Part shown: positions 1 to 64,000 of the stretch, one piece after another | Layout of the letters: each line of letters begins with the position of its first letter | Numbering within the stretch: the first letter of the stretch is position 1 | Assembly (NCBI RefSeq): GCF_016428585.1 | Contig: NZ_JAELVR010000013.1 | Coordinates: forward strand, 1 to 64,000 | From: Sedimentitalea arenosa | Lineage (GTDB): Bacteria; Pseudomonadota; Alphaproteobacteria; Rhodobacterales; Rhodobacteraceae | Length of the DNA stretch: 64,000 nucleotides | Direction: 5' to 3' | Translations under genes and position numbers: made by a program | The notes under the pieces: generated by a model | What the model was told of the DNA's origin: nothing | The model's input: the letters and a program-made list of their open reading frames with translations, nothing else | Database searches by the model: none

Positions 1-123
1 GTGGCACAGCCCCGTCGCCTTGATTTCAACCAGAACCTCGCCCGCCCGCGGACCCTCGAGATTGACCTCCATCACCTCCAGCGGCTTCCCCGCCTCCATC
101 GCAACAGCCGCTCGCGTGCGCAT
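1..123 (-). CDS. frmA: S-(hydroxymethyl)glutathione dehydrogenase / class III alcohol dehydrogenase, N-terminal fragment
   Basis: Only the first 41 codons lie in the window, reading leftward off the edge. The start ATG is at 123-121, with a GGGGG run about 6 nt upstream. The peptide begins MRTRAAVAMEAGKPLEVMEV and ends at GLCH, the zinc-ligand cysteine region of class III zinc alcohol dehydrogenases. The family oxidises S-hydroxymethylglutathione (formaldehyde plus glutathione) with NAD in the cytoplasm; the gene is called flhA in Paracoccus and adhI in Rhodobacter. Its position next to quinoprotein accessory genes fits a methanol or C1 oxidation locus. The family call is strong despite the short fragment. 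The rest of the enzyme is not visible. Confidence 0.85.
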   Translation of the reverse strand, partial: MRTRAAVAMEAGKPLEVMEVNLEGPRAGEVLVEIKATGLCH

Positions 124-235
124 CCATACCCCCATCAAAGTCTTAGGCGGGCTGTGCGCCCGGTTTCAAAAGGCTACATCCCGGATGTCGCGCCGCACAA
201 TTAAGACATAGGTGTGTGTTGGCCCTGATGGACAG

Positions 236-267
236 GCTCGGCTCAACCTATAGGATGGCAGCCGAGC
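236..267 (+). other. Inverted repeat in the leader of the 289-903 gene
   Basis: GCTCGGCT (236-243) and AGCCGAGC (260-267) form a perfect 8-bp stem with a 16-nt loop, ending 21 nt before the ATG at 289. It lies in the 165-bp divergent spacer between the formaldehyde dehydrogenase gene and the exported-protein gene. It could be an RNA hairpin or an operator; the sequence does not decide. Confidence 0.4.
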
Positions 268-288
268 GAACCGGGAGGACTCCGAACG

Positions 289-903
289 ATGCAGATCGCA
301 CGCGCCTTGACCGCCACCCTGACCGCGCTGATCCTCGGCGGCACGATGCAGGCCGCGGATTTCTCTGACCCGACATGGCCCTGCATTCAGCGCAAGGTTG
401 GCGAGCTGTCGCTTGGCCTGATGTGGCCGCATCCGGTGCCCGAAGGCCCGCTGCCGGACGCGATCGCCGAGGACGCGACAACGCTGATCACCGCGCTGTC
501 GCTACGCCGGGTCGGTATCGACGAAGCCAGAGTGAGGATCGCGGCCTTCGCAGATGCTCATCCCGACCTGACCCAGGATGACCTGGGCAAGGTGTTCCGC
601 GCCGTGTTCGACCGTGTGCAGCGCGATCGTTCCGCGATCATTTCCGGGATCGAACGCTATTCTCTGAAGCAGATCGCCCTGTCGGAAGCGATCGAGGACA
701 CGCGGGTGCGGATGGACACTCTGATGAAGGCCGACGCGCCCGATTTCGACCAGGTCGACGAGCTGGAAGAGAAGCTCGACTGGGATGAACGCATCTTCCG
801 AGACCGGGCGCAATCGCTGACCTATGTTTGCGAGACCCCGGTGCTGCTGGAACAGCGCATCTATGCGATCGGCCAGGCCTTGATGGCGCAGATACCGCAA
901 TAG
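289..903 (+). CDS. Exported protein of unknown function, C1-locus associated
   Basis: 204 residues with a typical signal peptide (hydrophobic residues 5-19, probable cleavage after MQAA near residue 23). The mature part is mostly helical and charged, with only two cysteines, Cys32 close to the mature N-terminus and Cys181 near the C-terminus, which could form one disulfide. The start is supported by GGGAGGAC about 8 nt upstream of ATG. I do not recognise a domain. It converges with the metallohydrolase gene, leaving 4 nt between stop codons. Location between the formaldehyde dehydrogenase and quinoprotein relay genes suggests a periplasmic role in C1 oxidation, but that is inference from context only. 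Confidence 0.75.
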   Translation: MQIARALTATLTALILGGTMQAADFSDPTWPCIQRKVGELSLGLMWPHPVPEGPLPDAIAEDATTLITALSLRRVGIDEARVRIAAFADAHPDLTQDDLGKVFRAVFDRVQRDRSAIISGIERYSLKQIALSEAIEDTRVRMDTLMKADAPDFDQVDELEEKLDWDERIFRDRAQSLTYVCETPVLLEQRIYAIGQALMAQIPQ

Positions 904-907
904 GGGC

Positions 908-1954
908 TCATTCCCATTCGAGCTCGGTATAGGCGACGGTCGCGTTGCGCGCGTTGAACTGCTCGAACAGCTGCCAACGGCCCGCCTCGGAGGTTGCGAT
1001 GGTATCGACCGCGATGCTGAGCGCCGCGCCGCGGTCGAGCGCCCTGCGCGTGTCCGCGATCAGAACGGACAGGTAGCGCGACAGGTCGGCGCCCCCATCT
1101 GGCCAAGGCAGCACCGGCCCGCCGTGGCCCGGCACGATCTGCGCCACTCGTTGCCCTTGCATCCTATCCAATACCGACACCCAGCCGCGCACCGAACCGT
1201 CGAGCGCCGGGGCGTGGTCGTTGAATACTAGGTCGCCGGTGAACATCACACCCGTTTCGCGATCCAGCACCGTCAGGTCGTTGGTGCTGTGGGCCGTGGG
1301 CCAGGCCATGAGTTCGAGTTCCCTGCCGCCGAGGTCGATCACCGACCGGTCAGCGACCTCAACCTCAGGCAGTACGATCTTCGAGCCGATGAACGGCGCG
1401 TCGCCGATGACACGTTCGAAGGCGGTCCGGTAACTTTCCCGCCGATCCATGAGGGCTGTGGCGAGTTTGACATGGCCGACTATTATTGCACCAACTTCTT
1501 CAAATACCGATGCCCCGAACACGTGATCAGGATGCATGTGGGTCAGGATTACATGGCTGATCGGAAGATCCGTCTGCGCCCGGATCGCGCGATAGAGCCG
1601 TTCGCCGATCACCCTTGACCCTCCCGTGTCTATGACGGCGACCGAGTCCGCACCAATCACGAACCCCGCGTTGGACACTGCCCCCACGTTGTCCGCAGCG
1701 GGTTCCGCGACTTGACCGTGAAAGACGAAAACACCGTCCGCAGCTTCGTGCACCTCCGCGACCGCGCCCAACGGAACGCAACGGGCCGTGCCCTTCGCCA
1801 AGAGGCCGGGAAAGCGGGATACAGCTCTCTCCAGGCGCTCGGACAAACCGGCCTCGCACGCCGCGCGTGTTGCGGCCTCGTAGCCGGGCAGAAGGACGTC
1901 GCGACAGGTTTCGGTCTGCGCCGCGAGACATAGCGTGACGATCAGTTCGAACAT
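908..1954 (-). CDS. Quinoprotein relay system zinc metallohydrolase (SoxH-related, MBL fold)
   Basis: 348 residues. The metallo-beta-lactamase metal site is intact: HxHxDH at residues 139-144 (THMHPDH), a later AHSTND histidine, the FTGD aspartate and the PGHGG histidine. The N-terminus has a short hydrophobic start and four cysteines (9, 17, 33, 59) before the hydrolase domain, which is unlike cytoplasmic glyoxalase II. This layout matches the SoxH-like 'quinoprotein relay system zinc metallohydrolase 2' type, found near PQQ-dependent dehydrogenases together with a SoxYZ-like carrier. That carrier is the divergent neighbour at 2083. The substrate is unknown; cleavage of a carrier-bound thioester or persulfide is a guess. 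GGGAAG precedes the ATG. Confidence 0.82.
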   Translation of the reverse strand: MFELIVTLCLAAQTETCRDVLLPGYEAATRAACEAGLSERLERAVSRFPGLLAKGTARCVPLGAVAEVHEAADGVFVFHGQVAEPAADNVGAVSNAGFVIGADSVAVIDTGGSRVIGERLYRAIRAQTDLPISHVILTHMHPDHVFGASVFEEVGAIIVGHVKLATALMDRRESYRTAFERVIGDAPFIGSKIVLPEVEVADRSVIDLGGRELELMAWPTAHSTNDLTVLDRETGVMFTGDLVFNDHAPALDGSVRGWVSVLDRMQGQRVAQIVPGHGGPVLPWPDGGADLSRYLSVLIADTRRALDRGAALSIAVDTIATSEAGRWQLFEQFNARNATVAYTELEWE

Positions 1955-2082
1955 GGCTCTTCCCGTCCTTTCGACACGTTCAATCTATCAAGCTTCCGTG
2001 CGCCTAGGTTCATATCCGTAAGTCTGCGTTTCGCCTGGGCCACGATTATGGTAACTTTCGCCATCAAAGGTGGAGGTCCGTC

Positions 2083-2895
2083 ATGAAACCACTCGTTCTC
2101 GCAATGCTTGTCGCAATGCTTGCCCAAGCTGCGCTGGCGCAGGATGGTGCGCGCGACAATCCTCTGATTGACGGGCCGACCTGGCAAGAGCTTCGCGACG
2201 ATTTCGTTCCGTCCGGCACCGATGTTCGGGATGGCGCGGCGCTCTTCACCGTGGATGCACCCTATCGCGCAAACGATGCGGCCACCGTGCCCGTGGTGAT
2301 CCGTCAGGTCGATCCAACGGTGACACTTAGAAAGGCGCAGGTCATCATCGACGAGAACCCCGCCCCGATGGCGGCCGATCTGACCTTCGGCGACCGGATG
2401 CAGCCAGTCGACTTCGAACTGCGGGTTCGGATCGACCAGTATTCCAACGTCCGCGTCCTGGCGACAACGGAAGCGGGCACCTTCATGTCGGGCCGTTTCG
2501 TGAAGGCGTCGGGCGGGTGTTCGGCCCCGGCCACCAAGGATCCGACCGCGGCGCTCGCGTCGATGGGACAGATGCGGCTCAAGCATTTTGACGAGTCCGA
2601 CAACATGTCGGGGCAGCGGCGGGATGCGCAGATCATGATCCGCCACCCGAACTATTCAGGGTTGCAGCGCGACCAGATCACACAGCTGTTCGTCAGCGCG
2701 CATTTCATCGACTCGCTCGAGGTTTATCAGGGCGAGGAGCTGTTGTTTTCGCTCGAGGGCGGCATCTCGGTCAGCGAAAACCCGGTCTTTCGGTTCGTTT
2801 ATACCGACAATGGCGCGCCGACCCTGACGGTGCGGGCGCATGACACCGAGGGCAACCTGTTCGAACAGGTCCTGCCGAAATCGGTGCAATCCTGA
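2083..2895 (+). CDS. Quinoprotein dehydrogenase-associated SoxYZ-like carrier protein
   Basis: 270 residues with signal peptide (about 1-19, cleavage after ALA). The first half resembles SoxY and ends in an arm containing the only cysteine of the protein, Cys146, in KASGGCSAP. The second half resembles the beta-sandwich SoxZ, so this is a SoxY-SoxZ fusion. In SoxY the GGCGG cysteine carries sulfur intermediates; here the second glycine pair is changed and the arm is internal. No sulfur-oxidation sox genes are visible nearby. The divergent metallohydrolase and C1 genes instead fit the quinoprotein-associated subtype. GGAGG lies 7 nt before the ATG. What is carried on Cys146 is unknown. Confidence 0.82.
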   Translation: MKPLVLAMLVAMLAQAALAQDGARDNPLIDGPTWQELRDDFVPSGTDVRDGAALFTVDAPYRANDAATVPVVIRQVDPTVTLRKAQVIIDENPAPMAADLTFGDRMQPVDFELRVRIDQYSNVRVLATTEAGTFMSGRFVKASGGCSAPATKDPTAALASMGQMRLKHFDESDNMSGQRRDAQIMIRHPNYSGLQRDQITQLFVSAHFIDSLEVYQGEELLFSLEGGISVSENPVFRFVYTDNGAPTLTVRAHDTEGNLFEQVLPKSVQS

Positions 2896-2915
2896 GGTCG
2901 CGCCGCCCGACACGA

Positions 2916-3266
2916 TCAGAAACAGAGAATCTCGGCCTCGGCCTGTGCGCGGCGCAGGTCGGCCACGAGATTGCTGGCCATGGCAGAAGAGCGGAAGATC
3001 GATGTCCGCTCTCCCCCGACAAGCTGCATGGACAGCACCGTCTCGGCTTCGACGTATTTCTCGTACGGCAGGATCGATGCGATCACGTCGATCGAACAGG
3101 AACACTTTTCGAGCGCCCTGCGGCTCTGCCCGTTGGTGGCCATGCAGGCAAAGACGTAATCTGCCCGTGCGACGGTCGGATAGTCGTTGAATCGTTCCTC
3201 GGCCGTCTGCGCCGAAACGCCAACTGCGAGGCTCGCGGCCAGAGCAATTGTCACCGCGCGGATCAT
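2916..3266 (-). CDS. Small exported four-cysteine protein, C1-locus associated
   Basis: 116 residues with signal peptide (cleavage probably after VSA, residue 19). The mature protein of about 97 residues has four cysteines (41, 55, 57, 115), including a C-S-C pair, enough for two disulfides. No haem CXXCH motif is present, so it is not a c-type cytochrome. Its start overlaps the stop of the 3263-3916 gene by ATGA, so the two are translated together. Homologues sit beside XoxF-type loci in roseobacters to my recollection. Function unknown; I infer a periplasmic partner of the SoxYZ-like carrier. Confidence 0.72.
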   Translation of the reverse strand: MIRAVTIALAASLAVGVSAQTAEERFNDYPTVARADYVFACMATNGQSRRALEKCSCSIDVIASILPYEKYVEAETVLSMQLVGGERTSIFRSSAMASNLVADLRRAQAEAEILCF

Positions 3267-3916
3267 TGTGTTGTCTCGACAGCTTGCAGGGTCAGGGCAT
3301 TGGTATATAGCGGCGTCTCGTCGGATTCACCGGGTACCTTTGCGACGAGGGATCCGTACCATCCTGGGATCTCCTCGGACATGGTGAAGGTCAGGGCAAG
3401 ATCGCCATAGCCCTTCATCCGTTCACGGTTCTCGTCGTTCTCGAACGGATGGAGGGTCACCTCCCGCGAGGCCAGCGCGCGCCCGTCGAACCGGAACTGC
3501 GCGGCATGGATGTCAGCCTCCTGAACGAGTGCGTCCTTGATCCTGTTGCGGATGTAGAACGGGCTGCCACCGGCCTGATGCGCCACGTCACGCAGAACCG
3601 TCTCGACAAAATACATCACCACCGGGTTTCCGACCGATGCGGGGAACTGGCCGAGCCCCCGGTGCTTGCCGTCCTGAAAGAACGTGAGCCGCGCCATGTC
3701 GTCGGGCTCGAACGTCAGGTTGACCGAACCCGTATTGCGCGCCGCGCGATCGGGATCTGCGGCGATAACGACGTTGCGGTCGTAAACCAGGACCGAAGCC
3801 GTCGAAACGTCCGACAGGGTTTCGGTCTTGAAGATCAGGTCATAGGCTTCCTCGGCTTGCGCCGCCGCCTGATTCAGCGCCAGAGCCGCCACGACCGCGA
3901 TCAATTTTGTTCGCAT
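3263..3916 (-). CDS. Exported cysteine-free protein of unknown function, C1-locus associated
   Basis: 217 residues from the ATG at 3916, chosen over a longer reading frame because GGGAGG lies 6 nt upstream and a clean signal peptide begins there (MRTKLIAVVAALALNQAAAQA). The mature protein contains no cysteine and is predicted to be beta-rich (segments such as VNLTFEPDDMARLTFF). It is translationally coupled by ATGA to the four-cysteine protein downstream. I recognise no domain. It sits between the sensory operon and the SoxYZ-like carrier on the same strand as the regulator genes and may share their transcript. Confidence 0.7.
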   Translation of the reverse strand: MRTKLIAVVAALALNQAAAQAEEAYDLIFKTETLSDVSTASVLVYDRNVVIAADPDRAARNTGSVNLTFEPDDMARLTFFQDGKHRGLGQFPASVGNPVVMYFVETVLRDVAHQAGGSPFYIRNRIKDALVQEADIHAAQFRFDGRALASREVTLHPFENDENRERMKGYGDLALTFTMSEEIPGWYGSLVAKVPGESDETPLYTNALTLQAVETTQ

Positions 3917-4003
3917 GATTGCCTCCCTTGTCGGCGACCAGCCTATGTTTTTTCCTCGCCACGTCACGGGATACTTTGGTCGGCGCGCAGGCGGTCGCGG
4001 CGA

Positions 4004-6250
4004 TCAGGAGGACGAGGCATGTGCCAGCGTCTTCCAATCGATCAGCGACCGGAGCCGCGACAGGTTGACCGGCTTGGTCAACACCGAGAACCGATGCCGA
4101 TACCCGGCTTCCTTGATGTGATCCTCGTGATTGGCGGTGATCATGATGGCGGGAATGTCGCGATCGAGCCTGTCGCGCAGCGTCAGGATCGCCTTGATCC
4201 CCGTGTCATCCCCGTTCAGGTGATAATCCGCAAGGATGATGTCCGGCGGCATCCCGATATCCTCGACCAGACCGAGCGCCTCCTGAGTGCTCTGCGCCGC
4301 AAGAACGCTGGCTCCCCAGCCCTCCAGTTTCTGAACCATCGCGAACGCAACGCCCGGATCGTTTTCGACCAACAGGATGATCAGGTCCATGTCCTCGTCG
4401 CCGTTACGCGCCGCGCTGTCCGTGCTGCCGGTCATCAGTGCGTTGGGAGCGACGACCGGCAGGGTCAGTGAAAAGACCGAACCGACCCCGGGTTTGGAGC
4501 GCACGGCGATAGGGTGGCCCAGCAGGCGGCAGGCACGGTCGACGATGGACAGGCCCAGCCCCATGCCCTGGCTGTTGTTGCCGGAGCGGTCGGCACGCGT
4601 GAACTCGCCGAAGATCAACTGCTGATCCTTGCGCGGAATCCCGACTCCGGTGTCCCAGACCTCGATCGTGGCCGTGTCACGGTGACGTCGGCAACCGACG
4701 AGGATCCGGCCCTCGTTGGTGTAGCGGATCGCGTTGTCGACGAAATTCTGCACCGACCGGGCAAGATAGCGCTGGTCGCTCTTGACCCAAAGGCTTGTCG
4801 GTACGAAGCGTAGGTCCAGTCCCTTTTCAACCGCCAGCTGTCCCAGATCCTCGTGCACGCCCTGCAAGACATCCTGCAGCGGGAAAGAGGTCACGACCAG
4901 GTTGGTATCGGTGGCTTCCAGCCGGGCAATATCCAGAAGCGCATGCAGCAGACCCTCGATCGAGCGGAACGAGCCTTCGAGCCGGCGCACGGTTTCCTCG
5001 ATATCGCTTCCCACGGTGCGGTCGAGAACCGTCGAGATCAGCAGCTTGGCCGCATTGATCGGCTGAAGCAGGTCATGACTCGCCGCTGCGAAGAATCGGG
5101 TCTTCGATGTCATGGCCGTCTCGACCTCTGCCTTGGCAACGCGCAGGTCTTCCTCGACGCGGGCCTGTTCCTCGTATTGACGGCGTAGCTGAACGTTGGC
5201 CTCGGTCAGTTCCGAAGTGCGTGCCTGGACCCGCATCTCCAGCATCTCCGTGGTCTGGAATTCGACCGTCACGTCCATCACATTGACGATACATCCGCCG
5301 TCAGGCAGCGGATGCATGTCGATGTCGAGTATTCTGTCGTTCACGTGACGCACCCGCTGGCGCAGGTTTCCGGCCCGGCGCAGGAACCGGATAAGGCTGG
5401 CGAAATCGTCATGCGGCAGGTCGCCCACCAAGGCCTGCGCCTTGAGATATTCGATGATCTGACCAAAGGCCGTTCCCAATGTCGTCAGCTGGATCGGCAG
5501 GGTCAGCAGCGCCCCGAACTGTGCATTGTTGATCAGCAGCGTGCCCTCGGCGGAAAAGGTCGCAACCCCCTGCGGCATGTGATCGAAGGCTGCCTGCAGA
5601 AAATGCTCCTGCTCGTCGATCAGACGGTTCTTTTCCAGTCGGTTGTTGCGCACGACGGCGGTGATTTCGGTCTGCAGGATCACCGTGTTGTTGGACCGCG
5701 TGCGCCTTGACGTGATGACGAACCAACGGTCGTTCCGCAGACCAAGTACGAAGGGCGCCGCCGGCCCCTCACCCAATTGCAGGATCGACCGGCGCAAGCC
5801 GAACCGCGTCAGCCCGTCGCGCGGGTGGATGCTCTTGCTGCGGGCAAGCGCCTCGACATAAGCCGAGAATTCGAGGCCGGTCTCGACCAGGGATTGGACA
5901 TCCGGGATCAGGTGCTTGAAGAAATCGTTGAAAACCTGCAGGCGCCCTTCGGCGAACAGCGCGAACCCGCCCTCCATGGTTTCAAGCGCGTCCTCGAGCG
6001 TTCGCTGCGTGCGGGCGCGCGCCACTTCCGAGCTTTCCAACCGGTTGCTTGCCCGTCCGAGCGTGGTCAGCGCGTCCTCGAGATCGCGCGTCTTTTCCGA
6101 CACCTTGCTTTGCAAGCGGATCGCGGACTGGAACAGCGAATAGGCCGAGCCGCCCAGTTCATGCTGCTGATTGGCCCGGCGCACCAACGCATCGATGATC
6201 TTGGCCTGCCGTTGAACCTGAACCTCAAGCGGTTCGTTGGGATCAATCAT
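4004..6250 (-). CDS. Hybrid PAS sensor histidine kinase, FlhS/NahK-like
   Basis: 748 residues from the ATG at 6250, which overlaps the FIST-protein stop as ATGA. No membrane segment is seen. Order: coiled coil with heptad-like charge (about 40-90), PAS (about 85-205), second PAS (about 213-335), coiled coil (335-380), HisKA with phospho-acceptor His392 in AASHDLLQPINA, ATP-binding domain with N-box DNAIRY and G-boxes DTGVGIP and GMGLGLSIV, then a C-terminal receiver with Asp675 in ILADYHLNGDD. The sequence type is that of soluble NahK/ErcS' kinases, which partner FIST proteins. Paracoccus FlhS, controlling formaldehyde and methanol oxidation genes, is the likely functional counterpart. Confidence 0.88.
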   Translation of the reverse strand: MIDPNEPLEVQVQRQAKIIDALVRRANQQHELGGSAYSLFQSAIRLQSKVSEKTRDLEDALTTLGRASNRLESSEVARARTQRTLEDALETMEGGFALFAEGRLQVFNDFFKHLIPDVQSLVETGLEFSAYVEALARSKSIHPRDGLTRFGLRRSILQLGEGPAAPFVLGLRNDRWFVITSRRTRSNNTVILQTEITAVVRNNRLEKNRLIDEQEHFLQAAFDHMPQGVATFSAEGTLLINNAQFGALLTLPIQLTTLGTAFGQIIEYLKAQALVGDLPHDDFASLIRFLRRAGNLRQRVRHVNDRILDIDMHPLPDGGCIVNVMDVTVEFQTTEMLEMRVQARTSELTEANVQLRRQYEEQARVEEDLRVAKAEVETAMTSKTRFFAAASHDLLQPINAAKLLISTVLDRTVGSDIEETVRRLEGSFRSIEGLLHALLDIARLEATDTNLVVTSFPLQDVLQGVHEDLGQLAVEKGLDLRFVPTSLWVKSDQRYLARSVQNFVDNAIRYTNEGRILVGCRRHRDTATIEVWDTGVGIPRKDQQLIFGEFTRADRSGNNSQGMGLGLSIVDRACRLLGHPIAVRSKPGVGSVFSLTLPVVAPNALMTGSTDSAARNGDEDMDLIILLVENDPGVAFAMVQKLEGWGASVLAAQSTQEALGLVEDIGMPPDIILADYHLNGDDTGIKAILTLRDRLDRDIPAIMITANHEDHIKEAGYRHRFSVLTKPVNLSRLRSLIDWKTLAHASSS

Positions 6251-7416
6251 GACAAGTCCGCCCGTCCCGGCGAAAAAAATGCGATCCCGACGAAGGTCTG
6301 GTTCATGTGAACGCCGCGATGTTGCTCGCCATAGGTGTTGAAGCCCAGCACACGATGGGCCGACAGAATGCGCGAGGCTTCGGCAACAAGCTGGTTCTGC
6401 TCGACCTCGAGCCGCCGCAACACGCAATCAAAGCCGAGTATGAAATCGGGTACGTGTCCGTTCCGTCCCACGCCCGAAAGCTCGGCCTCCAAGGTCTCGA
6501 GGATCGCCTTCCCCCGGCCCAGCGTCAGCACTAGGCCGTTCTCGATAGCCGACAGGAAAGCGAGGCTTTGACCATCCACGACCTGCTGGATCGCGCGCAC
6601 GTGCCAGGTGTCGTGGTTACGCACCAGAACCGGGTTCTCGGCAAAGACGCGCGGCGACAGCTCCGATACGTCGTGCCCGACGAGCCGTGCGTATTCGCGT
6701 GCCGCGGGAGAACCGTTGATCTCGGTCACGATGCGGTCCTCGGGCTGCGCTTCGGTCACGACAAGCTGACGATCCGTCGGCATGAAGTGGTCGAACTCCA
6801 GTCCTGCGAATTGCAGATCGGTCTCGACCAGGATCAGAAGCGCCGCATCGGCGTGGAACTGGCCGCCATGCAGTACCAGGGTCTCGTCAAAGGCAAGCCC
6901 GTGCCCGGCCGAACCGCCGAAAGTCGGCAGGTCCCCCAGCCCCGCGTCCAGCGCCGCGACAAGAATGTCCTCCTGCTTGGAAAGCCCATCTGCGAAGGTG
7001 ACCGCGAAACGGTTCCAGTTGGCGGTTTTCTGAAAACGCTCCGCCAGGGTGCGTGCCTGCAGCGCCGTCGCTTCGATCGACAGCGGCTTGAGCGGATGTA
7101 TCAGGGTCGAGGAACAGCGGAAATGTCGCCGCGGAAAAGCCACCAGCAGCAGCGCGTCGTTCTGGTACCCTTTCGGCGTGATCTGGCCGGCCGTGGTGCA
7201 GCCGAACGCCGGCGTCTTGGGCAGCGATCGGTTGAGCGCCTGGGCAACCCTGTCGTGATCCAGACTGTCGGGCACGAAGACCAGCACGAAGCAGTGACCC
7301 GCCACACCGATCTGTTCTACGACCTGTTGCACCGCCGCGTCCGGATCGCTTGCATAGGACACGCCGAAGGCGACGAGTTCGGGTGACCTTATGAATCCGG
7401 GCGGCTGCACGTTCAT
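6247..7416 (-). CDS. FIST N- and C-domain signal transduction protein (NosP-like sensor)
   Basis: 389 residues, soluble. The N-terminal FIST half (about 15-210) includes GCTTAGQI and FGGSAGHG; the C-terminal FIST_C half ends in GFNTYGEQHRGVHMNQTF, the signature of the family. FIST proteins encoded beside NahK-type kinases in Pseudomonas (NosP) bind haem and sense nitric oxide, shifting kinase activity. The gene is coupled by ATGA to the hybrid kinase and follows the response regulator by 7 nt, so all three are one unit. Whether this member binds haem cannot be told from sequence; small-molecule sensing by FIST domains in general is equally possible. Confidence 0.85.
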   Translation of the reverse strand: MNVQPPGFIRSPELVAFGVSYASDPDAAVQQVVEQIGVAGHCFVLVFVPDSLDHDRVAQALNRSLPKTPAFGCTTAGQITPKGYQNDALLLVAFPRRHFRCSSTLIHPLKPLSIEATALQARTLAERFQKTANWNRFAVTFADGLSKQEDILVAALDAGLGDLPTFGGSAGHGLAFDETLVLHGGQFHADAALLILVETDLQFAGLEFDHFMPTDRQLVVTEAQPEDRIVTEINGSPAAREYARLVGHDVSELSPRVFAENPVLVRNHDTWHVRAIQQVVDGQSLAFLSAIENGLVLTLGRGKAILETLEAELSGVGRNGHVPDFILGFDCVLRRLEVEQNQLVAEASRILSAHRVLGFNTYGEQHRGVHMNQTFVGIAFFSPGRADLS

Positions 7417-7423
7417 GGCGACC

Positions 7424-8149
7424 TCAACTCAGCAAAGCGCGGGCGTCCTCGTCCGACATCTTGCTCCGGCTCGGAAAGCCAACCTTGTTGACCAGAACTG
7501 CCGCCTGCGTCCGGTTGCGCACCCCCAGCCGCCGCAACAGCGCCGTGATGTGCGCCTTGACCGTGGCTTCGGCCAGAGACATCTCATAGGCGATCTGCTT
7601 GTTGGGCTTGCCCGCGCAGATCAGCCCCATGATCCGCCCCTGCTGCGGGGTCAGGTCGGCGATCCTCTGGGCGATCTCCTGCACCGTTGTCGCGTCGGCG
7701 ACATCGGGGCGGGCCTGGGGTCTGAAACCGTCCGGCACGACCTTGCTGCCCCTTTCGATCTTCTCCAGAGCGATGCGGAAATCCTCCTGAGAGGCACCTT
7801 TCGGCACGAACCCTGCCGCCCCCGCCTCCAGCAACATCTGGATCGTCTCGTCTGAGGAGTCCGCCGAAATCACCAACACCGGCACCTCGGGCAGACGTTC
7901 CTTGATCGCCAGGAATCCGCTCAGTCCCGTCACGTCGGGCAGCCGCAGGTCGAGCAGAACGAGATCCGGCGTTTCGCCGCCCTCGAGCAGCCGAACCGCC
8001 TCTGCCAAACTATTGGCCGAGCGCACGGATTGCGCCTGGCACCGTTCGGACAGGGTGGCCACGAGCGCATCGCAATAGAGTGGATGGTCATCGATGACGA
8101 GGATCGAGCGAATGACGATCGCATCGTCCTTCTTCTCCAAGGTCTTCAT
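7424..8149 (-). CDS. LuxR/NarL-family response regulator, FlhR-like
   Basis: 241 residues from the ATG at 8149, chosen because GGGAGG is positioned just upstream. Receiver domain about 14-130 with the acidic pair Asp20-Asp21, phospho-acceptor Asp67 (LVLLDLRLPD) and Lys117 (FVPKGAS). LuxR-type helix-turn-helix about 165-225 (LTPQQGRIMGLICAGKPNKQIA ending in the recognition helix region EATVKAHITALLRRLGV). First gene of a regulator, FIST sensor, hybrid kinase operon. In Paracoccus an equivalent FlhR activates formaldehyde dehydrogenase and methanol oxidation genes. Regulation of the 1-3.9 kb genes and of the MoxR operon is a reasonable prediction. Confidence 0.88.
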   Translation of the reverse strand: MKTLEKKDDAIVIRSILVIDDHPLYCDALVATLSERCQAQSVRSANSLAEAVRLLEGGETPDLVLLDLRLPDVTGLSGFLAIKERLPEVPVLVISADSSDETIQMLLEAGAAGFVPKGASQEDFRIALEKIERGSKVVPDGFRPQARPDVADATTVQEIAQRIADLTPQQGRIMGLICAGKPNKQIAYEMSLAEATVKAHITALLRRLGVRNRTQAAVLVNKVGFPSRSKMSDEDARALLS

Positions 8150-8207
8150 GAATGGTCCTCCCGGCTTGACGCTACCAAAACAGGCGTCGGCATGGCAAGG
8201 AAACCGA

Positions 8208-9431
8208 TCACGTCCGCAGCTCCCCGTTTTCCGGCACGCGCCCGGCAAGGCTGCCCAGAAAAGTTCGCGTGAAGCGGCGGGTGTCAACGGACGCAGGCTC
8301 GGCAGCAAAAATATCCGTATCGAGCTGGTCCAATAGTGCCGAGCGCGTCTCATTTGACGGCGCTAGCGCGTCCAGCCGATGCGCTGCGCGACGCAAGGCG
8401 GCAAGGTCGTTGTCGCGGCTGGCCCGATGCAAGGCCTGCCGCAGCCGCAGCCGCGTCAGCCAATATCGCAAGGGGTCCAGCGTGATGCGACCGCCCGGTA
8501 TACGCCCGAACAGCACCCCGGCGAGACCGGCTGCCACCGTCGTGAGAGATACAATCGCTGCGTTCAGTCGCACCGGATCGGGCGGCGCGACTTCCGGGGA
8601 CGTTTCTCCCGTCAGCGTAGTGTCATAAGCCACTCGCTGCGGCGAGATCACTGCCTCGTGCATCTGGCGCGCATCGGTATCGAAATAGGTAAACCGGATC
8701 GGCTCGACGATCGCCGAGGTCGCATTGCGTGGCTTGATCGTCCAGCGCCAGAACGCGACGGACTCCGGACCCTTGGAGGTCAGATCGACAAGTCTCTTTT
8801 CGGGATGGGGGAAGATGAGCGCACTGGGCGAGGTCAGTTCAGGCATCGGCGGGATCATGTCGGGGCTGGCTCCCAGCGCCGACACCCGGACGATCCGCAG
8901 AACCCCTTCGCCCGGGGCCAACTGATCGGGCGCGTTGGACCAGTTGTCGCTGATCTGCAACCGGCGTACCGGAAACCACCAGCCCTCGGCAACGGGCGCG
9001 TCGAGGACAGTCAGACGCAACGGTTCGGATTCGATCGTATGTTCGAACCACGCGTTGTTTTCGTCCAGCAGCGTCAGGCGATGCCGGAACGGGCCGATCT
9101 CGATCTCGCCGGCCCGGTCGGGAAACAGTGCCATGCGCCGGCGCATGTTCTTGACCGATTTGCCATCCAGAGTGCTCGCATACCAGTGGTCCTCCCCAAG
9201 CTGCATCCAGTTGAACCCGTCCAGGTCAGGCTGTTGGAGCGTTTCCAGCGTGATGTGGCGCTTGTAGATCCCATGGATCGTCAACAGAACCATTTCGCCC
9301 TGATAGGGAACGTGCTCCATCTCCTCAAACGTGACGTTCAGGATCAGTTCGTCGGGCGCCACGCTACGTGTCTGGGCGTGCACGCACACAGGCAAGAGAC
9401 ACATCAGCGTCAGCCGGCACAGCTTCACCAT
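8208..9431 (-). CDS. BatD-like membrane-anchored periplasmic protein, last gene of the MoxR operon
   Basis: 407 residues: signal peptide (about 1-19), long beta-rich periplasmic region (20-295), one membrane segment (about 297-320, IVSLTTVAAGLAGVLFG), then a cytoplasmic helical tail rich in arginine. This is the architecture of BatD/oxygen-tolerance proteins that end Bat-type MoxR operons. The reading frame starts 7 nt inside the end of the TPR gene, so translation is coupled. In methylotrophs the equivalent Mxa/Mox gene clusters are required for active methanol dehydrogenase, possibly for metal insertion. The sequence similarity is weak, so the name rests partly on gene order. Confidence 0.7.
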   Translation of the reverse strand: MVKLCRLTLMCLLPVCVHAQTRSVAPDELILNVTFEEMEHVPYQGEMVLLTIHGIYKRHITLETLQQPDLDGFNWMQLGEDHWYASTLDGKSVKNMRRRMALFPDRAGEIEIGPFRHRLTLLDENNAWFEHTIESEPLRLTVLDAPVAEGWWFPVRRLQISDNWSNAPDQLAPGEGVLRIVRVSALGASPDMIPPMPELTSPSALIFPHPEKRLVDLTSKGPESVAFWRWTIKPRNATSAIVEPIRFTYFDTDARQMHEAVISPQRVAYDTTLTGETSPEVAPPDPVRLNAAIVSLTTVAAGLAGVLFGRIPGGRITLDPLRYWLTRLRLRQALHRASRDNDLAALRRAAHRLDALAPSNETRSALLDQLDTDIFAAEPASVDTRRFTRTFLGSLAGRVPENGELRT

Positions 9432-10114
9432 GGGTCCTCCGCCTCCGGTTGCGCCCGCCCTTTGGCGAGTCGAGCTTTGCGCTCATGCGCAATGCGTTCG
9501 GCGAGAAAGGCGCCGGGCACGTCTTCGAGCGTGGCCAGCCAGCGCGGACTCGCCACAACGAAGGCATCGTCGAACACCTTGCGCACGCTTTTCTGCTCGT
9601 GGCTCTGAAGTGCAGGCAATCCGACAGTCGCGCCTGTATTGGTCACCTCGTCTCCGGTGCCCGACGCCCGCCCCGAACCGCGCCCGGTCTCGGCCTCGAC
9701 GGTCACTCCGTCGCGCTCGACACCCCAGCGGACAATCGAGTCGGCGTCCAACCGTGTCGCGCCGTAGAAGGCGCGCACCAGATCGAAATTGGTCTCGGCC
9801 TGGCTGTCGGGCCGGTACGCCATTGCGATGTCATAGGCTTCAAGCGCGGCGGCGTAGTTGCCGCGCTGCGCTTCGGCGTTGCCGAGGTTGAAGGCCGCAT
9901 CGGGACCCGCGCGCGAGAAACTCTCGGCTGCCTCCTCGATCCGCCCAGCCCGTGCCAGCGCGAGGCCGCTCCATTGAGCATCGGTAAGAACCTGCGCGGC
10001 AAGCGACGGCAGGCCGAGCGCCAAAAACACGCGCCCGAACGGGGCCACACCACCAAGCATCGCGGCGAGGATCGCAAGGGACAAGGCCAGCGGGAGGGCG
10101 ATGCGCAGGATCAT
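9425..10114 (-). CDS. Tetratricopeptide-repeat membrane protein (BatC/MxaK-like)
   Basis: 229 residues from the ATG at 10114, which overlaps the preceding vWA stop as ATGA; longer upstream reading would run through the vWA gene. One N-terminal membrane segment (about 3-33) is followed by TPR motifs (AGRIEEAAESFSRAGPDAAFNLG and GNYAAALEAYDIAMAYRPDS type helices, about 55-115) and a low-complexity Gly/Ser linker (about 145-165). Such proteins sit between vWA proteins and BatD in Bat operons and probably scaffold the complex in the periplasm. The specific partner is unknown. Confidence 0.75.
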   Translation of the reverse strand: MILRIALPLALSLAILAAMLGGVAPFGRVFLALGLPSLAAQVLTDAQWSGLALARAGRIEEAAESFSRAGPDAAFNLGNAEAQRGNYAAALEAYDIAMAYRPDSQAETNFDLVRAFYGATRLDADSIVRWGVERDGVTVEAETGRGSGRASGTGDEVTNTGATVGLPALQSHEQKSVRKVFDDAFVVASPRWLATLEDVPGAFLAERIAHERKARLAKGRAQPEAEDPW

Positions 10115-11025
10115 CTCGAACGCCTGCGAAACAGCCCGGCCAGCGGGACCAGCGCAAGGCACAACAGGAACCGGCCGTAGTCGGTCCAGATCGCAAGACC
10201 GAAATCCTGCGCCCTGAAGCGCGCGCCATCGCTGTCCCCCAGAAGGTCCATGAACCGGTCGATATCGGTCGCGGCCACGCGTTCGGCAGATGCACTGCGG
10301 ATTAGCCGTTCGATCCCGGAGGCATCGCCGTGCTCGCTTTCCAGATGCGCTACGATCAGGCGGGCGCCCTCCGCTTTCAGGTCGCGCGCGGCGGCCAGCG
10401 CGGCGTCGTCGAGTCCGGCCCCGTCGCTGAACAGCACAACGTCTCCCGCCAGGATATCGGCCCGCGACAACATAATTGCCGCGTCCCGCAGCCCGAGCGC
10501 GGGCCGACTGCCCCTGTCCGGCACGGTGTCGCCGGTCAGGAGCGCAATGGTCTGGCCCAACGGGCGATGATCTGTCGTCAGGGTCGCCGCCTCGTAGCTG
10601 TCCCCGGCAAAGACGATCAGGGCGGCGGGCCGCGTGGCCAGCACGCTCAGGCCCGCGCGCGCCAGCGTCACCACTTCGTGCCAACGCGGATCGCGGGTCA
10701 TCGAAGGCGAAACGTCCATCACGAACACTACACCATCGAGGTTGCGAAAACTCTGCCCCTCGCCGATTTGCACGGCCGGCCCGGTCAACGCCACCCCCAC
10801 TACACCGGCGGCGAGAAACGCCGCAAGGCCCGCGCCACGGCGGCCGGACCGTTCGATGCGCCCCAGCCGGTCCATCGCCTGCATCAGGTGTGCATCGATA
10901 GCGCGGGACCAGTCGCCCAGCTCGCCCCGCCGGCGATGCGACCACCACGCCAATGCCACCACCAGAGGAACCGACAGCAGCCAGTAGGGGCGCAACAGAG
11001 CGAAGGTGTCGAGCGCGTCGATCAT
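10111..11025 (-). CDS. von Willebrand factor A membrane protein (BatB-like)
   Basis: 304 residues from ATG 11025 (ATGA overlap with the previous gene's stop). Two N-terminal hydrophobic segments (about 8-32 and 64-86), a vWA domain (about 98-265) and a C-terminal membrane segment (about 280-298). The MIDAS metal site is a variant: DVSPS instead of DxSGS, followed by the conserved FSDGAG loop. Second of two tandem vWA genes, as in batA-batB and in the methanol dehydrogenase maturation clusters (MxaC/MxaL). It likely forms a membrane complex with the MoxR ATPase. The altered MIDAS may still bind metal, since the serines are kept. Confidence 0.8.
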   Translation of the reverse strand: MIDALDTFALLRPYWLLSVPLVVALAWWSHRRRGELGDWSRAIDAHLMQAMDRLGRIERSGRRGAGLAAFLAAGVVGVALTGPAVQIGEGQSFRNLDGVVFVMDVSPSMTRDPRWHEVVTLARAGLSVLATRPAALIVFAGDSYEAATLTTDHRPLGQTIALLTGDTVPDRGSRPALGLRDAAIMLSRADILAGDVVLFSDGAGLDDAALAAARDLKAEGARLIVAHLESEHGDASGIERLIRSASAERVAATDIDRFMDLLGDSDGARFRAQDFGLAIWTDYGRFLLCLALVPLAGLFRRRSR

Positions 11026-11972
11026 GCGTCGCGCCACCCGATCCAGAGGCACCCCAGCCCCGCCGCCACCGCCGGCCAGACCCAGAGATCGCGATAGACC
11101 TCGGCGGCAAGTCCGGCACGCGCGGTCGGTTCGAGCCGGTCGATCTCCTCCACCACGGCGCGCAGATCCTCGGTGGTGCGTACGCGAAACATCTCGCCCC
11201 CGCTGAGGTCGGCCACGGCGGCGAGCGTCACCGTGTCGACCGCACCGCGTTCATCCGGATCGTCGGCGAGATCCACCGGACTCATCGCGATGGTGTGAAT
11301 CCGCACGCCACGTTCCGCCGCCAGCTTGGCCACATCGCGCGGCGTCGCCGCGCCGGCGTTGTTGGCCCCGTCCGACAGCAGGATAACCACCTGGCTTTCC
11401 GCCTCAGAGGTCTCGAACCGCTTGAGCGCGAGCCCCAGCGCGTCGGACATGTTCGTGGCACGGCCAGAAATTCCGATCACCATGCCTTCGACGGTTTCGG
11501 CGACCGCGTCGACATCAAAGGTCAGCGGCGCCGCAACGTAGGCGTCGGAGCCGAATACGACAAGGCCAACCCGGTCGCCGCCGCGCCCTCGCACGAAGGA
11601 CGCGCCGACGTGTTTCAGGGCATCCAGACGCGCGACCTGGCGCTGGTCGATCACGAAATCATCGCGCACCATCGATCCCGACAGGTCCAGCGCCAAGATC
11701 AGATCACGCCCGGAGATCGGCAAACCCTGCACCGGCAAAACCTGGCGTGGCCCGGCAAGCGCCAGAACCAGCAGTCCCCAGACCAGCATTGGCACCGCGA
11801 ATGAGCCGATCGCGCCCGTGCCGCGCGTCACCGCGCCGATCAGGATGCGCCGTCCGACCCCCTCTGGCACCAGCAACCCTGCCCCACGCGCACGGCGTGG
11901 CGGCGCAAGCAGAAGGATGAGTGGCGGAACGAGCAGCAGGACGAAGGCCCAAGGCGTCGCGAAGTCAGACAT
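11022..11972 (-). CDS. von Willebrand factor A membrane protein (BatA-like)
   Basis: 316 residues from ATG 11972, overlapping the end of the DUF4381 gene by 8 nt. Hydrophobic N-terminal segment (about 6-24), a second near 55-75, a vWA domain (about 85-265) with an intact MIDAS: LALDLSGSMVRDD and LLSDGANNAG, and a C-terminal membrane segment near 295-312 ending at the conserved WIGWRD. In Bat and Mox operons this protein pairs with the second vWA protein and the MoxR ATPase to act on exported targets. Better conserved than its neighbour at 10111. Confidence 0.85.
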   Translation of the reverse strand: MSDFATPWAFVLLLVPPLILLLAPPRRARGAGLLVPEGVGRRILIGAVTRGTGAIGSFAVPMLVWGLLVLALAGPRQVLPVQGLPISGRDLILALDLSGSMVRDDFVIDQRQVARLDALKHVGASFVRGRGGDRVGLVVFGSDAYVAAPLTFDVDAVAETVEGMVIGISGRATNMSDALGLALKRFETSEAESQVVILLSDGANNAGAATPRDVAKLAAERGVRIHTIAMSPVDLADDPDERGAVDTVTLAAVADLSGGEMFRVRTTEDLRAVVEEIDRLEPTARAGLAAEVYRDLWVWPAVAAGLGCLWIGWRDA

Positions 11973-12336
11973 GACGACGCACCCTGTCCTCGAGGTCGGC
12001 CAGGGCCAGCGGCGCATCGCGGCGATAGAGCTGGTCGCGCAAGGCCCTCACCGCATCGGGATCATGCTCGCGCAGCAGGTGCAACAACGCCACGGTGCGG
12101 TCCGCCTCTGGCAACCGGTCAAGCGCGTCGAGCCGGTCTGCCAAAGACGGCTGCCGCGCGGCGGGATGAGGCCGGCTGACCAGCGAGAACAGCAGCGCCA
12201 GCACGCAGCCCGCCAGCAGGCCGACCGCACCGGCGGCGGCAAGGTCGGCCAGCAGCCCGCCCGGAGCGGCATCCGGCAACCGCATGCCGTGCAGACCGGC
12301 AATCAGATCGTCATGGGTGAGAGCCGAGTCCGTCAT
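11965..12336 (-). CDS. DUF4381-like small membrane protein
   Basis: 123 residues from ATG 12336 (ATGA overlap with the DUF58 stop). One strong membrane segment (about 28-54, LLADLAAAGAVGLLAGCVLALLF type) then a charged helical cytoplasmic tail. In Bat-type operons a DUF4381 gene occupies exactly this slot between DUF58 and the first vWA gene, which is the main reason for the call. It may correspond to MxaA by position, but length does not fit well, so I give no symbol. Confidence 0.65.
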   Translation of the reverse strand: MTDSALTHDDLIAGLHGMRLPDAAPGGLLADLAAAGAVGLLAGCVLALLFSLVSRPHPAARQPSLADRLDALDRLPEADRTVALLHLLREHDPDAVRALRDQLYRRDAPLALADLEDRVRRHV

Positions 12337-13217
12337 GCCGCCGTCCCACGCAGGGCTTCGGGCATGACGCTGCCCGCGTCGAGGAACGCGACCGGCCAGT
12401 CGTTCAGCACTTCGATCTGCGGCGCTCCAGCCTCGGCCGCACCGCCGTAGCGCAGCGGCATCATCCCGCCATCTGCCCGCACCACCGGGTAGGAACCCGC
12501 CGGCAGGCGGTCGAGACCGGCATCGCCGACCAAAAGGCATCGCAGGTTTCGGTGGCGCGACAGTTCGCCCAGCACGCTGTCGAGATCCGCTCCGGGCGTG
12601 TCCAGCGAACTTGCCAGCAGCACTTCTGAACCGCGCGGCACCAACTTGTCGAGCCCGGTCAGGCTGTTGTCGAGTGGCGGATCTGCAAGCCCGCGTGGCG
12701 CCGCGTCTATCGCGACCCGGTGCGCACGCACCAGCCCGCCGATCACCGCCAGCATCCCGCTCACGCGACCTCGGGACGGCACGTGCACCCGCTCTCCGGC
12801 GGTGATCGCCAGAAGACCGACCCGCCCGCCGCTGTCGACCGTCTGCCAACCCAGCCACGCCAACGCCTCGGCCGCGGCGACCGAGCGGAGAGCCCGCCGC
12901 ATCCCCCAGAGCATGCAGGGCCGGAAATCCGCGATCAGGAAGCGTACGCGGTCGCGCTCTTCGTGATAAGTGCGGATGTGCAACTCACCGGTCCGGGCGG
13001 TGGCGCCACGATCAACGTGGCGCAACTCGTCACCCGGCATGTAGAGTCGACTGTCCGCGATGATCTGACCGTTGCCGCGACGCGATATCGCGAAACCGCC
13101 GGGAAGCGCACTGGTGCCGCCGCCCTCGGCAAGATGCCGGCGCGCACCGTGGCGCAGAGCGATCAGGCTGTCGGCCGTGACGGACACCCCATCGCCGACA
13201 CCGGCTGCCGCACTCAC
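12333..13217 (-). CDS. DUF58 domain-containing protein (MxaS-like)
   Basis: 294 residues starting at GTG 13217, overlapping the MoxR stop. The DUF58 signature region is clear: YMPGDELRHVDRGATARTGELHIRTYHEERDR (about 59-90; a R-x-Y-x-x-G-D box), followed by a vWA-like fold. There are no membrane segments. DUF58 proteins are always linked to MoxR ATPases and in methylotrophs (MxaS) are needed for methanol oxidation. Third-position GC and overlap pattern match the rest of the operon. Role inferred from the family: adaptor between the ATPase and vWA proteins. Confidence 0.82.
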   Translation of the reverse strand: MSAAAGVGDGVSVTADSLIALRHGARRHLAEGGGTSALPGGFAISRRGNGQIIADSRLYMPGDELRHVDRGATARTGELHIRTYHEERDRVRFLIADFRPCMLWGMRRALRSVAAAEALAWLGWQTVDSGGRVGLLAITAGERVHVPSRGRVSGMLAVIGGLVRAHRVAIDAAPRGLADPPLDNSLTGLDKLVPRGSEVLLASSLDTPGADLDSVLGELSRHRNLRCLLVGDAGLDRLPAGSYPVVRADGGMMPLRYGGAAEAGAPQIEVLNDWPVAFLDAGSVMPEALRGTAA

Positions 13218-14173
13218 AGCGGTTCGGTCGCCGCGAGGATGTCGGCGATCATGTCCCGTGACGTCCGCCCCTGCGACGTGGCCTTCCAGCTGAGCGACAT
13301 GCGGTGGGCCAGCGCGTCGGATGCGACCGCCTGCACGTCCTCGGGCACCGCGTGATCGCGGCCACGCAGATAGGCCCGTGCCTTGGCGGTCGCCGCGACC
13401 GCAAGCGATCCGCGCGGCGAAACGGCGTGTTCGATATCCTCGGCGAACTGCGAACTGCGCGTCGCGACCACCAGCCGAACGATGTAGTCCCTCAGCGCAG
13501 GCGACAGGTGCACGGCGGCGGCCTGTTTCTGCGCTAGGCGGACCGTATCGAGCCCGACCTCGGGTGGAGCGGACACCCCGTTCACGCTCTCGTCCATGAC
13601 GAGGTCGAGAATACGCCGCTCGGTTTCAAGATCGGGCTGTGTCAGGTTGACGTGCAGCATGAACCGGTCGAGCTGCGCCTCCGGCAGCGGAAACGTGCCT
13701 TCGTGCTCGATCGAGTTCTGGGTGGCGACGACGAGAAAGGGATCGGGCAGCGCGTGGGTTTCGCCCGCGCTTGTCACCTGCCGTTCGGCCATCGCCTCGA
13801 GCAGGGCCGATTGCACCTTGGGCGGTGCGCGGTTGATTTCGTCGACCAGCACGAGGTTGTGAAACACCGGCCCCTGCGCAAAGCCGAAACTGCCCGTGTC
13901 CGGGCGGAACACGTCGGTTCCCGTGAGGTCGGAGGGCAGCAGGTCGGGTGTACACTGGATCCTTGCGAAACTACCGCCGAGCGCCGCACTCAGCAGCTTG
14001 ACCGCCCGCGTCTTGGCCAAGCCCGGTGCGCCCTCGATCAGCAGATGCCCCCCGGACAGCACGCCGAGCAAGAGCCGTTCGATCAGAACCTCGCTCCCGA
14101 CCAGCCCGCGCGACAGGGCCTCTGTCAAACGGGCGATGGCATCGCCGGCCTCCGGTGTATGATCTTCGGCCAA
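13214..14173 (-). CDS. MoxR-family AAA+ ATPase (MxaR-like), TTG start
   Basis: 319 residues if started at TTG 14173. That start has GGGAGG 5 nt upstream and places Walker A (GAPGLAKT) about 47 residues in, as usual for MoxR; the alternative GTG at 14251 has no ribosome binding site and adds 26 unlikely residues. Walker B is LVLVDEINRAPPKVQSALLEAM; sensor region ATQNSIEHEGTFPLPEAQLDRF; sensor 2 near SPRGS. MoxR ATPases are chaperone-like and, with vWA and DUF58 partners, mature exported enzymes such as methanol dehydrogenase. First gene of a seven-gene overlapping operon running to 8208. Confidence 0.9.
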   Translation of the reverse strand: MAEDHTPEAGDAIARLTEALSRGLVGSEVLIERLLLGVLSGGHLLIEGAPGLAKTRAVKLLSAALGGSFARIQCTPDLLPSDLTGTDVFRPDTGSFGFAQGPVFHNLVLVDEINRAPPKVQSALLEAMAERQVTSAGETHALPDPFLVVATQNSIEHEGTFPLPEAQLDRFMLHVNLTQPDLETERRILDLVMDESVNGVSAPPEVGLDTVRLAQKQAAAVHLSPALRDYIVRLVVATRSSQFAEDIEHAVSPRGSLAVAATAKARAYLRGRDHAVPEDVQAVASDALAHRMSLSWKATSQGRTSRDMIADILAATEPL

Positions 14174-14264
14174 CAGATCCTCCCAAATCCGTCCTCCCCG
14201 ATCCCAAGGGATCAGGCCCACACTCTGACCGGGAAAGCCGTGCGCGACCACCTAGCCCAAAGTC

Positions 14265-15149
14265 TCAATCCCGGTCTGATGGGCCGGGGCGCGACGAACT
14301 CTCGTAGGCGGAGGAGGTTTCGTAGTAGTCATCGAACCCGATGCGTCTGCGCAGGTCGCCGAACGGCATCAGCAACTCATCGCGCGGATGATCCGCCGCC
14401 AGCGCGGAAAGGGCCGCGTCCATCGCGCGCATCGCCGCCGACATCAGGGTCAGCGGATAGGCCGCGATCGAGAAGCCGATCTCCTTCAACTCGGCCTGCG
14501 TCAGGTCGGGCGTCGCGCCGCCTTCCAGCATGTTGGCCATCTTGGCACCGGGAAGTTCGTCACAGATCTGACTCATCTCCGTTTCCGAACGCGGTGCCTC
14601 GACGAACAGGATATCGGCGCCCAACTCGTGAAACGTCGCCGCCCGGTCGATGGCTTCGGCCAGCCCGTGATCATGGCGGGCATCGGTCCGCGCAAGGATC
14701 AGGATGTCGGACTCCGCACGGGCATCAACCGCCGCGCGAATCCGGTCGAAGGCCTCGTCGCGCGTCACCACCGCCTTGCCCGGCGTGTGGCCACAGCGTT
14801 TGGGGGCCAACTGATCCTCGATCATCACGGCGGCGCATCCGGCCCGCGCAAACCCCTGAACCGTGCGGCGCACGTTCATCGCGTTGCCATACCCCGTGTC
14901 GCCATCGGCGATCAGCGGAATCGTGACCGCCTCGCGAATGTTGCGCGCGCTGTCGAGCACCTCGCCATAGGACATGAGGCCGAGGTCGGGCGCCCCGATC
15001 CGCGCGGCGGAGGCCGCGAACCCCGACATGAATGTCAGGTCGAAGCCGGCCTGCTGGATCATCTTGGCCGACAACGCGTCAAAGCAGCACGGCATGACGA
15101 GCAACCGCTCCTCGCTCAGCAGCGCGCGAAGTGTGTCGGGTGGAGTCAT
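14265..15149 (-). CDS. Isocitrate lyase/phosphoenolpyruvate mutase family enzyme
   Basis: 294 residues from ATG 15149 (AAGGAAA upstream). TIM-barrel enzyme with the family markers DGDTGYGNAMNVRRTV, MIEDQLAPKRCGH (catalytic Lys/Cys loop) and ARTDA, and a glutamate in FVEAPRSE. The K-R-C-G-H loop is shared by isocitrate lyase, methylisocitrate lyase, dimethylmalate lyase, oxaloacetate decarboxylase and carboxyphosphonoenolpyruvate mutase, so the exact reaction cannot be assigned; a C-C lyase acting on a 2-hydroxy or 2-oxo dicarboxylate is most likely. It follows a TRAP permease by 43 nt on the same strand, suggesting it cleaves the imported acid. Confidence 0.85.
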   Translation of the reverse strand: MTPPDTLRALLSEERLLVMPCCFDALSAKMIQQAGFDLTFMSGFAASAARIGAPDLGLMSYGEVLDSARNIREAVTIPLIADGDTGYGNAMNVRRTVQGFARAGCAAVMIEDQLAPKRCGHTPGKAVVTRDEAFDRIRAAVDARAESDILILARTDARHDHGLAEAIDRAATFHELGADILFVEAPRSETEMSQICDELPGAKMANMLEGGATPDLTQAELKEIGFSIAAYPLTLMSAAMRAMDAALSALAADHPRDELLMPFGDLRRRIGFDDYYETSSAYESSSRPGPSDRD

Positions 15150-15192
15150 GGTGCGTTTCCTTTCTTGCGGGCGACGGAATTCGACATCGCTC

Positions 15193-16986
15193 TCACAGAA
15201 GCACACCGGACATCGCAATGGCCAGACCGACCGCGCCGGCGCCGAACTTGCTGGGCCAGCTGCGCAAGGCGATCAGGCCATAGCTCAGCACCCACAGCCC
15301 GAGAGCCAGCCTGGCGCAGGCGAAAAGCGCCGCGCCCGGTGCCTCGGCAAGACGCAAGATGTTCGGGTTGGCGATCATCCCGAGCGGAATGACGTAGAGG
15401 CCGATCCCCAGTGCCATCGCGGTGAGCGCGACCTTGATCCAGTTCTCGCCGATCATGCCCGCCGCGATGAAAACAGCGCCACAAACCGGTGGCGTGATGG
15501 TGGACAGCAGCGCGAACCAGAAGACGAACAGATGCGCCTGGAGCGGCTCCAGCCCCTGCTGGATCAACGCAGGCCCCGCAACCGAAACACAGATCACGTA
15601 GGCCGCGGTGGTCGGCACCTCCATGCCCAGTACGAGGCAGGCAATGGCGGTCAGCAAAAGCGTCGGCCACAGCATGCCGCCCGAACCCGACAGGATCAGC
15701 GAGGTGATCTTGACCCCCAGCCCGGTGATCGACAGCACGCCGATGATGATCGAGGCGCAGAAGATGATCGACGCAATCATCGCGATCTGCCGTGCTGCGG
15801 TCAGCAGGGCGGATGAAATGCGGTCGCCGATCTGTGCCGGGGAGCACAGCCCCGTCCGGGTGAACCCCAACAGGCAAGCGCCGGCAAGGATCGCCAGGCA
15901 GGCGGCGTATTGCGGCGTGTACCCCCCCACGAACATGCCCCAGAGCAGTACCGAGAAAGGGACAAGGAAAAAACCCGAGGTGATCAGCACGTCGCGCGCG
16001 GGCGGGCTGTCCTCCGGCGCGATGCCGCGCAGATCGAACCGGCGCGCATAGGCATTGATACCAACCCAGACCGCGAAAAAATAGAGCAGCGCCGGCAGGA
16101 TCGCCGCGGCCATGATGCCGGTATAGGGCACCCCGGTCAGCTCGACCATGACGAAGGCGCCGGCCCCCATCAGCGGCGGCATGATCTGACCACCCGAGCT
16201 TGCGACCGCCTCGACGGCCGCAGCCAGCCGCTTGGGATAGCCCAGCCGCGTCATCGCCGGAAGTGTGATCGCACCGGTCGAAGCCACGTTGGCCGAGGCC
16301 GAGCCCGAGATCGACCCGAAGAGTGCGGAAGAGATCACCGAGACCTTGGCTGCGCCTCCCTTCAGGTGCCCCGCCGCCGCGGCAGCCACGTTCATGAATC
16401 CCTGCCCCGCTTCGCCTGCGTTCAGCACCGCGCCGAAGATCACGAAGATCGCGACGACGCCGACGGACACGGCAGTCAGGCTGCCCCAGATGCCGCCCTC
16501 GGCGATCGTCAACGTGCCGAGAAAGCTCGCCATCGGTGTACCGGAATGGCCGAACTCGCCGGGGATATGCACCCCCCAGACGGCGTAAGCCAATGCTGCC
16601 ACCGCGACCAGCGGCAGCGGCCAGCCGATCGCTCGGCGGGCGGCCTCTATGACACAGGCCAGCAGAACGATGGCGACGGCGACCTGGAAATCGGTTTCGA
16701 GGAACCCGTATTGGTCGCCCAGCATATCGTGATTGACCGCGACCCAGAGCGCCGCCGCCACGCCAAGCGTCGCCAGAGCGATGCCGGTGACGCGCTCCCA
16801 TTGGCCCTTCGCATCGAACACGAAGACCCAAGGCAACACGAAAGCCAGATGCAGAGGACGGCTGACGAGATTGGGGACGAGACCCCAGAAGATCAGCCCG
16901 ATGTGAAAAGCCACCATCGCCGCCGCGAGACCCAGCCACCCGGCACGGGCCAGGGTCGACGCGGCGTCGCGGTTGATTTCAGTCAT
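15193..16986 (-). CDS. TRAP transporter fused permease (TAXI type, DctQM-like)
   Basis: 597 residues with many hydrophobic segments: about four in the first 150 residues (the small-subunit part) and 10-12 more forming the DctM-like part. The large subunit signature regions GSISGSASANVASTGAITLPAM and SSGGQIMPPLMGAGAF are present. It imports an organic acid using an ion gradient, with the periplasmic TAXI receptor encoded at 17057. A hairpin separates receptor and permease genes. Substrate unknown; the linked lyase hints at a di- or tricarboxylate. Confidence 0.9.
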   Translation of the reverse strand: MTEINRDAASTLARAGWLGLAAAMVAFHIGLIFWGLVPNLVSRPLHLAFVLPWVFVFDAKGQWERVTGIALATLGVAAALWVAVNHDMLGDQYGFLETDFQVAVAIVLLACVIEAARRAIGWPLPLVAVAALAYAVWGVHIPGEFGHSGTPMASFLGTLTIAEGGIWGSLTAVSVGVVAIFVIFGAVLNAGEAGQGFMNVAAAAAGHLKGGAAKVSVISSALFGSISGSASANVASTGAITLPAMTRLGYPKRLAAAVEAVASSGGQIMPPLMGAGAFVMVELTGVPYTGIMAAAILPALLYFFAVWVGINAYARRFDLRGIAPEDSPPARDVLITSGFFLVPFSVLLWGMFVGGYTPQYAACLAILAGACLLGFTRTGLCSPAQIGDRISSALLTAARQIAMIASIIFCASIIIGVLSITGLGVKITSLILSGSGGMLWPTLLLTAIACLVLGMEVPTTAAYVICVSVAGPALIQQGLEPLQAHLFVFWFALLSTITPPVCGAVFIAAGMIGENWIKVALTAMALGIGLYVIPLGMIANPNILRLAEAPGAALFACARLALGLWVLSYGLIALRSWPSKFGAGAVGLAIAMSGVLL

Positions 16987-17010
16987 GTTGGAGAATCCTG
17001 CCGAAGAGCC

Positions 17011-17036
17011 GGAGCGGCGAAACCCTCCGCCGCTCC
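17011..17036 (-). other. Intergenic hairpin between TAXI receptor and permease
   Basis: GGAGCGGCG (17011-17019) pairs perfectly with CGCCGCTCC (17028-17036), 9 bp with an 8-nt loop, in the 70-nt gap. There is no U tract. Such hairpins behind binding-protein genes usually stabilise the upstream message and lower downstream expression, so the receptor is made in excess. That role is inferred. Confidence 0.55.
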
Positions 17037-17056
17037 CTACTATTCAGGGCCGCACG

Positions 17057-18007
17057 CTATTTCTGTGCGTCGGTCAGTTCGATACCCGCCTCGGCATAGT
17101 ATCGCTGCGCGCCGGGATGGATGGTGGTCGTGATGTTCGCCATCAGGTCTGTATCGACCCCGTTCCACCAGGCAGCACCTTCGCTCATCTTGGCCTTCTG
17201 CTCCCAGAACGTACGGGTGAGTTCATAGGCCGTGTCGTCATCCATCTTTGTCGTGGTGAACGCGGCGACCGGCAGCGATGTGGTGACGATGTCACTGTCC
17301 TGCCCGGCATAGGTCCCGGCGGGAATGACGAGTCGGGCCCGCTTGGTGGCGGCGATCTGCTCGTCGCTCAGCGACAGGATCTCGACCCCGGTCGAGGCCG
17401 CCGCCTCGATCACGTTCGGCGCCGGCCACGACCCCGCGGTGACGAATCCGTCGATCTGGCCGTTCTTCAGCGCGGCGACGGCGCCTGACAATTCCACGTC
17501 CGCCACCTCGACCTTGCCCTCCAGCCCGAAGAGGCCGAGATATTTCTCGCCCTCGGTGGCACCGAAACTGCCCTTGCCCAGAAGGATCGTCTTGCCTTCC
17601 ATGCCGGCGAAATCGGTGGCTCCCGATGCTTCGGACATCACGAAATGCATGGTCAGCGAGGGAATCGGGAACAGCGCCCGGATCTCGTCGAAAGCCGGGT
17701 CGCCCTTGCCTTCGAACATCGCCTTTCCACCCTGTGCGAGGCCGACCAGCGCAGGCGGCGTGGTAAAGACGTAATCACCGCCGCGCGCCTTCACCTCCAT
17801 CACGTTCTGTACCGAGCCCTGGCTTTCCTCGACGGTGACAATAATCTCACCCCCTGTGCCCGCCTTCATCGCCTCGGCGATCTGCACCCCCATCTGGTAG
17901 TAGGACGACGCGGCCTTGGCCGACTTGTAGGTGACGCGCGTTTCGGCATAGGCCGGGGCCGCGACCAACAGCGCTGCGGCGAGCGCGGGTTTCAGAAATC
18001 GGATCAT
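17057..18007 (-). CDS. TAXI family TRAP transporter solute-binding protein
   Basis: 316 residues with signal peptide (cleavage after AYA, about residue 21). The N-terminal part shows the TAXI pattern (TYKSAKAASSYYQMGVQIAEAM) and later GDYVFTTPPALVGLAQGG and IDGFVTAGSWPAPNVIEAA, typical of the family's two-lobed receptor. It delivers ligand to the fused permease at 15193. First gene of a receptor, permease, lyase operon and divergent from the peptide ABC operon. The ligand cannot be read from sequence. Confidence 0.88.
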   Translation of the reverse strand: MIRFLKPALAAALLVAAPAYAETRVTYKSAKAASSYYQMGVQIAEAMKAGTGGEIIVTVEESQGSVQNVMEVKARGGDYVFTTPPALVGLAQGGKAMFEGKGDPAFDEIRALFPIPSLTMHFVMSEASGATDFAGMEGKTILLGKGSFGATEGEKYLGLFGLEGKVEVADVELSGAVAALKNGQIDGFVTAGSWPAPNVIEAAASTGVEILSLSDEQIAATKRARLVIPAGTYAGQDSDIVTTSLPVAAFTTTKMDDDTAYELTRTFWEQKAKMSEGAAWWNGVDTDLMANITTTIHPGAQRYYAEAGIELTDAQK

Positions 18008-18042
18008 GTCTCTCTCCCTGTTATGCGTTGCGATCTGTCTAT

Positions 18043-18077
18043 CAGGGATCGCGGAGACGTCGAATCCAAAATCCCTG
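18043..18077. promoter_or_regulatory. Inverted repeat in divergent spacer
   Basis: CAGGGAT (18043-18049) and ATCCCTG (18071-18077) are perfect 7-bp arms 21 nt apart, in the 231-bp spacer between the divergent TAXI and ABC transporter operons. Placement suits a shared regulator, but no regulator gene is adjacent. Confidence 0.3.
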
Positions 18078-18198
18078 GTCCCACCTGGTCCGGTGGTCCC
18101 GGTGCACCCGCCGTCACCTCTTTTCTCTTCCGGACGAAAATGTCAGGGTATGCGGCAGGCAGCGCGCGCGCCGTTTCGCCGCGCGTTGTTCAATTGCA

Positions 18199-18222
18199 CA
18201 CGTCGAGACTGCAAACGACGTG
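18199..18222. promoter_or_regulatory. Inverted repeat just upstream of the ABC binding-protein gene
   Basis: CACGTCG (18199-18205) and CGACGTG (18216-18222) form perfect 7-bp arms with a 10-nt loop, 16 nt before the ATG at 18239 and immediately before GGGAGA. It could be an operator or a hairpin that controls ribosome access. Confidence 0.35.
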
Positions 18223-18238
18223 AAAATGGGAGACTTAC

Positions 18239-19831
18239 ATGAAACTGAAATCATACCTAGCGGCAGGGGCGACGGCGCTCGCGCTTTGCGCGGGTTCGGC
18301 CTCGGCGCAGGCACTGGTCTACTGCTCGGAAGGTTCGCCCGAGGGCTTTGACCCCGCGCTCTACACCGCAGGCACCACCTTCGATGCGTCGAGCCACCCG
18401 ATCTACAACCGCCTGACCGAGTTCAAGGTCGGCACCACCGAGGTGATCCCCGGTCTCGCCGAGAGCTGGGAAGTGTCCGATGACGGCATGACCGTCACGT
18501 TCAAGCTGCGCCAGGGCGTCAAGTTCCACTCCAACGACTCGTTCACGCCGACCCGCGACTTCAACGCCGACGACGTGATCTTCTCGTTCGACCGTCAGGG
18601 CAACCCCGACCACCCGTTCCACACGGTCTCGGGCGGTACCTGGGAGTACTATGGCGGCATGTCGATGCCCGAACTCGTCAAGAGCATCGAGAAGGTCGAC
18701 GACTATACCGTCCAGTTCAACCTGACCCGTCCCGAAGCGCCCTTCATCGCCAACATGGCGATGGATTTCGCTTCGATCGTGTCGGCGGAATACGCCGAGG
18801 CAATGATGGACGCCGGCACGCCGGAAATGGTCAACCAGGCGCCGATCGGCACCGGTCCATTCAAGTTCCAGGCCTACCAGAAGGACGCCGTGATCCGCTA
18901 TCTGCGCAACGACGACTACTGGGGCGAGCCGGCCAAGGTCGAAGCCCTGATCTTCGCGATCACACCCGATGCCAGCGTGCGCTACCAGAAGGTGCAGGCA
19001 GGCGAATGCCACGTGATGGCCTATCCGAACCCGGCCGACATCGAAGAGATGAAGTCCAACGAGGATATCGTCGTGATGGAGCAGGAAGGCCTGAATGTCG
19101 GCTACCTGGCCTACAACACCACCATGCCGCCCTATGACAATCCCAAGGTGCGCAAGGCGCTGAACATGGCGATCGACAAGCAAGCGATCATCGACGTGGT
19201 GTTCCAGGGGTCGGGCCAGATCGCCAAGAACCCGATCCCGCCGACCATGTGGTCCTACAACGATTCCATCGAGGATGACCCGTATGATCCCGAAGCGGCC
19301 AAGGCGATGCTCGCGGAAGAAGGCGTCACCGATCTCAACATGAAGATCTGGGCGATGCCGGTGCAGCGTCCCTACAACCCGAACGCCCGCCGCATGGCCG
19401 AACTGATGCAGGAAGACTTTGCCAAGATCGGCGTCACGGTCGAGATCGTTTCCTACGAATGGGGCGAATACCTGTCGCGCTCGCGCGCGCTGGACCGCGA
19501 CGGCGCTATTCTGCTGGGCTGGACCGGTGACAACGGCGATCCGGACAACTTCCTGGCCGTGTTGCTGGGCTGCGACGGGCGCGAGAACTCGAACCGCGCG
19601 CAATGGTGCCACGAGCCCTTCGAGGAGCTGATCCAGAAGGCCAAGGTGCTGCCGACGCAGGCCGAACGTGCGCCGCTGTATGAAGAAGCTCAGGTGATCT
19701 TCAAGGAGCAGGCCCCCTGGGCGACCATCGCGCATTCGGTCGTCTACATGACCATGCGCCCCGAGGTCGACGGTTATGTCGTGCACCCGCTGGGTGGGCA
19801 CATCTTCAACCAGGTTGGCCTGTCCAACTGA
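18239..19831 (+). CDS. Peptide-type ABC transporter substrate-binding protein (DppA-like, SBP family 5)
   Basis: 530 residues with signal peptide (cleavage after ASA, about 23). Family 5 features: LVYCSEGSPEGFDPALYTAGTTF near the mature N-terminus, a domain-II region with VRKALNMAIDKQAIIDVVFQG, and GWTGDNGDPDNFL near the C-terminal lobe. Two conserved cysteines (CDG and WCHEP) resemble the DppA disulfide. It captures di- or oligopeptides in the periplasm for the permeases at 20991 and 21999. GGGAGA precedes the ATG. It heads a six-gene operon and is separated from the rest by a strong hairpin. Confidence 0.92.
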   Translation: MKLKSYLAAGATALALCAGSASAQALVYCSEGSPEGFDPALYTAGTTFDASSHPIYNRLTEFKVGTTEVIPGLAESWEVSDDGMTVTFKLRQGVKFHSNDSFTPTRDFNADDVIFSFDRQGNPDHPFHTVSGGTWEYYGGMSMPELVKSIEKVDDYTVQFNLTRPEAPFIANMAMDFASIVSAEYAEAMMDAGTPEMVNQAPIGTGPFKFQAYQKDAVIRYLRNDDYWGEPAKVEALIFAITPDASVRYQKVQAGECHVMAYPNPADIEEMKSNEDIVVMEQEGLNVGYLAYNTTMPPYDNPKVRKALNMAIDKQAIIDVVFQGSGQIAKNPIPPTMWSYNDSIEDDPYDPEAAKAMLAEEGVTDLNMKIWAMPVQRPYNPNARRMAELMQEDFAKIGVTVEIVSYEWGEYLSRSRALDRDGAILLGWTGDNGDPDNFLAVLLGCDGRENSNRAQWCHEPFEELIQKAKVLPTQAERAPLYEEAQVIFKEQAPWATIAHSVVYMTMRPEVDGYVVHPLGGHIFNQVGLSN

Positions 19832-19837
19832 TCCATC

Positions 19838-19861
19838 GGGGGCGGCTCCCGGGCCGCCCCC
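19838..19861 (+). terminator. Strong hairpin after the ABC binding-protein gene, possible attenuator
   Basis: GGGGGCGGC (19838-19846) pairs perfectly with GCCGCCCCC (19853-19861) with a 6-nt loop, 7 nt after the binding-protein stop. No U run follows, so partial termination or mRNA stabilisation is more likely than complete termination, since the downstream genes belong to the same transporter. Confidence 0.6.
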
Positions 19862-19887
19862 GTACTCCTGACGCGAAAGCTGCCGCC

Positions 19888-20997
19888 GTGACCAAGACAC
19901 TGACCGACCGACTGGCCGAATACGCCACCGTCGCCGCCGATCTGGGCGTCGATGCAGTGGCGCTCGTGCCGGGTCCGAATTTCACCCGCGCGCTCAACCA
20001 GAGTTTCATGAGCCATGAGCGTCCCTTTATTCTAGTCATTCCCGCCGATCGCCCCACCGCGGCACTGGTGCCGAACCTCGAATTGCGCAGCTGGGACCTC
20101 GTCGGATTTGACGGCGCAGTGTTCGACTGGCGCGACCAGGACGGATACGACGCCGCATTCTCCGAACTCCTGTCGCACCTGCGCATCTCCTCGCTGGCCG
20201 TCGAAGGGCAAGTGATGCGCGTCTTCGTGCATCATGCGCTGAAACGCGCTCAGCCCGATCTGCGCATCGTCGACGGCGAGGCCGCGATTTCCGGACTGCG
20301 CATGATAAAGACGCCTGAGGATATCGATGCGCTCAAGGCCGCCATCGCGATCTCGGAACGCGCGCTGGCCCGTACGCTCGAGTCCGTGCGCCTCGGGCAG
20401 ACAGAAACCGAGATCGAACAGGTGCTGATCCAGTCTCTCTTCGCCGAGGGTGCCGAGGACCTGGCCTTTCCGCCCATCGTGGCCGCGGGCGACGGTTCGG
20501 CGCGCCCGCACGCCCACGCGCGACCCGACTACCGGGTCAAAGCGGGCGACGCCCTGCTGCTGGATTTCGGCGCCCGCAAGCACGGGTTCGCCGCCGACAT
20601 CACCCGCACGGTCTTTCTGGACCATGCCAGCGACGAAGCGCACGACGTGTATGACACCGTTCTGCGCGCCAATCTCAAGGGCTTCGAGGTCACACGGGCC
20701 GGGGTCACCGCGCATGATATCGACGACGCGGTGATCGGCGTGCTCGAGTCCTCGCCCTATGCGGATCGCATTCGCACCAAGACAGGCCACGGGCTGGGCC
20801 GGGACGTTCATGAAGCCCCTTACATCATGCGCGGCAACCCGCTGCCCCTACCCGCCGGCACCGTCTACACCAATGAGCCCGGCCTCTACGAGATCGACAA
20901 TTTCGGTGTCCGCATCGAAGACGATGTGCTCGTCACCGAGTCCGGCGGCACCTCGCTCACCACCTTTCCCAAGGAGCTGACGATCCTGCCATGCTGA
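19888..20997 (+). CDS. M24 family metallopeptidase (Xaa-Pro peptidase-like)
   Basis: 369 residues, GTG start, no signal peptide, so cytoplasmic. N-terminal creatinase-like domain (about 1-135) then the pita-bread catalytic domain with the five metal ligands in order: Asp in LLLDFGARKHGFAADITRT (two Asp), His in TGHGLGRDVHE, Glu in TNEPGLYE and Glu in VRIEDDV. It probably removes N-terminal residues from proline-containing peptides brought in by the surrounding ABC transporter. It lies between the binding-protein and permease genes, and its end overlaps the first permease gene by 7 nt. Confidence 0.9.
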   Translation: MTKTLTDRLAEYATVAADLGVDAVALVPGPNFTRALNQSFMSHERPFILVIPADRPTAALVPNLELRSWDLVGFDGAVFDWRDQDGYDAAFSELLSHLRISSLAVEGQVMRVFVHHALKRAQPDLRIVDGEAAISGLRMIKTPEDIDALKAAIAISERALARTLESVRLGQTETEIEQVLIQSLFAEGAEDLAFPPIVAAGDGSARPHAHARPDYRVKAGDALLLDFGARKHGFAADITRTVFLDHASDEAHDVYDTVLRANLKGFEVTRAGVTAHDIDDAVIGVLESSPYADRIRTKTGHGLGRDVHEAPYIMRGNPLPLPAGTVYTNEPGLYEIDNFGVRIEDDVLVTESGGTSLTTFPKELTILPC

Positions 20998-21998
20998 AAT
21001 ATTTCGGATCCCGCCTCCTGACCTTCATCCCGACCTTCCTCGGCGTGACGCTGATCTCCTTTGCCTTCATCCGCGTGTTGCCCGGTGATCCGATCATCGT
21101 GATGGCCGGCGAACGTGGCCTGACGGATGAACGCTATCAGGAACTGACCGAGCAGTTCGGGTTCGACCTTCCGATCTACGTCCAATTCTGGGACTATTTC
21201 ACCGGGGTGCTTCAGGGCGACCTTGGAAATTCCTTCGTCACCAAGCGCCCGGTCTGGGACGAGTTCTTCGCCCTCTTCCCGGCGACCCTGGAACTGTCGC
21301 TCTGCGCCATGATCTTCGCGGTGCTTCTGGGATTGCCCGCCGGTGTCATCGCGGCGGTCAACCGCGGCAAGTTCTTCGACCGGGCGCTCATGTCGACGGC
21401 TCTGGTCGGCTACTCGATGCCGATCTTCTGGTGGGCGCTGCTGCTGATCATCGTGTTTTCCGGCAACCTGCAATGGACGCCGGTATCGGGCCGGATCGAC
21501 CTGACCTACTATTTCCCGAACGCCACTGGCTTCATGCTGATCGACAGCCTCGCCTCTGGGCAACAGGGGGCGTTCCTGTCCGCCCTGCGGCATCTGCTGC
21601 TGCCGACCATCGTTCTGGGCACGATCCCGCTGGCCGTCATCGCGCGGCAGACCCGCTCGGCCATGCTCGAGGTGCTGGGCGAGGATTACATCCGGACTGC
21701 CCGCGCCAAGGGGTTGGCGCCGGGACGCATCAACGGCATCCACGCCTTGCGCAACGCCCTGATTCCGGTCGTCACCGTGATCGGGCTGTCGGTCGGCACG
21801 CTGCTGGCCGGCGCGATCCTGACCGAGACCATCTTCAGCTGGCCCGGCATCGGCAAGTGGATGGTCGACAGCATTTTCCGCCGCGACTACCCGGTCGTTC
21901 AGGGCGGGTTGCTGATGATCGCGGTGATCGTGATGCTGGTCAACCTGACCGTCGATGTCCTCTACGGCGTCATCAACCCCAAGATCAGGAAGAGATAG
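20991..21998 (+). CDS. Peptide-type ABC transporter permease (DppB-like)
   Basis: 335 residues with six predicted membrane segments (first at about 10-30). Contains the N-terminal FIPTFLGVTLISFAFIRVLPGDP motif of DppB/OppB proteins and the EAA-loop LGEDYIRTARAKGLAPGRI that contacts the ATPase. Starts inside the peptidase gene and is followed immediately (stop TAG then ATG) by the second permease gene. It forms the translocation pore with the protein at 21999. Confidence 0.92.
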   Translation: MLKYFGSRLLTFIPTFLGVTLISFAFIRVLPGDPIIVMAGERGLTDERYQELTEQFGFDLPIYVQFWDYFTGVLQGDLGNSFVTKRPVWDEFFALFPATLELSLCAMIFAVLLGLPAGVIAAVNRGKFFDRALMSTALVGYSMPIFWWALLLIIVFSGNLQWTPVSGRIDLTYYFPNATGFMLIDSLASGQQGAFLSALRHLLLPTIVLGTIPLAVIARQTRSAMLEVLGEDYIRTARAKGLAPGRINGIHALRNALIPVVTVIGLSVGTLLAGAILTETIFSWPGIGKWMVDSIFRRDYPVVQGGLLMIAVIVMLVNLTVDVLYGVINPKIRKR

Positions 21999-22904
21999 AT
22001 GACCGACACGCTGTCCGCCACGCCTGACACCGCCGTCGCCCGCCCCAGCCGGCTGAGCGAATTCTGGTTCTATTTCCGTGAGAACCGCGGCGCCGTCATC
22101 GGCTTCTACGTCTTCCTGGCCTTCGTGCTGGTGGCGGCCTTCGCCCCGCTATTGGCGCCCTATGATCCGACCGAGCAATTCCGCCAGCACGCGCTGCAAC
22201 CACCGGCTTGGCAGGAGGGCGGAAGCTGGGCCTTTCCGCTCGGCACCGATCCACTGGGCCGGGACATGCTCTCGCGGCTGATCATGGGCGCGCGCTTCTC
22301 GTTCTTCATCGGGGTCGTCGTGGTCGCCATCGCAGCGACCGGCGGCATCCTGATCGGCCTGATCGCCGGGTTCGCGCCCAACTGGCTCGACACGATCATC
22401 ATGCGGGTGATGGACATCATCCTCGCCTTTCCGTCGCTTCTGCTGGCGTTGGTGCTGGTGGCCATCCTCGGCCCGACCCTGACCAATGCCCTGATCGCGA
22501 TCGCCATCGTGCAGCAACCGCATTACGTGCGCCTGACCCGCGCCAGCGTGATGTCCGAACTGCAGAAGGATTATGTCACCTCGGCCCGTGTCGCCGGCGC
22601 CGGGATCCTGCACCTGATGTTCATCACGGTCCTGCCGAACTGTCTTGCGCCGATCATCGTGCAGGGCGCACTGTCCTTTTCCAGCGCCATTCTCGACGTC
22701 GCCGCGCTTGGCTTCCTCGGCATGGGCGCGCAACCCCCGACCCCGGAATGGGGCACCATGCTGGCCGAAGCGCGCGAGTTCATCCTGCGCGCCTGGTGGG
22801 TGGTGACCTTCCCCGGCCTGACCATTCTCGTGACGGTGTTGGCGATCAATCTGATGGGTGACGGGCTGCGCGATGCGCTCGATCCGAAACTGAAGCGGAG
22901 CTGA
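21999..22904 (+). CDS. Peptide-type ABC transporter permease (DppC-like)
   Basis: 301 residues with six membrane segments, the first near 34-55, preceded by the cytoplasmic leader typical of DppC/OppC. The region FPLGTDPLGRDMLSRLIMGARFS is diagnostic of the family; the EAA loop is SELQKDYVTSARVAGAG. No gap separates it from the first permease gene. Second half of the peptide translocation pore. Confidence 0.92.
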   Translation: MTDTLSATPDTAVARPSRLSEFWFYFRENRGAVIGFYVFLAFVLVAAFAPLLAPYDPTEQFRQHALQPPAWQEGGSWAFPLGTDPLGRDMLSRLIMGARFSFFIGVVVVAIAATGGILIGLIAGFAPNWLDTIIMRVMDIILAFPSLLLALVLVAILGPTLTNALIAIAIVQQPHYVRLTRASVMSELQKDYVTSARVAGAGILHLMFITVLPNCLAPIIVQGALSFSSAILDVAALGFLGMGAQPPTPEWGTMLAEAREFILRAWWVVTFPGLTILVTVLAINLMGDGLRDALDPKLKRS

Positions 22905-22907
22905 TCC

Positions 22908-23885
22908 ATGTCCCTGCTGCGCATCCGCAACCTGAGCGTCGAATTCGCAACGTCCGCCGGATCGTTCCGTGCGGTCGACGGGGTCGATGTCGATGTCGAT
23001 ACCGGCGAAATTCTTGCCATCGTGGGCGAATCCGGCTCGGGCAAGTCGGTCTCGATGCTGGCCCTGATGGGCCTTTTGCCCTGGACCGCCACGATCACCG
23101 CCGACGAGATGCTGTTCGACGGTCACGACCTCGCCACCCTGTCCTCCAGTGCCCGGCGGAAGATCGTCGGCAAGGACCTGGCGATGATCTTCCAGGAGCC
23201 GATGTCCTCGCTCAATCCCTGTTTCACCGTGGGCTGGCAGATCAAGGAGGCTCTGCGCTTCCACCTGGGTCTTGATCGCGCCGCGCGCCACACCCGCGCC
23301 ATCGAGCTGTTTGAGCAGGTCGGCATCCCTGCCCCGGAAAAGCGCCTTTCGGCCTTTCCGCACCAGTTGTCCGGCGGGATGAACCAACGCGTGATGATCG
23401 CTATGGCCATTGCCTGCCGGCCCAAGCTGCTGATCGCGGACGAGCCGACGACGGCGCTTGACGTGACGATCCAGGCGCAGATCCTCGACCTTTTGACCAG
23501 CCTGCGCGCGGACACCGGCATGGGGCTGGTGCTGATCACCCATGACATGGGTGTGGTGGCGGAAACCGCCGAGCGCGTCAGCGTGCAATACGCGGGCCAG
23601 AAGATCGAGGAACAGCCGGTGGCCGAGCTGTTCGAGCACCCGCACCATCCGTACACGGCAGCACTTCTCAGCGCCCTGCCGGAGCGCGCCACCGAAAAGC
23701 GCCTGCCGACCATTCCCGGAGTGGTGCCCGGCCAGTTCGACCGCCCGAAGGGCTGCCTGTTCTCGCCGCGTTGCCAGTTCGCCGATGCGCGCTGCAAGTC
23801 AGAGCCGCCGAAACCGCAGGGCGAGGATCTCGGCCGCGCGCGCTGCCACTACCCGCTCAACGGCTCCGAAAGGATCGCGTCATGA
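22908..23885 (+). CDS. Peptide-type ABC transporter ATP-binding protein (DppD-like)
   Basis: 325 residues. Walker [10 protein letters not shown]-loop [10 protein letters not shown], signature LSGGMNQR, Walker [14 protein letters not shown], and switch His in ITHDMGVV. The C-terminal oligopeptide-transport extension holds cysteines ([15 protein letters not shown]) that in some DppD proteins bind a cluster or zinc. Note the [11 protein letters not shown] form of the signature helix. Coupled to the next ATPase gene by ATGA. Confidence 0.92.
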
Positions 23886-24868
23886 CCGCCGCTTCCGCTC
23901 CCGTGATGACAGCGACCGGGCTTGCCCGCCACTACGAGGTGGGCGGCGGGCTCTTTTCCAAGCCGCAGGTGTTGCGCGCCGTTCAGCGCGTCGACTTCAA
24001 CCTCTATCCCGGCAAGACGCTGGCCGTGGTGGGTGAATCCGGCTGCGGCAAGTCCACGCTGGCCCGGATGGTGACCATGATCGAGGAGCCGACCGACGGA
24101 AGCCTGACGCTGGACGGCCAGCCGGTCGTGCGGGCGGGTTGGCCGGCGCTGCGCTCCTCGGTGCAGATCGTGTTCCAGGACCCCTACGGCTCGCTCAACC
24201 CGCGTCAGCGGATCGGCACGATCCTGATGGAGCCGCTCAAGATCAACCGTCCCGACCTGCCGGTAAAGGAACGCGAAGCCAAGGCTCGCGACGTTCTGGG
24301 CCTGGTCGGGCTCAGGCCCGAGCATTTCGACCGCTATCCGCACATGTTCTCGGGCGGTCAGCGCCAGCGCATCGCGATCGCGCGCGCTCTGATGCTGGAC
24401 CCCAAGGTTCTCGTACTGGACGAGCCTGTCTCGGCGCTGGATGTCTCTATTCAGAGCGCGATCCTGAACCTGCTGGTCGATCTGCAGGAACGTCTGGGAT
24501 TGGCCTATCTTTTCATCAGCCACGATCTAAGCGTCGTGCGCCATGTCGCCGACGACATCATCGTGATGTATCTGGGACAGGCAGTCGAAACCGGCCCCAA
24601 GGAGGCGGTGTTCGCCGCGCCGAAGCATCCCTATACCAAGGCGCTGCTGTCGGCGACCCCGCGCGCTGAACCCGGTGCGGCCAAGGACCGGATCAAGCTG
24701 ACAGGCGAATTGCCCTCTCCCCTGATGAACGTTCCGGGCTGCCCCTTCGCGCCGCGCTGCTGGAAAGTGCAGGAGAAGTGCCGCGCCGAGCGTCCGGCGC
24801 TCGGCGCCGAACGCCATGCGGCGGCCTGTTTTTTTCCGCTCGCAGACGGCGAAACCGCTCAGACATAG
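23882..24868 (+). CDS. Peptide-type ABC transporter ATP-binding protein (DppF-like)
   Basis: 328 residues from the ATG at 23882 that overlaps the previous stop. Walker [11 protein letters not shown]-loop [12 protein letters not shown], signature [15 protein letters not shown], Walker [14 protein letters not shown], switch His in [11 protein letters not shown], and the C-terminal cysteine extension [16 protein letters not shown]. Together with the 22908 protein it energises peptide uptake. Last gene of the operon; its final 10 nt overlap the convergent glutamate-synthase-like gene. Confidence 0.92.
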
Positions 24869-26463
24869 GTGCCGTCGACGGGTTCGAAACTGGCGGCGCG
24901 CGAGCGTTGCCACCGCATGAGATAGCCGAACTCATCCGGTTCCTCGCGCAGCAGGAACCCTTCGGGCAAGTAGGGATAGACCTCCTGCCCCGTGACCATG
25001 TCACGGTCGCTCTCCCGCATCAGCAGGTGATGCGGCAGGAACTTGCCCGGATGGTCGAGCCCGGCCGCGCCGGTCATCTCGGCAAGGGCCTTCATCGTGT
25101 TGTTGTGAAAGCGATAGACCCGCTCGGATTTCTCGGTCACATCGAGAGCACGCTGGCGCAGCGGGTCCTGCGTGGCCACGCCGACAGGGCAGCAGTTGGT
25201 GTGGCAGGCCTGCGCCTGGATGCAGCCGATCGAGAACATGAACCCGCGTGCCGAATTGGCCCAGTCCGCCCCCAGCGCCAGCGCCTTAGCGATGTCAAAG
25301 GACGTGACCAGCTTGCCCGAGGCACCCAGCTTGAGACGATCGCGCAGTCCGGCACCGCGCAGGGCGTTGTGAGCGAAGGTCAGCCCCTCGACCAGCGGCA
25401 TACCCATGTGGTTGGCGAATTCCAACGGGGCCGCCCCGGTGCCGCCTTCCTTGCCGTCAACGACGATGAAATCGGGCACGATATCGGTTTCCAGCATCGC
25501 CCGGATCATGCACATGAATTCGCGCCGATGGCCGATGCACAGCTTGAAACCGACCGGTTTGCCGTCGCCGTTCTCGCGCAGCGTGCCGATGAACTCCATC
25601 ATTTCGAGCGGGGTCCGGAACTCGGGATGGGCCGCGGGCGAGACGCAATCCTGTCCCATCGGCACGCCGCGAGCTTCGGCGATCTCGGGCGAAATCTTTG
25701 AAGCCGGCAACATGCCGCCATGACCGGGCTTTGCGCCCTGGCTCAGCTTCAGTTCGATAAGCTTGACCTGTGGATCGCTTGCCTGATCGCGGAATTTCGC
25801 CACGTCGAACCGCCCCTCGGCCGTGCGGCAGCCGAAATAGCCCGAGCCGATCTCGTAGATCAGGTCGCCACCACCTTCGCGGTGATACCGGCTGATGCCG
25901 CCCTCCCCCGTGTCATGGGCAAAGCCGCCTTTCTTTGCACCGCGATTGAGCGCGAGGATCGCGTTTGCGGACAAGGCGCCGAAACTCATCGCCGAGATGT
26001 TGTAGATCGAGGCATCGTAGGGTTTGGCGCATTCGTTGCCGCCGATCCGGACGCGGAAATCGTGGTCGGTGATGATCTTGGGCACGACCGAGTGAGTCAA
26101 CCATTCAAAGCCCGAGTCATAGACCCGCTCGCGCGTACCGAATGGACGCTTGTCCTCGACCCCTTTGGCCCGCTGGTAGATGATCGACCGCTTGTCGCGC
26201 GAAAACGGCTCCTCGTCCTGGTCGCTCTCGATGAGGTACTGGCGGATTTCGGGCCGGATGCCTTCGAAGAGAAAGCGCATGTGGCCGATGACGGGATAGT
26301 TGCGCAGGATCGAGTGACTGGATTGCATGACATCATAGGCCCCGAGGGCGGTAAGGAAGCCGAAGAGCAGCAGTGGCAGCAGGAACCACCATGAGGCCCC
26401 GAGCCCGATCAGGCTGGCGAACGCCAGCACGGCCGACCCAGCGAAGGCGGTGTATCTCAGCAT
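24859..26463 (-). CDS. FMN-binding glutamate synthase family protein, membrane anchored
   Basis: 534 residues. Two N-terminal hydrophobic segments (about 6-22 and 25-42) are followed by the FMN/alpha-subunit synthase domain of glutamate synthase (about 100-500). Marks: AMSFGALSANAILALNRGAKKGGFAHDTGEGGISRYH region, KPGHGGMLPASKIS type FMN loop, and the iron-sulfur cysteines in GCIQAQACHTNCCPVG. There is no amidotransferase domain, so it is not a complete GOGAT; the real reaction of this stand-alone family is not established. AGGAGA precedes the ATG. Confidence 0.88.
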   Translation of the reverse strand: MLRYTAFAGSAVLAFASLIGLGASWWFLLPLLLFGFLTALGAYDVMQSSHSILRNYPVIGHMRFLFEGIRPEIRQYLIESDQDEEPFSRDKRSIIYQRAKGVEDKRPFGTRERVYDSGFEWLTHSVVPKIITDHDFRVRIGGNECAKPYDASIYNISAMSFGALSANAILALNRGAKKGGFAHDTGEGGISRYHREGGGDLIYEIGSGYFGCRTAEGRFDVAKFRDQASDPQVKLIELKLSQGAKPGHGGMLPASKISPEIAEARGVPMGQDCVSPAAHPEFRTPLEMMEFIGTLRENGDGKPVGFKLCIGHRREFMCMIRAMLETDIVPDFIVVDGKEGGTGAAPLEFANHMGMPLVEGLTFAHNALRGAGLRDRLKLGASGKLVTSFDIAKALALGADWANSARGFMFSIGCIQAQACHTNCCPVGVATQDPLRQRALDVTEKSERVYRFHNNTMKALAEMTGAAGLDHPGKFLPHHLLMRESDRDMVTGQEVYPYLPEGFLLREEPDEFGYLMRWQRSRAASFEPVDGTYV

Positions 26464-26486
26464 GATCTACTCTCCTGTCCGGATGC

Positions 26487-26510
26487 ACGGCCCGGCGTTT
26501 GGCGGGCCGT
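26487..26510 (-). other. Hairpin in the leader of the glutamate-synthase-like gene
   Basis: ACGGCCCG (26487-26494) pairs perfectly with CGGGCCGT (26503-26510), 8-nt loop, 23 nt upstream of the ATG at 26463 and about 150 nt after the lpd stop. It could end lpd transcripts or control the downstream gene. The rest of the 199-bp gap shows nothing I recognise. Confidence 0.45.
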
Positions 26511-26662
26511 CACGCGGATGTTCCTCAATCCCGGCGGGGTCTCACCCGCGCTGGTGTTTCGATTAGACTCACCTGCCTTAAGGCCACGTCAACGGGTACA
26601 CGCGCCGACGTTTTGCATCTCGGCGGAAAACGCGTGACACCCGTCATCGGCCTTGGACCGGC

Positions 26663-28057
26663 TTACATGTGAATGACCCTGCCATAGGCATCCAGAACGC
26701 TTTCATGCATCATTTCCGACAGGGTCGGGTGCGGAAAGACCGTGTTCATCAGGTCTTGTTCCGTGGTTTCCAACTGGCGGCCCACGACATAGCCCTGGAT
26801 CAGTTCGGTCACCTCGGCCCCGACCATGTGCGCGCCCAGCAATTCGCCGGTTTTGGCGTCGAAAACCGTCTTGATCATCCCTTCTGGCTCACCCAGCGCG
26901 ATGGCCTTGCCGTTGCCGATGAAGGGGAAGCGTCCGACCTTGATGTCGTATCCCAACTCCTTGGCGCGGGCCTCGGAGTAGCCGACGCTGGCGACCTGGG
27001 GTTGGCAATAGGTGCATCCGGCAATGCTCTCGGGTTTTACCGGATGCGGATCGCCACCTGCGATCAACTCGGCGACCATGACCCCTTCGTGACTGGCCTT
27101 ATGCGCCAGCCATGGAGCGCCGGCAATGTCACCTATCGCGAAAAGCCCCTCGACCCCGGTGCGGCAGAACTCGTCGGTGACCACATGGCTACGGTCGATC
27201 TTCACCCCCAGCGCTTCGAGGCCGAGATCCTCGACATTGCCAACGATGCCGACGGCCGAAATGACCGTGTCAAAGTCGAGCTTCTGAACCTTGCCGCCGG
27301 TTTCGATATGTGCCGTGACCGTGCCCTTGGCGCGATCCAGCGACTTGACGGTCGACTTTTCCAGAATGGTCATGCCCTGCTTCACGAACTGCTTCTTGGC
27401 AAAGCTGCTGATCTCGGCGTCCTCGACAGGCAGGATGCGGTCCATCACCTCCACGACGGTCGTGTCCGCGCCGAGCGTGTTGTAAAAGCTGGCGAACTCG
27501 ATCCCGATGGCGCCCGATCCGATGACCAGGAGCTTTTTCGGCATCCGCTTGGGCGTCAGCGCATGCTTGTAGGTCCAGACCCGATCCCCGTCCGCTTCCA
27601 GCCCGGGCAGCTCCCGCGCCCTTGCACCGGTGGCGAGAACGATGTTCTTCGCCTCCAACGCCTCTTCGCCCTTGTCGGTCTTGACCTGGACCTTGCCGGG
27701 CGCCGGAAGGGTCGCATGCCCCATAACGGTCGCAATCTTGTTCTTCTTCATCAGGTGGGCGATCCCGCCCGACAACTGGCCCGCAACCGCGCGGCTGCGC
27801 TTGACCACCGCGTCCAGATCGTAACCTACCCCGTCGGCCTTGAGCCCGAAATCGGCGGCGCGTTCCATGAGATGGAAGACCTCGGAACTGCGCAGCATCG
27901 CCTTGGTCGGGATGCAGCCCCAGTTCAGGCAAATACCGCCCATGTGCTCGCGTTCGACGATCGCGACCTTCAGACCCAACTGCGCGGCACGGATTGCGGC
28001 GACATAGCCACCCGGCCCGGCCCCGACGACGATCAGATCAAATGATTTGGGGGCCAT
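26663..28057 (-). CDS. lpdA: Dihydrolipoyl dehydrogenase (E3)
   Basis: 464 residues, the normal E3 length. FAD-binding VVGAGPGGYVAAIRAAQLG, redox disulfide GGICLNWGCIPTK (Cys-x4-Cys), NAD-binding VIGSGAIGIEFASFYNTLG, and the C-terminal catalytic HPTLSEMMHE with His-Glu pair. It reoxidises dihydrolipoamide in 2-oxoacid dehydrogenase complexes and the glycine cleavage system. It is not next to the pdh operon at 43.6 kb, and could serve that complex or 2-oxoglutarate dehydrogenase. It stands alone, 180 nt from the divergent coiled-coil gene. Confidence 0.95.
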   Translation of the reverse strand: MAPKSFDLIVVGAGPGGYVAAIRAAQLGLKVAIVEREHMGGICLNWGCIPTKAMLRSSEVFHLMERAADFGLKADGVGYDLDAVVKRSRAVAGQLSGGIAHLMKKNKIATVMGHATLPAPGKVQVKTDKGEEALEAKNIVLATGARARELPGLEADGDRVWTYKHALTPKRMPKKLLVIGSGAIGIEFASFYNTLGADTTVVEVMDRILPVEDAEISSFAKKQFVKQGMTILEKSTVKSLDRAKGTVTAHIETGGKVQKLDFDTVISAVGIVGNVEDLGLEALGVKIDRSHVVTDEFCRTGVEGLFAIGDIAGAPWLAHKASHEGVMVAELIAGGDPHPVKPESIAGCTYCQPQVASVGYSEARAKELGYDIKVGRFPFIGNGKAIALGEPEGMIKTVFDAKTGELLGAHMVGAEVTELIQGYVVGRQLETTEQDLMNTVFPHPTLSEMMHESVLDAYGRVIHM

Positions 28058-28236
28058 GGTTTTCTTGCCTTCGAGTGTCTGATTTCACTGGCGTCGAGAC
28101 TAGCAACCGGTCCGAAACAATGCAAAGACTTCGGCGCGCGCCGATTGTTTCCACCCAAGGAACAATCCCGGAGCAACTTGTGGCTTCGTCGTCCCGGCGG
28201 CGATATAGACAGAGGCATGACAGCCGGAGATCCGAC

Positions 28237-28680
28237 ATGGCCAAGACCCTCAAAGACCTTTTCCTCGCGATGCTGAACGCAACACTGATCCTCGTCGCCC
28301 TGTGCCTGGTGCTGGCGCTGTTGGTGGTCAATCGCGCCAATTCCCTGACTGCGACCTTCGCCCAGAACCTGAGCGTCGTCGGGCCGTTGCAAGAAGCGGT
28401 GCAGGAGGCCGGCAGCGAGATCGCAGCACTCAGAGCCGACCTCGCCACCATCGGGAGCCAGTCCGAGGAGGTTTCCTCGGCCACGATGGAGCGCCTTCAG
28501 GCGCGCGCTGCCGCGATGGAAACACGCTTGCAGCAGATGCAGGACAATTTGGCCGAGCTGCGAAACGCGCCCGAACAGATGATCGATCATGCCATCGAAA
28601 AGGCCGGAGACGAGGCCGTCTCCAGCGTCGCGCGGATCAGGGGATGCGTTCCGCCTGAGACCGTATCGACGGGCTCCTAG
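28237..28680 (+). CDS. Single-pass membrane coiled-coil protein of unknown function
   Basis: 147 residues from the ATG at 28237 (GGAGA 8 nt upstream). A membrane segment at about 14-33 (ATLILVALCLVLALLVV) is followed by a long alpha-helical coiled coil (about 45-115) of alternating Ala, Leu, Glu, Gln and ending in GCVPPE. No enzymatic motif. It probably faces the periplasm and oligomerises. Its stop codon shares the CTAG with the convergent DUF924 gene. I do not know a function. Confidence 0.75.
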   Translation: MAKTLKDLFLAMLNATLILVALCLVLALLVVNRANSLTATFAQNLSVVGPLQEAVQEAGSEIAALRADLATIGSQSEEVSSATMERLQARAAAMETRLQQMQDNLAELRNAPEQMIDHAIEKAGDEAVSSVARIRGCVPPETVSTGS

Positions 28681-29255
28681 CCCGCCGCCTGCAACTCGCG
28701 CACGGTTTCGCCGTAGCCACCACCGCTTACATACGCCATTTCAGGACCGGTCGAACTGCGTGACAGGGCTTCGTTGCGATAGGGGAAGCGGCCGAATTGG
28801 CGGATCACCTCGCGGTGGGCGCGCGCATGCAGCAGGTTCGACGCACCGTATTCGGGCATCCGCTCGCACATCAGCCGCACGCAGCGCTCCTGGTCGCAGA
28901 GATTCTCCGAATGCATCAGAGGCAGGTAGAAGAATTGCCGCGCCGGCTCGTCGATGCGCATGTCCCAGCGCCGATCGATCGCGGCTTTCGCCGTGGCCAG
29001 CGCCGCCCGGTCGGTCGAAAAGGCCCGACGCGAGCCGCGGAACATGTTGCGCGGAAACTGATCTGTCAGGATGATGTAGGCCAATGCGCCGCTGGGATAA
29101 GTCAGCCAGAGAGAATACCGCCCCTCACGCGCGCCTTCCCACGCCGATCCGAACCGCCGCGTGATCTCGGCATCGAGGTCGTCGTCCTGGGCATACCAAT
29201 TCGCCGCTCCGACCTCGTCCAACCAGAAACTCAATACTTCTTCAGGGCCAACCAT
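28677..29255 (-). CDS. DUF924 family protein
   Basis: 192 residues from the ATG at 29255 (GGAGAG just upstream). Family pattern: VLSFWLDEVGAANWYAQDDDLD at the N-terminus, LAYIILTDQFPRNMFRGSRRAFSTD in the middle, and FYLPLMHSENLCDQERCVRLM, then FGRFPYRNEALSRSSTGPE at the end. DUF924 proteins are cytoplasmic, all-helical TPR-like proteins of unknown function. No operon partners; the MFS gene upstream is 106 nt away on the same strand. Confidence 0.88.
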   Translation of the reverse strand: MVGPEEVLSFWLDEVGAANWYAQDDDLDAEITRRFGSAWEGAREGRYSLWLTYPSGALAYIILTDQFPRNMFRGSRRAFSTDRAALATAKAAIDRRWDMRIDEPARQFFYLPLMHSENLCDQERCVRLMCERMPEYGASNLLHARAHREVIRQFGRFPYRNEALSRSSTGPEMAYVSGGGYGETVRELQAAG

Positions 29256-29299
29256 GAGTTGCTCTCCACTCCTAATCTCCCCCCAGCACATATTTACCT

Positions 29300-29350
29300 G
29301 ACCGGGTTTTAAAACGTTTTTACAGTAACAAATTGCTTCATTCGCAACAA
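29300..29350 (-). promoter_or_regulatory. AT-rich candidate promoter of the DUF924 gene
   Basis: This stretch is far richer in A and T than its surroundings and contains the perfect palindrome GTTTTAAAAC (29306-29315). It fills the gap between two leftward genes and fits a promoter for 28677-29255. No exact -35/-10 pair can be fixed. Confidence 0.3.
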
Positions 29351-29361
29351 AATCGGCAAAG

Positions 29362-30633
29362 TCATGCCGTTCCCTTGCTCTGTGCCTCTTCCAGGTCGGC
29401 CTCAATGGCAAGTTCCTGGGCGACCCCCAGCGCGACCTGCGTCGCTGCCGGATACATCGCGGGCATCTGGCCGGTTTCTTCGACCGGAACCGTCGGACGC
29501 TGTGTCGAGCGGTAGGCGGCATAGGCTGCCAACGCGAACATCAGCGCGGCCATGAACAGGAAGAATCCCGACGGTCCGAACACCGCGTCGCCCATCAGCC
29601 AGCCGATGATCAGCGGGCCGGTGATGGCCCCCAAGCCGTTGATGAAGACAAGCCCGCCGGAAGCCGCCGCCATGTCCTCGTGCTGCAGGTAGTCGTTGGT
29701 ATGTGCGATCAGCAGCGAATAGAGCGGGTTCGACAGCCCGCCGATCAGGAAGGCAGCAACCAGCAGGATCGAGAAACTGGAGCCGAACAGCATGCCGACG
29801 ACCGCGCCGCCCGCACCCACCGCCGAGACCAGCAGGATCAGGAAGCGACGGTCCATCCGATCCGACAGCCACCCGAGCGGATACTGCATGAGCATCGCCC
29901 CGACATAGAAGGTCGCCACGAAGATCGAGATCTGCGCGAGGCTCAGCCCGACCTTGGCGCCATAGACCGCGCTCATCCCGAACTGCGAGGCAAAGACCCC
30001 GCCAAGCAGGAACATGCCGACACAGCCCAGCGGCGAGATCTTGAGCAACTCGCGCAAGGTCATCGGCTTCGTCGTGTCAAAAGCAGGAGTCGGGCTGATC
30101 GACAGCAGGATCGGCGCGAAGGAGATCGAGATCAGCACCGAGGCGATCACGAAAGTTTCATAGCCCGCCGGATCGCCCGCCAGCAACAGGGCCTGCGCGC
30201 TGACGATCCCGACCATCTGCACGATCATGTAGAGCGACAGCGCCTGCCCCCTGTTCTCGTTGTTGGCCGCGTTGTTGAGCCAGCTTTCGGCGGTCACGTA
30301 AACGCCCGAGAAGCAGAAGCCGATGATGACCCGGCCCACCGACCAGGCAATCGGGTTGGTGAAGGTGGGATAGAGGATCATCACCGCCGAAATGAACGAG
30401 GCCAGAGCCGCGAAGACCCGCACGTGGCCGACCCTGCGGATCATCTCGGGCGCCATGCGCGAGCCGCCCAGAAAACCGAGGAAATAGGCCGACATCACCA
30501 CCGACATTTCGAGCGTCGAGAAGCCTTCGATCTCGCCACGCACACCCAGAAGTGTTCCCTGAAGGCCGTTGCCGACCATCAGGAGCATCATTCCCAAGAG
30601 CAGCGCCCAGGCGCTGGACAGGACTTGTATCAT
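29362..30633 (-). CDS. Major facilitator superfamily transporter
   Basis: 423 residues from the ATG at 30633, preceded by GGGAGG at good spacing; the in-frame sequence further upstream is unlikely to be coding. Twelve predicted membrane segments in two halves with a central cytoplasmic loop (about 195-215). The loop after the second helix reads GGSRMAPEMIRRVGHVRVF, and the equivalent in the second half is GWLSDRMDRRFLIL, the usual MFS duplicate motifs. It looks like the YcaD-type group. The transported compound is unknown. It lies downstream of queA with a 112-nt gap. Confidence 0.88.
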   Translation of the reverse strand: MIQVLSSAWALLLGMMLLMVGNGLQGTLLGVRGEIEGFSTLEMSVVMSAYFLGFLGGSRMAPEMIRRVGHVRVFAALASFISAVMILYPTFTNPIAWSVGRVIIGFCFSGVYVTAESWLNNAANNENRGQALSLYMIVQMVGIVSAQALLLAGDPAGYETFVIASVLISISFAPILLSISPTPAFDTTKPMTLRELLKISPLGCVGMFLLGGVFASQFGMSAVYGAKVGLSLAQISIFVATFYVGAMLMQYPLGWLSDRMDRRFLILLVSAVGAGGAVVGMLFGSSFSILLVAAFLIGGLSNPLYSLLIAHTNDYLQHEDMAAASGGLVFINGLGAITGPLIIGWLMGDAVFGPSGFFLFMAALMFALAAYAAYRSTQRPTVPVEETGQMPAMYPAATQVALGVAQELAIEADLEEAQSKGTA

Positions 30634-30745
30634 CTGGTGCCTCCCAGAGCTGTGGCGGGTCGAACCGGTCCCGTATCGGGGGTGTGACCGACTCGGTCGC
30701 ATTTGGCAACGACACTTTGGAAGTCGGTTTCGGCGCTTTCGCGTC

Positions 30746-31792
30746 TCAGGGAACGAGCAGGGACGCATCCCCGTAGGAAAAGAACCGATAGTCGTTCCGG
30801 ATCGCATGATCATAGATCTCGGCGATCCGCCGCCGCCCCATCAACGCCGAAACCAGCATCATCAGCGTCGATTTCGGCAGGTGGAAATTGGTCATCAAGG
30901 CGTCGGTCACGTGGAAGCGGAACCCGGGATAGATGAAAATGTCCGTGTCGCCCTCCCAGGCCCGTATCGCGCCATCGCGTGCGGCGGTCTCGATCAGGCG
31001 GAGGGCGGTGGTCCCGACCGGAATGATCCGCCCCCCGACGGCCCTCGTGGCGGCGATCTCGGCGGCGGCCTTTTCGCTGACCTGCCCCCATTCAGCGTGC
31101 ATCTTGTGCGTGGTCACGTCATCGACCTTGACGGGCAAGAAGGTCCCCGCCCCGACATGCAAGGTCACATAGCTGATGTCGACGCCTCCGTCGGTGAGGC
31201 GCGCCAGCAGCGCGTCGTCGAAATGCAGCGAGGCGGTCGGCGCGGCGACGGCTCCGGGCACGCGGGCAAAGACGGTCTGGTAGTCGGTCTTGTCGCGCGT
31301 GTCGGCGGGGCGCTTGGCCGCGATGTAGGGCGGCAACGGCATCGCGCCGGCCTCGGCCAATGCCGCGTCGAAGTCGTCGCCGACAAGGTTGAAGCGCAAC
31401 AGGCCCTGCCCCTCGGCCGTATCCACCAACGTCGCCGACAGCCCGGCATCGAATTCCACCATTTCACCGGGCTTCAGTTTCTTGAGTGGCTTGATCAGCG
31501 CGGCCCAACTGCCATCCGCGCGCGGCTCGAGCAGCGTCACCTCGATGCGCGCCGCGGTCTCGCCCTGGGCGCCGGTGCGCCGGCGCCGACCCGACAGGCG
31601 CGCGGGAATGACGCGGGTGTTGTTCAGCACCAGACGGTCACCCGGACGGATCCACAGGGGCAAGTCTCGCACATGCGCATCGGTGATGCTGTCGCGCGTC
31701 GCCACCAGCAGCCGCGCAGCGCTGCGCGGCATCGCGGGACGCGTTGCGATCCTGTCTTCTGGCAAGTCGAAATCGAAATCACTCAGTTTCAT
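30746..31792 (-). CDS. queA: S-adenosylmethionine:tRNA ribosyltransferase-isomerase
   Basis: 348 residues, normal for QueA. N-terminal [25 protein letters not shown], central [41 protein letters not shown] and C-terminal [32 protein letters not shown] are all hallmark segments. It transfers and isomerises ribose from S-adenosylmethionine onto 7-aminomethyl-7-deazaguanine in tRNA, making epoxyqueuosine at position 34. No other queuosine genes are in the window. Confidence 0.96.
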
Positions 31793-31846
31793 GCGCCGCC
31801 TTCTATGCGCCCGCGAAGAGAATGGCCATCCGTCTCGGATCTGACC

Positions 31847-34800
31847 TCAGCGGCCCGAAAACGCATCGTCTGGCCGCGTCGCCGGCGTGCGTTGCACCGG
31901 CGGCGCGTTCTCGTCGATGGGCGGCGGCGCGCTGCGCATGATGTCGCGCAGGATGCCCGGCGCCAGCACAGACAGCGGGTTCACCTGGACCCGCGGGTTC
32001 TGCGCCGGTCCCGTGAGCGAGTAGTTGAAGCCGATGACCCCCTCGCCACGCCGCGACACCAGGTTGCCGATCTGGTTCAGCATGTAGATCGGCGAGATCA
32101 CCCCCTGCATCTGCATGGTGCCGCGCACCACGTCGAACACGCCGTCCATCGACAGGCCGATCGAGGGGCCGGTCGCGCTGCTCTCGAAGACGGTGATCCG
32201 TCTGGGTCCAAGCCGGAACCGCGCCACCACCTCCGAGAACTGGATGCCCTGGCCCGAGAGCTCGTCGAGCAGTCCGACCAGGCTGATCGAATTCAACAGC
32301 GCGGCGATCGCCGGCGCGTCCTGGATCTGGGTGTTGGTGATGCGCAATCGCCCGTCAAACTGCCCTGCTGCCGGTGCGGGCAAGAGCGTCAGGTCGAAAC
32401 TGCCGCCGCGCGCCTGTTTCAGCAGTCCGGCCGAGCGTACTACCCCGCCAGCGTCCTCCGACCGCACCCGCACCGCACTGCGCCCTGCGCTGGGGCTGAT
32501 TTCGCCGGTCACCTCGGCCTGCCCGTTCACCTTTCCGCGAAATCGCCCTGTCAGTCCCCCCGCCAGAGTGAAGGCGCCGGCAAAGTCGGTCAGGGCCAGC
32601 GTATCGGTGACGCGCAGAGTGTTGAGCGCCACCTGCAGCTCACCGGAATCGATCCCGGCCCCGCCGCCGGATGCGCCGAACTCGGCCCGTCGCAGGTCAA
32701 GCGTGCCGCCCCGGATACGGATGTCGGGCGCCCCGGCGCTGCGGCCGATCAGGTCGACCGGCGCGTCGAGCCAGCCACCGAGGCTGACCGAGTCGAAACT
32801 GGCCCGGTCGAGCCCTCCGCCCGGACGGATGTCGATCTCGCCTCTGGCGGCAAGTCCAGCTGCGCGCAGGGTCAGGTTGTCCACCCGCGGTTGCGCTCCA
32901 AGTCGCGCGGACAGCGACAGCTCACCCGTCGATCCCCGTGACTTGGACCAGCCGAGTTGCGGGATGCTCAGCCCAATGCCGGCCAGATCCGACTCGACAC
33001 TCAAGACGGGCGGCGCAGCGGGCACGATATCGACGGCGACGCGGGCGGACCCGCGGCCCGAGACGCTCCCGGGCGGCAAGCCGATCCGGAACGTGTCGAT
33101 GGTTTCGGGCGACAACTCGATCCGCCCCTCGACCCGGCTGCCCTGCTTCGCCTCCGGTCCCAGTGGCTGCCGCCAACTGACCTCGATCGGAAGGTCCTCG
33201 ATGCGTCCCGTGCCGGCGATGGTGATGCCCTCCTGGTTGCCGCTGACTTCAAGCCGCGGGGCTGCGACGTTGTATCCGGGCACCAGGACATCGCTGGACA
33301 CGTCCTCGACTGTTCCGGACAGGTGGAACTCCATCTCCTCCAGCGGCACCTTCGGCTTCAGCGGCAACGCGAGCGTGCCGCCCACCCGCGCCATGCCCTG
33401 TGCCATGTCAACAGGCAATGTGGTGTCCTTCAGCACCGAAAGCGGTGGGCGATCCAGCAGCGACAGGATCGTCGTGACCGAGCTGCGCGCCGTGATGCGC
33501 ACCACCGCGGGGGTCGCCGGCTTCACGTCCACGTCGGGAATGATGAAAGAGGTGCCCGCGACATCGAGCGGCCCGCCCGCATCGGGCGTGATCCGGCCCT
33601 CCGTCGCGGTGACAACGAACCGCCCGCCAGCGAGCGTTGCCTGCCCGGACGCGTTCGTCATCATCGGCAGAGTCTTGACCGCGCGCACCGTCGCGTCGGC
33701 ATAGTCGAAATCGAGATAGATATCGGGCTTGGCATCCTGCCTGAGGCGGAGCGCGAAGTTGATGTCCTCGAGTCGTCCGCCAGACAGGTTTTCCGTCACC
33801 CATTTGCGCGGCTTCGGCACCGCGCGTTCCGGCCACAGGCTCAGAAGCTGATCGGGAGTGACCACGTCCGCCGTACCGTCAAGCGCGACCTTCCAGCCTG
33901 CGGCATCGGCGGAAAACCCGCCCGAAAACAGCAGACGCGTATTCTGTTGGGTGGCTTGCAACTCTCCGAGCGCAACGCGGAAGGGCGCGAAGCCGACCCT
34001 GAAATCCGCCGTCGCGCGCGAGATCGACAGCGGCGTTTCATAGAGGTCGTCAGGATTGATCGACAGGTTGGTCAGGGTCAACTGTCCGATCAGGTTACGC
34101 AGGCTCCCGCCCTCCACGCCCAGATAGGCGCGGCCCTCGGCCGTGCCCCGGCCCCAGTCGCTCGACACCATCACCTCGTCAAAGACCAACGCCTGATCCT
34201 CGGGGTGATAGGTGAAATAGCTGTGCGCGCCCTGGAACGGGATCGGACGCGCGGCCTCCGTCGGCTGCACCGCACCGGCGCCGATCTGGAGCGACGCCGA
34301 CAATTGCCCAAAGCGGCCGTCGGCATTCACGCTCCCCCGAAGCGCGCCGGAAATCGGCGCGCGCAGCACGTCAAGCCAACCGAGCGCAACGCTCTGTGCG
34401 GCGATGTCCGATGCCGCCACATCCTCGACGACAATGCCGAACTCGGCCTCGGGCGAGCCGAAGCGGCTGGAATAGTTCATCTCGAAGCTGCTGGCATAAT
34501 CCGCTCCGGTCAGTAGCGCGAAGACACTCGACGCGCGCAGATGGTCCGCGTCCCGGTCCAGCCGGATGCGACCGCCATCCAGCGTCCAGGCACGGTTCTT
34601 GAACGCATCCTCGTATTGCAGGGTCACCCCGTCCACTTCGACCGAAACCAGCGCACTCAGAAGCGGAGTCGCGAACATCGCGTCCAGCGTCTCGACCAGT
34701 TCGGGCAGATTGCCGGCGCGGTTGATGGGGGCGCCACCATTGCCGAGCGTCAGGGACAGATTGCCCTCGGAGTCCCGACGCAGGAACGCGAAAACACCCG

Positions 34801-35212
34801 ACAGCGAGATCGACTTGGGCTGCACCTGGCCGCGCAGCAACGGACGCATCGCCAGGCTTGCCTGGGCATTGGCCAGCTGCGCGATCGGCAGACCATCCGC
34901 CGTCTCCAGTCGCACGTCTCTCAACCCGACTCGGGGCCGCCAGCCCCGGTTCACGACCAGTTCGACATCGCCGAATTCGATTTCCATTCCGGGCAGGTTT
35001 CGCTCGATCCGCGCCTCGATGCGATCGCGCACCCAGACCGGGACGGTCAGCGTCTGGCCGAGCCCCGCGATGACGAGGCCGCCCCCCAGCAGCATCAGGA
35101 ACGCGACGATGGCCAGCGACCACAGACCGGCACGGCGCATCCGGCCGCGCGACTCGGGCCGGCCGGGTCTGTCCGCCCGGTCGCCGTCAGGGGAGTTGCT
35201 CTCTCCAGTCAT
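31847..35212 (-). CDS. Giant AsmA-like / DUF3971 envelope protein (YhdP/TamB class)
   Basis: 1121 residues: cytoplasmic basic leader (1-28), one membrane anchor (about 29-52), then a very long beta-rich periplasmic region with repeated short strands, and the AsmA-like C-terminal region (about 850-1060) ending in a proline-rich tail. A DUF3971-type segment precedes it. Such proteins form hydrophobic grooves bridging inner and outer membranes and help move phospholipids (YhdP, TamB, YdbH in E. coli). Divergent from bcp with an 86-nt spacer. The lipid role is by family analogy. Confidence 0.82.
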   Translation of the reverse strand: MTGESNSPDGDRADRPGRPESRGRMRRAGLWSLAIVAFLMLLGGGLVIAGLGQTLTVPVWVRDRIEARIERNLPGMEIEFGDVELVVNRGWRPRVGLRDVRLETADGLPIAQLANAQASLAMRPLLRGQVQPKSISLSGVFAFLRRDSEGNLSLTLGNGGAPINRAGNLPELVETLDAMFATPLLSALVSVEVDGVTLQYEDAFKNRAWTLDGGRIRLDRDADHLRASSVFALLTGADYASSFEMNYSSRFGSPEAEFGIVVEDVAASDIAAQSVALGWLDVLRAPISGALRGSVNADGRFGQLSASLQIGAGAVQPTEAARPIPFQGAHSYFTYHPEDQALVFDEVMVSSDWGRGTAEGRAYLGVEGGSLRNLIGQLTLTNLSINPDDLYETPLSISRATADFRVGFAPFRVALGELQATQQNTRLLFSGGFSADAAGWKVALDGTADVVTPDQLLSLWPERAVPKPRKWVTENLSGGRLEDINFALRLRQDAKPDIYLDFDYADATVRAVKTLPMMTNASGQATLAGGRFVVTATEGRITPDAGGPLDVAGTSFIIPDVDVKPATPAVVRITARSSVTTILSLLDRPPLSVLKDTTLPVDMAQGMARVGGTLALPLKPKVPLEEMEFHLSGTVEDVSSDVLVPGYNVAAPRLEVSGNQEGITIAGTGRIEDLPIEVSWRQPLGPEAKQGSRVEGRIELSPETIDTFRIGLPPGSVSGRGSARVAVDIVPAAPPVLSVESDLAGIGLSIPQLGWSKSRGSTGELSLSARLGAQPRVDNLTLRAAGLAARGEIDIRPGGGLDRASFDSVSLGGWLDAPVDLIGRSAGAPDIRIRGGTLDLRRAEFGASGGGAGIDSGELQVALNTLRVTDTLALTDFAGAFTLAGGLTGRFRGKVNGQAEVTGEISPSAGRSAVRVRSEDAGGVVRSAGLLKQARGGSFDLTLLPAPAAGQFDGRLRITNTQIQDAPAIAALLNSISLVGLLDELSGQGIQFSEVVARFRLGPRRITVFESSATGPSIGLSMDGVFDVVRGTMQMQGVISPIYMLNQIGNLVSRRGEGVIGFNYSLTGPAQNPRVQVNPLSVLAPGILRDIMRSAPPPIDENAPPVQRTPATRPDDAFSGR

Positions 35213-35298
35213 GCGTTTTTTGCCAACACGCCTTTTTGTTTCGTCCGGGCGCCCTATTGTGCTCGATGACCTTCACGCGATCAAACGGAGTTGATTCC

Positions 35299-35760
35299 AT
35301 GCCCGACGTCAATGACATGGCCCCCGATTTCACCCTGCCCCGCGACGGCGGCGACATGGTCAGCCTGTCGGACCTGCGCGGCCAAGCGGTCGTCCTCTTC
35401 TTCTATCCCCGCGATGATACGCCGGGCTGCACGAAGGAATCCATCGGATTTTCCGAAAAGCTCGCCGCCTTCACCGAGGCCGGAGCCACCGTACTCGGCC
35501 TCTCCAAGGACAGCGTCGCGAGCCACGAGAAATTCGTCGCCAAGCGCGAACTGTCCACGCCCATGCTGTCGGACGAGAACGGCACCACTTGCGAAGACTA
35601 CGGCGTCTGGAAGGAAAAGAAGATGTACGGCAAGAGCTTCATGGGCATCGAGCGCAGCACGTTCCTGATCGACCGCGACGGAAAGATCGCGGCGATCTGG
35701 CGCAAGGTGAAGGTGCCGGGCCACGTCGACGAGGTGTTGAAGGCCGTGCAGGCACTGTAA
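35299..35760 (+). CDS. bcp: Thioredoxin-dependent thiol peroxidase (Bcp/PrxQ)
   Basis: 153 residues from the ATG at 35299 (GGAG 9 nt upstream). Peroxidatic motif FFYPRDDTPGCTKES with Cys about residue 45. The resolving Cys found five residues later in E. coli Bcp is absent (TKESI). A second Cys in GTTCEDYGVW may act instead, or the enzyme works as a 1-Cys peroxidase. It reduces hydroperoxides in the cytoplasm. It stands alone between the AsmA-like gene and the lipoprotein gene. Confidence 0.93.
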   Translation: MPDVNDMAPDFTLPRDGGDMVSLSDLRGQAVVLFFYPRDDTPGCTKESIGFSEKLAAFTEAGATVLGLSKDSVASHEKFVAKRELSTPMLSDENGTTCEDYGVWKEKKMYGKSFMGIERSTFLIDRDGKIAAIWRKVKVPGHVDEVLKAVQAL

Positions 35761-35926
35761 CGGCGCGACGCCGGATCGGCCGGTCTGAAGGACTTGTTTA
35801 CCAAAAGCCACTACCAGCGGACCAAATGAGGTCGTGCCCTTGCGCAGGCTTGGATTGACTGCAAGTTGCCGGCATTCTGCGGCATGACCTGCGGTGACCG
35901 ACACGGAAAGAGGATGATGGGGCGCG

Positions 35927-36616
35927 ATGCACTATTGTGACACAAGGGCAGCCAATGGGCCTGTCGCGGGCTTGCTGCCCACCAGCGCGCGTATCGGTAC
36001 ATGCACTCGACGCATCAGGGTCGTTGCACTACTGGTTCTGCTACCTGCGCTGCTGGCAGCTTGCGGCGGCACGTGGAAGACAGAGTATGGCGACCCGCTC
36101 GATCGGGCGGTCACATCAAACTGGCGGGTGAGCCAGGTCAACGTGTCGGTGCCGGAAACGCTGACCGTGTCAGACGAGAACGTCTATTTTCCGCGTGCCG
36201 ACATCGTGTGGCACGGCGACCCACCGGGCGATCGCCGCGCCCAGGCGCAAAGGATCGTCCGCGACTCCGCGCGCACGGCAACCGCCCCGATGCGGGGCGG
36301 CCGGCCGGTCGCAATGAACCTGACAGTGCGCGAATTCCACGGCATTTCACCCATCACGCTCGCGAAAGCGCCATCGGCTGTCTACAACATGGCGTTCGAC
36401 GCGCAGATCGTCGACGCGCGCACCGGTGCTGCCCTGACGCCGCCGACCCAGATCCATGCCGATGTTCCGGCCCTTGTCGGCGAGGCGGGGATTGCCGCAG
36501 CGCAGTTCGGTCCGACGCAGAAGGAACAGGTGACGGGCCACCTTGTTGCGGTCTTCGAGGGGTGGCTCGGGATCGGCCCCGACGTGCGCGGCACCTTCAG
36601 CAGCTTCGGCCGCTGA
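35927..36616 (+). CDS. Predicted outer-membrane lipoprotein, DUF6778-like
   Basis: 229 residues from ATG 35927. The lipobox is LAAC with lipidated Cys46, after a hydrophobic stretch at 32-45; the 31 residues before this are unusually long, so the true start may be internal, but no better start is visible. The mature protein is short-stranded and ends TFSSFGR. The pattern fits the DUF6778 lipoproteins of Rhodobacterales. Function unknown. Upstream, 35761-35926 (166 nt) holds no gene I can support. Confidence 0.72.
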   Translation: MHYCDTRAANGPVAGLLPTSARIGTCTRRIRVVALLVLLPALLAACGGTWKTEYGDPLDRAVTSNWRVSQVNVSVPETLTVSDENVYFPRADIVWHGDPPGDRRAQAQRIVRDSARTATAPMRGGRPVAMNLTVREFHGISPITLAKAPSAVYNMAFDAQIVDARTGAALTPPTQIHADVPALVGEAGIAAAQFGPTQKEQVTGHLVAVFEGWLGIGPDVRGTFSSFGR

Positions 36617-36712
36617 ACGAATCGCCCGGCGTCGCCCAAGGACGACACCGGGCTTCTCAGCCTCACGCGATCCGCGGACCGGTACCGCAGATCCCATGCC
36701 GAAAGGTTTGTC

Positions 36713-37546
36713 ATGCCCCGGACACTCTCAGACATGGCGGTCGAAGTTCTGACAACCGCGGAGGGCAGGCAAAAGACAGCACTCTCGCGCAGACACGCCG
36801 CCGCATGGTTCGCCGCGCGGCGGGGCGACGCCGCCGCGATCGAGATCGGACGGGCTGACCCGCCGCTGCACCCGGCACGCCCCGCCGCCCCACAATTGCT
36901 CTCACCCCGCGACGTGCCGCGCCGACGCCCGGGCAGCCCGGCAGGCCGCATCGCGCTGCTGCATGCCGTCGCGCATATCGAACTCAACGCCGTCGATCTG
37001 CACTGGGACATCATCGCGCGGTTTGCGGAAATACCCATGCCGATGGGCTTCTATGACGACTGGGTCAAGGCCGCAGACGAGGAGAGCAAGCATTTCAACC
37101 TGATGTGCGATTGCCTCGAGGAGCTTGGCAGCCACTACGGCGCCCTGCCCGCCCATGCCGGAATGTGGCGCGCGGCCGAAGACACGGCCGAGGATATCAT
37201 GGGACGGCTGGCCGTGGTGCCGATGGTGCTGGAGGCGCGCGGGCTCGACGTCACGCCCGGCATGATCGACGTGTTTCGCAAGGCCGGCCTGACCTCGCCG
37301 GTGGCCGCGCTGGAAACGATCTATGCCGAGGAGGTGAGCCATGTCGCCTATGGCTCCAAATGGTTCCACTTCCTCTGTGGGCGGCACGAGCTCGACCCCA
37401 AGGAGGTATTTCACACCCTGGTGCGACGCTACTTTCACAGCACGCTGAAGCCGCCCTTCAACGAGGAAAAGCGCGCCGAGGCCGGCCTGCCGCCGGATTT
37501 CTACTGGCCTCTGACCGAAAATGAGGCAGACGCCAACCCGGCGTGA
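36713..37546 (+). CDS. Ferritin-like DUF455 family protein
   Basis: 277 residues. Metal-ligand motifs of a four-helix ferritin-like fold are present: HAVAHIELNAVD, ADEESKHFNLM, and YAEEVSHVAYGSKW. DUF455 proteins resemble diiron carboxylate proteins, but the reaction is unknown. Residues 1-75 are a poorly conserved leader rich in Pro, Arg and Ala. It starts 96 nt after the lipoprotein gene and could share its transcript. Cytoplasmic by lack of signal peptide. Confidence 0.85.
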   Translation: MPRTLSDMAVEVLTTAEGRQKTALSRRHAAAWFAARRGDAAAIEIGRADPPLHPARPAAPQLLSPRDVPRRRPGSPAGRIALLHAVAHIELNAVDLHWDIIARFAEIPMPMGFYDDWVKAADEESKHFNLMCDCLEELGSHYGALPAHAGMWRAAEDTAEDIMGRLAVVPMVLEARGLDVTPGMIDVFRKAGLTSPVAALETIYAEEVSHVAYGSKWFHFLCGRHELDPKEVFHTLVRRYFHSTLKPPFNEEKRAEAGLPPDFYWPLTENEADANPA

Positions 37547-37716
37547 ACCGCCGATCCCCGCTGAAAAAGCCCCTGCAAATCGGCGGTTTCTTGCCAGTTT
37601 GCGGCGTTTCGTCCCGCCTCCGGCCAAATCCGGCCCGATCGGCTTGCCCGAAGTTTGAGCGCCGACTATGCAGCTTCGGAGCGGATGGAAAGCCACGTGC
37701 TTTCGCCGCGAGGGGG

Positions 37717-39108
37717 ATGGACAAGGAACGGCGCGTGCGCACACGCTTGGCAATAAAAACCCATGCGATCTTGGAGAGCATCTTTCCGGAACGCAGACTC
37801 TTCCTGAAATCCGACACCGACACGCGGTTCATCCGACTGCGACCCTCGACGCAGCTCGTGGCCTTCACGGGCACCGCCGTCGTCGTCGCCTGGGCGATCG
37901 TGGCGACCGCCATCCTGCTGATGGACGGGATCGGCGCGGGCAATTTCCGCGAGCAGGCCCGCCGGGACCAGGTCGCCTACCAGGAACGGCTGAACGAATT
38001 GTCCCGCGAACGCGATGCGCGGGCGGACGAGGCGCTGGCCGCGCAGGAACGTTTCAACGCGGCGCTGTTGCAGATTTCGGCCATGCAGTCCGAATTGCTG
38101 CAATCCGAAACCCGCCGGCACGAGCTGGAGACGGGCATAGAGGTGATCCAGAGCACGCTGCGCGACACGATGAAGGACAACAAGAATGTTCGCGCCCAGA
38201 TCGTCGCCCTGCAGGAACAGATCGACCCGTCGACTGATACCCGCATGGCTGACGCCGGGTCGCCCGTGCCGATGACCTTCATGGCGGATGCGCTGTCGCG
38301 CACCGCCGAGGAGCGCGACCAGATTCTCGCCGACGCGCAGGCGGCGCTGCACAGCGCCGAGGAACTGGAACACGAACTCAAGCTGGTCAACGAGCGCAAC
38401 GACGAGATTTTCCGCCAGCTCGAAGAGGCGATGACGATTTCGGTCCAACCGCTGGACAAGATGTTCCGCAGCGCCGGTATGCCGACCGATTCGATCCTCG
38501 AACAGGTGCGCCGGGGCTATAGCGGCCAGGGCGGCCCCCTGACCCCGCTCAGCTTCACCACGCGGGGCGAGGACGATCCGTCGCCGGACGAACTGCGCGC
38601 CAACCGCATCCTCAGCCAGATGGACCTGTTGAACATGTACCGCATCGCCGCCGAACGCGCGCCGTTCGCCAGCCCGGTCAAATCGGCGGTCCGATACACC
38701 AGCAGCTTCGGCTACCGGCGCGACCCCAAGACCGGCGGACGCCGGATGCACAATGGCGCGGATTTCGCCGGTCGTCCCGGCACCAATATCTATGCCACCG
38801 CGGACGGGGTCGTCACCTTCGCCGGTTGGCAATCCGGCTTCGGGCGCCTGGTCCGGATCCAGCACGACTTCGGGATCGAAACCTACTATGCGCACAATTC
38901 GCGCATTCGGGTGAAGAAGGGCCAAAGGGTCTCGCGCGGGGATCACATCTCTGATATGGGGAGCACCGGACGGGTTACCGGAACCCACCTTCATTACGAA
39001 GTCCGGGTCAACGGAAAACCTGTTAATCCCATGATCTACATCAAGGCTGCCAGAAATGTTTTCGAAGAGCAAAATCAACGAGCCAGCGTCCAAAACAACG
39101 ACAGATGA
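37717..39108 (+). CDS. M23 family metallopeptidase (LmdC-like), membrane anchored
   Basis: 463 residues from ATG 37717; a GTG at 37735 with AAGGAA 6 nt upstream is an equally good start. One membrane segment (about 45-68), a long periplasmic coiled coil (about 80-250) and a C-terminal M23 endopeptidase domain (about 325-445). The zinc site motifs are RMHNGADFAG (HxxxD) and GTHLHYEVRVNG (HxH). It likely cuts peptidoglycan crosslinks. Its last 53 nt overlap the bactofilin start, a pairing seen widely in alphaproteobacteria where bactofilin positions the peptidase and shapes the cell. Confidence 0.92.
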   Translation: MDKERRVRTRLAIKTHAILESIFPERRLFLKSDTDTRFIRLRPSTQLVAFTGTAVVVAWAIVATAILLMDGIGAGNFREQARRDQVAYQERLNELSRERDARADEALAAQERFNAALLQISAMQSELLQSETRRHELETGIEVIQSTLRDTMKDNKNVRAQIVALQEQIDPSTDTRMADAGSPVPMTFMADALSRTAEERDQILADAQAALHSAEELEHELKLVNERNDEIFRQLEEAMTISVQPLDKMFRSAGMPTDSILEQVRRGYSGQGGPLTPLSFTTRGEDDPSPDELRANRILSQMDLLNMYRIAAERAPFASPVKSAVRYTSSFGYRRDPKTGGRRMHNGADFAGRPGTNIYATADGVVTFAGWQSGFGRLVRIQHDFGIETYYAHNSRIRVKKGQRVSRGDHISDMGSTGRVTGTHLHYEVRVNGKPVNPMIYIKAARNVFEEQNQRASVQNNDR

Positions 39109-39595
39109 CGCTAAGCCCACGGCGACAGGCGCACCCTCGGCCCCGGTATCCGGCGACTACAAACCCAGCGCACCCAAGCCAAAGCCGCCCGCGTCGACCC
39201 TGTCGGCAGACCTGCACATCACCGGCAACATCAAGACCAGCGGCGACATCCAGGTCGAAGGCACGGTCGAAGGCGATATCCGCGCCCACCTGCTGACGAT
39301 CGGCGAGAGCGCGACGATCAAGGGCGAAGTGACGGCCGATGACGTGGTGATCAATGGGCGAATCGTTGGACGCGTGCGCGGCCTGAAGGTGCGCCTGACC
39401 TCGACCGCGCGGGTCGAAGGCGACATCATCCACAAGACCATCGCGATCGAGAGCGGCGCCCATTTCGAAGGCTCGGTGCAGCGCCAGGACGATCCGTTGA
39501 ACCCCGGCCGCAGCGGCAAGTCGCCCGGCGCGAATCCGGCAGCCACCGGCGGGAACCAGGCAGCGCCCGCTTCCAAGACAGACGCGGTCGGCTGA
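39056..39595 (+). CDS. Bactofilin (polymer-forming cytoskeletal protein)
   Basis: 179 residues. A central beta-helix of repeated short strands (about 48-145) with the family's TLSADLHITGNIKTSGDIQVEG pattern is flanked by disordered Pro/Ala/Lys tails. Bactofilins polymerise without nucleotides into membrane-associated filaments. The start ATG lies 53 nt inside the M23 peptidase frame, so the two are tightly coupled. A perfect terminator follows at 39625. Confidence 0.93.
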   Translation: MFSKSKINEPASKTTTDDAKPTATGAPSAPVSGDYKPSAPKPKPPASTLSADLHITGNIKTSGDIQVEGTVEGDIRAHLLTIGESATIKGEVTADDVVINGRIVGRVRGLKVRLTSTARVEGDIIHKTIAIESGAHFEGSVQRQDDPLNPGRSGKSPGANPAATGGNQAAPASKTDAVG

Positions 39596-39624
39596 TCGAT
39601 CAGACCAAGCGCGGTCCGAACAAC

Positions 39625-39665
39625 AAAGGGCGTCCCCGGTCAGCCGGGGACGCCCTTTTCCTTTG
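39625..39665 (+). terminator. Rho-independent terminator after bactofilin
   Basis: A 15-bp perfect stem (39625-39639 with 39644-39658), 4-nt loop TCAG, GC-rich core GGGCGTCCCCGG and a T-rich tail. It ends the M23/bactofilin transcript and, being symmetric, may also stop the convergent cyclophilin operon. Confidence 0.92.
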
Positions 39666-39679
39666 AGTGACCGGCCGCG

Positions 39680-40228
39680 TCAGTCCGTGACCGTCACCGA
39701 GGTCATCACGTCGGGTTGTCCGATGACGGCCCCGTTGCGCCCCTCGCCGCGCTTGATCGCGTCGACCACGTCCATGCCATCGGTCACGCGGCCGACGACC
39801 GTGTAGTCGCCGTTCAGGAAATGGCCGGCATCGAACATGATGAAGAACTGGCTGTTCGCACTGTCGGGACTCTGGGCGCGCGCCATGCCGACGACGCCGC
39901 GGTCGAACGGCACATCCGAGAATTCCGCCGCGAGGTTCGGCTTGTCCGAACCGCCCATCCCGGCACGGCGCATGTCGCCGCCCATCTTGCCGAACTGGAC
40001 ATCGCCGGTCTGCGCCATGAAGCCGTCGATCACGCGGTGAAACACCACCCCGTCATAAGCGCCTTCCTCGGCAAGTTCGGAAATCCGGGCCACGTGGCCC
40101 GGAGCCACCTCTTCCAGCAGGTCGATGGTGACGGTGCCATTGGCCCCCTCGCCTTCGATCTGGATCTGCAATTCGGTGGCGAGCACCGGGCTCGCCAGAA
40201 GCGCGAAGGCGCAGGCCAGCTTACGCAT
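39680..40228 (-). CDS. Periplasmic peptidylprolyl isomerase (cyclophilin)
   Basis: 182 residues with signal peptide (cleavage after LAT, about 18). Cyclophilin motifs: FHRVIDGFMAQTGD, GVVGMARAQSPDSANSQFFI and FLNGDYTVVGRV. It catalyses cis-trans isomerisation of proline bonds in exported proteins. It overlaps the cytoplasmic cyclophilin gene by 8 nt, so the pair arose by tandem duplication and is read together. The active-site arginine (FHR) is kept. Confidence 0.92.
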   Translation of the reverse strand: MRKLACAFALLASPVLATELQIQIEGEGANGTVTIDLLEEVAPGHVARISELAEEGAYDGVVFHRVIDGFMAQTGDVQFGKMGGDMRRAGMGGSDKPNLAAEFSDVPFDRGVVGMARAQSPDSANSQFFIMFDAGHFLNGDYTVVGRVTDGMDVVDAIKRGEGRNGAVIGQPDVMTSVTVTD

Positions 40229-40727
40229 CGGCGGCCACCTTGACGCTGATCATCCGGTCGGGTGCCGCTGGCGGCTCGCCGCGCGCGATGGCGTCGACAT
40301 GTTCCATCCCCGACAGAACGCGACCGTAAACGGTGTATTGCCCGTTCAGGAAATCATTGTCCTTGAAATTGATGAAGAACTGCGAATTCGCGCTGTTTGG
40401 GTTGGACGACCGCGCGGCGCCCAGCGTGCCGCGGCTGTGCGGCAGCTTCGAGAACTCGGCCGGAAGGTCGTCCATGTCCGACCCGCCGGTTCCGGCCATG
40501 CGGATGTTGAACCCGTCTTCCATGTTGCCGTGCTGCACGTCCCCGGTCTGCGCCATGAAGCCGTCGATCACGCGGTGAAAGCACACGTTGTCATAGGCTC
40601 CGGCACGGGCAAGGTCCTTCATCCGCTGCGTGTGCAGGGGCGCCACCTCGGCCAGAAGTTCGATCACCACGGTGCCGTCCTTCAGTTCCATCAGAATGGT
40701 GTTTTCGGGGTCTTTGATCTCGGCCAT
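40221..40727 (-). CDS. ppiB: Cytoplasmic peptidylprolyl isomerase (cyclophilin)
   Basis: 168 residues from ATG 40727, with no signal peptide. Motifs: FHRVIDGFMAQTGDVQHGN, GTLGAARSSNPNSANSQFFI and FLNGQYTVYGRV. First gene of a two-cyclophilin operon; the second copy at 39680 is exported. The gene is divergent from pgk across a 134-bp spacer. The longer in-frame extension upstream is not preceded by a ribosome site and is rejected. Confidence 0.92.
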   Translation of the reverse strand: MAEIKDPENTILMELKDGTVVIELLAEVAPLHTQRMKDLARAGAYDNVCFHRVIDGFMAQTGDVQHGNMEDGFNIRMAGTGGSDMDDLPAEFSKLPHSRGTLGAARSSNPNSANSQFFINFKDNDFLNGQYTVYGRVLSGMEHVDAIARGEPPAAPDRMISVKVAADA

Positions 40728-40861
40728 CTGGCTCTCCTGTCGTATTGAATTGCCGCGATACCTAAGCCGCGGGGCGACGAATGCCAAGTGAGGCATTGAC
40801 GATGGGCGGATTTGCGGGAAAAAGCGGCACAAAAGGTATTTTGGGACGAGGGATTTTCAGG

Positions 40862-42052
40862 ATGGCGTGGAACAGACTGGACGACATGGACCTGTCCGGA
40901 AAACGGGTTCTCGTGCGCGTCGACATCAACGTTCCGATGGACGACGGCGAAGTCACCGACGACACGCGGATCAGACGGCTCAAGCCGACGCTTGACCACA
41001 TCCTGGCCATGGGCGGCAAACCGATCCTGTTGGCCCATTTCGGCCGCCCCAAGGGACAGCATGTGCCGGACATGTCACTGCGCCCGCTGGTGCCGGCGCT
41101 CGAATCCGCCTTCGGCGTGCCGGTCGCCTTCTGCGCCGACAGCCGCGGCCCCGCCGCCGAAGCCGCCGTCGCCGGGCTCGCCGAGGGCCAGATCCTGCTG
41201 CTCGAGAACACCCGGTTCCATCCCGGGGAAGAAAAGAACGATGCAACGCTGGCCGCCGAGTTCGCGGCACTGGGCGACGTCTATTGCAACGATGCCTTCT
41301 CCTGCTCGCACCGGGCACACGCTTCGACCGAAGCCATCGCGCACCTCCTGCCCTCCTGTGCCGGTCGCCTGATGGAAGCCGAACTGACGGCGCTCGAAGC
41401 GGCGCTCTCGCGTCCCGAACGCCCGCTCGCGGCGCTGGTCGGCGGCGCCAAGGTCTCGACCAAGCTGACGCTGCTGGGCAACCTGGTGGAAAAGGTCGAT
41501 CATCTCGTCATCGGCGGCGGCATGGCCAACACCTTCCTCGCGGCGCAGGGCCACGACGTCGGCACGTCGCTTTGCGAGCACGACATGGCCGACACCGCGC
41601 GCGAAATCCTCGATCAGGCGCGCGAGGCGGGCTGCGCGATCCTGCTGCCGTCGGATGTGGTCGTGGCGCGCGAGTTCCGCGCCGGTGCCGAGAACGAGGT
41701 CGTGACCGCCGACAATTGCCCCTCCGACGCCATGATCCTCGACGCCGGCCCCGAGACCGTTTCGCGCATCAACGCCGTGCTTCAGACCGTGCGCACCCTG
41801 ATCTGGAACGGCCCGCTTGGCGCCTTCGAACTTCCGCCCTTCGATGCAGCCACGGTCGCGGCGGCGCGCAAGGCGGGCGCTCTCACGGGCGAAGGCCAGC
41901 TGGTCAGCGTTGCCGGCGGTGGTGACACGGTGGCAGCGCTGAACCACGCCGGCGTGGCACAGGATTTCACCTATGTCTCGACGGCAGGCGGCGCGTTTCT
42001 GGAATGGATGGAAGGCAAGGTCCTGCCCGGCGTCGCCGCGCTCGAGCGCTGA
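40862..42052 (+). CDS. pgk: Phosphoglycerate kinase
   Basis: 396 residues from ATG 40862. Substrate-binding [11 protein letters not shown] and DxN motifs at the N-terminus, [10 protein letters not shown], the hinge region and nucleotide-binding loops [12 protein letters not shown] and [13 protein letters not shown]. It transfers phosphate from 1,3-bisphosphoglycerate to ADP in glycolysis and the reverse in gluconeogenesis. It is followed by the class I aldolase gene after 119 nt. Confidence 0.97.
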
Positions 42053-42068
42053 CCGGACCGGCGTCGAC

Positions 42069-42082
42069 TTGCTAGCGCAAAC
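42069..42082. promoter_or_regulatory. Candidate LacI-type operator before the aldolase gene
   Basis: TTGC-TAGC-GCAA followed by AC has symmetric arms around a GCTAGC core, like operators of LacI-family regulators of central carbon metabolism such as CceR in Rhodobacter. It lies about 90 nt upstream of the aldolase ATG. One arm extends imperfectly, so this is only suggestive. Confidence 0.3.
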
Positions 42083-42171
42083 AGACTCCATGACCATTGA
42101 AACACCCCTGACCCTGGCCTAATCAGGTCCGGAAATCGACCCATGCCCGCGCAGCCACAGGAAGCAAACCC

Positions 42172-43065
42172 ATGTCCAAAGAAATCCAGACCAAGCAGAT
42201 GACCACGGGCAGCGGATTTGTCGCGGCATTGGACCAGAGCGGCGGATCGACCCCCAAGGCGCTCAAGCTCTACGGCGTGGAAGAAGACGCCTATGGCAAC
42301 GAAACCGAGATGTTCGATCTGATCCACCAGATGCGCGCCCGGATCATCAAGTCGCCGGCCTTCACCGGTGACAGCATCGTCGGCGCGATCCTGTTCGAAC
42401 AGACCATGGATCGCGAGATCGACGGCACGCCCACCGCGCAGTACCTTTGGGAGACCCGCGGCGTGGTTCCGTTCCTCAAGATCGACAAGGGCCTCGCCGA
42501 TGAGAAGGACGGCGTGCGCCTCATGAAACCGATGCCCGATCTCGACGCGCTGCTGGCGCGCGCGGTGCAGGCCGGAATCTTTGGCACCAAGATGCGCTCG
42601 GTAATCGATGCCGCGTCGCCCGGCGGCATCGCGGCCATCGTCTCCCAGCAGTTCGAAGTGGCGCGCAAGGTGCTGGCGCATGGCTTGGTGCCGATCATCG
42701 AACCCGAGGTCACCATCAGCATCGCCGACAAGGCCGAAGCCGAAGATCTCTTGCGCGACGAGATCGCCCGCCATCTCGACGCCCTGCCCGAAGACGTGCA
42801 GGTGATGCTCAAGCTGACCCTGCCGGAAACGCCGAACCAGTACGCCCCGCTGGTCGATCACCCCCGGGTGATGCGCGTCGTCGCGCTCTCCGGCGGGTAC
42901 AGCCGCGACGAAGCCAACGCGCGCCTGGCGCAGAACCGGGGCATCATCGCCTCCTTCTCGCGCGCCCTGACCGAAGGCCTGAGTGCCGACCAGAGCGACG
43001 AGGCGTTCGACCGGACCCTGGCCGAGACGATCGAAAGCATCCGCTCCGCTTCGGTCGCCGGCTGA
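42172..43065 (+). CDS. Fructose-bisphosphate aldolase, class I
   Basis: 297 residues, the bacterial class I form that uses a lysine Schiff base. N-terminal [36 protein letters not shown] (Schiff-base region) and [11 protein letters not shown] are typical. It splits fructose 1,6-bisphosphate to two trioses or runs the reverse. Rhodobacterales commonly carry this class I enzyme beside pgk. CAGGAAGC precedes the ATG. Confidence 0.93.
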
Positions 43066-43076
43066 AACCCTTCGCT

Positions 43077-43090
43077 CCCCGAAAACGGGG
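43077..43090 (+). terminator. Weak hairpin after the aldolase gene
   Basis: CCCCG-AAAA-CGGGG, 5-bp stem with a tetraloop, 12 nt after the aldolase stop. No T run, so it is at most a weak stop or mRNA end-protector. Confidence 0.35.
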
Positions 43091-43165
43091 GATTCACAAG
43101 GCGAATCACCTGTGCCATAGTGCGGTCAGACACCCGCCAAAAGGGTGCATGTGAGGCAGCAGATC

Positions 43166-43465
43166 GTGACCCGTTCGACCCGACCCGGCTTTGGAGCGCT
43201 GATCTATTTCGCGATCACCTTCGCGCTCGGTGCCTATTTCACCTTCGCCGCCGTGCAGGGAGATTACGGCCTGTTCCGGCGGGTCGAGATCACGGCCGAG
43301 ACCGACGCGCTTCGCCAGACGCTCGGCCAGTTGCAGATCGAAATCGCCGCGCTCGAAAACCTGACTCGGCGGCTGTCCGACGAGTATCTCGATCTCGACC
43401 TGCTCGACGAGCAGGCCCGCTCGGTGCTCGGCCTGCTGCGCCCGGATGAGCTGGTCATCCGCTGA
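43166..43465 (+). CDS. Septum formation initiator family protein (FtsB/DivIC-like)
   Basis: 99 residues from GTG 43166 (GAGG 9 nt upstream); upstream in-frame GTGs at 43145 and 43151 are less likely because homologues start MTR-x-TRP as here. A membrane segment (about 8-28, ALIYFAITFALGAYFTF) and a short coiled coil (about 44-75, with LRQTLGQLQIEIAALE) match the FtsB/DivIC fold of the divisome linker. Placed directly upstream of the pdh operon, as often found in alphaproteobacteria. Confidence 0.88.
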   Translation: MTRSTRPGFGALIYFAITFALGAYFTFAAVQGDYGLFRRVEITAETDALRQTLGQLQIEIAALENLTRRLSDEYLDLDLLDEQARSVLGLLRPDELVIR

Positions 43466-43511
43466 CCGGACCCCGATTTTCACTCGCAACCGGGCGCGAT
43501 ATTCGATATTG

Positions 43512-43531
43512 ATAGTTTAAGGCTAAACTAT
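43512..43531. promoter_or_regulatory. AT-rich palindromic operator candidate of the pdh operon
   Basis: Perfect inverted repeat ATAGTTTA-AGGC-TAAACTAT, 8-bp arms with a 4-bp centre, 24 nt before the pdhA ATG. It stands out in very GC-rich DNA and is preceded by GATATTCGATATTGAT, so it probably overlaps the promoter. It looks like a dimeric-regulator site; the regulator is unknown. Confidence 0.65.
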
Positions 43532-43555
43532 TCATCCGGACGGGGAGTGACCGCG

Positions 43556-44566
43556 ATGGCAGCGCGCAAGAGTGCGAAGAAACCGAACGTGTCGGCGGAC
43601 GAACTCAAGACCTATTACCGCGAGATGCTTCTGATCCGCCGCTTCGAGGAAAAAGCCGGCCAGCTCTACGGCATGGGACTGATCGGCGGCTTCTGCCACC
43701 TCTACATCGGGCAGGAAGCGGTCGTGGTCGGGCTCGAAGCCGCCGCCGAAGAGGGCGACAAGCGGATCACGTCCTATCGCGATCACGGCCACATGCTCGC
43801 CTGTGGCATGGACCCGAACGGTGTCATGGCCGAACTCACCGGGCGCGAGGGCGGCTATTCCAAGGGCAAGGGCGGCTCCATGCACATGTTCTCCAAGGAA
43901 AAGGATTTCTATGGCGGGCATGGCATCGTGGCGGCCCAGGTGCCGCTGGGCGCGGGGCTCGCCTTCTCGGACAAGTACAAGGGCAACGACCGGGTGACCT
44001 TCACCTATTTCGGCGACGGTGCAGCGAATCAGGGCCAGGTCTATGAAAGCTTCAACATGGCCGCCCTCTGGGCATTGCCGGTCATCTTCGTGATCGAGAA
44101 CAACCAGTATGCCATGGGCACGGCGCAACAGCGCTCGACCTCCTCGCCCGACATCTATCACCGGGGCGAGGCCTTCGGGATTCCCGGCGAGATGGTCGAC
44201 GGAATGAACGTGCTGGCGGTCAAGGAGGCCGGCGAGAAAGCCGTGGCCCACTGCCGCGCCGGCAAGGGCCCCTACATCCTGGAAATCAAGACCTACCGCT
44301 ACCGCGGTCATTCGATGTCGGACCCCGCCAAGTATCGCACCCGCGAGGAGGTGCAGAAGATGCGCGAGGAACGCGATCCGATCGAACAGGTGCGCGGCCT
44401 GTTGTTGACCGGCGAGCACGCCAGCGAGGACGACCTCAAGGCGATCGACAAGGAGATCAAGCAGATCGTCAACGCCGCGGCAGACTTCGCCAAGGACAGC
44501 CCGGAACCGGCGCTGGACGAATTGTGGACAGACATCACCGCCGAAACGGCGCCGCAGACCGCATGA
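43556..44566 (+). CDS. pdhA: Pyruvate dehydrogenase E1 component, alpha subunit
   Basis: 336 residues from ATG 43556, chosen over GTG 43547 because GGGGAG lies 8 nt upstream of the ATG. Thiamine diphosphate motif GDGAANQGQVYESFNMAALWALPVIFVIENN (GDG...NN), and the phosphorylation-loop region YRYRGHSMSDPAKYRT. It decarboxylates pyruvate with the beta subunit and hands acetyl groups to lipoyl domains. First gene of pdhA-pdhB-pdhC, spaced 12 and 10 nt. Confidence 0.96.
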   Translation: MAARKSAKKPNVSADELKTYYREMLLIRRFEEKAGQLYGMGLIGGFCHLYIGQEAVVVGLEAAAEEGDKRITSYRDHGHMLACGMDPNGVMAELTGREGGYSKGKGGSMHMFSKEKDFYGGHGIVAAQVPLGAGLAFSDKYKGNDRVTFTYFGDGAANQGQVYESFNMAALWALPVIFVIENNQYAMGTAQQRSTSSPDIYHRGEAFGIPGEMVDGMNVLAVKEAGEKAVAHCRAGKGPYILEIKTYRYRGHSMSDPAKYRTREEVQKMREERDPIEQVRGLLLTGEHASEDDLKAIDKEIKQIVNAAADFAKDSPEPALDELWTDITAETAPQTA

Positions 44567-44578
44567 GGGGCTGAACCG

Positions 44579-45973
44579 ATGGCAACCGAAATCCTGATGC
44601 CCGCCCTGTCCCCGACGATGGAAGAGGGCACGCTGGCAAAATGGCTGGTCAAGGAGGGCGACAGCGTGTCCTCCGGCGATATCCTGGCCGAGATCGAAAC
44701 CGACAAGGCCACGATGGAATTCGAGGCGGTGGACGAAGGCACCATCGGAAAGCTGCTCATCGCCGAGGGCACCGAGGGCGTGAAGGTCAACACCGCCATC
44801 GCGCTGCTGCTGGAAGACGGCGAGTCGGCGGACGACCTGCCGGAGGCCGCGCCCGCGGCCGACGCGGGCAAGGAGGCGGCCGCCGATGGCGGCTCCGACG
44901 CGCCCGCTCCTGCTCCGAAAGCCAGGGAAACCGATCCGGGCGACCATGCGGAACCGGAGGCGCCCGAACCTGACTGGCCCGACGGCACCAAGCTGAAACA
45001 GCAGACCGTCCGCGAAGCCCTGCGCGACGCCATGGCCGAGGAAATGCGCGCCGACGACACCGTCTTCCTGATGGGCGAGGAAGTCGCCGAGTACCAGGGC
45101 GCCTACAAGATCAGCCAGGGCCTTCTCGACGAGTTCGGCGCCAAGCGCGTCATCGACACCCCGATCACCGAACATGGCTTCACCGGCATCGCGGTCGGTG
45201 CGGCCTTTGGCGGGCTCCGTCCGATCGTCGAATTCATGACCTTCAACTTCGCCATGCAGGCGATGGACCAGATCATCAACTCCGCCGCCAAGACGCTCTA
45301 CATGTCCGGCGGCCAGATGGGCGCTCCGATGGTGTTCCGCGGTCCCAACGGTGCCGCCGCCCGCGTCGCCGCCCAGCACAGCCAGGACTTCGCCGCCTGG
45401 TTCATGCAGATCCCCGGCCTCAAGGTGGCGATGCCCTTCTCCGCCTCCGACGCCAAGGGCCTGCTGAAGACCGCGATCCGCGATCCCAACCCGGTGATCT
45501 TCCTGGAAAACGAAATCCTGTACGGACGCAGCTTCGACGTGCCGGATCTCGACGACTACACCGTGCCCTTCGGCAAGGCCCGCATCTGGCGCGAAGGCGA
45601 TGACGTGACCATCGTCAGCTTCGGCATCGGCATGAAATACGCGCTCGAAGCCGCCGAAAAGCTGGCCCAGGACGGCATCGACGCCGAAGTTCTCGACCTG
45701 CGCACCCTGCGCCCGATGGACACCGACGCGATCATCCGCTCCGTCAAGAAGACCAACCGCTGCGTCACCGTCGAGGAGGGTTGGCCACAGGGCTCGGTCG
45801 GCAGCTACATCAGTTCGGTCCTGATGCAGCAGGCCTTCGACTACCTCGACGCGCCGGTCATCACCTGCACCGGAAAGGACGTGCCCATGCCCTATGCCGC
45901 AAATCTCGAAAAGCACGCGCTGGTCACCACCGAGGAGGTGATCGAAGCCGTCAAGCAAGTGACCTACAGCTGA
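44579..45973 (+). CDS. pdhB: Pyruvate dehydrogenase E1 component, beta subunit, with N-terminal lipoyl domain
   Basis: 464 residues, longer than ordinary beta subunits because residues 1-80 are a lipoyl domain with the modified lysine in [15 protein letters not shown], followed by an Ala/Pro linker (about 84-130). The E1 beta domain (about 137-464) shows [20 protein letters not shown] and [28 protein letters not shown]. Lipoyl-bearing E1 beta subunits are known in alphaproteobacteria such as Sinorhizobium and Zymomonas. The linker shares 66 identical bases with pdhC. Confidence 0.96.
44842..44907 (+). repeat. 66-bp identical repeat, copy 1, in the pdhB linker
   Basis: This stretch is base-for-base identical to 46271-46336 and in the same frame. 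It encodes an [17 protein letters not shown]-type Ala-rich linker between lipoyl and catalytic domains. Such exact identity in coding DNA suggests recent duplication or gene conversion. Confidence 0.9.
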
Positions 45974-45983
45974 GGAACGCGCC

Positions 45984-47309
45984 ATGCCCACGGAAATCCT
46001 GATGCCGGCCCTCTCTCCCACGATGGAGGAAGGCACGCTCGCGAAATGGCTGGTCAAGGAAGGCGACACCGTGTCCTCGGGCGACCTTCTCGCCGAGATC
46101 GAAACCGACAAGGCGACGATGGAATTCGAAGCGGTGGACGAAGGCACCATCGGCAAGCTGCTGATCGCCGAGGGCACCGAGGGCGTGAAGGTCAACACCG
46201 CCATCGCGCTGTTGCTGGAAGACGGCGAATCCGCCGATGACCTGAGCGCGCCCGCGACGGAAAAGCGCGGGGAGGCCGCGCCCGCGGCCGACGCGGGCAA
46301 GGAGGCGGCCGCCGATGGCGGCTCCGACGCGCCCGCAAGCAAGGCACCCGCCGCGCCCAAGGACTCCGACGGCGACCGGATCTTTGCCTCTCCCCTCGCG
46401 CGCCGCATCGCCGCCGACAAGGGGCTCGATCTCGCGCAGATCAAGGGCAGCGGCCCGCGTGGACGCATCGTCAAGGCCGACGTGCTCGGCGCCGAAGCGA
46501 CGCCGGCAGACACCAAACCCGACAGCAAGCCCGCGTCCGGCACCTCTGCGGAACCGGCCACGCCAGCGGCGAAACCCGCGCCGTCCGCGGACGCGGTAAA
46601 ACGCATCTACGAGGACCGCGCCCACACGGAAATCCCGCTGGACGGCATGCGCAAGACCATCGCCGCCCGGCTGACCGAAGCCAAGCAATCCATCCCGCAT
46701 TTCTATCTGCGGCGCGACATCCGTCTCGACGAGCTGCTGGCCTTCCGCGCCGATCTGAACGCAAAACTGGACTCGCGCGGCGTCAAGCTCTCGGTCAACG
46801 ATTTCATCATCAAGGCCTGCGCGCTGGCTCTGCAATCGGTGCCCGACGCCAACGCCGTCTGGGCCGGCGACCGGATTCTGCGCCTCAAGCCCTCGGACGT
46901 CGCGGTCGCGGTCGCCATCGAGGGGGGGCTCTTCACACCGGTCCTGAAGGATGCCGAAACGAAATCGCTCTCGGCCCTCTCCTCCGAGATGAAGGATCTC
47001 GCCGCCCGTGCCCGGGACCGCAAACTGGCCCCGCATGAATACCAGGGCGGCAGCTTCGCGATCTCCAATCTCGGCATGTTCGGCATCGACAGCTTCGATG
47101 CGGTGATCAACCCGCCCCACGGCGCCATTCTCGCCGTCGGTGCAGGGGTGAAGAAGCCGGTCGTGCAGGCGAACGGTGCGCTCGGGGTCGGCACGGTCAT
47201 GACGGCCACCCTGTCGGTCGATCACCGGGTCATCGACGGCGCCCTCGGTGCGCAGCTTCTTCAGGCTATCGTCGACAACCTGGAAAACCCGATGGTGATG
47301 CTCGCCTGA
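45984..47309 (+). CDS. pdhC: Pyruvate dehydrogenase E2, dihydrolipoyllysine acetyltransferase
   Basis: 441 residues. One lipoyl domain (about 1-80, [15 protein letters not shown]), Ala/Pro linker (about 85-130), E3-binding domain (about 133-170, [29 protein letters not shown]), second linker and catalytic domain (about 215-441) with the active-site [13 protein letters not shown]. It transfers the acetyl group to CoA and forms the core of the complex. E3 (lpdA) is not in this operon. Confidence 0.96.
46271..46336 (+). repeat. 66-bp identical repeat, copy 2, in the pdhC linker
   Basis: Second copy of the pdhB linker repeat at 44842-44907, identical over all 66 bases. The neighbouring lipoyl domains are similar but carry scattered silent differences, so the linker was homogenised more recently or is under stronger exchange. 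Confidence 0.9.
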
Positions 47310-47318
47310 ACCGGCCCG

Positions 47319-47335
47319 CCCCGGCAGTGCCGGGG
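47319..47335. terminator. Hairpin between convergent pdhC and cysE
   Basis: CCCCGGC (47319-47325) and GCCGGGG (47329-47335) with a 3-nt loop, in the 33-nt gap between the two stop codons. GC-rich with no T tail; it may serve as a boundary for both transcripts. Confidence 0.5.
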
Positions 47336-47342
47336 CCGCCGC

Positions 47343-48155
47343 TCAACTTCCGCCGCAGGGAAAGAACTGGTCCATGTTGACCGAGGGCTGATCGCAGCCC
47401 GCCTCGCCGACGATCTTGGCCGGCACGCCGGCTACCGTCTTGCAGGGCGGCACGTCCGACAGCACCACCGACCCGGCGGCGATACGGCTGCAATGGCCGA
47501 TGCGGATGTTACCCAGAACCTTGGCCCCGGCTCCGATCAGAACACCATCCTCGATCTTCGGATGGCGGTCCTCCTCTTCCTTGCCCGTCCCGCCCAGGGT
47601 CACGGAATGCAGCATCGACACGTTGTCCCCCACCACGGCGGTCTCGCCGATCACGATGGAATGGGCATGGTCGATCATGATGCCGCGCCCGATCCGGGCG
47701 GCCGGGTGAATGTCGATCCCGAAGATCTCGGACACCCGCATCTGGAAGAAATAGGCCAGGTCGTGCTGCCCGTTGGTCCAGAGCCAATGCCCGACCCGAT
47801 AGGCCTGCATCGCCTGGTAGCCCTTGAAATAGAGGATCGGCTGCAGCAGCCGGTGGCAGGCAGGGTCGCGCTCGTAGACCGCGACCAGATCCGCACGCGC
47901 CGCATCGACAAGCTCGGGACTCTCCTCATAGGCCTGGTCCGCGATCTCGCGCAGGATCACCATCGACATCTCGTTGGACGACAGCTTGGCCGCGATCCTG
48001 TAGGACAGCGCCCTCTCGAGCGTCTTGTGATGCAGGATGCAGGCGTGAATCAATCCGCCCATCAGGGGTTCGTTGCGCACCGCCTCGCGCGCTTCCGAGG
48101 TGATCCGCTCCCAAGCCGGGTCGACCTGTGAAATCTGTCTGCTGACCTGTGCCAT
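47343..48155 (-). CDS. cysE: Serine O-acetyltransferase
   Basis: 270 residues. N-terminal helical domain (about 1-140) with PLMGGLIHACILHHKTLERALS, then the left-handed beta-helix hexapeptide repeats (about 145-240) with the catalytic DIHPAARIGRGIMIDHAHSIVIGE and HSVTLGGTGKE. It acetylates serine for cysteine synthesis and normally binds cysteine synthase through its C-terminal tail; here the tail is long and does not end in Ile. Stands alone, converging with pdhC. Confidence 0.95.
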   Translation of the reverse strand: MAQVSRQISQVDPAWERITSEAREAVRNEPLMGGLIHACILHHKTLERALSYRIAAKLSSNEMSMVILREIADQAYEESPELVDAARADLVAVYERDPACHRLLQPILYFKGYQAMQAYRVGHWLWTNGQHDLAYFFQMRVSEIFGIDIHPAARIGRGIMIDHAHSIVIGETAVVGDNVSMLHSVTLGGTGKEEEDRHPKIEDGVLIGAGAKVLGNIRIGHCSRIAAGSVVLSDVPPCKTVAGVPAKIVGEAGCDQPSVNMDQFFPCGGS

Positions 48156-48653
48156 GGCATGCCATCCTTCCTTGCATCCAAGCTAGGACCCTACACCGGG
48201 AAAGGCCAATCGCAAAGCCGTTAACTCCCGAACCTCCGCAAGGCACATCATCGGCCACGCGTCCGAACCTTGTCCCGAAACGCCCGGCAACGACCAAAGC
48301 AGACCATTCCGCCGGAAGACGAAAGGTGAGTCATCGCACCGTCCGCGCCGACTCGCTCGATCAGGGCCGGCACGGCGGCCCTTGCGAGCGCGCTGCGAGA
48401 ACCGGCCCAGACCGGCATCAACCCATGGTTGCCAGCCACCGCCGCAACGTGTGAAAAGCACGCAAAATCAGCTCTGCCAGCCCCGGCCAAGCGAGAAATC
48501 GCTTAACGTGAGTTAACTTTTCGTTTACCGTTTCGAGTATCGGGGGCGACCTGCATTTGATGCGCCCGCTGCTTTTCTATTTGGGCAAATGGCACAAATC
48601 GTAACGCGCCCTTGAAGACTGAAAGTATTTTCAAATGGTTGAAAGGGATAGAT
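48156..48653. other. 498-bp gap without a supported gene
   Basis: The left part is GC-rich with only short random frames. From about 48490 the DNA turns AT-rich, with a TTAAC-GTGA-GTTAA inverted repeat (48503-48516 region) and long A/T tracts before the AAGGG ribosome site of the 48654 gene. This AT-rich part most likely holds that gene's promoter and leader. I see no RNA gene. Confidence 0.5.
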
Positions 48654-49439
48654 ATGTCGACCAGTAAACTACAACACGCTCTAGCCGCCGCAGTGATCGG
48701 CGTCGCCGGGGTTGCCGGCAGCGCCCACGCAGCGACCGTCGACACGGTCTTGTCGCTCGTCATCGACGTTTCGGGCAGTATCGACGGGACCGAATACACC
48801 ACCCAGATGAAAGGCTATGCCGAAGCCTTCCGCGACACATCGATCCAGAACGGCATCCTCGACATGGGTGGTGGTGACGTCGGCAAGATCGCTGTGAACG
48901 TTGTGCAGTTCGGCACCAGCGCTTCCGAAGTCATCGGGTTCACCATTCTTGATTCGATCATGAAGATCAACGATTTCGCGACCGCTCTCGAAGGCCAATC
49001 ACGGGTCGAAGGTGGCAGCACCGACATCGCCGAAGGCATCGATGTCGCCGCTCAGACCATCGCGTCGTGGCTGAATACGGCAGGCAACGCCGCTACACGC
49101 CGCGTGATCGACGTCTCCGGCGACGGTACTGACAACACTGGTGGCAGCGTCACAGTTGCACGTAACGCTGCTTGCCCGCCCAACGTGATCAACGGCATCA
49201 CGGTTGGTGGTGGGGCATCGCTTCTGAACTACTACCAGAACAGCGTTCAGTGTGGCACGGGCAGCTTCTCTCTTGCCGCGGCGGACTTCGACGACTTCGG
49301 TAACGTCGTGAAGACCAAGCTTCGCGCCGAGATCACTGGCGAGCCGCCCACCGTTCCGCTGCCGGCGTCCGCCGTGCTGCTGCTGGCCGGTCTGGGCGGG
49401 TTTGCCGCCTTCAAGCGCAAGCCGTCCAAGAAGAGCTGA
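48654..49439 (+). CDS. DUF1194 von Willebrand-type protein with VPLPA-CTERM sorting tail
   Basis: 261 residues from the ATG at 48654 (AAGGG upstream). Signal peptide (about 1-28), a vWA-type DUF1194 domain with the metal-site SLVIDVSGSID and VDVSGDGTDN-like loop, and a C-terminal VPLPASAVLLLAGLGG plus FAAFKRK: the three-part sorting signal (VPLPA motif, membrane segment, basic cluster) recognised by exosortase-type systems. The protein is probably cut and delivered to the outer surface. Codon use is less GC-rich than its neighbours. No exosortase is in the window. A strong terminator follows. Confidence 0.88.
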   Translation: MSTSKLQHALAAAVIGVAGVAGSAHAATVDTVLSLVIDVSGSIDGTEYTTQMKGYAEAFRDTSIQNGILDMGGGDVGKIAVNVVQFGTSASEVIGFTILDSIMKINDFATALEGQSRVEGGSTDIAEGIDVAAQTIASWLNTAGNAATRRVIDVSGDGTDNTGGSVTVARNAACPPNVINGITVGGGASLLNYYQNSVQCGTGSFSLAAADFDDFGNVVKTKLRAEITGEPPTVPLPASAVLLLAGLGGFAAFKRKPSKKS

Positions 49440-49462
49440 ACCGCTCTTTCATGATCTGACGG

Positions 49463-49495
49463 AAACGCCCCCTGGTATCGCAGGGGGCGTTTTTC
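49463..49495 (+). terminator. Rho-independent terminator after the VPLPA-CTERM gene
   Basis: AAACGCCCCCTG (49463-49474) pairs with CAGGGGGCGTTT (49481-49492), 6-nt loop, followed by more T residues. A textbook terminator 24 nt after the stop. Confidence 0.93.
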
Positions 49496-49583
49496 GTTCG
49501 CGCACGGGGCTGGATTTCAATCCGCATGCCGACTGTCGAGAACGGACACAGCGGCGCCCGCGGCCTGCACGAAAACGGATGGG

Positions 49584-50807
49584 TCAGCCCAGGTCCGCCG
49601 GCAGACACGCATAGCCTCGAAACCGCATGCGGCCGCCCCCGACGCGTACTTCGGCCAGCCGATAGTCCGGATAGCGCGCGAGGAACCGGCCAATGGCGAC
49701 GCGCGCTTCCATGCGCGCCAGCGTTAACCCGATGCACACATGCGGCCCGCCGGCAAAAGCCAGGTGCCGATTGGGTTTGCGCGTGATATCAAAATGCTGC
49801 GGGTCATCGAAGACCTCGGGATCCCGGTTCGCGGCACCGATGCAGAGATGCAGGTTGGTCCCGGCCGGAATGGGAAGGCCCCCGATCTCGACCTCGGCGG
49901 AGGTCTCGCGGTTGCCCAGCTGGTTGGGCGAGCGAAAGCGCAGGGTTTCTTCCACCGCCGATGCGATCAGATCGCCGTTTTCCAGTAACATCTTACGCTG
50001 TTCCGGGTGATCGTGCAGCAACGCCAGCCCGTTCCCGATCAGGTTGGTCGTGGTCTCATGCCCGGCGTTCAGGATGAAGATGCAGTTCTGGATCAGCTCG
50101 GTCTCGCTCAACTGCGCATCCGCGCCCTCGCCCCGGATCAGCCGGGTCAGGACGTCGATATCCGGATCGCCCGGACACGCCCGACGGCGGGCTACAAGGT
50201 CCTCCAGATAGGCAGAAAACGCCTCGACCGCCCGGTTGCCCCGCGCCAGCTGCGCCGCGCTCGGCGCGGGCTCCAGCGCGCCTAGGATGGCCAACGACCA
50301 GTCCCGCAGCGGCCCGCGCTCGGCGGGCGGTACATCCAGGAGGTTGCCGATGATCTCGATCGGAATCCGCGCCGCGTAATCCTCGATCAGGTCGACCGTG
50401 CCGCGGCCCGCCAGCCCGTCGAGCAGCGCGTCGACCGTGGCGATCAGTCCCGGCTCCATCCGCGCGATGGCGCGCGGTGTCAGCGCCGCCGCCATGATCT
50501 TGCGGACACGGGTGTGCAAGGGCGGATCGCTGAACACGAGCGAGGTCGTATGATGCAGGTAAAGCGCCGAGTCGACACCGAATTTCGGCGCGAACATCGC
50601 CTTCTTGTCCGAGATGAACAGAGTCGTGTCACGATAGACCCGGTCCAGATCGGCATGGCGGCAGAGCAGCACCGACCCGTCCGGCTGCACCAGTACTGGT
50701 GCATGGGTCAGCAACGCGTCATAGACCGGGAACGGGTCGTCGACGAAGCCCTCCGGCGGCGCGGCCAGATCGAAACCCCGCGCGATCTGCTCCTCCTCGA
50801 CCGTCAT
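49584..50807 (-). CDS. Cytochrome P450
   Basis: 407 residues, normal for bacterial P450s. I-helix oxygen-activation motif ILNAGHETTTNLI, K-helix EETLRFRSP (ExxR), and the haem-binding loop FAGGPHVCIGLTLARMEAR with the proximal cysteine. No ferredoxin or reductase gene is next to it, so electron partners are elsewhere. Soluble, no membrane anchor. The substrate cannot be read from sequence; family relatives act on terpenes, fatty acids or xenobiotics. Confidence 0.93.
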   Translation of the reverse strand: MTVEEEQIARGFDLAAPPEGFVDDPFPVYDALLTHAPVLVQPDGSVLLCRHADLDRVYRDTTLFISDKKAMFAPKFGVDSALYLHHTTSLVFSDPPLHTRVRKIMAAALTPRAIARMEPGLIATVDALLDGLAGRGTVDLIEDYAARIPIEIIGNLLDVPPAERGPLRDWSLAILGALEPAPSAAQLARGNRAVEAFSAYLEDLVARRRACPGDPDIDVLTRLIRGEGADAQLSETELIQNCIFILNAGHETTTNLIGNGLALLHDHPEQRKMLLENGDLIASAVEETLRFRSPNQLGNRETSAEVEIGGLPIPAGTNLHLCIGAANRDPEVFDDPQHFDITRKPNRHLAFAGGPHVCIGLTLARMEARVAIGRFLARYPDYRLAEVRVGGGRMRFRGYACLPADLG

Positions 50808-51240
50808 CCGCGCCTCCCTCTCCGACGCACAGGCTTGCCCGGCGCCGTCCTCAAGTCAACAGACACCGCCGGATGACAGCACGCCGAACAGGCGCTAAAC
50901 CCGGTCGCATGTCAGAGCCGGTGTCCTCCATCCGCAATCTCGGCCCCGCCTTTCAGGCGGCCTGCACCCGTGCCGGCATCCACTCGGCGGACGAGCTGCG
51001 CGCGCTCGGGCCCGATGCGGCATATGCGCGGTTGCTGGCCAGCGGGACCAGGCCGCATTTCATCGGCTATTACGTGCTGGTGATGGGGCTGCAGGGCCGG
51101 CCGTGGAACGATTGCAAGGGCAAGGAGAAAGCCGAACTGCGCCAGAGGTTTGACGCCTTGAAGGCCCGCGGACACGACAAGGGCCGCTCCGAATTCGAAG
51201 CGGCCCTCGATGCGATCGGGGTGATCGAAAGGCGGCCGGC

Positions 51241-51663
<423 letters not shown>

Positions 51664-51802
51664 CGGGCGTCTCCTTGTCTGGTGGCGAGGCGCCTGGGCC
51701 CCGGCCGATACATATCGCGCGCCGCCTAACATGGGCCGTTGGCATTGAAAAGAGACTTGTGCCGCGATTGACAGCGCAGGATTGCTGCGCCACACCGCGC
51801 CC

Positions 51803-53647
51803 ATGTTGCGCATCACCGATATCACCTATGCCGTCGAAGGCCGCCCGCTGTTCGAGAACGCCAGCGCCACGATTCCGACCGGTCACAAGGTCGGCCTGAT
51901 CGGACGCAACGGCGCCGGCAAGACCACCCTGTTCCGCCTGATCCGGGGCGAGCTGCACCTCGAGGGCGGTTCCATCACCCTGCCCGCCCGCGCCCGCATC
52001 GGCGGCGTGGCGCAGGAGGTGCCGGGAAACGAGGTATCGCTGCTCGACACGGTGCTGGCCGCCGATACCGAACGTGCCGATCTGCTGGCCGAGGCCGACA
52101 CCGCCACCGACCCGGCGCGCATCGCCGAGGTGCAGACGCGGCTGGCCGATATCGACGCCTGGTCCGCCGAGGGGCGCGCCTCGGCCATCCTGCGCGGCCT
52201 CGGGTTCGAGGCCGAGGAGCAGCTGATGCCCTGTTCGGCCTTCTCGGGCGGCTGGCGGATGCGCGTGGCGCTGGCCTCGGTGCTCTTCGCGCAGCCCGAC
52301 CTGCTGCTGCTGGACGAACCGACCAACTATCTCGACCTCGAAGGCGCGCTCTGGCTCGAGAGCTACCTGATGCGCTACCCGCACACGGTCATCATCATCA
52401 GCCACGACCGCGAGCTTCTGAACCGCGCCGTCGGCGGCATCCTGCATCTCGAGAACCGTGGCCTGACCTATTACTCGGGCAACTACGACCAGTTCGCCCG
52501 CCAGCGCGCCGCCAACCGGGCGGTGCAGGCAGCGGCAGCCAAGAAGCAGGAGGCCCGGCGCGCGCACCTCGAATCCTTCGTCAACCGCTTCAAGGCCAAG
52601 GCCAGCAAGGCCAAGCAGGCCCAGAGCCGGATCAAGATGCTCGAGAAGATGGAAACCATCCGCGCACCGGAAGACGCCGCGCGCACGGTCTTCTCCTTTC
52701 CCGAGCCCGAGGAACTGTCGCCTCCGATCATCGCCACCGAAGGCGTGCAGGTCGGCTATGGCGACACGGTGGTGCTGCGTAACCTGAACCTGCGCATCGA
52801 CCAGGACGACCGCATCGCGCTTCTGGGCAAGAACGGCCAGGGCAAGTCGACGCTGGCCAAGCTGCTGTCGGATAGACTGGCGCCGATGGCCGGCAAGATG
52901 ACCAGTTCCAACAAACTGCGCATCGGCTTCTTTGCCCAACACCAGGTCGAGGAACTGCGCATCGACGAAACCCCGCTGCAACACCTGCTGCGCGAACGCC
53001 CCGCCGAGGGGCAGGCGAAGCTGCGCGCCCGGCTCGCAGGCTTCGGCCTTGGCGCCGATCAGGCCGACACCGAGGTCGGCCGCCTATCGGGCGGGCAGAA
53101 GGCGCGGCTGTCGCTCTTGCTGGCCACCCTGCCGGCACCGCACCTGCTGATCCTCGACGAGCCCACCAACCACCTCGACATCGAGAGCCGCGAGGCGCTG
53201 GTCGAGGCGCTGACCGCCTATTCCGGTGCGGTGATCCTCGTCAGCCACGACATGCACCTTCTGTCGCTGGTGGCCGACCGGCTGTGGCTGGTCAGCGACG
53301 GCACGGTGAAACCCTATGACGGCGACCTGCCCTCCTATCGCACCCTGCTTCTGAGCCGGGACAAACCGGCGCCCAAGCCCGAGGCCCCCAAGCCCAAGCG
53401 TCCCTCGCGCGATGCGATCCTCGCGCTCAGGGCCGAGGCGCGCAAGGGCGAGGACCGGGTCAAGAAGCTCAACGACATGCGCGACAAGCTGGCCAAGAAA
53501 CTGGCCGATCCGGCGCTCTATGAAGACGGCAAGAAGGGCGAGGCCGAGGTCTGGCAACGCAAGTATGCCGAGGTGATGGACGGTCTGGACCGCGCCGAAG
53601 CGCTCTGGATGAGCGCGCTCGAGAAACTGGAGCAGGCCGAGGCATGA
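51803..53647 (+). CDS. ABC-F family ATPase (Uup/YheS-like)
   Basis: 614 residues with two nucleotide-binding domains and no membrane parts. Walker [10 protein letters not shown] and GKNGQGKST; signatures [15 protein letters not shown] and [13 protein letters not shown]; Walker [15 protein letters not shown] and [15 protein letters not shown] charged linker (about 250-290, [26 protein letters not shown]) lies between the domains and a coiled coil at the C-terminus. ABC-F proteins act on the ribosome to rescue translation or resist antibiotics; this one resembles the housekeeping Uup/YheS group. Confidence 0.92.
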
Positions 53648-54264
53648 TCGTCGACAGCGCCTTCCTCGTCACCGCCTTCGTCACGCTCTTCGTGGTGATC
53701 GACCCGATCGGGCTCGCACCGCTGTTCATGGCGATGACACACGGGATGGCCGGCGCACAGCGCCGCGCCATCGGCCTGCGCGCCTGCCTGGTGGCGATCG
53801 GCATCCTGACCCTGTTCGCGGCCTTTGGCGAGGCACTGCTGGGCTTCATCGGCATCTCCATGGCCGCGTTCCGCGTCGCCGGGGGCATCCTGCTGTTCCT
53901 GACCGCGCTCGACATGCTGTTCGAACGCCGCACCAAGCGGCGCGAAGACCAGACCAGCGACGACGGCCACGACCCGTCCGTCTTTCCGCTCGCCATCCCG
54001 CTGATCGCCGGACCAGGCTCGATCGCGACGATGATCCTGCTGGTCGGCCAGAAACCCGGCATCGAAGGCTTCGCCCTCGTGGTCGGCGTCATGGTCTCGG
54101 TCGTCGCGCTGGCCTTCCTGCTGTTTCTCGTCAGTGGCATCCTGGCCCGCCTGCTGGGCAAGACCGGCATCAACGTGGTCACCCGGCTCTTCGGCATGCT
54201 GCTGGCCGCGCTGGCGGTGCAGTTCGTGCTGGACGGTCTGCGCGAATTCGGCTTCGCCGCCTGA
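53644..54264 (+). CDS. MarC family integral membrane protein
   Basis: 206 residues with six predicted membrane segments. The family pattern DPIGLAPLFMAMTHGM near the N-terminus and PLAIPLIAGPGSIATMILL in the middle repeat is clear. MarC-type proteins (once thought multidrug related) have no proven function. The gene overlaps the ABC-F stop as ATGA, so the two are read together. Confidence 0.88.
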   Translation: MIVDSAFLVTAFVTLFVVIDPIGLAPLFMAMTHGMAGAQRRAIGLRACLVAIGILTLFAAFGEALLGFIGISMAAFRVAGGILLFLTALDMLFERRTKRREDQTSDDGHDPSVFPLAIPLIAGPGSIATMILLVGQKPGIEGFALVVGVMVSVVALAFLLFLVSGILARLLGKTGINVVTRLFGMLLAALAVQFVLDGLREFGFAA

Positions 54265-54315
54265 AATCTGGCCGAACCGCGCCTATATCTGCCCCATGAC
54301 ACGGAGAGCGCGCGC

Positions 54316-54897
54316 ATGAGTTCCTTTCAATGGGGCAACCTGATCTACCTGATCCTGCTTCTGGCGATGATCCTGTTCTGGTTCGTGATCCAGAACCGCG
54401 GCTCGCTGGGCAAGATGGCGCAGCAGGCGCTGGCCTGGGGGCTGATCTTCGTCGGTGTGATCGCCGCCATCGGCGTCTGGGACGACATCCGCCACACCAT
54501 GGTGCCGACCCAGGGCGTGCTGACCGAGACCGGCCAGATCGAGGTGCCCCGCGCCCGTGACGGGCACTACTACCTGACCCTCGGAATCAATGGCAAACCG
54601 GTCGATTTCCTGGTGGACACCGGCGCGTCGCAGGTCGTGCTGTCGCAGTCCGATGCCGAACGGCTCGGCCTCGTGACGTCCGACCTCGCCTACACGGGGC
54701 GCGCCATGACCGCCAATGGCGAAGTGCGCACCGCGCCCGTGCGACTCGACACCGTCGAACTGGGCCCGGTGGTCGACCGCGACGTGCGCGCCTGGGTCAA
54801 CGAGGGCGAGATGGACAAGTCGCTGCTGGGCATGACCTACCTGCAACGCTGGAGCCGGATCGAGATCGCAGACGGCGCGCTACTGCTGTCACGCTGA
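54316..54897 (+). CDS. TIGR02281 family clan AA aspartic protease
   Basis: 193 residues. Two membrane segments (about 8-25 and 40-56) then a retroviral-type aspartic protease domain (about 75-190) with the catalytic FLVDTGASQVVLSQSDAERLG. One catalytic Asp per chain is expected, so a dimer would form the site, facing the periplasm. GGAGAG lies 6 nt before the ATG. It is convergent with holC, overlapping its end by 9 nt. Confidence 0.9.
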   Translation: MSSFQWGNLIYLILLLAMILFWFVIQNRGSLGKMAQQALAWGLIFVGVIAAIGVWDDIRHTMVPTQGVLTETGQIEVPRARDGHYYLTLGINGKPVDFLVDTGASQVVLSQSDAERLGLVTSDLAYTGRAMTANGEVRTAPVRLDTVELGPVVDRDVRAWVNEGEMDKSLLGMTYLQRWSRIEIADGALLLSR

Positions 54898-55359
54898 CGC
54901 CGGCCGCTGCGCCTTCATCTCCCAGCGGCCGGATTCCTCGGACCAGTATTGCGCCGGGCAGCCCGCCTCGGCCAGGGTCTTCCACTGGCCGCGCGCGCGC
55001 TCCACCGCGGACCCGTCATTGCCGTCGAACAGGATGCAGACCCGCGCCAGCGCGTCGACCTCGCCGCTGGCCACCTCGGCCCCGTCCACCGTCATCAGGC
55101 ACTCGGGCGCGTTCGCGGCCTCGGGCGTGGTGGTCAGCAGGATCGGCTGGTCGGCGTCATGCGGTCCCCCGGCAAGCCCGTGCGGCAGAAACGCGTCCTC
55201 GGGCCCCAGCCAAAGCTGCGCGTCCAGCTCGGCCATGCGCGCGGCGTCGGTGCCGCGCACCGCGACGCGCCACCCGGCCGAACGCGCCTTGCCCAGCAAC
55301 TGGGGCAAGGTGTGTTCCAGAGGGTGCCGCGTCAGGTGATAGAAATAGGCTTCGCCCAT
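54889..55359 (-). CDS. holC: DNA polymerase III chi subunit
   Basis: 156 residues. N-terminal EAYFYHLTRHPLEHTLPQLLGKARSAGWRVAV, then LDAQLWLGPEDAFLPHGLAGGPHDADQPILLTT, and LFDGNDGSAVERARGQWKTLAEAG, all typical of HolC. It links the clamp loader to single-stranded DNA-binding protein. Starts 1 nt after the pepA stop, so pepA-holC form an operon as in many alphaproteobacteria. Confidence 0.93.
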   Translation of the reverse strand: MGEAYFYHLTRHPLEHTLPQLLGKARSAGWRVAVRGTDAARMAELDAQLWLGPEDAFLPHGLAGGPHDADQPILLTTTPEAANAPECLMTVDGAEVASGEVDALARVCILFDGNDGSAVERARGQWKTLAEAGCPAQYWSEESGRWEMKAQRPASA

Positions 55360-55360
55360 C

Positions 55361-56845
55361 TCAGCCTTGCTCGAACTTGTCCTGCACCAGCCGGTTCAGC
55401 GCCGCCACACCCCAACCCGTCGCCCCCTTGGGCGCGAAATCCGTGTCGCTCTTGACCGAGGCGACACCGGCGATGTCCAGATGGATCCAGGGCGTCTCGT
55501 CCTTGACGAACCGCGCAAGGAACTGCGCCGCGGTGATCGATCCCGCCGGACGCCCGCCGGTGTTCTTGATGTCGGCGATGCGCGACTTGATCAGCTCGTC
55601 ATAGGCCTTGCCCAGCGGCATCCGCCAGGCCCCTTCGCCCTCGGCTTCGGCGGCTTTCAGAAAGGCGTTGCAGAGCGCGTCGTCGTTGGAGAACACGCCG
55701 GCATTCTCGTGGCCCAGGCCGATGATGATCGCGCCGGTCAGGGTCGCAAGGTCGATCATGCCCACGGGCTTGAACCGTTCCTGCGCGTACCAGAGCACAT
55801 CGGCCAGAACCAGCCGCCCCTCGGCGTCGGTGTTGATCACCTCGACCGTCGTGCCCTTCATCGACTTGATCACGTCGCCGGGCCGCGTCGCATTGCCCGA
55901 GGGCATGTTCTCGACCAGACCGACCAACCCGACCACGTTGGCCTTGGCCTTGCGCAACGCCAGCGCGCGCATGGTGCCCGCGACGACACCCGCACCGCCC
56001 ATGTCCATGGTCATGTCTTCCATGCCCGCGGCCGGCTTCAGCGAAATGCCACCGGTGTCGAACACGACGCCCTTGCCGACCAGCGCCAGCGGCGCGTCAT
56101 CCTTCTGGCCGCCGTTCCACTGCATCACGACCACCTTTGAGGGGCTGTCCGAGCCCTGGCCGACGCACAGCAGCGTCCGCATCCCCAGCTTTTCCAGCTC
56201 GTCTTCGTCCAGCACCTCGACTTTTAGTCCCAGCGACGTCATCTCGGCCAGCCGGTCGGCGAACTCGGTCGTGGTCAGCACGTTGGCCGGCTCGTTGACC
56301 AGGTCGCGCGTCATGTGCGCGCCCTCCGCCACCGCCAGCAGCGGCGCCGCCGCCGCGGTCATGTCCTCCGGGCTGGTGTGATGGATGACCACGGCGGCCG
56401 AGTCGCGATCCTCGGAGTCGTCGTCAGAGGACTTGTAGCGATCGAACCGGTAATCCCGCAGCGCGATGCCCAGCGCGATATTGGCCGCCTCGCGCGTGTT
56501 GCCGGCCATCAGAAGCAACGCCTTTGTGCCCTTCAGCTTGGCCAGCGTCGCGCCCGCCTTGCGCGCGTCGACCGGTGTTGCCTTGCGGTCCAGCACCAGC
56601 ACGTCCAGCGCCTCGGCCGCCATGCCGGCCGGCCAGGCCAGGGTCATCACCTGTCCCGACTTCGCCTTGCCGAACCGCTCGCTCTCGACCAGCCGCGCCA
56701 CCGCCCCCTTGGTCAGGCGGTTGGCCCGGCGCGCGCCGGGGTCCAGCTTGCCGTCCGGCGTCACCATGATGGCGACACGCCCCTCGGCGGTCGCGATGGC
56801 ATCCAGATCGGTGGCTTCAAAACGGATCGATGTCGAAAGGCTCAT
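55361..56845 (-). CDS. pepA: Leucyl aminopeptidase (M17)
   Basis: 494 residues from the ATG at 56845, with GGGAG 8 nt upstream; an in-frame ATG at 56860 is possible. The catalytic domain shows VGKGVVFDTGGISLKP (metal-binding Lys/Asp), the substrate loop with DMGGAG, and NTDAEGRLVLADVLWYA, the M17 signature. It removes N-terminal residues from peptides in the cytoplasm using two metal ions. Divergent from lptF. Confidence 0.96.
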   Translation of the reverse strand: MSLSTSIRFEATDLDAIATAEGRVAIMVTPDGKLDPGARRANRLTKGAVARLVESERFGKAKSGQVMTLAWPAGMAAEALDVLVLDRKATPVDARKAGATLAKLKGTKALLLMAGNTREAANIALGIALRDYRFDRYKSSDDDSEDRDSAAVVIHHTSPEDMTAAAAPLLAVAEGAHMTRDLVNEPANVLTTTEFADRLAEMTSLGLKVEVLDEDELEKLGMRTLLCVGQGSDSPSKVVVMQWNGGQKDDAPLALVGKGVVFDTGGISLKPAAGMEDMTMDMGGAGVVAGTMRALALRKAKANVVGLVGLVENMPSGNATRPGDVIKSMKGTTVEVINTDAEGRLVLADVLWYAQERFKPVGMIDLATLTGAIIIGLGHENAGVFSNDDALCNAFLKAAEAEGEGAWRMPLGKAYDELIKSRIADIKNTGGRPAGSITAAQFLARFVKDETPWIHLDIAGVASVKSDTDFAPKGATGWGVAALNRLVQDKFEQG

Positions 56846-56977
56846 CAATAGGGCTCCCATGTCCTGATTGCGCCCAGAGGTAACGCGCGGGGCGCGGCTT
56901 GACCAGACGCCAGTTTTCACCGCATACCGGGCGCAGCGGGTCGGAGCCGATATCGCGCAGGCAACCGGGGGAACGAA

Positions 56978-58120
56978 GTGTCACGCTACGACAGATATGT
57001 CCTGTCGCAATACCTGGTCTTCTTCGGCTTCTTCGCGCTGATCCTCGTCGCGGTCTTCTGGATCAACCGGGCGGTCGTGCTGTTCGACCGGCTGATCGGC
57101 GACGGGCAGTCGGCGCTGGTCTTTTTCGAGTTCACCGCCCTGACCCTGCCCAACCTGATCCGCATGGTGCTGCCGATGGCGGCCTTCGCCGGCGCGCTCT
57201 ACGTCACCAACAGGCTGAACAACGAAAGCGAACTGACGGTGATGCAGGCCACCGGGTCGAGCCCCTGGCGCCTCGCCCGCCCGGCGCTGGTCTTCGGCCT
57301 GATCACCGCCGTCATGATGGCGATCCTGACCCATGTGCTGATCCCCGCCTCGACCAAGCAGCTCGCCCTGCGCGAGGCCGAGGTCGCGCGCAACGTCACC
57401 GCCCGCCTGCTGAACGAGGGCAGCTTCCTGCACCCGGCCGCCGGCGTCACCTTCTACATCCGCCAGATCGACCCGGACGGCACCCTGAACGAGGTGTTCC
57501 TGTCCGACCTGCGCGACCCGGCGCAGAGCGTGACCTACACCGCCGCCGAGGCATTTCTCGTCCGCGACGGGGCGCAGGCCAACTTGATCATGGTCGACGG
57601 GCTGGCGCAGCGGCTCGACACGGAAACCCAGACCCTGTCGACCACCGTGTTCTCGGATTTCTCCTATGACATCAGCCCGCTTCTCGCGCGGAGCGACGAC
57701 CGCAGGCGCAACATCCGCGCCATTCCCACGCTCGAACTGATGAACGACAGCGCCGGCCTCGCCGAGTCCGAGGGCTTCTCGGCCGGGCGTCTGGCCGAGG
57801 AACTGCACCTGCGCTTCGCCCGGGCGACGGTCTGCGTCGCCGTCACCCTGATCGGTTTCTCCGCCCTGATGCTGGGCGGCTTCTCGCGCTTCGGGGTCTG
57901 GCGTCAGGCGCTGCTGGCCTTCGTGGTGCTGGTCCTCCTGGAGGGGCTGCGCGGCGTGCTCTCCGACCCGGTGATCGAGGACCCCGCGCGCTGGCCGCTG
58001 ATCTACCTGCCGACTCTGATCGGGCTTGGCATCGCGGTGCTGTTCCTGCACCTCGCCTCCCGGCCCGCCCTGTTCCGCCGCCGCACCGCCGAGCCCGCCG
58101 CGGACGAGGTCGTCGCATGA
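56978..58120 (+). CDS. lptF: LPS export ABC transporter permease
   Basis: 380 residues, GTG start with GGGGGAA upstream. Six membrane segments, three at each end, flank a periplasmic beta-jellyroll domain (about 125-255). N-terminal RYVLSQYLVFFGFFALILV and VVLFDRLIGDGQSALVFFEF fit LptF. With LptG and the LptB ATPase it lifts lipopolysaccharide from the inner membrane. First gene of an overlapping operon to rsmA. Confidence 0.95.
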   Translation: MSRYDRYVLSQYLVFFGFFALILVAVFWINRAVVLFDRLIGDGQSALVFFEFTALTLPNLIRMVLPMAAFAGALYVTNRLNNESELTVMQATGSSPWRLARPALVFGLITAVMMAILTHVLIPASTKQLALREAEVARNVTARLLNEGSFLHPAAGVTFYIRQIDPDGTLNEVFLSDLRDPAQSVTYTAAEAFLVRDGAQANLIMVDGLAQRLDTETQTLSTTVFSDFSYDISPLLARSDDRRRNIRAIPTLELMNDSAGLAESEGFSAGRLAEELHLRFARATVCVAVTLIGFSALMLGGFSRFGVWRQALLAFVVLVLLEGLRGVLSDPVIEDPARWPLIYLPTLIGLGIAVLFLHLASRPALFRRRTAEPAADEVVA

Positions 58121-59220
58121 TCCTCGACCGCTACTTCGCCCGCCGCTTCACGCAAAGCTTCCTGCTCATCGGCGCGGTCTTCCTGACGCTGATCATGCTG
58201 GTCGATCTGATCGAACAGCTGCGCCGGTTCGAGGGCGTCGAGATCGGCTTCGGCCAGCTCATGTTCCTGATGCTGCTGAACGCGCCGGCGGCGATCAACG
58301 AGATCCTGCCGCTCCTGATGATCCTGTCGACCATCGTGCTCTTCGTCGGACTGGCCCGCAGCAGCGAACTGGTCGTGACCCGCGCCTCCGGCCGCTCGGG
58401 CATCCGCGCGCTCGCCGGCCCGCTGCTGGTCGCGCTGGTGATCGGCGGGCTGGCGGTCAGCACGCTCAACCCGATCGTGGCGGCGACCTCGAACCGCTAC
58501 CAGGACCTGTCGGACACCTACCGCACCGGCGGCCCCTCGGCCCTGTCGCTCAGCGGCGAGGGGCTGTGGCTGCGCCAGGGCGGCGGGCGCGGCCAGTCGG
58601 TGATCCACGCCACCGGCTTTGGCGGCATCGATGCGGACGTGACGCTCTACGGCGTGACGATCCTGACCTATGCGCCGGAAGGCAACCCGGTCCGCCGCAT
58701 CCAGGCCGACAGCGCCCGGCTGTTGCCCGAGGAATGGCTGCTCACCGGGGCCAAGGTCTGGGTGCTGGCCGCCGGCATCAACCCGGAAACCACCGCCGCG
58801 CAACATGACGAGCTGCGCATTCCCACCACCCTGACCGAGGACCGCATCCGCGACAGCCTCGGCCGCTCCACCGGCGTGTCGATCTACGACCTGCCCGACA
58901 CCATCCGCCAGCTCAAGCAGGCCGGCTTCTCGACCAAGAAGCACGAGGTCTGGCTGCAGGTCGAACTGGCGCGCCCGCTGTTCCTGATGGCGATGGTGCT
59001 GGTCGGCGCCGCCTTCACCATGCGCCACACCCGGCTCGGCGGCACCGGCGTCGCGGTGCTGACGGCGGTGCTTCTGGGCTTCGGTCTCTACTTCGTGCGC
59101 AATTTCGCCCAGATCCTCGGCGAGAACGGTCAGTTGCCGGTCGCCTTCGCCGCCTGGGGTCCGCCGATCGCCTCGATCCTGCTGACCGTCGGCCTGCTGC
59201 TGCACGCGGAAGACGGCTGA
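58117..59220 (+). CDS. lptG: LPS export ABC transporter permease
   Basis: 367 residues, ATGA overlap with lptF. Six membrane segments and a periplasmic jellyroll. N-terminal ILDRYFARRFTQSFLLIGAVFL and the coupling-helix region RSSELVVTRASGRSGIRAL are LptG marks. Its stop overlaps the lptD start by one base (TGATG). Partner of LptF in lipopolysaccharide export. Confidence 0.95.
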   Translation: MILDRYFARRFTQSFLLIGAVFLTLIMLVDLIEQLRRFEGVEIGFGQLMFLMLLNAPAAINEILPLLMILSTIVLFVGLARSSELVVTRASGRSGIRALAGPLLVALVIGGLAVSTLNPIVAATSNRYQDLSDTYRTGGPSALSLSGEGLWLRQGGGRGQSVIHATGFGGIDADVTLYGVTILTYAPEGNPVRRIQADSARLLPEEWLLTGAKVWVLAAGINPETTAAQHDELRIPTTLTEDRIRDSLGRSTGVSIYDLPDTIRQLKQAGFSTKKHEVWLQVELARPLFLMAMVLVGAAFTMRHTRLGGTGVAVLTAVLLGFGLYFVRNFAQILGENGQLPVAFAAWGPPIASILLTVGLLLHAEDG

Positions 59221-61373
59221 TGCGCTGGCGACGCGGCCCCTCCCTGCGCGGCCTGGCGCTGGCCCTGGCGTTGAGCACCGCCACCCTTCAGGGCGCGGCG
59301 GCCCAGCAGGCTGAAGCCGCCGATTCCGCGGCCCCGGCGACGCTGGTCGCCGACAGTCTCTTCATCACGCCCGACCGCCAGCTGATCGCCGAAGGCAATG
59401 TCGAGGCCTATCAGGGCGACGTGCGACTCAGCGCCCGGCGCATCACCTACGACCGCGCCAGCGGCACCCTGTCGATCGACGGCCCGATCCGTATCGAGGA
59501 AGACGGCGAGATCACCATACTGGCCGACGCCGCCCAGATGGACGCCGGGTTGCAGAACGGGCTGCTCAGCGGCGCGCGCCTCGTGCTGGACCAGCAGGTC
59601 CAGATGGCCTCGCTGCAGATGGCACGGGTCGGCGGCCGCTACACCCAGCTCTACAAGACCGCCGTCACCTCCTGCCATGTCTGCGCCGATGGCCGCCCGC
59701 CGCTCTGGCAGATCCGCGCCCGCAAGGTGATCCATGACCAGGTCGAACAGCAGGTCTATTTCGAGGACGCCCAGTTCCGCATTCTCGACGTGCCGGTGCT
59801 CTACCTGCCCGCCTTCCGCCTGCCCGACCCCACGCTCGACCGGGCGCGCGGCTTCCTCGTCCCCTCGGTGCGCACCACGTCACAGCTCGGCACCGGGGTG
59901 CGGCTGCCCTATTTCATCCCGATCGGCGACAGCCGCGACCTGACGCTCGCGCCCTACGTCTCCTCGTCCACGCGCACGCTCGACTTCCGCTACCGCCAGG
60001 CCTTCCGCAACGGCCGCCTGACGCTCGAGGGCGCCTATACCCGCGACGACCTGATGCCCGGCGAATCGCGCGGCTACCTGTTCGGGATCGGCCAGTTCGA
60101 CCTGCCGCAGGATTTCCAGCTGCGCTTCGACATCGAAACCGTCAGCGACAATGCCTATCCCTCCGACTACGGCCTGCCCGATGTCGACCGGCTGCGCACC
60201 GAGATCGCGCTGAACCGGGTCCGGCGCGACAGCGCCTTCCAGTTCGACCTGATCAAGTTCAAATCGCTGCGCGACGAGGATGAAAGCACCCTGCCGCTGT
60301 TCGCCTCCGACGCCTTCTACGAACGGCGCTTCTTCCCCTCGGCCATCGGCGGCGAGGCACGGCTCAGCTTCATCCTGCACGGCCACCAGCGCGAATCCGA
60401 TCTCGACCAGGTGGGCCGCGACCTCGCGCGCGCCACCGCCGACCTCTCCTGGCAGCGCAGCTGGTTCACCGCCGCCGGGTTGCGCGCCGACTGGCGGCTC
60501 GGGGTCGCAACCGATCTCTTCGAGATCTTTCAGGACAGCCTCTATCCCGACGAGATCGTGCGCGTCACCCCGCGCACCGCGCTGACCCTCAGCTACCCGA
60601 TGGCGCGCACCCTGCCCTCGGGCGTGACCCATTACCTCGAACCGATGCTGCAGGTGGGCTGGAGCGACGTGCATGGCGAAGAGCCGCCGAACGACGAAAG
60701 CACCTTCGTCGAGTTCGACCGTGGCAACCTGCTGGCGATGTCGCGCTTTCCCGCCGTCGACCGGCGCGAGGACGGCCCGACCCTCGTCTACGGGCTCAAC
60801 TGGTCGCGCACGGCGCCCACCGGATGGCAGGCCTGGGCCACCGTCGGGCAGATCTTTCGCAAGACCGCCGATGCCGATTTCTCTCCCACCTCGGGCCTGT
60901 CGGGCACCTCCTCCGACATCCTGCTCGCGGGCCAGCTCAAATCCGATTTCGGCCTCTCCGTGACCGGGCGCAGCCTGCTCGATGGCGACCTGACCCTGTC
61001 CAAGGCCGAGCTGCGCGCCGATTACCTGTCCGAGCGGCTGAACGTCAGCAGCACCTATCTCTGGCTCGGAACCGACCCGGTCATCGGGCGCGACGACGCG
61101 CTGTCCGAACTCTGGTTCGACGGCGACTACCGCATCAACCGGGCCTGGTCCGCCGGGGCCGATCTGCGCTACGACCTGACCGATGCGCGCGCCACCCGCG
61201 CCGGGATCGGCTTTGTCTATCGCAACGAATGCGTGACGGTCGATCTTTCGGTCAGCCGTCGCTATACCTCTTCATCAAGTGTTGAGCCTTCCACCGATTT
61301 CGGATTTAGTGTGTCGCTCAACGGCTTTGCCATCGATGGCGGAAACGAACAGTACAGGCGGTCATGCAGTTGA
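59220..61373 (+). CDS. lptD: LPS-assembly protein
   Basis: 717 residues with signal peptide (cleavage after AAA, about 28). N-terminal OstA/LptA-type jellyroll (about 42-135, ADSLFITPDRQLIAEGNVEAYQGD), then a large beta-barrel domain. Cysteines in TSCHVCADG and in the C-terminal RNECVTV are placed for the disulfides that LptD needs. It inserts lipopolysaccharide in the outer leaflet together with LptE. The last 10 nt overlap the surA-like gene. Confidence 0.93.
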   Translation: MRWRRGPSLRGLALALALSTATLQGAAAQQAEAADSAAPATLVADSLFITPDRQLIAEGNVEAYQGDVRLSARRITYDRASGTLSIDGPIRIEEDGEITILADAAQMDAGLQNGLLSGARLVLDQQVQMASLQMARVGGRYTQLYKTAVTSCHVCADGRPPLWQIRARKVIHDQVEQQVYFEDAQFRILDVPVLYLPAFRLPDPTLDRARGFLVPSVRTTSQLGTGVRLPYFIPIGDSRDLTLAPYVSSSTRTLDFRYRQAFRNGRLTLEGAYTRDDLMPGESRGYLFGIGQFDLPQDFQLRFDIETVSDNAYPSDYGLPDVDRLRTEIALNRVRRDSAFQFDLIKFKSLRDEDESTLPLFASDAFYERRFFPSAIGGEARLSFILHGHQRESDLDQVGRDLARATADLSWQRSWFTAAGLRADWRLGVATDLFEIFQDSLYPDEIVRVTPRTALTLSYPMARTLPSGVTHYLEPMLQVGWSDVHGEEPPNDESTFVEFDRGNLLAMSRFPAVDRREDGPTLVYGLNWSRTAPTGWQAWATVGQIFRKTADADFSPTSGLSGTSSDILLAGQLKSDFGLSVTGRSLLDGDLTLSKAELRADYLSERLNVSSTYLWLGTDPVIGRDDALSELWFDGDYRINRAWSAGADLRYDLTDARATRAGIGFVYRNECVTVDLSVSRRYTSSSSVEPSTDFGFSVSLNGFAIDGGNEQYRRSCS

Positions 61374-62611
61374 ATTCGATGCCCTTTCCCACGTCCTTCA
61401 CCCGGCCCCTGCGCCATGCCGTGCTGGCGCTCTCGCTCGGGTTGGGCGCGGTCGCCGCGCAGGCCCAGGGCCTGTTCTCGCCGGTCATCACCGTCAATGA
61501 CGAGGTCATCACGCAATACGAGCTGGAACAACGCGCCCAGTTCCTGCGCCTGCTGCGCGCACCCGGCAATCCCGAGGAACTGGCAAAGCGCGACCTGATC
61601 AACGACCGCCTGCGCGTTCAGGCCTTCAAGGATGCCGGGATCGAGGTGACGCGCGACGACATCGACGCCGGGATCGAGGAACTCTCCTCACGCACCAACC
61701 TGTCCCCCGAGGAATTCATCCAGGCCCTCGAAGAGGGTGGCGTCGCCGTGCAGACGCTCGAGGATTTCGCCCGCGCCAATGTCGGCTGGCGCGACCTCGT
61801 GCGGGCGCGGTTCCTCGCCCAGGCCCGCCCCAGCGACGCCGAGATCGACCGGGCGCTCGGCTCCGGCGGCAGCGGCGGCGGGGTGCGCGTTCTCCTGTCC
61901 GAGATCATCATCCCGGTGACCCCGCAGACCATGGACCAGGTCGAGGAACTGGCCGGCCAGATCGCCCAGATCCGAAGCTACGACGCCTTCTCGCAGGCCG
62001 CCTCGCAGTATTCCGCCGCGCAGACCCGCAACAATGGCGGCCGGATGAACTGGATCGACCTGAACACGCTGCCGCCGGGGCTGCGGCCGCTGATCCTCGA
62101 ACTGACGCCGGGCGACGTGACCGACCCGATCAACCTCCCCGACGCGGTGGCCCTGTTCCAGATGCGCGGCATCCAGGAAACCGCCAGCGCCGCGCCGCGC
62201 TATTCGGCCATCGACTACGCGATGTATTACATCCCCGGCGGACGCACCCCCGAGGCGCTCGGGACCGCCGCCCAGATCGCGGCCAGCATCAACACCTGCG
62301 ACGACCTCTACGGCATCAACAAGGGCCAGCCGCCCGAGCGGCTGGAGCGCGAGAGCCGCGCGCCGGGCCAGATCCCCAACGACGTGGCCGTCGAACTGGC
62401 CAAGCTCGACGAGGGCGAGATCTCGACCACGCTGACCCGCTCGGGCGGTCAGACGCTCGTGCTGCTGATGCTCTGCAGCCGCACCGCCGACCTGAACCAG
62501 GACGCCTCGCGCGAGGAGGTCGCCGGCGCCCTCGTCCAGCAACGCCTCGCCGCCTCGGCGCAGAGCCTTCTCGACCAGCTGCGCGCCGACGCCGTGATCG
62601 TCGAACGATGA
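61364..62611 (+). CDS. SurA-like periplasmic chaperone / peptidylprolyl isomerase
   Basis: 415 residues with signal peptide (cleavage after AQAQ, about 35). SurA N-terminal helical domain (FSPVITVNDEVITQYELEQRAQFL, about 36-165) and one parvulin-type rotamase domain (about 165-275, LSEIIIPVTPQ...GRMNWIDLNTLPPGL). E. coli SurA has two rotamase domains; here one is visible and the rest is helical. It escorts outer-membrane proteins, including LptD, so the operon position is fitting. Confidence 0.9.
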   Translation: MQLNSMPFPTSFTRPLRHAVLALSLGLGAVAAQAQGLFSPVITVNDEVITQYELEQRAQFLRLLRAPGNPEELAKRDLINDRLRVQAFKDAGIEVTRDDIDAGIEELSSRTNLSPEEFIQALEEGGVAVQTLEDFARANVGWRDLVRARFLAQARPSDAEIDRALGSGGSGGGVRVLLSEIIIPVTPQTMDQVEELAGQIAQIRSYDAFSQAASQYSAAQTRNNGGRMNWIDLNTLPPGLRPLILELTPGDVTDPINLPDAVALFQMRGIQETASAAPRYSAIDYAMYYIPGGRTPEALGTAAQIAASINTCDDLYGINKGQPPERLERESRAPGQIPNDVAVELAKLDEGEISTTLTRSGGQTLVLLMLCSRTADLNQDASREEVAGALVQQRLAASAQSLLDQLRADAVIVER

Positions 62612-63570
62612 GGCCCCCGGTCGCGCTGACCTGCGGCGAACCCGCCGGGATCGGGCCCGAACTGGCACTGAAGGCCTGGCAGACCCTGCGCGACACCTGC
62701 CCGCTGGTCTGGATCGGCGACCCCCGCCACCTCCCCGAAGGCGCCCCCGTCACACTGGTCGACGATCCGGCCCAGGCCGTCGCCGCCAGCGCCGCCGCGC
62801 TGCCCGTCCTGCCGCACCGCTTCGCCCGCGAGACGGTTCCCGGCACGCCCGACCCGTCCAATGCCCGCGGCGTGATCGAGGTCATCGAACGCGCGGTCGC
62901 CCTGGTGCAGACCGGCAAGGCCAGCGCCGTCTGCACCGCGCCGATCCACAAGAAGGCGCTGATCGACGGCGCCGGCTTCGCCTATCCGGGCCATACCGAA
63001 TTCCTCGCCGCGCTCGGCGGCTGCGACCGCGTGGTGATGATGCTGGCCAGCGAGCGGCTCCGCGTGGTGCCCGCGACGATCCACATCGCGCTGGCCGAGG
63101 TGCCCAAGGCCCTCACCCCCGACCTGCTGCGCGAGACGATCCGCATCACCGCCGACGGGCTGCGCCGCCGGTTCGGAATTGCGGCGCCCCGTATCGCGGT
63201 GGCCGGCCTCAACCCCCACGCCGGCGAAGGCGGCGCGATGGGGCGCGAGGAGCTCGACTGGATCGCGCCGCTTCTGGCCGAGATCGCCGCCGACGGGCTG
63301 TCCGTCAGCGGCCCGCATCCCGCCGACACGCTGTTTCACGCGGCCGCGCGCACGCGCTATGACGCCGCGATCGCGATGTATCACGACCAGGCCCTGATCC
63401 CGATCAAGACGCTGGATTTCGACCGCGGCGTGAACGTGACGCTGGGCCTGCCCTTCGTGCGCACCTCGCCCGATCACGGCACCGCGCTGGACATCGCCGG
63501 CCGCGGCGAGGCCGACCCGACCAGCCTGATCGAGGCGTTGAAACTGGCACAACGCATGGCTTCCGGATGA
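62608..63570 (+). CDS. pdxA: 4-hydroxythreonine-4-phosphate dehydrogenase
   Basis: 320 residues, ATGA overlap with the surA-like gene. N-terminal [47 protein letters not shown] (substrate and metal histidine), [15 protein letters not shown], and [27 protein letters not shown] are the family hallmarks. It makes the ring precursor in vitamin B6 synthesis with NAD. The lptD-surA-pdxA-rsmA order is conserved in many proteobacteria. Confidence 0.96.
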
Positions 63571-64000
63571 GCGCCATCGACGCGCTGCCGCCGCTCAGCC
63601 GGGTGATCGCGGATCACGGGCTCAGCGCCCGCAAGTCGCTGGGCCAGAACTTCCTGCTCGACCTCAACCTGACCGCCAAGATCGCCCGCCAGGCGGGCGA
63701 CCTCACCGGCTGCGATGTGCTCGAGATCGGCCCCGGCCCCGGCGGGCTGACCCGCGGTCTGCTGGCCGAGGGCGCACGCCGCGTGCTGGCGGTGGAAAAG
63801 GACAGCCGCTGCATTCCGGCCCTGGAGGAGATCGCCGCCGCCTATCCCGGACGGCTGACGGTGATCGAGGGCGATGCGCTGGAGATCGACCCGCTGGCCC
63901 ACCTGACGCCACCGGTGCGGGTCGCGGCCAACCTGCCCTACAATGTCGGAACCGAACTGCTGGTGCGCTGGCTGACGCCCCCCGACTGGCCGCCCTTCTG
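63567..64000 (+). CDS. rsmA: 16S rRNA dimethyladenosine transferase, N-terminal part
   Basis: Starts at ATG 63567 overlapping the pdxA stop; 144 codons lie in the window. [24 protein letters not shown] motif [17 protein letters not shown], motif II region VEKDSRC, and the catalytic ANLPYNVGT (NLPY) are intact. It dimethylates two adjacent adenines near the 3' end of 16S rRNA. The C-terminal part is beyond the window end, a truncation by the window only. Confidence 0.95.

Follow-up and report, generated by a model that had tools for sequence, protein, structure and literature searches.

A gene block of Sedimentitalea arenosa that probably serves the methanol dehydrogenase XoxF5 as an accessory module in the periplasm

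Genes at the locus

In the window, a stretch of 64,000 nucleotides of Sedimentitalea arenosa DNA, the following features were recorded between positions 1 and 13,217.

1-123, minus strand: start of flhA (S-(hydroxymethyl)glutathione dehydrogenase), its first 41 codons; first 140 bases read, the contig ending here
289-903, plus strand: c8, unnamed exported protein with two conserved cysteines (32 and 181); no NCBIfam or Pfam match, signal peptide assigned by eye
908-1954, minus strand: SoxH-related zinc metallo-hydrolase (quinoprotein relay type 2); scores 379.9 bits with TIGR04559, whose cut-off is 280
1955-2082, no strand: divergent intergenic region between hydrolase and carrier, 128 bp
2083-2895, plus strand: exported SoxY-SoxZ fusion carrier, its single Cys146 on an SGGC arm; TIGR04557, 260.4 bits against a cut-off of 140
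2916-3266, minus strand: c2, exported four-cysteine protein (Cys 41, 55, 57 and 115), predicted to be all-helical; AlphaFold2 pLDDT 84.2
3263-3916, minus strand: c4, exported cysteine-free protein; AlphaFold2 pLDDT 94.8; 4-base overlap with the start of c2
4004-6427, minus strand: NahK/ErcS'-like hybrid histidine kinase, in the AfdS/FlhS position; best matches NF041831 and NF041832, both below cut-off
6247-7416, minus strand: NosP-like FIST-domain protein, in the AfdT position; PF08495 and PF10442 above cut-off, NosP model below it (377.9 bits against 450)
7424-8353, minus strand: ErdR-like LuxR-type response regulator, in the AfdR position; NCBIfam and Pfam model matches; true start probably near 8110, as its domains begin at residue 83
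8208-13217, minus strand: mxaA/K/L/C/S-like genes, a Mxa-type maturation set, in the same order in relatives

The names mxaA/K/L/C/S are presumed ones with no family match behind them; within this set, 11025-12017 matches a VWA-protein model below its cut-off. The name flhA was taken from the gene at the same position in Sinorhizobium meliloti, and the names XoxF5 and flhA, like the lanthanide motif discussed below, follow general usage in part. An earlier note on this DNA had described the four genes at 908-3916 as hydrolase, carrier, four-cysteine protein and cysteine-free protein, and the model scores and cysteine counts agree. Both c8 (289-903) and the flhA fragment at the contig start were missing from that description.

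The carrier and the zinc hydrolase

The carrier is, as had been claimed, a single-cysteine SoxY-SoxZ fusion: both Pfam domains are present, and Cys146 is its only cysteine. Conservation of this residue had been set beforehand as a test, and Cys146 proved to be invariant in 68 of 68 aligned carriers. The match to TIGR04557 is full-length and well over the cut-off. With that family, matched by description to the fused SoxYZ-S2/S4 proteins of PMC11237559, it shares the single cysteine on a GGC arm and a PQQ dehydrogenase as neighbor; the carrier analyzed here differs in belonging to a fixed block with c4, c2, c8, and the XoxF5 genes. With the Sox system of thiosulfate oxidation (SoxYZ, SoxB, SoxH), the carrier shares domain ancestry, and SoxH is, by family name, a distant relative of the hydrolase. 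However, the carrier falls below the equivalog cut-offs of both SoxY (42.9 versus 125 bits) and SoxZ (49.4 versus 76 bits), and the soxB gene is found on a different contig. Should the carrier indeed hold an adduct, the SoxYZ fold would have been put to a new use.

The hydrolase scores over the cut-off of TIGR04559 (quinoprotein relay system zinc metallohydrolase 2) and has the zinc-ligand pattern of the family; its activity is a prediction. In an alignment of 60 sequences, H222, D241, and H277 are conserved in at least 97%; H139, H141, D143, and H144 are also conserved, rows lacking HxHxDH (7 of 66, taken as mis-extracted) having been removed. It differs from the model by an N-terminal stretch of about 66 residues that lies outside it, and the N-terminal cysteines 17, 33, and 59 are conserved in 87%, 95%, and 95% of the 60 sequences, respectively.

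The exported proteins c2, c4, and c8

No NCBIfam or Pfam family matched c2, and for c4 no NCBIfam family matched and the sole Pfam match was below cut-off. Both c2 and c4 are real genes: each is matched in 17 of 121 order-level genomes, and the four cysteines of c2 are present without exception in the 81 sequences aligned. In c8 the two cysteine columns are conserved at 97% and 98% (64 sequences). A search of the PDB with the predicted structure of c2 gave no match at E<=0.001. The c4 model yielded weak LprG/LppX/LolA-like matches at ranks 1-7, with query-normalized TM scores of 0.30-0.35, a likeness between a prediction and known structures that is taken as a lead only. Two genes of unknown function near xoxFGJ in M. 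extorquens, orf6 and orf7, may, by description, be counterparts of c4 and c2; they are reported to be needed for normal lanthanum-dependent growth on methanol, with strong mutant phenotypes (PMC7391723).

The XoxF neighborhood and the locus in relatives

The window contig (C5) and contig C12 both break inside flhA. Contig C12 opens with the C-terminal end of flhA, followed by fghA-xoxFGJ and, after xoxJ, a gene for a rhodanese-like CXXCW protein. Thus, the split flhA puts fghA-xoxFGJ next door to the carrier, the two contigs being unjoined, and in relatives, which have a full flhA, the block is contiguous with fghA-xoxFGJ. Sinorhizobium meliloti carries the block, and its growth on methanol when lanthanides are present has been reported (PMC12628762). 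In S. meliloti 2011, the orthologs of c4, c2, carrier, hydrolase, and c8 are probably SMb20165 to SMb20169, judging from their place between the kinase gene SMb20164 and the fdh gene SMb20170.

The loci named in this comparison are the best 80 of at least 527 confirmed relatives and lean to the Rhodobacterales, the origin of the query alignment. Among these best 80 of at least 527, carrier and hydrolase occur together in 67 and never one alone, c2 is found without carrier or hydrolase in 13 within the stretch examined, c8 is present in 63, and a kinase directly precedes c4 in 76. At one locus (L138), c8 is co-directional with c4-c2-xoxG-xoxJ; in genome G112, c8-c4-c2-xoxG-xoxJ all run in one direction; and in Azoarcus, a single-direction run consists of xoxF, a cytochrome gene, xoxJ, c4, c2, hydrolase, and carrier. 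Since the Azoarcus run lies near methanofuran genes (formylmethanofuran dehydrogenase), the constant partner is XoxF rather than the glutathione pathway. A role in that pathway is likewise weakened by the methanofuran or H4MPT genes that keep company with the module in Azoarcus, Azospirillum, and Paraburkholderia.

The regulator, the middle gene, and the kinase of the window follow, by domains and gene order, the arrangement of AfdRTS/FlhRS; the AfdRTS layout is taken from part of PMC4776306, an account in which the domain of the middle gene is not named. The frequency with which the kinase precedes c4 would suit the idea that c2 and c4 sense a signal outside the cytoplasm and pass it to the adjacent kinase, being no more than companions of the XoxF regulon, and the same portion of PMC4776306 gives the mode of formaldehyde sensing by AfdRS as unknown. 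However, the neighbors of c4-c2 in Azoarcus and G112 are xoxJ or xoxG-xoxJ, a search beside them turned up no kinase of this sort, and a sensor role appears quite improbable.

It could also be postulated that formaldehyde made by XoxF forms an S-hydroxymethyl group on Cys146, which XoxF or a partner oxidizes to S-formyl and from which the hydrolase frees formate, in parallel to the glutathione pathway but with the intermediates bound to a protein. The invariance of Cys146 would fit, as would the presence of flhA, fghA, and the AfdRTS-like kinase-FIST-regulator trio as neighbors and the faint resemblance that the hydrolase bears to hydroxyacylglutathione hydrolase (E 1.7e-6, with a score that falls far short of the cut-off for that family). 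Nevertheless, such a relay is improbable: no enzyme is known here to oxidize the adduct, and the carrier-hydrolase pair also occurs in the Pseudomonas putida ped cluster (PMC12997753) and beside a PQQ dehydrogenase of the other type. The latter arrangement, in which carrier and hydrolase adjoin a non-XoxF enzyme in two class-level genomes (G041 and G142), disfavors a formaldehyde-only role.

In the ped cluster, as described in PMC12997753, a rhodanese-like protein, a SoxYZ-like carrier, and a SoxH-like hydrolase (PP_2666, PP_2677, PP_2678) adjoin PQQ alcohol dehydrogenases, and NosP- and NahK-like regulators are found as in the window. In the portion of its gene table that was compared, no entry is described like c2 or c4. 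Disruption of the P. putida carrier and hydrolase is reported there to have hardly affected the use of short-chain alcohols when rare earths were absent.

Distribution across the order and the class

The order-level sample consisted of 121 genomes, including that of S. arenosa, from 59 genera. At this level c2 was matched in 17 genomes (9 genera), c4 in the same 17, and the XoxF5-type enzyme, defined by an identity limit of 60% (55% in the class), in the same 17 once more, all 47 PQQ-ADH matches over cut-off having been classed; for c2 versus XoxF5, Fisher p is 4.5e-21, uncorrected for kinship. A SoxYZ ortholog is present in 16 of these 17. In contrast, c2 and c4 are absent from the 21 order-level genomes that have only the other PQQ-ADH type, and consequently a quinoprotein-general role for c2-c4 was dropped at this level. 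The other type has the same WD[YF]DG motif, a mark of lanthanide use. The quinoprotein link anticipated by the earlier note is supported, and in the case of c2 and c4 it can be narrowed to XoxF5 (17 of 17 order-level genomes). For the carrier and hydrolase, a link to PQQ dehydrogenases is already published (PMC12997753, PMC11237559); what is new is that two families unnamed by Pfam and NCBIfam, c2 and c4, share exactly their set of 17 genomes, out of 121 at the order level, with an XoxF5-type enzyme. Their presence in the same sampled genomes as XoxF suggests that they probably help XoxF to mature or to stay intact.

An adjacent-cysteine CCD was read in all 17 XoxF5 sequences, which together with the conserved cysteines of c2 and c8 and the nearby Mxa-like gene set speaks for a role in maturation alone. 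In this case, c2, c8, and the carrier would form the adjacent-cysteine bond of XoxF by thiol-disulfide exchange, as a review of the ped cluster suggests for disulfide formation (PMC12997753), and the hydrolase would be a maturation factor without a metabolite. However, CCD was also read in the other PQQ-ADH type in the 21 genomes without c2, and such a role leaves little room for a zinc hydrolase that has retained its ligands; maturation alone is somewhat unlikely.

Linkage to sulfur oxidation was tested with soxB as the marker. In the order, soxB is not significantly associated with c2 (13/17 versus 56/104, p 0.11), and 4 of the 17 genomes with c2 have no soxB over cut-off. At the class level, the fused carrier goes with PQQ-ADH of any type (9/11 versus 31/181, p 1.3e-5) and not significantly with soxB (p 0.10), but there is a weak link between c2 and soxB (3/7 versus 18/185, p 0.03). 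A type was assigned to 42 of the 70 PQQ-ADH places in the class (40 fetched and 2 own), and 13 of 40 genomes are without a classed place; the counts just given do not hinge on this typing. Two class genomes over the TIGR04557 cut-off (G165 and G072) were left out of the fused set, as a stop splits the match. Thus, the contention that these families follow the quinoprotein rather than sox genes holds in the order, where they follow XoxF and not soxB, but is qualified in the class by the c2-soxB link. Similarly, the statement that sulfur-oxidation genes are lacking applies to the neighborhood but not to the genome, which has soxB over cut-off at C21:259342, its only such copy, and, at C21:257677, a soxY-soxZ pair that is interrupted by a stop. 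Given the lack of soxB linkage in the order and the failed SoxY and SoxZ cut-offs, sulfur oxidation was dropped as a role, the weak class-level link remaining.

A protective role toward sulfur has already been proposed in print. Here, the carrier would bind thiosulfate, sulfite, or sulfane sulfur that would otherwise add to PQQ, and the SoxH-like hydrolase would release sulfate or sulfite. The SoxY/SoxZ domains of the carrier, the SoxH-related family of the hydrolase, the rhodanese-like gene after xoxJ, and the class-level c2-soxB link are all compatible with this idea, as are the reports of others, cited in PMC12997753 and PMC11237559, that thiosulfate hinders growth on methanol and that SoxH replaces SoxB. 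However, the soxB results in the order and for the fused carrier in the class, and the four c2 genomes without soxB, argue against it, and protection from sulfur is unlikely.

A proposed role for the module

Taken together, these comparisons of sequence and gene order lead us to propose, with a probability of about 0.6, that the four genes and c8 serve the methanol dehydrogenase XoxF5 as a periplasmic accessory module, for its maturation or protection, rather than a free-standing pathway or a sulfur-oxidation system. Three observations form the basis: the distribution of c2 and c4 is that of XoxF5 in the sampled order, relatives have c2 and c4 in a single block together with flhA-fghA-xoxFGJ, and the carrier thiol and the cysteines of c2 are invariant. 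The sulfur, aldehyde, and maturation alternatives are narrower forms of this proposal, and their odds overlap with it. Counted against it are G111 (97% complete), which has c2, c4, carrier, and hydrolase and no XoxF match; G041 and G142; G107 and G160, which have a fused carrier without XoxF5; G007 and G122, which have XoxF5 and carrier without c2; the 13 loci, among the best 80 of at least 527, with c2 but neither carrier nor hydrolase in the stretch examined; the c2-soxB link in the class; CCD in the other PQQ-ADH type; and the minimal effect reported for P. putida.

In the accessory-module model, XoxF, a PQQ user with an adjacent-cysteine pair, would be the target of maturation, and c4, c2, and c8 may act in its export, folding, or redox maturation. 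Cys146 of the carrier would take up a reactive group, a sulfur species or an aldehyde, and so keep it from poisoning the quinone or the cysteine pair; cleavage of the adduct by the zinc hydrolase would then restore the thiol of Cys146. Formaldehyde might switch the module on through the kinase, FIST, and regulator genes upstream, which are of the AfdRTS/FlhRS kind.

A bolder form, which we put forward tentatively and consider less probable than the general proposal, is that XoxF5 has its own unrecognized periplasmic service system, in which carrier and hydrolase cycle a covalent adduct alongside c2, c4 (a candidate LolA/LprG-like chaperone or carrier), and c8, and without which XoxF5 would be left unmatured or be progressively poisoned. 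If true, this would account for the joint occurrence of c2-c4 and XoxF5 in alphaproteobacteria and in some betaproteobacteria. For the study of XoxF maturation and upkeep, unnamed exported families with the distribution or operon of XoxF5 offer concrete gene targets.

A possible shared upstream element

In 20 of 57 relatives, a TTTTNTGGCATA-like element (at most 1 mismatch) lies between carrier and hydrolase, compared with 4 of 1160 shuffled sequences; of 28 matches in 1.38 Mb, 22 fall in the carrier-hydrolase gap or before SoxYZ. The window itself has none, even with up to 2 mismatches allowed. With a looser weight matrix, scores rose slightly above those of shuffled sequence in the region before the regulator (26% of 73, shuffled 5%), before xoxF (17% of 41, shuffled 0), and before flhA (12% of 49, shuffled 4%).

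Gene order and the break between contigs

The earlier note singled out a hydrolase, a carrier and two exported proteins lying together, and this four-gene set is real, with families and coordinates as follows.

Features at the start of the window (coordinates, strand, description)
Left end, minus: first 41 codons of flhA, at the start of contig C5
289-903, plus: c8, a two-cysteine exported protein
908-1954, minus: zinc hydrolase, SoxH-related; passes the TIGR04559 curated cut-off
2083-2895, plus: SoxY-SoxZ fusion carrier; passes the TIGR04557 curated cut-off
2916-3266, minus: c2, a four-cysteine exported protein
3263-3916, minus: c4, a cysteine-free exported protein
Beyond c4: hybrid kinase, then FIST protein, then LuxR-type regulator
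Beyond the regulator: genes that by their look are presumably mxaA/K/L/C/S-like

No NCBIfam family was matched by c2, c4 or c8 and no Pfam family by c2 or c8; c4 matched one Pfam family, below its cut-off. The genome (3.98 Mb) is in 26 contigs, and flhA is probably split between two of them: its 5' part opens C5, and C12 opens with its 3' part, the final 39 codons, ahead of fghA, xoxF, a cytochrome gene, xoxJ, a CXXCW gene and a second SoxYZ-like gene. In five related loci (L038, L039, L040, L042 and L045), c4, c2, carrier, hydrolase, c8, flhA, fghA, xoxF, cytochrome and xoxJ form a single stretch, with gaps in the gene calls at fghA in L038 and at hydrolase and c8 in L042.

Published links to quinoproteins

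The statements in this section come from excerpts of the papers cited. In a review of the ped cluster, PQQ dehydrogenases with adjacent cysteines are associated with the carrier, the hydrolase and a rhodanese-like protein, for which roles in disulfide formation, cofactor stabilisation or shielding of PQQ from sulfur are suggested; disruption of carrier and hydrolase without rare earths had minimal effect (PMC12997753). Fused SoxYZ-S4 adjoins xoxF, with protection from thiosulfate as the proposed role (PMC11237559), and soxH appears in a figure of xoxF5 clusters from a Roseobacter strain and Rhodobacter sphaeroides (PMC5934484). AfdT sits between AfdR and AfdS, whose sensing of formaldehyde is described as unexplained (PMC4776306), and phenotypes of orf6 and orf7 mutants have been described (PMC7391723). 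General background is found in PMC12423496, PMC8343143 and PMC12542648. For c2, c4 and c8, no paper was recognised among the matches listed, in a literature searchable by text and not by sequence.

Co-occurrence with XoxF5-type enzymes

Among 121 genomes of the order, including this one, c2 is present in 17, spread over 9 of 59 genera, and c4 in the identical 17; a close SoxYZ ortholog (at least 215 bits) is found in 16 of these, G203 being the exception. PQQ alcohol dehydrogenases above the TIGR03075 cut-off number 47, in 38 genomes. All were classed against the two enzymes of this genome, and three proved to be neither XoxF5-type (>60% to the C12 enzyme) nor of the type encoded on contig C1. 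The XoxF5 type is present in 17 genomes, exactly those with c2 (Fisher p = 4.5e-21, against 4.8e-19 when the carrier is tested instead, kinship being ignored), and the C1 type in 27, six of which have c2. The WD[YF]DG motif is a mark of lanthanide use. Since both enzyme types carry this motif and the adjacent-cysteine pair (CCD), the link is to the XoxF5 type and to neither feature by itself.

The earlier note set co-occurrence with xoxF/mxaF against co-occurrence with soxABCD, and at the order level the families follow XoxF rather than soxB: soxB, above cut-off in 69 of the 121 genomes, is found in 13 of the 17 with c2 versus 56 of the 104 that lack it (p = 0.11). The class-level set comprises 192 genomes. 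Here c2 occurs in seven genomes and fused SoxYZ (above cut-off, no internal stop) in 11; nine of the latter are among the 40 genomes with a PQQ dehydrogenase above cut-off (p = 1.3e-5). XoxF5-like enzymes (>55%; 42 of 70 PQQ dehydrogenase places classed) occur in eight genomes, six of which have c2 (p = 3e-9). The association of soxB with fused carriers is not significant (3/11 genomes, p = 0.10); that with c2 (3/7 versus 18/185, p = 0.03) counts, as a weak signal, against an accessory role for XoxF.

Individual genomes also depart from the pattern. G007 and G122 have XoxF5 and carrier with c2 absent, the fused carrier is present but XoxF5 absent in G107 and G160, and in G041 and G142 carrier and hydrolase adjoin a C1-type enzyme. 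G111 has c2, c4, carrier and hydrolase with no XoxF match, reflecting either an assembly gap or a different client; this genome is 1.4 Mb, and the loci are L141 and L142.

The quinoprotein link claimed in the earlier note, already in print for carrier and hydrolase, is here sharpened and extended to the other two genes of the set and to c8. An accessory role for XoxF is likely, at a probability of roughly 60%.

Gene neighbourhoods in named genomes

When named genomes were searched with the c2 alignment, at least 527 relatives were confirmed. Among the best 80 loci, part of which stop at contig ends, c4 is found in 79, the kinase in 76, the regulator and the FIST protein in 73 each, the carrier in 67, the hydrolase in the identical 67, c8 in 63, flhA in 49 and xoxF in 41. 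In Azoarcus sp. KH32C, xoxF, cytochrome, xoxJ, c4 (122.5 bits by profile), c2 (62.3 bits), hydrolase and carrier are consecutive and in one direction, with a formylmethanofuran dehydrogenase close by. In Azospirillum brasilense, pqqA, c2, carrier and hydrolase adjoin H4MPT genes; c4 was not found by profile within the stretch. In Paraburkholderia, a c2 relative adjoins fae, and the gene adjoining an xoxJ-like one scores weakly as a c4 relative (26.5 bits). The block is present from regulator through CXXCW gene in a strain of S. meliloti, with kinase and c8 unannotated and c8 recovered by profile; methanol growth of S. meliloti 2011 depends on lanthanides (excerpt of PMC12628762). In G112, co-directional c8, c4, c2, cytochrome and xoxJ adjoin xoxF, and the fused carrier is absent from this locus. 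A pentapeptide-repeat-like protein was noticed by eye downstream of xoxJ there (L138:7459-8283); the ped cluster includes a pentapeptide repeat protein (excerpt of PMC12997753).

Conserved residues and predicted folds

Cys146 of the carrier, whose conservation had been in question, is present in 68 of 68 sequences. All four cysteines of c2 are kept in 81 of 81, c8 has two cysteine columns (97% and 98% of 64 sequences), and c4 has none among 79. The hydrolase metal ligands are conserved among 60 sequences, from which seven rows without HxHxDH had been excluded beforehand; in its N-terminal residues 1-66, outside TIGR04559, cysteines 17, 33 and 59 are conserved in 87-95% of the same number. The AlphaFold2 model of c2 is all-helical (score 84.2), and nothing in the PDB matches it at E<=0.001. 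That of c4 is a confident alpha-beta fold (94.8), whose top seven matches are to LprG, LppX and LolA (E 3.7e-5 to 6.7e-4, with low TM).

Promoter element and paralogues

A TTTTNTGGCATA-like element was not found in the window; it lies between carrier and hydrolase in 20 of 57 relatives (L058-L137) and is mostly restricted to this promoter region. The genome encodes two further SoxYZ-like fusions that keep the single arm cysteine, one adjoining xoxJ and a CXXCW gene (C12:4992-5753, L002) and one adjoining a CXXCW gene and a TIGR04558 hydrolase (C4:84915-85655, L003). In addition, a second kinase-FIST-regulator trio adjoins the other PQQ alcohol dehydrogenase on C1 (L055:7655-13709), as if each dehydrogenase type in this genome had its own copy.
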